Notes under the pieces: model-generated
Databases searched by the model: none
Told to the model about the DNA's origin: nothing
The model's input: the letters and a program-made list of their open reading frames with translations, nothing else
Translations under genes and position numbers: made by a program
Assembly: GCA_964058805.1 (NCBI GenBank)
Contig: CAXKVV010000815.1
Location: forward strand, 1 to 35,677
DNA from: Schoenoplectus triqueter
Lineage: Eukaryota > Streptophyta > Magnoliopsida > Poales > Cyperaceae
Length of the DNA stretch: 35,677 bases
Direction of reading: 5' to 3'
Part shown: piece by piece, positions 1 to 35,677 of the stretch
How positions within the stretch are numbered: position 1 is the stretch's first letter
Layout: each line of letters starts with the position of its first letter

Positions 1-61
1 GTTTATTGTAATTGGATGTTGGTTGTTTTTGTGGTTGTGATAAATGAACCGACGGGGCTGG

Positions 62-69
62 TATTTATA
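62..69 (-). promoter_or_regulatory. TATA box of a minus-strand transcript leaving the window
   Basis: Read on the minus strand the bases spell TATAAATA. They are followed by a C/A-rich, ATG-free leader typical of a plant 5' UTR, which runs off the left edge. The dyad-repeat array at 80-221 lies immediately upstream in this orientation. The transcript itself is outside the window, so its identity is unknown. A transposon gene is the likeliest owner, but that is inference. Confidence 0.45.
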
Positions 70-79
70 GCAAAGACAG

Positions 80-221
80 GCGCCACTGGCACTGGCGTGG
101 TCTGAGAAAACGCGCCACTGCCAGTGGCGCGTTTGGTGAAAGACGCCACTGCCAGTGGCGCGTTTGTGAAAGACGCCACTGGCAGTGGCGCGTTTCCAAA
201 CGCGCCACTGGCAGTGGCGCG
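80..221. repeat. Tandem array of about 30-bp units, each a near-perfect GC-rich dyad
   Basis: Five units are spaced about 29-32 bp apart. Each contains arms CGCCACTG and CAGTGGCG around a single central base, at 121, 152, 182 and 211; the leftmost unit (about 80-97) is imperfect. In the second unit the arms extend to 13 bp (108-120 and 122-134). The central base is C in units 2 and 3 and G in units 4 and 5, so the units occur in both orientations. Open reading frames crossing the array on either strand are low-complexity and are not credible genes. Confidence 0.9.
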
Positions 222-2314
222 GTTTGGTTCGTATTTTTGGAAATTATCAGTTCTCACTCTTATTATTAATATTATTAATTTATTAATTATTATTTATAAT
301 AAAAACTGATTTTAGTATGTAGACTTTTATCGCTAGATGACACTCTAATTTATGAGTCCTATTTGTTTTGCAAGTCACTTTGGGGGTTTTGTTCTTAGAT
401 GTCCTTGGTAGTTTTGCTTCTTGTGTTTGAGTCTAGGTGCAGGGGCAGATCTAAGTAATATTAGGATTATCAGCTGATCATTCTGAATTTTTAAAAATAA
501 TATTTTTAGATTAAATTATTGTTAATATGATCTCTTAGATTTAATTTTTGACCCTTCTGAATTGTTTGATTATTTTTTATTGAGAGAAAAATATTTAATA
601 CCGTTAATAATAGAAAAAATTATGCAAAAATTTTAAAACATAAAGTTTCGTAGAGAAAACTTTTCTATGTTATCTATTATTTTGGGTTTTATATTTTTAC
701 TATTTTAATATATAAAAGAATATTATTATGATAGTTTTTTTATTAAATATGAATGTAAATTGGTTATTAATATTTTTATTTAGTATCTGATTAGATAACA
801 GATTTGATCCGACAAATTATTACAATCCAATTATTAATTCCTGACAGAAATTCTGTACCCATCCCTATTTGAGTGTAACGTTAACAATTTCAGTTTTAAT
901 GAAACGGACTAGTATTTGTTTTTGTAAAAAAAAAATGTCAATAGAAGGAACAAAGGAGAAAAAGAGAAAACCGACTTTTGCATGGCGATCGTGAAATGTG
1001 TCGACGATGAAAGAAGAGAAAACATCTACTTTCGCCTGTAAAACCACAAAGCCTTACTGATTCCAACAAATGAGCATTGAAATATGAATTCGCCAATGAA
1101 AGCCCCATGTAGACAACTCTAACTACTAACCTGGAGTCAGATCTGCACCGTATATATAAAAAAGAGAATAATCTAATTACATGGAATGAATATGGTCCAT
1201 TGTCTTTTTTGTATGTTAATGATAAAATAAACGGTTGCAAATTCGTTAATGGTAAATTTTGACTATATTTCTTGCATCATATCGGGTCACCTCTTCAGCT
1301 TCGAGGTTATTGTCATAGCTCCTCACCTCTGTCATCTAAAGCTGCGCTCCTTTACCAGTGGCCATATTTTTCTTGATCGATAAATCAAAGATTGGATGGA
1401 AACGCCCTCTCCAATCGAGGATTCAACGTAATCAATTAATGAAGAGGATATTTTTTAAAGAGAAGATAGGACATTTTAGATATTTACTAAATTATTATAT
1501 TTTTTATATTAGAATTATATTATATTTATATTAGAGTGGTAAAACTAAAAGTTATTTTAGTTTGGAGTGACATTAAAGTAAATTGGAACTTTAGAGTGAT
1601 ATTTTTTAAATTTCTAACTTTAAAGTGACATTTAACAAATCTATATAATAATTATATTTTTTTTTTCACAGTATATATGTTGTTTACATCGATCTCACTA
1701 GTTTTCACGCTAAAAGTTATAGGTTTTAAACTTTTACTAAATTAAAAGTACCATATTTATGATAATTTCGACTGTAAGACCAAATTTGACATAAACTAAA
1801 AACTTCAGGACGAATGATATCTGAAATTGTTTAAGGACCAAATAGTAATCAAGTGAACTTTAGGACTAAAATGAGACTTTCAATACTTTAAGAACCATAT
1901 AAGTAAAAAAGCAACACTTCATGAACTATTTACGGAATTTTCTCAAATGTTAACATAAATAACTTTTTAAACCCTTATAATAACGTTTTGAAAAAAAATG
2001 AAATTTTAAAACACTAAAATTAGTACGTTAACACTTTACATATGATAAATGAAACGGGGATGCCATAATTTCATACTGAGGTACTTTACGTATTGAAATG
2101 TCCCCATTTATAAAGCTAATATTTCAAGATATATTGGAATGCACAAAGAATAGAGAATAGCAGAATTCTGAGAATTAAAATAACTTTTCATTTAAATACA
2201 AATTCACTGAACAATGAAAATAATTAATATTAAGTTATTCCGAAGAGGATTGAAATAGGTGTTGTTCTTACATTTTCACCACCATTTGAAATAGTTACTA
2301 TTATGACATACAAT
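222..2314. other. AT-rich intergenic DNA, no gene seen
   Basis: No reading frame here resembles a protein. About 1740-1960 carries phrases such as 'aaggaccaaat' and 'ctttaggac' that resemble one arm of the foldback element at 13.5-14.4 kb, so it may be an old single-arm remnant. The rest is AT-rich sequence without recognisable structure. Confidence 0.6.
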
Positions 2315-2528
2315 TTAAATAATATTTTTATCATTCAGAATAACATGATTTTTTTACTATTTTCGCACTAATTTAGACATCACTATTTTTCATAATTTTC
2401 ATTTATCATTCTCAAATTATTAAATAATATTTTTACTATTCAGAATAACACAACTTTTTACTATTCTCGCACTAACTTAGAATTCACTATTTTTTTTTCA
2501 TTATTCTCATTTATCATTCTCAATTTAT
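2315..2528. repeat. Two-copy tandem duplication, period 105 bp
   Basis: The copies 2315-2419 and 2420-2528 both run from TTAAATAATATTTTTA through 'attcagaataaca', 'cgcactaa' and 'catttatcattctcaa'. They differ by scattered substitutions and T-run length. They end just before the MITE at 2551. Confidence 0.85.
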
Positions 2529-2550
2529 CCATTATTGTACTATTCTTTCT

Positions 2551-2870
2551 GGGCCTATTCGGTTAGGATAGAATAGAGAAAAGTGTGGAATTGTGTTGAA
2601 ATTACTCAAATAAAAATGAAATTGTGAAAAAGTGAGAAAATTGACGAAAACATATTGACAAATTCATTCTTTTCGCATTTTGATCTCTCTTTATTCCATC
2701 CAACTGTTTCATAAAATAAATAAAATTATGAAAAATTAACTTTTATAAGTGTTGAAAAAACTCAATTTTACTTTAGACTATTTCAAATGTCAAACATAAT
2801 TAAAATTATAAAGAATAATAATAATATTTTTTTTCCATTTTCCTCTATTTTACCTATTACCGAACGGCCC
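2551..2870. mobile_element. MITE-like element with GGGCC...TTCGGT terminal inverted repeats
   Basis: The left end GGGCCTATTCGGTTA (from 2551) matches the reverse complement of the right end, GGGCCGTTCGGTAAT (up to 2870). The match continues inward through an 'AATAGAG..AAAA' block, giving roughly 30-bp imperfect terminal repeats. The 320-bp interior is AT-rich and non-coding. Such short, coding-free inverted-repeat elements are typical non-autonomous DNA transposons. No convincing target-site duplication is visible, so the superfamily cannot be assigned. Confidence 0.7.
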
Positions 2871-3061
2871 TGCACCATCCAAAGTGAATTTTCCGTTTGT
2901 TCCTGTAAATCTGTTTAGATCGAAAACGAACGGTCCCGATTGACTGCAGAGTACGGACTGGAGAAGTCGAGATGCCACGGTACAAAGTTTTACCTTCTAA
3001 TCACGCGGTCGTGATTTTTGCTTAATCCTCCAATCACTTCAGAATGTCAGGTTAAACTGAG

Positions 3062-3113
3062 CACGTGATGTGAACGTGGCAGCATCGCGGGTTTCTGCGG
3101 CAGTAATTAAATA
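3062..3113 (+). promoter_or_regulatory. Putative promoter: G-box and TATA-like element
   Basis: A G-box core CACGTG lies at 3062-3067 with 'gaacgtggc' just after it. A TATA-like TTAAATA follows at 3107-3113. It is 56 bp upstream of an ATG at 3169 that opens a GC-rich 222-bp frame ending in a consensus splice donor. The local base composition is clearly richer in G+C than the flanks, as expected at a plant gene start. No transcript evidence is available. Confidence 0.4.
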
Positions 3114-3168
3114 CCTACCCTCTCAGCTTTTCTAGTTGTTCGTCGTCAAAAAGAAAAATGGAAAAGAA

Positions 3169-3390
3169 ATGAAAAAAACGAAATGGATCGCCGCCGCTTC
3201 CGATTCGCTTGGTGCAGGTCGGGAATCGAATCGATCGTCGTCTCGCATGTCATCGGATCGGTCGGATCCCGCCTTGCATCAACTGAATCCGAGCCGGTTC
3301 GCGTCACCTTCTACTGTCCTCTTGATCTCTTCTATCTGGCCTGGTCTGAAGAAACAGCTGGGTCTTGATCCAATTCCAATGAGAGGAGAG
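3169..3390 (+). CDS. Candidate first exon of an unidentified gene (possibly orphaned)
   Basis: This is an open frame of 74 codons from ATG 3169 ending in GAG|GTATGC, a good plant 5' splice site at 3390/3391 in phase 0. It is much richer in G+C than its surroundings. The product begins MKKTKWIAAASDSLG and ends KKQLGLDPIPMRGE. It is rich in Ser and Arg, as seen in some organelle targeting peptides, but I do not recognise the family. A tiny upstream ORF (ATG at 3158) precedes the chosen start. An alternative start at 3183 in another frame stops at 3368, before the donor. No convincing second exon appears before the BAHD gene, so this may be a captured or truncated exon rather than a live gene. 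Confidence 0.35.
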
Positions 3391-4133
3391 GTATGCTTTC
3401 TAGTTTCTAGTACAACTACTGATGTTGCTTGCCAACAGTCGTTTGCTAATTTTAGTAGTTGCGCAGCCATGTCTGTTCACACTTACAATCAAATAAACAC
3501 CTAAGTTAATGCTTTTACCCCACACAAACTGATTGCTCGTTGGTTGGGTATTTGGGAATAAGCGGAAGCTGCTTACCCTTTCAAAACATTTGAACTTAGT
3601 AATTCTCATAAGATATTTTCCAAATACTTTGCTTTTAGTTTTTCAATTAATGTTTACCGTGAAGAAAACAGACTCTGGATTACCAATTAGTTTAGTTTTT
3701 CTGCAAAGATTGCGTAAAAGTTAAAGTTCATGGTTGATCTGAATTGTCCTTTCATTGATATAAAGTGCGGATATTATTGTTTGGATTTTAAATTTATAAG
3801 TCATATTTGTGCTTTTAGCAATTGTCAAACTTCATTGTCAGTGGATCTGTATCCTTATTAGTAATATCGGCAGCTACTTCTTGAATATTGAATCAGGATT
3901 TGTACACTTCAATGATTGTCGGCTAATGTGTTTGGTTATTGAATTGACTAGCCCCCTCTGTCACTATATTTAGATTTGCAAGCTGAACTAACTGAAAAAT
4001 AGTTTCTTTGTCGGTTATTTATTGGCACAAGCTTTTTAAAGAAAATAACATCTTGTTTGTATCTTTCTGTTTTGTTCTCCTTGGAAATTAATGTTCTTAG
4101 TCTAACTGAAACTCTTATTGACCTATAAATCTA
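3391..4133 (+). other. AT-rich, intron-like sequence with no recognised gene
   Basis: The stretch is T-rich and intron-like on the plus strand. No open frame resembles a known protein. If the exon at 3169-3390 is real, this would be its first intron. Confidence 0.4.
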
Positions 4134-4601
4134 TCTATACTATTATATAAAGCATCTAAGAATTGGAGGGTCCATTTTTTGTCGTGGTAAATTTTATTAT
4201 ACCAATTTTATCCCTCAATTAGACGGATAATATTTATTGTTGGTTGATCGAACGTATGTGATCGCGTCCATTGATCTCATCTTTCTCTCCATTTCTTTCC
4301 TTTATATACTATTATTTCCATAATTTTTGTTTTTTTTTATTTAGCAAACTTGTGCATAGTTGGTAAGAAATTAATGGTGATAATATATGTTAGAATAATT
4401 TACTTTTCTTGCCATAAAAATCATGAATCATTAATTCATATTGTGTAAAAATCTCATCCAAAATTAAATATAGTCTTTATTATATGTTTTTTTTATAAGT
4501 TGGTGAATTTATAATTTAATATTAGATAAATATGAATTTTTTTATCTTATAATATTTTAATGTTTAAATAAAAAATTCTGCTGCAACGCGTATACAGCTA
4601 G
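4134..4601 (+). mobile_element. Short non-autonomous Helitron
   Basis: The segment begins TCTATACTATTATATAAAGC and ends GCGTATACAGCTAG. It is flanked by A on the left (4133) and T on the right (4602), so it sits between A and T as Helitrons do. The 5'-TC...CTAG-3' ends, the 'TCTATACTATTATA' start shared with many plant Helitrons, and the lack of terminal inverted repeats or a target duplication all fit. A short GCTG/CAGC stem lies just before the CTAG end. The 468-bp interior is AT-rich with no coding capacity, so an autonomous partner elsewhere would have to move it. Confidence 0.75.
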
Positions 4602-6146
4602 TTTGAACTAAAATACAGCAAATTTAGGGAGTTGCACTAGATAACAAAAGACACAAAAAATAGTTGGGTATTTGTATGTGAGTGTTATGCCACTTGCAAA
4701 TTAGATACTGTAGCTTCTGTCAATTGCTACCCACTACACTATTACAGGGATGTAGTTAGCAATTACTGAGAGATTTGGTGGCATTTCAAAAAGGAGGTTT
4801 AGCAAAAAGTTGGAATACGTGGAATTAGGTGTGTCACACTTCTGGGAACATTAAATTGTGGGTGTTTTGTTTAGTAGGATAATTCATGATTTAAGTTTGC
4901 ACATATCACCTATATGACTATTGAATTGAAGTCTTGTTGTACGCTGTGTTCATGACGTGTCTGGATCACTTGCTATGTGGACAAGAACAAGATAGCATAT
5001 ACCCACACCCCTGTCAGGGCACTTTTGTACATATATGTGCCAAATTTTGGGATGGGAAAGTTTGGCACTTATAAGCACACAAAATAAATCATCCTGAGAG
5101 CAGACATTGTTAAAAAAAATGTATCTGAAGTTAAAAACTTGAAAAGTAGTTCATAGTTAGTGTTAGGGTGGTGAGTTTATAGCACGTGAAATTTTTATGG
5201 AAAACATAAATGGAAGAAATTTTGATTCATGAATATGTCTTTCTTTTTTTAAAATTGAAATCACCATATTGTAGGATACCCCATTCAGAAGACCACTTTG
5301 TATAGATCATACTAACTCTTTTGAATTCTCTCAACCCTAGAGAGGCACGTTGTTAGGGGTCTGGTTGACCTTCATTTGACTCATAAGGATTGGAAAGCCT
5401 GACAATGCTAATTCTCTTTTGCATGTCTAACATATTTTGGTTTGCATCAAGCACCTCAGGGTTTTTTCTGCTCTTGTGGTATTGAGGATCCTACTGGCTT
5501 CGTCGAATGAAATGTGACTTATAAGTTGTAGTTCAGACGTGAAACAAGGTGAAAGCTTCTGGAGCCATGACAAAACCTTTGGTTGTTTCTATTTTGAAAA
5601 TTTTGAGATTTTTAAAATTCTTGTACAAAATTAAACGAAAATAGAATTCTAGGTGGTGTCGAAAAGTTTACAATTAGGTTAATTTCTAATTTTATTAACC
5701 TGCTATTTCAATATTTTTAATAAAAGTGATTAATTGAATCAGCTGCTGGGAACATCCGGAAACTTGAAACGTGTATGTACCAGTACTGTAAAACTTGTTG
5801 TCCGAATTGAATACAAGAAAAATTAACTCAAAGGCCTCAATTATATATTTAGTACATAATACAGTCCTTCAAATTTTGTACAACCCCAAAATGCCAGGTA
5901 TATATCTGCTCTAACTACCAATGCAATTACAATAATTATATGATCGAGTTGTCAAAGCATTAAGCAATTCAAAGGATGCTGTGTGGACCACTCTTCTACA
6001 TTTTCTTATAAAAAAATAAAAAAAAAAGAAGAAAAAAGAAAAGAAAATAATACATATATATTCGTAAGCAGATTATACACACAACAACGAACATAATTTA
6101 TAGTTGAGAGCAAAATGCATGACAAATTTGATTCTCTGCTCGCTAT
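4602..6146. other. Intergenic sequence, no gene seen
   Basis: Mostly AT-rich and without a credible coding frame. A short plus-strand stretch near 5470-5515 reads as a possible Cys-containing peptide ending in a stop. It could be a last exon of something, but I cannot support it. The part from about 5830 to 6146 is the 3' flank of the minus-strand BAHD gene, with an A-rich run at about 6005-6050. Confidence 0.5.
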
Positions 6147-8034
6147 TTAAAGTGCAGACCTCAGCATAGGGAACTGGACTTGCTCTTCGATACTTTTTGC
6201 TGTCTCTGTTAGGAGAGTGTCGAGCTCTACCATGAATTTCTCCATTGCTGGCCCCGGCAAACAAACTGGCACCACAATTCCATTTTCGCCCTTTGCATTT
6301 GTGAAAGGAATGAAAAAGCTAGCTACGCCAGGAATGGCCCCTACGCCTCCTTTAGCGGGTCCACCATATACGGCCTTTCCCCATCCGAAATCCACATCTC
6401 CAAAACCGGCACGAGTCACATCTGAAACAAGGTATGCACGCACCACTGTAAAGTGGGGTCGGCCTTTTAACACCATAAGGTCAGCCACTGAGCGCATGTA
6501 TTCGTGGTTGACCTCTGACTTGGCATTTCTGACCAAACCCAATGCATAACCCAATGGCTTTTTGCACAGCTTGTCTGCTGTGGAGATGGCGACAGGGAAA
6601 GCAAAGGCATTGCCATAGTATCCGTCGGGGACATTAAGGCCACTCTTGGTACCGCGAGCATTGACGATACAAATGATACGCATCTCCTCATCTGGATCTG
6701 GGGAAAGGGCAGCCGTGCGGCACTTCCACAGGCAAGCGGTTAGGAGATCAAATGTGGAGACTTTGTTGCGGAGATGATGTGGTGTGTGCTTGCGCAAGGC
6801 AGCAATCTCGTGGCGCCCGAAGAAAAAGGAACGGTGTGTCATGTCATCAAGAGGGATCAGAGTGCCCTTTGTGTCTTCCACCACATCATACTCCCTATGC
6901 GCAAAGGATGGGCACGGTGGTGATCGTGCTGCAAGAAGCTCTCGCGACCAAACTGGTGGGATGGAAGGGGCCAAATGGCCACGGGCCATCTCAGCAACAG
7001 CAGTCATGAACTGGACCAGGCCTTGTGCATCTGATATTGTATGGTGGAGCCGCAGAGCAAAGATAAAACCACCACACTGCAACCTCGTTACCTGCACAAT
7101 TGTTTGCAGGAGAGAACATATAAGTAACTTGATGAGAGCATCATATATTCTGAGTGATTTTCTGTTTTTTTTAATGGAAAGCGCATTGACCATTAGACAA
7201 CAACGAGAAAACAATCATGACAACTAGGGGTACTATAAAATTGAGGTACACAGTGATTGTAATTGACTACAGAAATATGTCATAATTTAGTTGGCATCCT
7301 GTTTTCAAGTGACAATCAGGCTATCAGTTGAATTTATAAGTTCGAGGATCCAACTGTTTCCACCTAAGTAACACGCTACATCCCGCATCTGATGTATGTT
7401 TAATTTCTCTCTAAAAAAATTCAACCAAGATTTTAAAATTTGTTATATATTTGATCAGGATCTTGCCCATTGAGTAGCTTTAACTGCAAGATTTTACAAG
7501 TTTATGAACGATTCCATAAATCAGAACTAATAAAAGAAAAAGATAATTAAAATCTGCAAGTTTGAAGGGCACCATAGACCATACCTGGATCAAGAGCACA
7601 GGTGAGTTGAGCACTTCACTTGAGCCCGGAACATCAAAGAGGAGCTCCTCTAAGCATGGAAATGGCGGCTGTAACAAATCACCAAACTGCTCGAGGGTTA
7701 CATCAGCATCAGCCTCAATGAACAGAACACCCTCGCCTGTGCATTCAACCTCCAGCTTCCTCGATCCATCTTGGAGTTCCCTTAGCCGACCAGCAAATGG
7801 GTAGTATGGAACCAATGCCTTGGCCAAGGCGTCCCGAATGACCTTGGCAGGATCCCTGCCTTTCATGGAGGGGTTGTAGCGGTAGAACTGGATTACAGGG
7901 ATGTGGAAACGCAATCCCTCTTGATCGTCTATGTCTGACAGACGTTTGAATTCACGTGGCGTCTGCTCGGCAGGAGCGACAAGCACTGGCTCATGCCGGT
8001 GGACGCGGAAGGTCAAGGAACTTTCAGATGCCAT
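6147..8034 (-). CDS. BAHD acyltransferase, benzyl alcohol O-benzoyltransferase / HSR201-like
   Basis: Exons are 8034-7585 (150 codons) and 7091-6147 (314 codons plus TAA), giving 464 residues, a normal BAHD length. BAHD enzymes are cytosolic and transfer an acyl group from acyl-CoA to an alcohol or amine. The catalytic HTISD (HXXXD) is at residues 167-171 and the structural DFGWG is at 384-388; both are intact. The N-terminus ([20 protein letters not shown]) and YYPFAGRL at 77-84 resemble the benzyl alcohol benzoyltransferase, methanol anthraniloyltransferase and HSR201 group, which makes volatile or defence esters. The substrate cannot be read from sequence. The start is the first ATG of the frame and lies about 130 bp from a TATA box. 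The protein ends in SAL, where some relatives carry a canonical peroxisomal signal such as SKL. The gene is GC-rich against AT-rich flanks and has no frameshift or stop. Confidence 0.93.
7092..7584 (-). other. Single intron of the BAHD gene
   Basis: The donor CAG|GTATGG at 7585/7584 and acceptor GTGCAG|GTAACG at 7092/7091 join the codons LLIQ to VTRLQCGGF, a block that is contiguous in BAHD proteins. The 493-bp intron is phase 0. Many BAHD genes carry a single intron at this site, after the conserved glutamine. Confidence 0.92.
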
Positions 8035-8163
8035 TTGGTGCTATTTGTTAGTGACTTGGAGCTGGAAAGCTTAGGAGTAAGAGAGCGAAAAATAATTTGA
8101 TCTTGCTGTGTTCCTGGATTTTAGCTCAGTATGGTGTGTTTTGAGAAGTTGTCTGAAGAGCGG

Positions 8164-8171
8164 TTTATATA
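8164..8171 (-). promoter_or_regulatory. TATA box of the BAHD gene
   Basis: The minus strand reads GCCTATATAAACCG here, with TATATAAA at 8171-8164. It is 130 bp upstream of the ATG at 8034, a normal spacing for a plant core promoter plus a 5' UTR of about 100 nt. Confidence 0.75.
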
Positions 8172-8946
8172 GGCTGAGCAACTGTGGGGTCCAGTAGACT
8201 TTCCAAACTATGCTGATTGTATAAAATAGAAGACTATGTTAAAAAAATATAGGTGGGTTAATTACTTAAATAGAGTGGCTATTTCTAGGAAGCCCCTCAG
8301 AAATTTGTCTCGCTGGGATAACAATTGCACAATATGGAAATTGTAGTCGCACAGAGATAAGAGTATATTTGTTCTATCTTTCCCGTTGTATGTACCGAGT
8401 TGACCTGAGTAATGGGTCTTTTGGGAATATTCATTAGAATTGCGTGGTGGTTGCAGTATGAATGGTGGTTGCGTGGTGGTTGCTTAAAATTTGTCGTTCT
8501 TTTTTAAGAAAAGTGGTACAGAACGGTACCAACTGTTTTATTTAACTAAAGATTTGAAAAATCTTAAACAATTATTTTCGTTACTTACCGCAACAACTGA
8601 CTTGCACGTTGAAGAAGCTAAATCAATGATACATTAGCAATATTGTAGAGTTTTTGGAAATTAAATGATGAAAATAGATAATTTGTATTATCTCTTTTCT
8701 CATGGTAAAATTATAGTGCTTACATGCACACTGTGGTGCTATTTATGTGTTTGATATCAAATTGGTACCAACGACATCTTAACGATAATATTGAGGAAAA
8801 AAAAGAAAAAAAACGGTATTAATGAGGAGACTAAGGCTAGGAGCTCTTGGTACCAATATAGGCCTATGATGAACAATGCATGAAGCTCATAAGTTAGGGG
8901 TGTATATATTTATCATCCCAAGCTTGCGCGTGTTGTTCTCGAAGGC
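8172..8946. other. Upstream region of the BAHD gene and 3' flank of a copia fragment
   Basis: This presumably holds the distal promoter of the BAHD gene. A short direct repeat, 'gtggttgc', recurs at about 8445-8485. Towards 8760-8940 the sequence is probably the downstream end of the copia fragment. No clear LTR boundary or coding frame is visible. Confidence 0.4.
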
Positions 8947-10303
8947 TCATGGCTTGAGTCCTTTAGTAAAGATATCCGTCAATTGATTTTCGCTACGGAC
9001 GAATGGTGTTTTAATTTCTTTTGATTGTAATTTTTCGCGTATGAAATGATAATCCACTTCAATGTGTTTCGTTCTTTCGTGAAACACCGGGTTTGATGCA
9101 ATGTGGCGTGCGGCTTGATTGTCACAATACATCTTCATGGGTTCTTAAATTTTTATTCTAAGATCCGCAAGGAGTTGCTTGATCCATGTCAACTCGCTTG
9201 TCGTTAATGTCATGGCTCGATATTCCGCTTCGGCGCTTGATCGAGCCACGGCACTTTGCTTCTTGCTTTTCTATGTGTCTAAATTTTCGCCTAAAAATGT
9301 GCAAAAATTGGTTGTTTATTTTCGATCAAAGCTTCCGGCCCAATTTGCATAGGAATAGTCACATATTTCATTAGAGTTATTATTTTTTATTAAAATTCCC
9401 TTTTCGGGAGTACCTTTTAGATAACTTAGAACATAATTTATGGCTTTTAAATGTTGTGTTCTAGGTGAATACATGAATTGGCTAATTTAGCTTATCGAGA
9501 ATGAAAGATCCGATTTCATTACGGTAAGATAAATTAATTTTTCTACCAACCTTTGAAATTAGTTTACATCTTCTAACGGTTTACCATTCTCGGCATTTAA
9601 TTTTACTTTGCTATCTATTGGGGTTGAGCTTGGCTTACATCTTAATTTTTCGATTTCTTTTAATAAGTCAATAATATACTTTCTTTGAGATACAAAGAGT
9701 CCATTGGTGAATGTGCAATTTCTTTCCCTACAAAAAATTTCCTAAATCTTTAATGTCAAAAACTTCTCTTAATTTTGTTTTGATCTTTCTAATTTCATCT
9801 AAATTATTATCGGTAATTATTATATCATATACATATACCAAAACTACAATTGTGACATTATTCACTATTTTAAAAAATAAACAATGACCGGCATTGCTAA
9901 TTTTAAAATTGTAAGAGAGTAAATGAGAGCTTAATTTTCCATACCATGCCGTGAAGATTATTTTAACCTGTAAATTGACTTTTTTAACCTACACACGAGA
10001 TTAGATTCCATTTCTTTCCTATGGCCGGGTGGTATGGTCATATATACCTCTTCTTCTAGGATTCCTTGGAGAAATATATTTTTTACATTCATTTGATGTA
10101 AAGTTTAATTTTATTTTACCGCTATTGAAAGTAAAATCCGAACGGTATTCATTTTGGCTACAGGTATAAAAATTTCTTGATAATCTATATGGTATGTTTG
10201 GATATAACCCTTAGCAACTAACCTTGATTTATGTCTATCAATGGTACCATCACAGTTATACTTGATTTTGTATACCCACTTGCACCCTACGAGTTTTTTT
10301 CAT
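8947..10303 (-). pseudogene. Ty1/copia pol fragment: reverse transcriptase and RNase H, decayed
   Basis: Reading from 10303 leftward on the minus strand, with frame changes, one meets the standard copia order. It starts with a CKWVYKIKY / RLVAKGY block (about 10290-10200), then IDYQEIF..VAKMN (about 10180-10140) and LEEEVYM.IPPG (about 10060-10020). Next come a RAWY-like block (about 9950) and the YxDD box at 9835-9824. An LVxKLIYLT block follows (about 9550-9510), then AEAEYRAM (about 9235-9205). The clean RNase H end is at 9138-8947, with [10 protein letters not shown] and [14 protein letters not shown]. The YxDD box reads YVYD, so the first catalytic aspartate is lost. Integrase, protease and gag are absent. 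This is a dead fragment. Confidence 0.9.
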
Positions 10304-10739
10304 TTAATGTTTATTCGGGGTCTATCAAATACGATGTTCCTAAAATATCTATCTATGTGATTAAAATGATAATTTTTTATCTATGATCTGTAAAACTTGA
10401 CCATCATTTAATCTACATACTAACTTAATATCGGTTAATTAGTGTTCCTGCTAATTATCTCAATTAGTGACTTTTAAGAGTATATTATATATTATGAAGT
10501 TTTACAATTCCAGTTTTGAACTCAGAATGATTCATAAATTCAATAATACTCATGAAAATAAAATATCATTTAAATATCCAATTCATGAATAAATCTTTAT
10601 ATAATAAATTTATCGTATTATTGACTTTAAGATTATTACAAACTAACACGATGTATAATGCGGAAAGAAAAAAATATTTGATTTTTCTTGGTCATTGGTC
10701 ATTTTTCTAATTTTGAAATAAAGTTCATTTTCTTAGAAT
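10304..10739. other. AT-rich sequence with no recognised feature
   Basis: This lies beyond the last recognisable codons of the copia fragment. It may include decayed integrase-RT linker sequence, but nothing is readable. No gene is seen. Confidence 0.4.
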
Positions 10740-11240
10740 GTTAGGTGTCTAGAGATATGAAGCAGGAGGGCGTCGCTGGATAGTGTTAGTGGCCCATGGT
10801 GTAGCGTCAAGCGGATCGTCAGGGAATAAACTCATAGAAATGTCACGGACAATCTTTAATGACTGATGAGGCAGTTGGATATCTCGCAGAAGTCGTTATT
10901 ATCGTCAGAAGCTGACTCTAGCGATCTACCATTTTTCTTTTATCTGTTTTACCTAATTACTGATGTAATTTTGTTTAGCTTAAATAGGCGAGTATGCCTT
11001 GCATTGTAATTTTGTCAATTAAGTCTCTGAAACTCTTATGAACTCAAAAACTCTTATCAACTTATTATCCAGTAAACACTTTTAAATTCAAAATTCTCTT
11101 CAGTTCTGTTTTTTCTTAGCAATCTTATTTCACAAAACTGTAATTGATTCTAAGGAATCATTACAAATAGTGTTGACAATCTAACTTCAACTAGTAACTT
11201 CTGTTTTTCGGCTTCATTTCAAAGTCAGGTTACATGATGG
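10740..11240 (+). repeat. LTR-like block (probable copia solo LTR or remnant)
   Basis: A stretch of higher G+C is followed by 'agcttaaataggcgagtatgc', then 'cattgtaattttgtcaat', then 'aactcttatgaac' direct phrases. This resembles the TATA/R region and the end of many plant copia LTRs, in plus orientation. Exact TG...CA ends and a target duplication were not found, so the limits are approximate. It is opposite in orientation to the neighbouring pol fragment. Confidence 0.4.
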
Positions 11241-12161
11241 TTTATCTTTTGTATATTCTTGTAAATGGATTGTGGCCAGATTTTGAGATGTTTACTTAGG
11301 GATAGACAATCTGTAGGAAGTGATAGTTTGAAATGTCCAGTTGTATATTTTGGGATGTCCAGCTGTATCTTTTGGGATATGATGGTAATTAGCTACTTGC
11401 AGTATTAACTTTTGTGATAATGGTTGTTATTTAAATATATTCGAATATATTTCAAATTGTGCATGTCGTCTTTTGTGTGAATGAGAAGTGGTGACAATAT
11501 GAAAGTATCAGTTGGTGTGCTTATTCAGTATTAATTTTTGTGCAAATAAAATTCCGATTAATATAGTATTATTTTCTTTTCAAATGCCATACTCGAAATT
11601 TGAACTTGAGTCTCTTCATACAGAGAAAAACTATCATCATTATTATCTGTAATAGGTCTACGATTTTATTGTAAGTCTATATTATTCGGCTTATTTCAGA
11701 GAGGGCATTTTTTTAATTTACATACCGATTTCCTCAGACAGATCTCCTGCATAGTTTTAGAACATAGTTTATATGCGAAGTCTTTAGTTGAGTTCATTTT
11801 TCAAACCTTTTTAAATTTTATTTTGCGTCTTCAATACCAATTTTTTAACAGAAAGATTTAAAATGTTATATATTAATTCTGCCTATCTGTATTTAAAAGT
11901 TTGAAACGCTTTTTTTTAATGAATATTATTAAAGGAATATCCTTATTAGTGGTCGTTGTGCATTTTTACTCTTTTCCATGATCTTTTTACTCATCAAATG
12001 AATTTTCATTTTGCAATTACTATATATATATTGGGCACGTTTTCTTTTTTTCTTTTACATAGAAGCATGCAGTAAGATTTTAATTTCAGGAAATGTATAT
12101 AAAGAATATTTGAATGCATGCATTCAAAAGAAATAAATGCATGTGTGTCTCTCTCTCCTCT

Positions 12162-12205
<44 letters not shown>

Positions 12206-13504
12206 CAGAAATAAATTTTATTCTTTTTAAGACGGAGATGTGCTTGTTATTTTCATCTAGAAATCGAGATCCACATGATTATAAAGTCTCCAGGCCATAA
12301 GGACAAATAAGCAGTCGTTGCATTGCGTCATTATCTTCCTTTTGGAAAGGGACCCTGCATGACTCGTCGCTTGACCTCTCAAGTCGAGTCCAAGTCATCT
12401 ATTTAACATTGTGTTCCACGCTTCAGTTGGTTTCCGTCCTTGTCACTTTTTCCTCAGATGTTGCATAACAATTGACCCGCTCGGTCCCCACCATGTGTCT
12501 AGACATGTCAGTGTCAGTATGAATTCAGGTGTGACTTCTCTTTTTTTTTTCTTACTTTTGGAAAAAAAAACTTCGTACTAATTTTAACATTTATTGTTTT
12601 AATAACTATATTTCGAAAATTAAGATTGCATTTTTATTCCGTAAAGAGCTGAGATGCGTTATGAATTGTGTCAGATTTATTGTCCGTATTGCATACACGT
12701 CCAAACAAAAAATTGTCGTTGAACTTTTACAAATTATTCCTCAACTATTCCAAAATTTTATCTTTCTAAAATTTGAAAATTTTGATATATATTTAGATCA
12801 TTACCAAAAAAATCGTATTATTTCTCAATTATACTCATATAGTACTCGAATTATGAATTTCAAAAGTGATGAATAATACGATGCTTCTAGTATTTAATGT
12901 TTATACTTTACTAACTACATAGTACGATCAAGTGCCTGGCTTGTTTCTTGAAATGTGAGGGTTTAAAATCCGGTGAGTATTTTTTATTTAAAAAATTAAA
13001 AGTGAGCAGTTGCTATTTATCAAAAAAAAAATTACACTAGTAATTTCACTTAGAATTATTCTGGTGTACATCCAACTAATAGCATGCATCTATTTTTTTT
13101 ATATTCAAACGGTTCACAACACTCTACGATAGATGAGAAAAGTTTTCAATATTCTCATATAACATCATTAAAATAGGGACCATTTTTGGTATATGAAAAA
13201 TGTATAATTGGAAAAATAATAATGCAATTCAAACCTTGTGTACAGAGGAGGGGACAGATTTAAATCAAATGGGTCTCACACCTATTACCCAGCTTTTATT
13301 TGAATGTTGAAGGAACCTAGTCAACTATTTTACTTTGGGATTCCTTAACAACTATTTATTTTAAAGTCTTGATAATTAACTCCATATAAAATTATAAAAA
13401 ATTTAAAAATAAAAAACTTCACAAACATATTATTAATCCATGTTTGTTAATCTTATGGATTAATTGTGTTTCAAATTTTATGTAATTTAAATGTCATTTG
13501 TTAT
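11241..13504. other. AT-rich intergenic region, no gene seen
   Basis: Small open frames on both strands (for example about 12661-12876) are AT-rich and resemble no known protein. The only clear structure is the dinucleotide repeat at 12164-12202. Confidence 0.6.
12164..12202. repeat. (AT)n microsatellite
   Basis: An uninterrupted run of about 19 AT units, preceded by a short CT-rich tract at about 12147-12161. It is likely polymorphic in length. Confidence 0.95.
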
Positions 13505-14395
13505 TCCGTCGGTGTCTAAACTTTTAATTGTCTCAAATAAGTCGTTGATTTTTTTTTTAAAAAATACTAATTTGATCGTTGCATTACTGAAGAAAATCTA
13601 ATATGTTTTTAAGCTTTAAAATATATTAAATAAAATTTTGAACTTCCAATATAAAAATAAATTGTCCCTAAACTTTCAAATAAAATCTAAATTGATCCTT
13701 AAAATTTTATTTTTAATAGAATTTTAATTTTAATTTTATAAATTTAAATAAATAGAAATAAATATATTTTATTAAGAAAAAATTAAAAAATATTGGGTTA
13801 TAGTAGGGTTTCAGGTCGATCGAGTGTAGGTCGTTTTAGATCTCAAGTCAGTTTGAGTTGGGTCAAATTAAGTTTCAAGTTTAGATCATCCGGGTTTCGA
13901 TTTGAACCCATCCGACTCAAAATTTGAGTAATCAAGATCAGATGACTCGAAATCTTACCTGACTTAAATCCGAAACAACCAAAACCTAAGACAACATGAA
14001 ATTGGACGAACGTTAAACTCAACCCAAACTGACTTGAGATCCAAAAAAGACTGATATTGATCGACACCAAACCTAGCATGTGGTCCAATATTTTTTATTT
14101 TTTCTTAATAAATTATTTTTATTTTTATTTTATTTAAATTAAAAATGAAAATAATATTAATTTAAAAAGTTCAGGGACCAATTTAGGTTTGTTGAAAGTT
14201 GGGCCAAATTGGTTATTATATTGAAAGTTCAAAGATTTATTTGGTGTACTTGAAAATTTAAGAACTAATATTGTTTTTTTAAATAGTTCAAGAAACGATT
14301 TATGCTTTCTAAAAAGCTCTAAGAATAATTTGATATTAAACGTTTGAGGATAACTTATTATTTTTTTTAAATTTGGAACCAAACGATAAATTTCC
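13505..14395. mobile_element. Foldback element: long imperfect inverted repeat of about 0.9 kb
   Basis: The two halves are reverse complements about a centre near 13940. Base 13791 pairs with 14090 in an 'AAAAAATATTGG' block, and 13839 pairs with 14041 in 'GATCTCAAGTCAGTTTG'. Blocks resembling 'ccctaaactttcaa' and 'ccaatat' match at about 13640-13720 and 14165-14230. Similarity extends to about 13505 and 14395 with growing divergence. There is no coding capacity. Such structures are foldback-type or MULE-related non-autonomous elements. The superfamily is not determined. Confidence 0.78.
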
Positions 14396-15772
14396 CCTAA
14401 TTTATTATATAGTTATTCTTGAAACCATTTTGCGTAGCAAGAAGTTGATATTTTGTGATAACGGTAGATGGTATTTACCAAAATAATATTTTTATATTAA
14501 TTTGAATAAGTTAGATAAAGACCGGTTTAGTAAGTACTAATCTTAATATATAAATTATAAAACAATCAACTTAAGAGTGATCAAAAGATGATGCACAAAA
14601 TTAAGTTGAAAGCTATATACAAATGTATGAAAAACATGCTTTAAGTCTTTAGCCAAATATCAATTGCCAAAAAGAATAATTGATGTAAAATAATGTTACA
14701 TAAAAAATATAATTTTGTAAAGATTTTGATTATGAGATGGAAAAGATGCAAGTACTGAAATTTTAAAGAAGACTCAAGATGTTAACGGAGTTCGGTTATA
14801 GAAACTTACATCTTCGAGTCTCACCCCACTACCGAGATGTCACTTTATTACTAAAAAATATTTTATAATTAAAAAGTTTTAGTTTCTTCACAATACAAGT
14901 GTAAAAAGACTAAAAACTATAAAAGAAGAACAATTCAAGATCACTCAAGGCTCAAAAACATAGCTACAATGCTGAAGAGAAAATTAAGCCAAAGCTCAAA
15001 GATGTGCAATGCACTATTCAAAAATTGTACAAGAATTTTACTAAATTTAGCTAATTCAAGATCTTTATTTCTTATAATTTACAATGAAGATTGTATGGGC
15101 TCTTTGTTTCTTGTTAGGTGAGTGCTCTAGATTACTTGAGATTTGGAAGGTTTGAATAATTAACATAATCTCATAGCATCACCTTAGATAAGCACTTTAA
15201 CAGAGAGCAGTGATATTCTTGCGTAGGGAACCATTATAATGATTCCTAAATTGTTATAACATTTCTGTATTAGGAACCAAAATAATCTTTGTTTACCCTT
15301 GAAAAAATTTCAAGGATGAGTAGATGAATAAATGAAAATAAATCGATGATTAATGATAAATCATAAGAAGAGGGAAGAAGAGAAACCAAGGAAGAGATGG
15401 CCCACTAATCAGAAGAGGTCGCTGCTTAACCCCGGAACAAATCCATTAATCCCACAAGGAAATATCAGGGTGAGAGATGAGGATATAAATACCCCACCAC
15501 CTCCTACTCATTCGAGGTGGCTGACCCTCGGGAGATTTCAGAGAGAGAAAATCTCCTGATGGGTCAGCCATTTGATTACATTTTCTCTGACAAGTGGGAC
15601 CCACCTGGCAGTCCCTTGTAGATGGATCTAACAACATAAACCTAGCCTATCTGATAGGTCATTCATGTGACCATTTTTCACTGACAGGTGGGCCCCACAC
15701 CTCAGTGACCAACTATCAAGGGAGTCAGAGTTAAACCCTAAAAATCTGCCCTTGGAGCTAACCCTAGAGAGG
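14396..15772. other. Non-coding sequence to the left of the tandem units
   Basis: The first part is AT-rich without recognisable structure. From about 15360 it becomes richer in G+C and carries 'gacaggtgggccccac' at about 15683. That phrase recurs at about 16579 inside unit 1, so this stretch probably belongs to the same transposable element. No gene is seen. Confidence 0.45.
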
Positions 15773-15886
15773 AGCTGAAATAGTATAATCCCTATGCCAC
15801 ATGAAATGATGTCAATGCCAAGCTAGTATTCTGATACAACCAATCATGAGAAATTTTAAATGTGATTTTGCTTTCAAGGCTGACCT

Positions 15887-16087
15887 GGTGCCAAAGCTGT
15901 GAGCAACCACCTAACCATGCTTTAATTTGTGTCAATTACTGATAAGTAGTCAGTTCTTTGACCAAGTCACCCTCATGTTAAGGGATTGAAAGTCAATTTC
16001 ACAAGACTGATCAGGTGCCAAAGCTGGGAGCAACCATCTGATCAAGTCTAGATTTGTATCAACTGTTGACATGTAATCAACTGTTGA
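15887..16087. repeat. Head hairpins of unit 1 with recurrent loops
   Basis: The loop 'ccaaagctgKgagcaac' occurs twice. The first copy is bounded by GGTG/CACC (15887-15890 and 15908-15911). The second is bounded by GATCAGGTG/CATCTGATC (16009-16017 and 16035-16043; one G-T pair). Two 7-nt loops follow the same plan: ACTGA-taagtag-TCAGT (15938-15954) and TCAACTGTTGA-catgtaa-TCAACTGTTGA (16059-16087; central mismatch). The same arrangement is present in unit 2 at about 21855-22060. Confidence 0.75.
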
Positions 16088-16514
16088 TCAGATCAAACCC
16101 TAATGAATATCAATATAAGTCTAATTGGTATTTAGTTAGGGTGGTTTCTGCAAGAGAGAGATAATTGGCAGAGACATTGAGCTACAAATGAAATCTGGGA
16201 TTAATTCAGAAGAAATAATAGGGTTTATTTGACAAAAGAATTTTTAATTCAGAGAGACAGGGGTAAAAATGGAATTAAAAATTACAGGGGTGATCATCAT
16301 GATTTTAGGGATTTTTGGTGAAATTTTCATGATTTTTAGATGAGTGGAGCTATTAAAATAAATTCAGGGAAGATAAAACAGAATAAATGGATTAATCAAA
16401 GGCTGAGATTTGATCAAAGCAACTCTGGGTACAAGTTGGAGATAATAGCGGCTCTGGGTACAAACTGGGTGCAAGAAACACAGAAGGTATAAAATAAGTG
16501 AAGAGAGAGGGTGT

Positions 16515-16737
16515 GCCACGTGGCAGCCTCTCATTGGGCCATGTCAGCAAGTGGGCCCCACCCTGGTATGAGTCACTGACAGGTGGGCCCCACCTCAGTG
16601 CCACGTGGCAGACAGCCAGTGGGCCACCTCACCCTCTCTGTGCCACATGGCATCACACCACAGGGCCACTTCACCCAAACCTATGCCATATGGCGCAGCC
16701 AGAGGAGGCCACCTCACCCAGATCTGTGCCATATGGC
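16515..16737. repeat. 43-bp tandem repeats carrying a perfect 10-bp dyad
   Basis: The palindromes GCCACGTGGC (16515, 16600) and GCCATATGGC (16685, 16728), plus the variant GCCACATGGC (16642), are spaced 85, 42, 43 and 43 bp. The spacers share 'gggccacctcaccc'-type sequence. The first two are perfect G-box palindromes. The array is present only in unit 1; the corresponding part of unit 2 has diverged. Confidence 0.85.
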
Positions 16738-17780
16738 ACCATACCATAAGGCCACCTCAGCATCAGTTAGTGAGTAATCAGAGATAAAAAGGAAGATGAT
16801 TAAACTAATGAGCCAATCAAATCGTGCCAGATCGTATCAATTAACCCTAATCATGCACTAATCAGCCACTAATGATATCTATAAACCTAGACTCAGTAAC
16901 CTTACATATGGGGCCCACTGTCAGGTTATGAACCTATGATGCATGGATAGATGGCAAGCCAAGTCCACACAGAAGCATTAACTAGAATTTAAATGAGAAA
17001 GAGAATGGCGTATGTACCTGGCGCCTGTGGATCCTTCCTCTGCGTTCTTCTTTTCCTTTGCTTTGGTGCATGAACACCGGACGCAGCTGAGCTTGTGGAC
17101 GCTCCCTCCTTCCTCTCTCTCCTTCTCTTCTTCTTCCCGATGGCTGAAGCTGTCAATGGCGCCATCAATGGAGATCACACAAAGGAATAGACTTCAGATC
17201 AATTACTCCTAGCCCTGGTTATCTAGTACAAAGGAGAGAAGGTGTATGGAGTTAGATTTCAGAATGATGCAATGTAGAGAGAGATATAGCAGAGAGAAAT
17301 ATCTCGGGTCAAAACTTTGAACTTACCAATTGAAGCTTGGAACTTGCAATTGATGGCTGGGAGAGCTTCTAGGACCTCAGGCGATGGTGTTAGAGTGATA
17401 ATTGAGAAGAGTTGAATGCTGGATGTAAGAGTTGCACCAACTCACAACTCGGCCTAGAGGTGAGTTGATCAAACACTGTGATGGAGCTTGCAAATCGACT
17501 AGGTAAGAGCACAAAGAGTTGCCTGACACTGGATTGATGATGTTGAAGCCTTGAGGCAGAAGAAACAAGCAAGGAATCGAGATGAAAGCTTGAAACTTGA
17601 TTATAGCTTGTAATGGAGGAGAAGATGTGAATTGAGATCAATTCTGTAAAATGGAGCTAAGGGAGCATGCTAGCAGTTTATATAGGCATAATATAAGGCC
17701 TGGAAAGATCTAGAAGGGGCTAGAGAGGCTTGCAAGAGTGTGAAGACCGAGTAGTGGCAAATCAGCAAATAAAATGAAGT

Positions 17781-17840
17781 TGTAACTGCCTCTAGGCAGT
17801 TACACCTGAGCCAGGCAATGGAAACTCGGTTCAGTGAACC
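17781..17840. repeat. Two perfect short palindromes
   Basis: TGTAACTGCCT (17781-17791) is followed two bases later by its reverse complement AGGCAGTTACA (17794-17804). Then GGTTCA-G-TGAACC follows at 17828-17840. Both lie about 95-150 bp upstream of the plus-strand TATA box of unit 1. Confidence 0.8.
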
Positions 17841-17933
17841 ATAAGGCATAAAGGAAGCAATTGAAGTGATAGATATAATACACCATGTGCAATTGGATTG
17901 GGGTGGTCAAAATCGGTCAAACCAATGGATTTC

Positions 17934-17941
17934 TATATAAA
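17934..17941 (+). promoter_or_regulatory. TATA box inside unit 1
   Basis: TATATAAA is followed by 'ccctcaaccagtggatag' and a purine-rich leader, and downstream by 'aggtgagt', a good splice donor at about 18146-18152. A reverse-strand TATATAAA also exists near 17667-17674. The position in mid-unit is what an LTR promoter between U3 and R would look like, but no transcript evidence exists. Confidence 0.45.
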
Positions 17942-19301
17942 CCCTCAACCAGTGGATAGAAACAAGAAGGAAAAGCATACACACGACCCTTACAACACCT
18001 GTGAGATCCCCTGAGAAGCTTAGAGAGTAAGTGAGAAGCTAGAAGGCCAATTGATCTCAACAAGTGTTGAGAACTTGGCAAACAATCACCCTTTTCCACT
18101 ATTAACAATCAATCCAAGAGCTCAGAGCTACAGAGAAGAAGGAAAGGTGAGTGTACTTATTGTAAATAGAGAGTTTGAGTTGTAATTGTGCTCAATTTTG
18201 AGTAATTTCAGAACTTTTAGTACTGTTACTTGCATTTTCGCAAATTTCCTTTTCAATTCAATTGAATTTCTCAACTTTCTTGATTGAATCTCTTCCTTGA
18301 ACTATCGCCTTGCTATTTAGATCCTTTCTCTTCTATCTTTTTGTTTCTTTCTTGATTAATTGAGTAATTAAGGGAATGAATTAATCTGTCAGAAAAAGCT
18401 AATAGAAGATCAAGTGATCTCTTAGCTCTAATTGGCTGATCGAAGGTCATTGACCTCTTAGCCTTTGTGTTTCTAAGCAATTGCCTCAAGAATTCGACTT
18501 TTAATCGAGTGATTGATCGCGATTCTGAAGTTAATTGCTAGAATTCGGAACCAGTAATGCAATAGCATTCGAAAATACTCCAATTGATCAAGCTATATGC
18601 TTTGATCACAGCGCATTGCATAGACGACGAGTTCTATATCAACAAAATCGACTAAATTGAAGCAATTGATTAGAAACACTGAGTATAATATCGAATTGCC
18701 AATCGGTACCGTTCTCAGCCACTGTTTCATCGCAATACAAATGAGAGAAGGGGTTGTTGTAGTGATTAAATTACTAGTTCTGTTAATTGAGACTTGGAAT
18801 TGCGTAAATGAATCAAGAATTATAAGAAATTGTGAGTGAATCAACCTGATTTAATCAAGAAAATCAATCGGTACCAAAAGCGGTACAATCCAGTCAATTG
18901 TGCACGGTGGTGCTGGCGATCCACCGCACCGATGCACAATCAAAAGGTGCAGTTAGGTTCTGCAAGCCAAGACGACACTGACTGTAATGTCCGATCACCG
19001 ATCAGATCGTCGGAACACCGGAATCAACCTCCTGGCGCATATCTTGAAGCACGGTAGAGGAGAGACAGAGAAAGGATCCCTTGCACTAATCTTGAAAGGC
19101 CGCACGAATATTGAGATAAATCCAAAGGATCTGGGCTATTGAATATTTAGAAAATTAAAGTGTGAATCAATCTGGGCCTTTAATCCATCCAGTGCAAATC
19201 TTAATTTAATCTGGCGGCCCAAATAAGAGTTAAAGTTAAATAGAGATATATGCTAATCTCAGTGCAGATCTAAAGGCCCAGATTAAGCCCATTAATCAAT
19301 T

Positions 19302-20470
19302 AATAACAGAACATTAATTACATAGAGTAAATAAATCGTTTAAAAATGTTCCTAAACTCCAAATTAACTCAAACTTGTTTCTAAAATTTCCTTATTTTTC
19401 ATAATATTTTTCTATATAATAATATTTCAGTTTAAAAATATTATTATATTAAAACAATTTAAAAGCAAAAGATACTACATATATTGATATATTTGACTTA
19501 GCTTTGACTTGTCATTTTAAATACTATAAAAATTCCTAAAATTCAAGTAAAATCATAAATAATAATTGAATATATTTTAATGATTTTTCTGGTAAATAAT
19601 AATGACAAAAATAATATGCAATAATAAATAATGAGATTAGCTCTATTCTTTGATAAATAAAATAAATAATAATATCAAATAGATATCATGTTAATATTTT
19701 TCTATAAAAAAAAATATAATAAAAATAGATAATACAAAAATATGCAAAAATATATACAACCATGATAATAGATAGTAAATGCATTTTCTTCTATAATAAA
19801 GAATGATAATAAAGTTTTATAATAAAATAAATTGCACTTCTTTTGTTATTTCTAAATAAATATACAATTATTTTTGATGGATAAAATGCAATAAAAATAA
19901 TAGTTGTAATAAAGAATATAATGAATTTCATCCCTTGTGGCTATTTTCAAATGATAATAATAAAACAAAATCTTATATTTTTCTATAGATAATAAATAGA
20001 AATAATAAAAAAAATATAATGAAAAACTATAATAAATGGGATAGAATATTAATAATGATTTCTTTTTAGCTATTATAGATCATAAAGATAAAAAAAAAAG
20101 AAAAATAATCCCTACAAAATGAATAGTATTTCAAAATAAAAAAATATGGTAATAAAATCCTATTACTTTGGCTATTATAAATATCCTAAAAATACAAATA
20201 AAAATCCTAGCCAATTTATTTTCTATTATTTTGTAAGTGATTCTCTACGAAATAAATAGAGTTTAGAAATAATAAAAATAAAATTCTACTACTTTAGCTA
20301 TTATAAAATCCCAAAAATATAAATAAAATTCTAGTTAATAGCTAACCCATTTCCTATTATTTTTGTAAATAATTTTCTACAGAAATAAATAGAGTTTAAA
20401 AATAAAAATAAATTCACCTGTATGATAGAGATAATAATGAAAGATATTATGTAATAATCTTTTTTACATT
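19302..20470. repeat. Very AT-rich simple-repeat-like domain of unit 1
   Basis: About 1.2 kb dominated by 'aataataaaat', 'aaaatataaata' and 'tctattattttgtaa' phrases with recurring 'ctattataaa' segments. There is no coding frame. The matching domain of unit 2 is 24742-25990, similar along its length with small insertions and deletions. Confidence 0.8.
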
Positions 20471-20561
20471 TTAGAGATGAACAAATATGCTCACACAAGG
20501 GATGTAGGGCAACATAGTGATTTTGCACACATGATGTAACATTTAGAGCGATTAGTCGGGA

Positions 20562-21626
20562 CAAGAACATCTTGACGAAGAATAACTAAGGTTTCAATAG
20601 CAACATGAGGAGATATGTCGAGACAAGAACATCTTGACGTTCGTTGAAGAATAACCAAGGCTGCGACATCAACATGAAGAGATATGTCGACTCCAAGAGA
20701 TATGAACATTACGATGTCCGAGAGAAGTGACATCTTAATGACTCGGTGTCATGAACAAGTAATTCATGACCATTTGAGCTAGTAAGGCTGAACTCATCCG
20801 TCGATGAGTTTATCTTCTGGTTCATCTCCCGAGATCGTGAGGTTGAATCGTTCTGTAGTAGATTCATCCACAAAACAGTGAATATGAACCGTTCTGTAGT
20901 AGGTTCCTTCACTAACACATGCCTCAATGTTAAGCTGGCTCAGTGCTTCAGGTTTGACATTGTGTGTAATTGTGTTCCTAGGTTTATGAATCGGCTTAGT
21001 GCTTCGAATTCATGATCTAGAAGATCGGTGAGAAGAAATACGTGAGCCAAATCCACCCTTCTCCTGATTCACCAACCTCAAGATCAACCGGCTCAGTGCT
21101 TCGAGTTGTATTTTGTGCGATTGGTTGTTGACTAGTTAAGATTGAACCGTTCTGTAGTAGGTTTATCTTCTAGATCAACTGAGGTTGAGTCGTTCTGTAG
21201 TAGACTCACCTCGAACCCCTTTGAAGAGATTAATCTGATCTGTAGTAAGGTTATCTCTCAAAGCGGTATAAGCTGAACCGATCTGTAGTAGGTTCGTCTT
21301 CCATAGGATCAACTGTGAACCGTTCTGAAGTAGGTTCATTTTCTAGATAAAATGAGGTCGAGTCGTTCTGTAGTAGACTCACCTCAAGCCCCTCTGAAGA
21401 GATTGACATGATCTGTAGTAAGGTTATCTCTCGAACCGACCTGTAGTAGGTTCGTCTCCCATAGGATCAACTGTGAACCGTTCTGAAGTAGGTTCATTTT
21501 CTAGATGAACTGAGGTCGAGTCGTTCTGTAGTAGACTCACCTCGAACCCCTTCAAAGAGATTAATCTGATCTGTAGTAAGGTTATCTCTTGAAGCGGTAA
21601 AGACTGAATCGATCTGTAGTAGGTTC
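20562..21626. repeat. Dense array of short hairpins with constant loops and varying paired stems (unit 1)
   Basis: Hairpins follow one another almost without gaps. They include CAAGA/TCTTG (20562-20574), CGACAT/ATGTCG (20664, 20684), GATGTC/GACATC (20713, 20729), TCATGAA/TTCATGA (20749, 20763) and AACTCATC/GATGAGTT (20791, 20803). From 20844 to 21626 about thirteen share an 11-nt loop close to GTTCTGTAGTA. Their stems are TGAATC/GATTCA, GAACC/GGTTC, GAGG(T)yGAGTC/GACTCACCTC, CGAACC/GGTTCG, TGAACC/GGTTCA and GAGA-TAATCT/AGGTTA-TCTC. Three others (20925-21108) share a loop close to GCTCAGTGCTT. The function is unknown. Confidence 0.85.
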
Positions 21627-23251
21627 GTCTTCCTTGGAATCGACCTCTTTTGTGAACCCAGACGACCACTTGACCATCATGTTTACCCCTGAAAGGTTGA
21701 AGGAAGAAATACAGGAGAAAAAGCCAAGATCAAACCCTAAGAGCTGAAGCAGTATAATCCCTATACCACATGAAATGATGTCAATGCCAAGCTAGTATTC
21801 TGATACAACTAGTCATGAGAAATTCCAAATGTGATTTTGCTTTCAAGGCTGACCTGGTGCCAAAGCTGTGAGCAACCACCTAACTATGCTTTGATTTGTG
21901 TCAATTACTGATAAGTAGTCAGTTCTTTGACTAAGTCACCCTCATGTTAAGGGATTGAAAGTCAATTTCACAAGACTGATCAGGTGCCAAAGCTGGGAGC
22001 AACCATCTGATCAAGTCTAGATTTGTATCAACTGTTGACATGTAATCAACTGTTGATCAGATCAAGCCCTAATGAATATCAATATAAGTCTAATTGGTAT
22101 TTAGTTAGGGTGGTTTCTGCAAGAGAGAGATAATTGGCAGAGACACTGAGCTACAAATGAAATCTGGGATTAATTCTGAAGAAGAAATAGGGTTTTATGG
22201 ATAAAATAATTTTTAATTCAGAGAGACAAGGGTAAAAATGAAATTAAAAATCACAGGGATAATCATCATGAATTTAGAAAATTTTGATGAAAATTTCATA
22301 ATTTTTGGATGAAGAAATCTATTAAAATTATTTGGAGAAAGAAAATCAGATTAATCCAAGGGCCAGGATTTGATCAAGGGGCTTTTAAGGGTGCAATTTG
22401 GAGTAAAGAGCCTAGCTGGGTGCAAATTGAGGGTGCTAAACAAAGAAGGGGGCTGTTTTGGCGCTGAGAAATTTTGTAAAAGGGAATAGAAATTAAAATG
22501 CACCCGGTTCATACTCCTTGTGTCTCATTAAACATTACATGTGGGGCCGGTCCATGAACACCATGTCCACCCGAACCATATCACCTTCCTCTCTTGTTCT
22601 TCTGTTGTCTCTCTCACTGGGAACGGGTCCCACAGGGACAGAAATTCATTTCTTCTCCTCTGGTGCGAATTACTTCCCTGCTGGCCCGAGTTTTCAACAG
22701 AAAACAAACAAAAATGGAAAAGCACTCAAACGGCGACGGAATTTGACAAATAATATACCGTTGGAAAGCCCTTGGCGAGTAGAATCCATTCAAGCAATTT
22801 GTTTTGAAGATGGTGCACTGTACATCACTCGCATCAGAGGAGAAGTAATTCGGGTATAAAATTCAATAGGGTGATCCGGAGAGTAATTGAACGAATTGAC
22901 GGTTTAGAAGGCACTATGTGGGCCCCAAGATGCGGTTGGAGTAGTTGCTGGCATAAAACAGTTGATGCTTACATGCTTTCTCACTGGAACCGGTGCACAT
23001 GATCAAGAGCATGTATCAAGAATTGATCAATTCGGTGTTTGAAAGAAAGAACGAGGGATGGTGAGTTGTGGTCACATTGCCCTGTTACTAATCCGAAGCT
23101 TAACCCATAACAACAACAAACACAACTTGGATTGATCCATACCGTTGAATTATTGAAAGAAGGGACGGGATGTAGCCATGTCATTGATCCGTGGGATCAA
23201 AGAAACACGGTTTGTGCGAGGGGAAAACACAATTGAGCCCTAGGTGAACCT

Positions 23252-23259
23252 TATATAAG
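23252..23259 (+). promoter_or_regulatory. TATA-like element inside unit 2
   Basis: TATATAAG lies in the position corresponding to the TATA box of unit 1 and is followed by a leader containing 'cacacacaatac'. It supports the idea that each unit carries a mid-unit promoter. Confidence is limited by the divergence of the surrounding sequence. Confidence 0.35.
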
Positions 23260-24741
23260 CATTAGAATATCAATTGAACAAGGGGGGAGAGGGGTAATCA
23301 CACACACAATACAATTCTTGATCTCCACTCCACTGCTTTTCTTCCTCTCCCTCTCTAGATCAGAAGGTTTATTGAACTCCTACCAAGGGATCCAATGGCA
23401 GCAACAGAGAAATAATGAGAGAATAATCAAGATCCTGAAGAAGAGAAGAAGACAATTTGATCAATTGATAGAAGATTCATTCGAATCTCTCAATTAGATT
23501 GAATTAGAACTCTACAAGCTTATCCTCTGCCATTTATATTGAGCTAAGTACCTCTATATTTTTAGAATGTAATTCCTTGAGAAGATTATTGCTATTCTAT
23601 TATTGAAAATGTGAATTCTTTTCTACATTTCTTGATTTACTATCTTGCTTACCTCCTTCTTCCTACTAATTTCTTCTATCTTTTCTTTTCTGAAGCATTA
23701 TTCATAAGATTTACATAAAGAAATTGGGCTAATACAAAGTAGTCGAAGTGCTTATAGTACTCCTACTTTCTCAATTGACTAGTAGTAGGCACTATATGCC
23801 TCCTAGTCTTAGCTAGTGATTTGATTAAATTTCTTGGCCAGCCAAGGTTAGAGGTTATGCCCTAAAAAAAAAAGAAAACAAACAAACAAAAAATATAGAA
23901 GATAGCTGTTGAACTCGGTATAGGTCAAATCCACAAAATTGCTATGGCAATCACAATTGGGATAGTACAAAGAGAGACAAGGAGTACTGCAGTCAGCAAT
24001 CATAATGAAATTAATAGAGTTCATAAGGAAGTTGCTAAAGAATTGCAAACTGACACTTAGCACTGTTATTGAAAGAAAAATACAAAAACATTCTTAATCA
24101 ATGCCTCACTTGGAATTGATAGATGTAACATAGAGATTGAGATTGACATTACGAAATTCAGAGAAAATCAATCCAATTGTGTGTCTAGATGCTAAAAAAA
24201 AGCAATCAGAAACTCATCAGTACCGAATTGGTACCGACGAGCGAAATGGTACCGGCCTAATCAGACACCCACCGTACTGATTTGTGATCAACTCCCATCT
24301 ATGAGTTGCTGGTACAGAGGCGATGCTGCTAATCTCATCCGATCAAGGAGGCGGAGCTCCAGTCGCCGGAAATGTCTATCGGCACGAATCTTGATATAGC
24401 CGTAAGAGAGGCAGTCAGTGAGACACGGTTATATGATCTTTAAAATGCGAGTTTGTATCCTGATACGCGTGCACGAATATTGAGGCGGATCTGATGGCAT
24501 CTGGATGATCAAGTTTAAAAGAAGGGATACTGAGCGAATCCAGGCCTTTTGGTTCTTTTATGTACTAATCCTAAAGAGATCCAACGGCTTCAAGTAATTA
24601 ATGAGATAAGAGTGGAGTCGGCCCAAGCCCAACAGTGAAGGGAGAAGGGGAAAAGTAAATGAAAAATGATATGGGCCTAACTCGGGGAAAAAAAAATAAT
24701 AATAAAACCTGGCCCGATTGTCTGAAGCCCAATAATTAAAT

Positions 24742-25990
24742 AATAACAGAATATTAATGATATAGAGTAAATAAATCATTTAAAATGCTCCTGAACTCTA
24801 AATTAACTCAAATTTGTTTCTAAAAGTTCCTTATTTTTCATACTATTTTTCTATATAATAATATTTCAATTTTAAAAATATAATCATGTTAAAATAATTT
24901 AAAAGCAAAAGATATTACATATATTGATATATTTGACTAGCTTTGACTTGACATTTTAAATACTATAAAAATTCCAAAAATTAAAATAAAATCATGAATA
25001 ATAGTTTGATATATTTTACTGATTTTTCAAGTGATTTTTCATGAGATAATAATGGCAATAATAATATGCAATAATAAATAATGATATTAGCTCTATTCTT
25101 TGATAAATAAAAATAAACAATAATAGAGATTATGTTAATATTTTCTGTAAAAAAAAAGGATAATAAAAAAAAATAGCACAAAACATACAAAAATATATAC
25201 AACCATGATAATAGATAGTAAATGCATTTTCTTCTATAATAAAGAATGATAATATAGTTTTATAATAAAATGAATTGCACTCCTTTTTGTTATTTCTAAA
25301 TAAATATACAATAAAAATATTTTGATGGATAACAATGCAATAAAAATAATAGTTGTAATAAAGAATATAATGAATTCCATCCCTTATGGCTATCTTCAAA
25401 TAATGATGATAATAATAAAAAATCTTATATTTTCTATAGATAATAAATAGAAATAATAAAAAAAATATAATGAAAACTATAATAAATAGGATAGAATATT
25501 AATAATGATTTCCTTTTAGCTATTATAGATCCTAAAAATAAAAAAAAATAAAAATAATAAAAATAAAAATAATATAGCTAATCATCTTTTTGATTTGTAA
25601 ATAATTTCTACATAATGAATAATGTTTCAACATAATGAAATATAATAATAAAATTCTATTACTTTGGCTATTATAAATATTTTAAAAATACAAATAAAAA
25701 TCATAGCCATTTTATTTTCTATTATTTTTGTAAGTGATTTTCTACAAAATAAATAGAGTTTAGAAATAATAAAAATAAAATTCTACTATTTTAGCTATTA
25801 TAAAAATCCCAAAAATATAAATAAAATTCTAGTTAATAGCTAACCCATTTTCTATTATTTTTGTAAATAATTTTCTACATAGATAAATAGAGTTTAAAAA
25901 TAAAAAATAATAATAATAATAATAATAAATAAATGCATCTTTATAATAGAGATAATGATGGAAGATATTATGTAATAAGCTTTTTACATT
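24742..25990. repeat. Very AT-rich domain of unit 2, with an (AAT)n run
   Basis: This is the counterpart of 19302-20470. It contains an (AAT)n tract of about eight units at 25906-25928 that is absent from unit 1. Reading frames here consist of Tyr, Ile, Phe and Leu runs and are not genes. Confidence 0.8.
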
Positions 25991-26078
25991 TTGAAGATGA
26001 ACAAATATGCTCACACAAGGGATGTGAAGCAACATGAGGATTTTTACACACATGATATAACATTTAGAACGATTAGTC

Positions 26079-27241
26079 AGGACAAGAACATCTTGACGAA
26101 GAATAGCCAAGGTTGCAACAGCAACATGAGAAGATAAGTCGAGACAAGAACATCTTGACGTAGAATGACTAAGGCTTCGATAGCAACATGAGGAGATATA
26201 TCGAGACAGGAACATCTTGACGCCTGATGAAGAATAACCAGAGCTGCGACATCAACATGGAGATACATGTCGACTCTGAGGAAGAAGAACATTACGATGT
26301 CCGAGAGAGGCGACATCTTAATGACTCACTACCATGAGCAAGTAACTCATGACTAAATACGCTCACACAAGGGGTGTGGGGCAACATAGTGATTTTGCAC
26401 AAGTAATGTAACATATAGAATGATTAGTCGAGACAAGAACATCTTGACGCTCGCTGAAGAATGACCAAAGCTACGACATCAGCATGGAGAGATATGTCGA
26501 CTTTGAAGAAGAAGAACATTACGATGTCCGAGAGAAGTGACATCTTAATGACTCGGTGTCATGAACAAGTAATTCATGACCATTTGAGCTAGCAAGACTG
26601 AACTCATCCGTCGATAAGTTTGTCTTCTGGTTCATCTCCCGAGATCGTGAGATTGAATCGTTCTGTAGTAGATTCATCCACAAAACAGTGAATGTGAACC
26701 GTTCTGTAGGTAGGTTCCTTCACTAACACATGCCTCAATGTTAAGCTGGCCCAGTGCTTCAGGTTTAACATTGTGTGTAATTGTGTTTCCTAGGTTTATG
26801 AATCGGCTTAGTGCTTCGAATTCATGATCTAGAAGATCGGTGAGAAGAAACACGTGGGCCATATCCACCCTTCTCCTGATTCACCAACCTCAAGATCAAT
26901 CGGCTCAGTGCTTCGAGTTGTATTTTGTGTGATTGGTTGTTGACTAGTTAAGATTGAACCGTTCTGTAGTAGGTTTATCTTCTAGATCAACAGAGGTTGA
27001 GTCGTTCTGTAGTAGACTCACCTCAAGCCCCTCTGAAGAGATTAACCTGGTCTGTAGTAAGGTTATATCTCGAGGTGGCATAGACTGAACCGATCTGTAG
27101 TAGGTTCGTCTTCCATAGGATTAAGTAGGTCGAGTCGTACTGTAGTAGACTCACCTCGAACCCCTTCGAAGAGATTAATCTGATCTGTAGTAAGATTACC
27201 TCTTGAAGCGGTAAAGACTGAACCGATCTGTTTGTAGGTTC
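26079..27241. repeat. Hairpin array of unit 2
   Basis: Same plan as 20562-21626. Examples are TGAATC/GATTCA (26654, 26671), CAATGTTAA/TTAACATTG (26736, 26765), GAGA-TAACCT/AGGTTA (27038, 27060), TAATCT/AGATTA (up to 27181 and from 27193) and GAACC/GGTTC (27220, 27237). Several stems differ from their unit 1 partners on both sides and remain paired, for example CATGAG/CTCATG (26333, 26346) against CATGAA/TTCATG. A few are damaged, such as GATaAGTT against AACTCATC. Confidence 0.83.
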
Positions 27242-27290
27242 GTCTTCCATGGACCCCTTTTGTGAACTCAGACGACCACTTGACCATCTT

Positions 27291-27976
27291 TTAACTATAT
27301 TATTTGCTTCTCTCTTTCAAAGATCCAGAGGTGCCTCGAGGTTAGTAGCCCAGGGTAATTAACGGTGGGGGCTTGCGCCCACCGGAATCTACAAGAACTT
27401 ACAATCACTAAAAAAACCCCCTGAATGTGCATCCAAATCTCTCTAAACGGCAGAATCAGCCGGCACCCAGCAGATGCACGCTCGGGAGGGATCTCCGTGT
27501 CCTTCTTCCGCAACCCATCGCCCAGTGGCGGTGCGTGGCGCGCGAAAAAGGGTCGCACACATCATTTAACTATACTATTTGCTTCTCCCTTTCAAAGATC
27601 TAGAGGTGCCTCGAGGTTAGTAGCCCAGGGTAATTAACGGTGGGGGCTTGCGCCCACCGGAATCTACAAGAACTCACAATCACTAAAAAAACCCCCCTGA
27701 ATGTGTATCCAAATCTTTCTAAACGGCAGAATCAGCCGGCACTTAACAGATGCACGCTTGGGAGGGATCTCCGTGTCCTTCTTCCGCATCCCATCGCCCA
27801 ACGGCGGTGCGGAGCGCGTGAAAAAGGGTCGCACAGGATCTGGCACGCCCGGTGGGACTATCAAAATAAACTCGGGGAATATAAGATTTGGATGCATATC
27901 TAGGAGGGATCTCCGTGTCCTTCTTCCGCATCCCATCGCCCAGCGGCGGTGCGGAGCGCGCGAAAAAGGGTCGCAC
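27291..27976. repeat. GC-rich tandem repeat, period 275 bp, two full copies and one partial
   Basis: Copies start with 'ttaactata.tatttgcttctc' at 27291 and 27566 and end with 'aaaaagggtcgcaca' at about 27559 and 27835. A third, partial copy runs from about 27890 to 27976. The block contains 'ggtgggggcttgcgcccacc', itself an inverted repeat. Overlapping open frames on both strands are probably not genes. The copies flank a primer-binding-site-like motif at 27841. Confidence 0.85.
27841..27858 (+). other. Possible retrotransposon primer-binding site
   Basis: TGGCACGCCCGGTGGGAC starts with TGG, as sites complementary to a tRNA 3' CCA end do. It lies a few bases after 'gcaca', which could be an LTR end. 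Plant Ty3/gypsy elements carry PBS motifs of this look. I cannot name the tRNA. If correct, an LTR ends at about 27835 on its left. Confidence 0.4.
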
Positions 27977-27995
27977 AATCTTGCATAGAACCGAT

Positions 27996-29441
27996 TTAAA
28001 GTGGAGCAAGATAAGGATCAAATGAGATTTGATAGTCTGGTTCATAGGTGAAGTTCGGCATGGAAGCATAGGATTGGGGTTGAGAAGAGATCCGGGCTTC
28101 TTGAGTTGGTTCAAATTTTAAGATAAATTCTTCTGAATTAGGATCGGTATATTGATTTACTTTTATGTTTAGATTCTTTATCCAACTATTAATCGGGGAT
28201 TTATTGTTTGGAGTCCATATGGATGGTTCACCAACCGAGTCATTTACCTAACCAAGATTTGGCAATTCATGAAACAAGTTGGTAGGATGAATCTTATCTC
28301 TTTTGGGTATATCCCTTAAATGCAACCAGAGGATTCAGGTTATTAGATTGGCATAAGGTAAGTTTATATTTTTAACCCAATATGCATACTTCATATGACT
28401 TATGATAATGAATGAAATACAAAATTGTCTATCCATTGAAAGAAGAGGGCGCAAATAGAAAATAGAATTCATCTCTATATTGATTTTTATGGTAGTCTTT
28501 GAGGTCAAGATATTATTGATGAAATGAAACGCTAACCTATGAACGGACGATAAGGAGGTTGTAAAATTTTTTTTATCATTTATCATCTGAGGTACAAATC
28601 ACTTCTTATAATCTCTTATTGTACCAATGGTGATCTCAGAACATTTACAGTATGCATAGATTTGTTCACTAGTTTCAAGAGATGAGAACTATTTGACAAG
28701 ATGAGGTATGGTTACTATATTTGATTGGCCACAAACAAGAGTAGTGAAACCACATGGTTCATCTATGAATTTCATGTTTGCATAGAATAATTAGATAAGA
28801 ACCTTATGGTATGCATCATTATATTTAATAATGTTCTTCCAAGGTCAAAAACCGATGTAAATTTTAATTTGAGTATCTTTCCAATCCGTTATTCTATCAT
28901 TTTCACCTTTCTGATAAAAATAATAATCTGTAAATTTTTTGTTTTTGAAATTATCAAAGAAATAACTTGCCGCATTGTTTGAACGATAGAGAAATCGATT
29001 CCTTCGATCACTCGGTGCCGAGGTGAACTTGTCATCCGGATTGACCAAGAACCAACCTCCCGACATAGTGACTCCGGTCATTTAAATTTTTTGCCCATTG
29101 AATTTAAAGTCATACTTGGAAAGAGGGCTGAGTAGAGGTGTTGTCATGGTGCGGATGATGGCATGAGAGGATGATCCCCCGAGATTTTCTTATCCTTGAG
29201 GCGGTGGTTGAGAAGAAGAATCATCAGCTGTTGGGTTTTGCCTTGTTGGATTCGAAAAAATTGGATAAAAGCTTAATCCTGTGATGCGATCAGGATCAGC
29301 TCCAGCAGAGGAGAGCTCATGCTTTTGTTGTTCTTCAGTTTTTCTTTTTTTGCTCTTAATGAAGGGGATTTTTGGTGTCATAACTATCAAGAGGATGAGA
29401 AGTAGGTTAAATTGTGAGAGATCAGGAATGGATGAAGTCAT
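27996..29441 (-). pseudogene. Transposon-encoded ORF (plant retrotransposon/Transposase_32-like protein), broken
   Basis: On the minus strand an ATG at 29441 in good context (AAAATGAC) opens an 83-codon frame, TSSIPDLSQF...SSSQPPPQG. After a stop the reading continues in other frames with the blocks MTGVTMSGGWFLVNPDDKF (from 29081) and DYYFYQKGENDRITDWKD. Further blocks are FHFINNILTSKTTIKINIEM and DRQFCISFIIISHMKYAYW (28550-28400), then LHLRDIPKRDKIHPTNLFHE (about 28330-28270). It ends LAPL-stop at 27998-27996. The order and spacing look like the uncharacterised proteins found with plant gypsy/Tat-type elements and 'putative plant transposon protein' domains. That assignment is from memory of the family. 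At least several stops and frameshifts make it non-functional. Confidence 0.6.
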
Positions 29442-29570
29442 TTTTGCTAAGTTTTTGTTGAGAAAAATAGGAGGGATTTTGAGAAGACAGAGGCTTTGGT
29501 AAGAAGTTCCTAACTAGAGGTTTCTGGCAAATTTATGCGATGAGAGAAAGAGAAAAAACAAGTTGGATTG

Positions 29571-29577
29571 ATTTATA
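29571..29577 (-). promoter_or_regulatory. TATA box for the minus-strand transposon ORF
   Basis: The minus strand reads CATTATAAATC, followed by a CT-rich leader (about 29560-29450) typical of plant 5' UTRs, and the ORF starts 130 bp downstream at 29441. The ORF therefore appears to have its own promoter, or to sit behind an LTR promoter. Confidence 0.55.
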
Positions 29578-30080
29578 ATGGAAGGTGAATATGAACAGTC
29601 ATGTATGTTGGCTTTTAAAGCAAGTAATCCAAAAGGTGCATTTTCCTAATAAAATAACTATCAAGAAGATTCTGTAACGGTCAGTTATCTCTTCAGATTT
29701 TCTAAAATGTTATAATAATTTACCAAGCGTTATAATGGTTTACCAATCGTTCAACGGTCATGGAAACCGCTATAATGTTTTATTCTGTCTCTGTCAGGTG
29801 GGACCTTACCTGTCAGATAATAAAAATTTAATACCTTTGCTGAGTCATTATAATGATTTATAAGATGTTAACGGCTTGTATATCGTTCAACGATCATATG
29901 AATCGTTGTAACACTTCACCTGTTTCACTTACATTCTGGACCCACCCTGTTAGAGCCCAAAGTCATTTAACTTTTCTCTCTGTAACATTATAATGATATC
30001 TTCAATCATTTTAACGATTTGAAGTTATCTCTGTAACTAGATCCACCATGTTAGGATCCAAGAACCATTAATGATTCTTG
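29578..30080. other. Non-coding upstream region rich in 'cattataatg' and 'cgttcaacg' phrases
   Basis: No coding frame. Short degenerate motifs recur: 'atcgttcaacg' (about 29747, 29883), 'gttataatggttt' and 'tcattataatga'. They look like decayed relatives of the 30-bp repeat at 30081. On the minus strand this could be the U3-like region of the promoter at 29571. Confidence 0.45.
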
Positions 30081-30199
30081 AATCGTTGGCAACGGCAGTT
30101 TAGGAGTTTGATTCATTGGCAACGGTAGTATAGGAGTTTGAATCGTTGGCAACGATAGTCTGGGAGTTTGAATCGTTGGCAACGGTAGTCTAGAGGTAA
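30081..30199. repeat. Four tandem 30-bp repeats with a CGTTG-g-CAACG dyad
   Basis: Units start at 30081, 30111, 30141 and 30171, exactly 30 bp apart. Each holds '(c/a)gttggcaacg' or 'cattggcaacg' followed by 'gtag..taggagtttg'. In the third unit the dyad extends to TCGTTG-g-CAACGA. They lie about 0.5 kb upstream of the minus-strand TATA box at 29571. Confidence 0.9.
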
Positions 30200-30385
30200 G
30201 ATCAAGAATAAAGAAGAAATACTACAGACATATAAATATTATGAATCATTATAACGATTCAAGAATCATTGTAACAGCTCAGGGCCAGACACACGAATTT
30301 GATAGGTTTTTCAACAGGATTTGAGAGCAAATATGACAATTATGTTTTGAAATATACTTATGCAGGTATTTTATATCTTTAATTA

Positions 30386-33300
30386 CTATGAAATTTCAAG
30401 CATGCCTAATTTAAATCTTAACTCATAATATTGTTGAGTACTAAGGGGTTTTATAAAAATATCAGCTATTTGATGTTTAGTATCAACATGTATAAGTTCA
30501 ATATCACCTCTTTCAACATGATCACGAATAAAATAATGTTGAATTTCAATATGTTTGGTATGTGTATGTAAAATCGGGTTTTTTAAGATCATTATTGCAC
30601 TAGTGTTATCACACATTATCGGCACTTTACGAAAGCGTAAATTGTAATCTTATAAAGTTTAAATCATCCATAAATTTTATGTGCAATAACTTTCCGCAGC
30701 AATGTACTCTGCTTCGGCGGTTAAAATGGTCATCGAAGTTTGTTTACGACTAGACCATGATACTAATGATCCCCCAACAAATTGATATGACCCACTAATA
30801 CTCTTTCTATCAAGTCTATCACCGGTGAAATTCACATCGGTAAAACCAATGAGATTAAGTTCGGTTTGTCTACCATACCATAATCCAAGATTAAAAGTAT
30901 TTTTAACATATCTTAAGATTCTTTTAAGTGCAATTAGATAAAACTCCTTGGGATTTGTTTGGTACCGTTTACATAAATAAACGAAAAATATTATATCTGG
31001 TCTACTAGCTGTAAGATAAAGAAGATTACCGATCATTGCCCTATATTAATGTATGTTGGTTGATTTTCCTCTTTCATCACCTAAATTAGCGTCGATTGTC
31101 ATTAGTGTCTTGCTTGTCTTGCAATCATCAAGGTCAAATTTTTTTATCAACTCCTTAGCATATTTAATTTGACTAATGAATATGTCATCATTCATTTGCT
31201 TAATTTGAAGTCCCAAAAAATATAAGTTCTTCCATAATAGACATCTCAAATTCGTTGTCCATCAAAGAAGAAAAAACTCCTTGACAAGTACCGAATTAGT
31301 TGAACCAAATATAATATCATCAACATAAACTTGTGCTAATAAAATATCATTATCTTTCTTTTTAGTAAAAAGAGTAGTGTCATTTTGATCCTTAACAAAA
31401 CTATTTGAAAGTAAAAATGAACTAAGTCTACCATGTCAAGCTCTACGAGCTTGTTTTAGACCATATAAACATTTTATGAGTCTATAAACATGATTAGGAT
31501 AAGTTTGATTTATAAACCCCGATGGTTGTTGGACATACATCTCTTCATCTAAGAATCCAATAAGAAACACACTTTTGATATCCATTTGAAATAATGTAAA
31601 ATATTTGTTTGATGCATATGCCAAAAGCATTCTAATGGATTCAAGACATGCAACCGGTGTAAAAGTTACTTCAAAGTCAATACCGGCTTGTTGAGTATAA
31701 CATTATGTAACCAACCTAACTTTATTTCTAACAATTATATCATTCTCATCTAGTTTATTTCTAAAGATATATTTTGTACCTATAATAACTCTATTATTTG
31801 GTCTAGGAATAAATTCTCATACTTGATTTTTTTTTCAAATTGATTTAATTCATCTTGCCTGGCACAAATTCAATGTGAAACATTATTAACATCTTTGAAG
31901 TTTTTAGACTCAAGTCGAGATATAAATGCACAATGGACAGTCATTTTGTTCATTTTTGACCTTATCCTTATACCTTTCATATGGTCACCAATTACACTAG
32001 AAAGAGAATGAGAAAAACACTTCTCTAAGATCGGTTGGAACTTGATAATTTGAGTCTTGAGGTGGCAAGATGTGTTCTACACTAATGTCTTCATTTGGTG
32101 CATTATGCTCCTCTTGTATAACTTAATTTTCTCATTCTTGAGTTGTTAAACTATTTTGCACTTCTTATTGAGCCCTATCGATAACATGTTCTCCATCCAT
32201 GGTTGTTGGGGCCTCTTGAGTTGTTGGAGGTTCTTGAACATCTTCAACAATTATGGCTTAATTCTCATTCATTGCATTGATGTTTTTAGCTCCATCATCT
32301 ATAATAGATTGACATTTCTCGGCCCCAAGGTTAGTAGTTTCATCAAATTTGTTATGCATAGATTCTACCATAATTCGTGATGTCGATATATAGACTCTAT
32401 AGACTTTACTTGTGGAGGAATATCCTATAAATGTCCCTTCAATTCATTTTGAGTTAAATTTGATAGCTTTTGGTGTCTCATTTAAAATAAAACATTTAGA
32501 ACCAAACACTCTAAAATATGATAAATTAGGTTTGTGGCCAATCCATAACTCGTATGGTATTTTCTTAATGAGTGAACGTATACTTACTCGATTAAATATG
32601 TGTCATACCGTGTTAACCGCCTCAGCCCATAGAAATTTTAGAATAGAATACTCATGTAGTATGGTTCGGGTAAGCTTTTTCAATGTTCGATTTTTCCTAT
32701 CTACAACTATATTTTATTGTGGAGTATGTGAAGCAGAGTATTCATATCTATACCATCTTTTAATGTAAAAATTATCAAATTTTATATTTTCAAACTTTTT
32801 TCCATGGTAACTAAGGATAGTACCAATCTTAGAAGATTTTTTATTTTCTATTCTACAATAAAAATTGACAAATTGCTCAAATGTTTTATCTTTTGAGACA
32901 AGAAAAGTAAAGTGACTATAATCATCTACAATAACAAAGCATAAACCTTTTTCTTGAGATACTTGGAATGTTTATTGGGCCAAATAAATCTAAATGAAGT
33001 AATTCCAATGAAACATTAGTGGATATCATTTTTTTAACTTTAAAACTTGATATTTTATTCTTACCTTGCATGCATGCATCATATAGCCCTTCGAGTTCAT
33101 ATCTTCTTGTTGACAATCCTCTAATTAATTTAAGATTTATCAATTTTTTGATTAAGTCCATTGAGACATGACCCAATCTTTGGTGTCATAACTAAGAGTC
33201 GGATGCTATGGCACTCAAACATGTTTCACCAAACTCGAAATATCTTAGATATAAATAATACATGCTCTTATCTATTTTTCCTTCATATAATAATTTGTTA

Positions 33301-33593
33301 GTAGAACTATCAATAAGATGATAAGCATTTGAATTAAAAGTGTTATGATACTCATTATCACAAAGTTTGCTTACACTTAGTAAGTTAAAATTAAGGTCTT
33401 CAACAAGATACACATTGATAATGGTTATATGTTGATTTTCTACCGATCCTATACTAATGATCTTACCTTGATTACCATAAAAAATGACTATACCACCATC
33501 AATTGGTTGTAAAGTTTTGAAATTCATTTTGTTACTGGTCATATGGTGGGTACATTCACTATCTATTATCCAAATAATTTCATTGGAGACCAA
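30386..33593 (-). pseudogene. Copia pol of Sirevirus type: protease, integrase, reverse transcriptase, RNase H; decayed
   Basis: In minus-strand order, the protease starts near 33593 with IDSECTHHMT, where the usual DSG has become DSE. A GAG-pre-integrase block LIKKLINLKLIRGL follows (33176-33110), then the integrase start LHLDLFGP (about 33000-32975). The later integrase part includes GTFIGYSS (about 32430) and is read through many breaks. The reverse transcriptase follows: FQMDIKSVFL, EEMYVQQPSGF and CLYGLKQA (31590-31436), then YVDD (31327-31316, intact) and NLLYLTASRPDI (about 31030-30990). RNase H is next, with AEAEYIAA (about 30710), CDNTSAI and TKHIEIQHYFIRDHVERGDI, and DIFIKPLS near 30430. 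The last motifs are characteristic of the Sirevirus/Maximus lineage. Frameshifts at several junctions disable it. Confidence 0.9.
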
Positions 33594-35677
33594 ACATACC
33601 TACAAGAATATATATTCATCATTAGAAGAAAAAGAAGAATTTTAATTAACTAATATATATTTTGACACCTTTCTCCTCCTAAAATTTTCAAAATAAGGAT
33701 TTTTGGGGAGAAATTTATTACCTGCATCCTAGGTAATGACCTTAGGAACTCAAGCAACACTCTTGTTGCTTCTCTTCCTAAAGTCACAATTCAACGAAAT
33801 GCGACCTATTTGACAATAATAGTTAGAAAATATTCTTATTGGAACATGATTTTTTTCTTGCACAAAATGAGACTTGAAATGTGATGTTAGCTCTTGAGAC
33901 TTGGCTAACTTGGATGAGTTTGTTTTATCTTTTCAAATTATATCTGTTGGAACCTTTTTGGACTGTTGGGATACAACCTTTGATTTCTCAATTTTCTGAA
34001 TTTTTTTTTATTTTCAATCTCATAAGACTAACCATTAGGACCCCTATGGTATACTGTATTATCACTCTTTGATCTATAAGTAGTCTTGGTATTTTTTTAT
34101 TAGTATATCTATATTGGTAGACATGGTTATTTGGTTTATCATTCCTATCCATCCTATGTTTGATATTTTTAACAAAAATATTTTTAGGTTGCTTCCCTTT
34201 CAATGTAAGGCTCTTTTTAGGTTTAGAATTTGATAAAAATGAATCTTTAACATATCCTACACCCGACTTATCATGAGGACGTCTAGTCCCATATACAAGC
34301 TCAAGGTTCAAGTTAATGATATCTCTCAAATCATCACATGTCTTGAGAGCCCTATTTTCAATTTTGAGTGTTTGAATTTAAACATTTAAAATAGTATTTT
34401 CACCCTTACATTTTGATAATTCAATTTTCATTCTTTCAAGTTCACCCATGTTAGATTGGTAAATACTTTTATTTTCTCAAGCTCAAGAATCTTTGCTTTA
34501 AGAATGTTGATAGAGGAATCAAAATATGCAATAATCCTAGAATGAGGCAAAGAGTTATCAATTGAATTGTATGGGTAAAACTCATCACGATCACTAGGTA
34601 GATTTGCAAAATAATTTACCTTAGGTGGAGATTGTACCTCAAGTGTTGTGCTTGTAGAAGATGACACCATTGGCTCTATTGGAGATGGCGTCATAGGTTC
34701 CTTGATAACATCCAATGTTGATGTTGGAGATGTAACCTTGATCACTTCTTCATGTGAACTTGGAGAGGGTTGTTTGAGTGAAGTCATAACGGTAGGTTGA
34801 GCACACATCATGGTGGATGATTGAGTCTTGGACTTCTTTGATTCGTTAATCTTGCGCAAGAGCTCAATGGTAATGGGATCAGTGATATTTTTGGAGATGA
34901 TGATGGTCTTCACATCCATGCCACTTGAGATGTCCTCCACCATGGCCATGAGTGCGAAATTGACTTCTTGGGAATGAGAGGTTTCATTGTCGAAGTCATT
35001 ATTATCATCATCCGAATCGACATCCTATATTGTGTTCATGGCTTTTACTTTTCTTTTTCCTGTAAAACCATACTTTGAAGATTTGTCTTTTCGATCTTGG
35101 CGACTTGTGTCATCGGTACCCTTGAGATGAGTGAAAATAAGGAAGCAAGAATGTATGGTATGTTCTTTCTTATGACATCGAAGCATATCACATTTGTGTC
35201 ATGTTTATCTCTTTCTTTGTTGAATTTCTTCTCAAAGTTAAGCATGCCTTGGAATATCTTTGAGAAAAGCATGACATCTTTGAAAATCTCATGATCAAGT
35301 GATTGAATGAAGTTTTCGCGTGAGGTTGATGGGTGGAAGTGCTTGACATTGCTTTGAGTGGAGAAGACAACTTGCTTTGGATCTACATGATAATCCCCTG
35401 CTTGCTTCAGTTTTTCTTCAAAGCATCTTAGATGAGTATACAACTCATCCGACGTGAAGGCATTGTTTGTCCCTTGTATTGCTTCTAGAGCGGAGACAAA
35501 TGCTTCCTACCTTGTACTTCGAAGCATCACCCTTAGGATTTTACCTATAATTTTATTATTTTTTAGAGGCTCACCTAAATCTAAATACTCATTTTAAATA
35601 GATAGCAATATATTATATATTTCTTCAATTGACTCATGATCTTTCATTTTTAAATTCTCAAATTTGGTTTCAAGACC
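33594..35677 (-). pseudogene. Copia gag of the same element, decayed, cut by the window edge
   Basis: Continuing upstream of pol, a degenerate zinc-knuckle lies at about 33830-33780 (YYCQIG..SLNC, with ligands missing). A basic linker follows (34329-33988), then a low-complexity Ser/Pro/Thr-rich stretch (34949-34428). The N-terminal part holds copia UBN2-type gag phrases: SIEEIYNILLSI, LDLGEPL, KILRVMLRS, then EAFVSALEAIQGTNNAFTSD and ELYTHLRCFEEKLKQAG (35677-35390). In-frame stops interrupt it near 35594 and 35509. The 5' LTR should lie beyond the right edge. Confidence 0.85.

Follow-up and report, generated by a model that had tools for sequence, protein, structure and literature searches.

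The closest described counterpart of the hairpin row reported here is found in maize Sireviruses (Ty1/copia), whose LTRs carry arrays of palindromic hairpin motifs with strong predicted RNA structure; in the excerpts of that account drawn on here, the Copia consensus CACCGGACNNNGTCCGGTG keeps its stem and varies a 3-nt centre, whereas the array described below keeps an 11-nt loop while its stem covaries (PMC10760457). The same excerpts state that maize Ty3 elements generally lack an obvious structure peak, and discuss structured LTR regions as small-RNA triggers or DNA control boxes (PMC10760457). A Sirevirus palindrome belongs to a Ty1/copia element and has a conserved stem; here, the coding order is that of Ty3/gypsy, the stem varies and the loop is constant. 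The Sirevirus LTR palindromes are the nearest precedent, and the present array is the reverse design, in a Ty3 element. Ogre and other Tat-type Ty3/gypsy retrotransposons are alike in their large LTRs, tRNA-Arg primer site, second RNase H and 5-bp duplications, but the excerpted descriptions mention no comparable hairpin array (PMC6317226, PMC9289625). We found no report of an LTR array with a constant loop and covarying stems in the open-licence PMC literature, as far as its excerpts go. By analogy, the hairpins may also be likened to HIV-1 TAR and the phage coat-protein operator hairpins, which are likewise short, are read via a loop and a 5' bulge and have a largely free stem sequence, although these occur in single or few copies, and not in arrays as here.

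The stretch of DNA that we analysed (the window) is 35,677 nucleotides long and contains two rows of such hairpins, both on the plus strand: array 1 at 20837..21640, with 14 class 1 and 3 class 2 loop sites by loop search and folding, and array 2 at 26645..27245, with 8 class 1 loop sites (at most 2 mismatches) and 3 class 2 sites by loop search. The class 1 loop is GTTCTGTAGTA or GATCTGTAGTA. Its 8-mer CTGTAGTA is found exactly 20 times in the window (12 in array 1, 7 in array 2 and 1 elsewhere), versus a mean of 0.53 and a maximum of 3 in 100 dinucleotide shuffles of the window. The first-pass annotation had described about thirteen consecutive constant-loop hairpins at 20844-21626, and they are present there, as 12 exact copies of CTGTAGTA and 2 near copies, CTGAAGTA, together making 14 loop sites. 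They are not all consecutive, however, for 20925-21116, inside array 1, holds three hairpins with a different loop, GGCTYAGTGCTTC, which we call class 2; each window array has three of these, with predicted stems of up to 17 pairs.

At 9 of the 14 class 1 sites, an 11-nt loop is closed by a stem of 5 perfect pairs, while the remaining 5 have a G-T pair or a mismatch. Shuffling the array 1 region 1000 times gave a mean of 0.97 and a maximum of 5 hairpins of this geometry, against the 9 observed, and for array 2 the corresponding figures were 7 observed, a mean of 0.65 and a maximum of 3. The comparison with shuffled sequence that had been proposed as a check thus comes out clearly for the fixed geometry, but not for stems in general: 5-bp stems with any loop of 3-20 nt number 27 in array 1, which is unexceptional against a shuffle mean of 16.7 and maximum of 33 (200 shuffles), and 25 in array 2, which is barely exceptional against a mean of 11.3 and a maximum of 22. 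Array 1 is distinctive in its fixed geometry and loop, not in stem number as such. A 158-bp higher-order repeat covers 21143-21633 in 2.9 copies, and the 14 sites of array 1 are therefore not independent and represent about seven unit types.

Read 5' to 3', a typical unit consists of an outer helix arm of about 5 bp, one unpaired 5' pyrimidine, a 5-bp inner helix, the loop G(A/T)TCTGTAGTA and the two 3' arms without a gap. The stems of 5-6 bp first noted correspond to the inner pairs, but many stems are longer and continue, past the unpaired pyrimidine, into a second helix of about 5 bp. This two-helix form is seen in H3 at 21138..21169 (AAGAT-T-GAACC/GGTTT-ATCTT) and H4 at 21181..21212 (GAGGT-T-GAGTC/GACTC-ACCTC). 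The other numbered units, also on the plus strand, are H1 at 20837..20871 (GAATC/GATTC, with an outer helix to GTG/CAC), H2 at 20877..20913 (AGTGAA-GAACC/GGTTC-TTCACT), H5 at 21219..21263 (CTTTGA-GAGAT-T-AATCT/AGGTT-ATCTC-TCAAAG) and H6 at 21270..21300 (GAACC/GGTTC, or GAACT/AGTTC in most subfamily B copies), and more 158-bp repeats of hairpin units follow at 21316..21645. Unit by unit, the inner stem therefore reads GAATC/GATTC, GAGTC/GACTC, GAACC/GGTTC or AATCT/AGGTT, with GAACT/AGTTC in addition in subfamily B. The class 2 hairpins of array 1 lie, on the same strand, at 20925..20962 (loop GGCTCAGTGCTTC, stem CAATGTTAAGCT/AGGTTTGACATTG), 20978..21020 (CTAGGTT-T-ATGAATC/GAATTCAT-GATCTAG) and 21079..21116 (CAAGAT-CAACC/GTTG-ATTTTG).

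Comparison of the window with itself revealed direct repeats in the same order (15772-16487/21741-22449, 19285-20690/24725-26204 and 20617-21438/26427-27210), which define two plus-strand LTR copies; the stretch 16488-19284 of copy 1 is without a match in copy 2. The left part of copy 1, at 15772..21679, carries array 1, and its true left end lies further left, homology to two related loci, L057 and L058, extending to about 15.44 kb. Copy 2, at 21680..27559, is 5.88 kb long, has TG...CA termini and carries array 2, which stops about 310 bp short of the LTR 3' end. As read from the sequence, copy 2 is flanked by the target-site duplication CATCA (21675..21679 on the left and 27560..27564 on the right), and 27565..27835, the 3' tail of copy 1, picks up that copy at the point of interruption, so the 5.88-kb LTR sits inserted in another LTR. 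The outer LTR end is followed, after 5 nt (GGATC), by the plus-strand primer-binding site TGGCACGCCCGGTGGGAC at 27841..27858; two tRNA-Arg(TCT) genes in the same genome have a 3' end that, with CCA added, is complementary to it. With a second LTR locus, L026, of 5.39 kb and with the duplication TTAAG, we have the TG...CA ends, the 5-bp target duplications (CATCA, and TTAAG in L026), within the usual 4-6 bp, and the adjoining primer site of an LTR retrotransposon. The junction between LTR end and primer site is also tandemly repeated at 27485-27985, in several copies with a 146-bp period, and such 146-bp junction repeats are found on other contigs as well (for instance, C502:5041-5356 and C22:535553-535868).

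Other identities for the array were tried and rejected. It is not a free-standing satellite, because both window arrays occupy the same place in an LTR and one of these LTRs has a target duplication. A tRNA search of the window argued against a tRNA, and an Rfam family was rejected likewise, the window's sole match above the gathering score being the precursor of a plant microRNA, MIR168, at 3187-3304 on the plus strand.

The genome search set comprised 82 Mb in 2086 contigs, and the 12-mer GTTCTGTAGTAG was found at 690 places in it, versus 31 for the reversed pattern. We analysed 20 loci, taken from 34 clusters (counted by eye) in the first 100 listed of these 690 places; they align with one another over the array and most of them also over a core of about 3 kb. 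The subfamily B loci were drawn from a search in which 40 of 669 candidates were scored and gave 73 matches; L033 was added to them. One locus, L013, does not retain the TATA-like CTATACTATTT that follows the array. At L018, L022 and L028, the LTR end leads to the primer site and then to a long open frame (962, 1124 and 934 codons, respectively), and the frame of L018, the one of the three that was scanned, matches Retrotrans_gag. Downstream of L018 on the same contig, outside the window, L056 has matches to RVT_1, RT_RNaseH, RVT_3 and rve in that order, with a stop codon between RT and RNase H. The Ty3/gypsy order, with gag in L018 and RT-RNase H ahead of integrase in L056, is thus found in these relatives and not in the window itself, and the second RNase H-like domain, placed between RNase H and integrase, rests on the RVT_3 profile match. 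A second RNase H is a mark of the Tat clade, and tRNA-Arg priming together with very large LTRs is described for Ogre, in the excerpts drawn on here (PMC6317226, PMC9289625). Both of the latter features are found in this case, with LTRs of 5.39 kb (L026) and 5.88 kb (window). By its gene order, second RNase H-like domain, primer site and LTR size, the host element is a Ty3/gypsy retrotransposon of Tat type that resembles Ogre. The first-pass annotation had known of no named element like this array; the array is not a stand-alone element at all, but part of the LTR of an Ogre-like Ty3/gypsy retrotransposon.

Part of the gag product (residues 480-960) retrieved 20 protein relatives, 16 of them with an organism name, and 13 of these 16 come from Dioscorea or Dendrobium, which makes a monocot the probable host. 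A gag fragment filed as Serratia marcescens (P0016) resembles this plant gag and is probably a contaminant. Just ahead of the gag start in L018 (5592-5730), a pyrimidine-rich CAG looks splice-acceptor-like by eye, which suggests that the 5' leader of L018 contains an intron. L018 is 99.66% identical to L019 over 5591 bp, and the two share a contig and an orientation, with 21.7 kb between their LTR ends; they look like the LTR pair of a single young element. For L022 and L021, identity is 98.60% over 5647 bp. The element of L018 would span at least 28 kb if L057 belongs to its LTR. A search of L057 and L058 for the left LTR boundary of the L018/L022 subfamily did not find it.

The arms were compared in 311 loop sites, 274 of them distinct, from the window and 45 loci; each site had no more than 2 mismatches and two or more neighbours within 450 bp. 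This set was picked by the loop, the stems playing no part in the choice, and since the sites were located via the loop, its conservation follows in part from how they were chosen. At least 271 of the 274 distinct hairpins have T or C at position -6, and in the 48-bp repeats of subfamily B this position is able to pair with an A or G at +6. For a mate-swap comparison, the 274 were clustered in three ways, with 23 of 60, 14 of 22 and 12 of 19 clusters used (singletons left out). Among the 23 unit types (clusters of at least 2 members), the hairpins with their own arms fold at -8.90 kcal/mol versus -5.58 with swapped arms, a mean loss of 3.3, and none of 20,000 permutations was as good as the own arms, for 23, 14 and 12 types alike. 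The same result (0 of 20,000 each, 23 types) was obtained with the outer arms only and with the inner 5 bp only.

Further signs of paired change come from individual positions. With the other 19 letters held fixed, the closing pair genome-wide is C-G in 195 cases, T-A in 98, C/A in 4 and T/G in 6, i.e., 10 of 303 are non-Watson-Crick and 6 of those are wobbles, the 303 being copies and not independent events. In H6 across the two subfamilies (34 distinct of 41 rows), the closing pair is C-G in 16, T-A in 13 and other in 5, and the outer pair -7/+6 is C-G in 12, T-A in 20 and other in 2; the subfamilies differ here by two matched pairs, and some sequences carry just one of them. Motifs in the flanks served to pick the H1, H3 and H6 rows, and in the case of H1 and H6 these motifs run into the outer 5' arm. 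Class 2 copies (120 hits, 95 distinct, some from outside the arrays) show matched changes too, from GTTAA/TTAAC to GTCAA/TTGAC and from CAATG/CATTG to CAAAG/CTTTG. The initial claim that pairing is kept while both arms change is borne out by the mate-swap comparison, the genome-wide closing-pair counts and the matched H6 changes in two subfamilies, and simple drift of tandem copies fails to account for these results.

The covariation check gave a more divided answer. We used a custom-written, phylogeny-aware test with a tree-based null of the R-scape type, which is limited by the shortness of the sequences, their tandem repetition and the small number of independent double changes. When all 1378 column pairs were scanned, none reached E<0.05 (best 0.17 and 0.70), with stem pairs ranking 1, 2 and 9. 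When the structure was fixed beforehand and the test restricted to the 11 stem pairs, two passed (-1/+1 with E 0.003 and -3/+3 with E 0.006) and 9 of the 11 were not significant, -2/+2 having E 0.15; the filter for this test took out 21 of 312 rows and left the subfamily B 48-bp repeats mostly in. Branches inferred to have changed on both sides are few (3, 2 and 2 for the first three pairs). Inferred substitutions per column, averaged by hand, are about 30 and 27 in the flanks versus about 11 in the inner stem arms.

In predicted folding, the window array reaches -308 kcal/mol as sense RNA (z -6.73) and -266 kcal/mol as antisense (z -4.81), with 20 shuffles each. Regions were folded with pairs limited to 60 nt, and of the 42 (out of 47) that passed the length or site filter, 40 are locally more stable on the sense strand, namely all 19 of the A-type and 21 of the 23 B-type regions. 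In the 19 A-type regions, mean z is -5.97 for sense and -4.97 for antisense, and subfamily B regions fold less strikingly (-2.74 and -2.19). For 17 of the 23 unit types the sense fold has the lower energy, and for 4 the higher. The array is more stable than its shuffles, but in 120-nt segments both strands show a modest structure excess (mean z -1.6 and -1.4, versus -0.4 and -0.2 elsewhere). Upstream of the arrays, at 20550-20770 and 26066-26353, there are 62-bp repeats with CAAGA-aca-TCTTG that look hairpin-prone; sense z is -3.4 in the segment that begins at 20700 and -4.8 in the one that begins at 20760. The 5' part of an LTR, at 21900-22140, also folds strongly, with sense z to -5.8.

Wobble pairs make up 336 of 3677 sense versus 237 of 3376 antisense pairs in A-type regions, with no sense excess in B-type regions (295 of 3397 sense, 306 of 3427 antisense), and the folds of the 23 representatives show no clear strand preference in G-U pairs (13 sense, 18 antisense). 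One-sided changes to G/T versus A/C likewise show no clear preference, at 10 to 5 on inner branches and 25 to 19 on tips (35 and 24 in total), and because C>T is commoner than G>A among flank substitutions (127 to 87), these counts are no demonstration of wobble tolerance. On the folding predictions, sense RNA is favoured as the molecule that would be under selection.

The reading that we put first, and to which we give about an even chance, is that the array is a predicted row of covarying-stem hairpins in Ogre-like LTRs that works as a selected, multivalent protein-binding RNA element. Its observed basis is the LTR position, the copy number, the Tat-type genes in a relative, the constant loop, the unit-specific pairing of inner and outer arms, the pyrimidine kept just below the first five pairs and the stronger predicted folding of the sense strand. 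In TAR and the phage operator hairpins, protein reads the loop and bulge in the frame of a hairpin, and a conserved loop and 5' pyrimidine, on stems required only to pair, are what would be expected of such recognition. Each constant loop would be recognised by a protein, with pairing the sole demand on the stem; the loop and 5' pyrimidine might be bound by Gag or by a host RNA-binding protein, and the many hairpin copies could provide avidity when the genomic RNA is packaged, exported or processed at its 3' end. Among these functions we would rank Gag-type packaging or host-factor recruitment first. Were the array in U3, one copy would likely lie near the 3' end of the genomic RNA; were it in R, there would be one at each end. 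More tentatively, and with rather less than an even chance, the array may be a multivalent TAR-like array in the LTRs of a giant plant retrotransposon that recruits a protein to the element's RNA; a copy would hold as many as about 17 hairpins, the majority having the fixed 11-nt loop and 5' pyrimidine on freely covarying stems. If this TAR-like reading is true, the array would be, as far as the open-licence PMC literature shows, the first structured RNA array in a plant LTR to have covariation support. Little is known, to our knowledge, about the signals by which plant LTR retrotransposons single out their own RNA to be packaged, exported or processed. The fixed-loop, covarying-stem array offers a concrete motif, with hundreds of genomic copies, that could be used to seek a binding protein.

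The best placed of the alternatives, a live rival although we consider it unlikely, is mutational upkeep: when the element is replicated as DNA or reverse transcribed, a template switch would rewrite one arm from its partner, and the arms would agree without selection on structure. Retroelements undergo reverse transcription, where template switches are plausible, and the matched changes in the arrays, being mostly of single pairs, are compatible with them. Template switching has been proposed, in the excerpts drawn on here, as both maker and keeper of stems with compensated changes, and the RNA hairpins that it maintains likewise have matched changes in both arms; of the two-step compensated cases studied there, 94.7% are isolated base changes, uninformative on process (PMC8794818). 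It is, however, a mutation process and not an element, and a fixed loop and kept bulge are not predicted by it in itself. Copying of an arm would be expected to erase the unpaired pyrimidine, yet this is kept across hairpins and subfamilies, and to erase G-T pairs, yet these persist across many H3 and H5 copies. Template switching alone also leaves unexplained the constant loop and the slower change of inner stems than of flanks, though repeat homogenisation could help. Of the two candidates raised at the outset, a selected structure and an arm-copying process, we lean towards the first; the hairpin arrays themselves provide natural material with which selection on RNA structure could be told apart from template-switch mutation.

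An element acting at the DNA level, which we also judge unlikely and place just below template switching, would make the dyads LTR promoter or enhancer boxes that dimeric factors bind in double-stranded form or that extrude as cruciforms. Promoters can lie near the LTR 3' end, and the array ends about 310 bp before it, a possible promoter location. A factor with two half-sites should, however, fix the letters of the arms, whereas the observed arms vary in step around a fixed centre; because the arms vary, dimeric DNA-binding half-sites were rejected as the sole cause. Sense folding is also somewhat stronger than antisense, although the wobble tests do not separate the strands. A passive tandem repeat, in which homogenisation of units and the recent spread of a few LTR lineages mimic covariation from chance hairpins, is very improbable, for although the 158-bp higher-order repeats with their seven or so unit types, the hundreds of related copies and the non-significant all-pairs scan would fit it, own arms beat swapped arms in all three clusterings, non-Watson-Crick closing pairs are as rare as given above and the second loop class shares the same structured stretch.

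Elsewhere in the window, pieces resembling a broken Ty1/copia element lie at 30386-35506 on the minus strand, opposite to the hairpin LTRs; they include an RVT_2 match at 31436-31702 and a piece without a Pfam match at 30677-31045. At 6147-8040, also on the minus strand, there is an acyltransferase gene (Pfam Transferase), which we take to be of the BAHD type, in two pieces separated by a 265-bp gap that is probably an intron.
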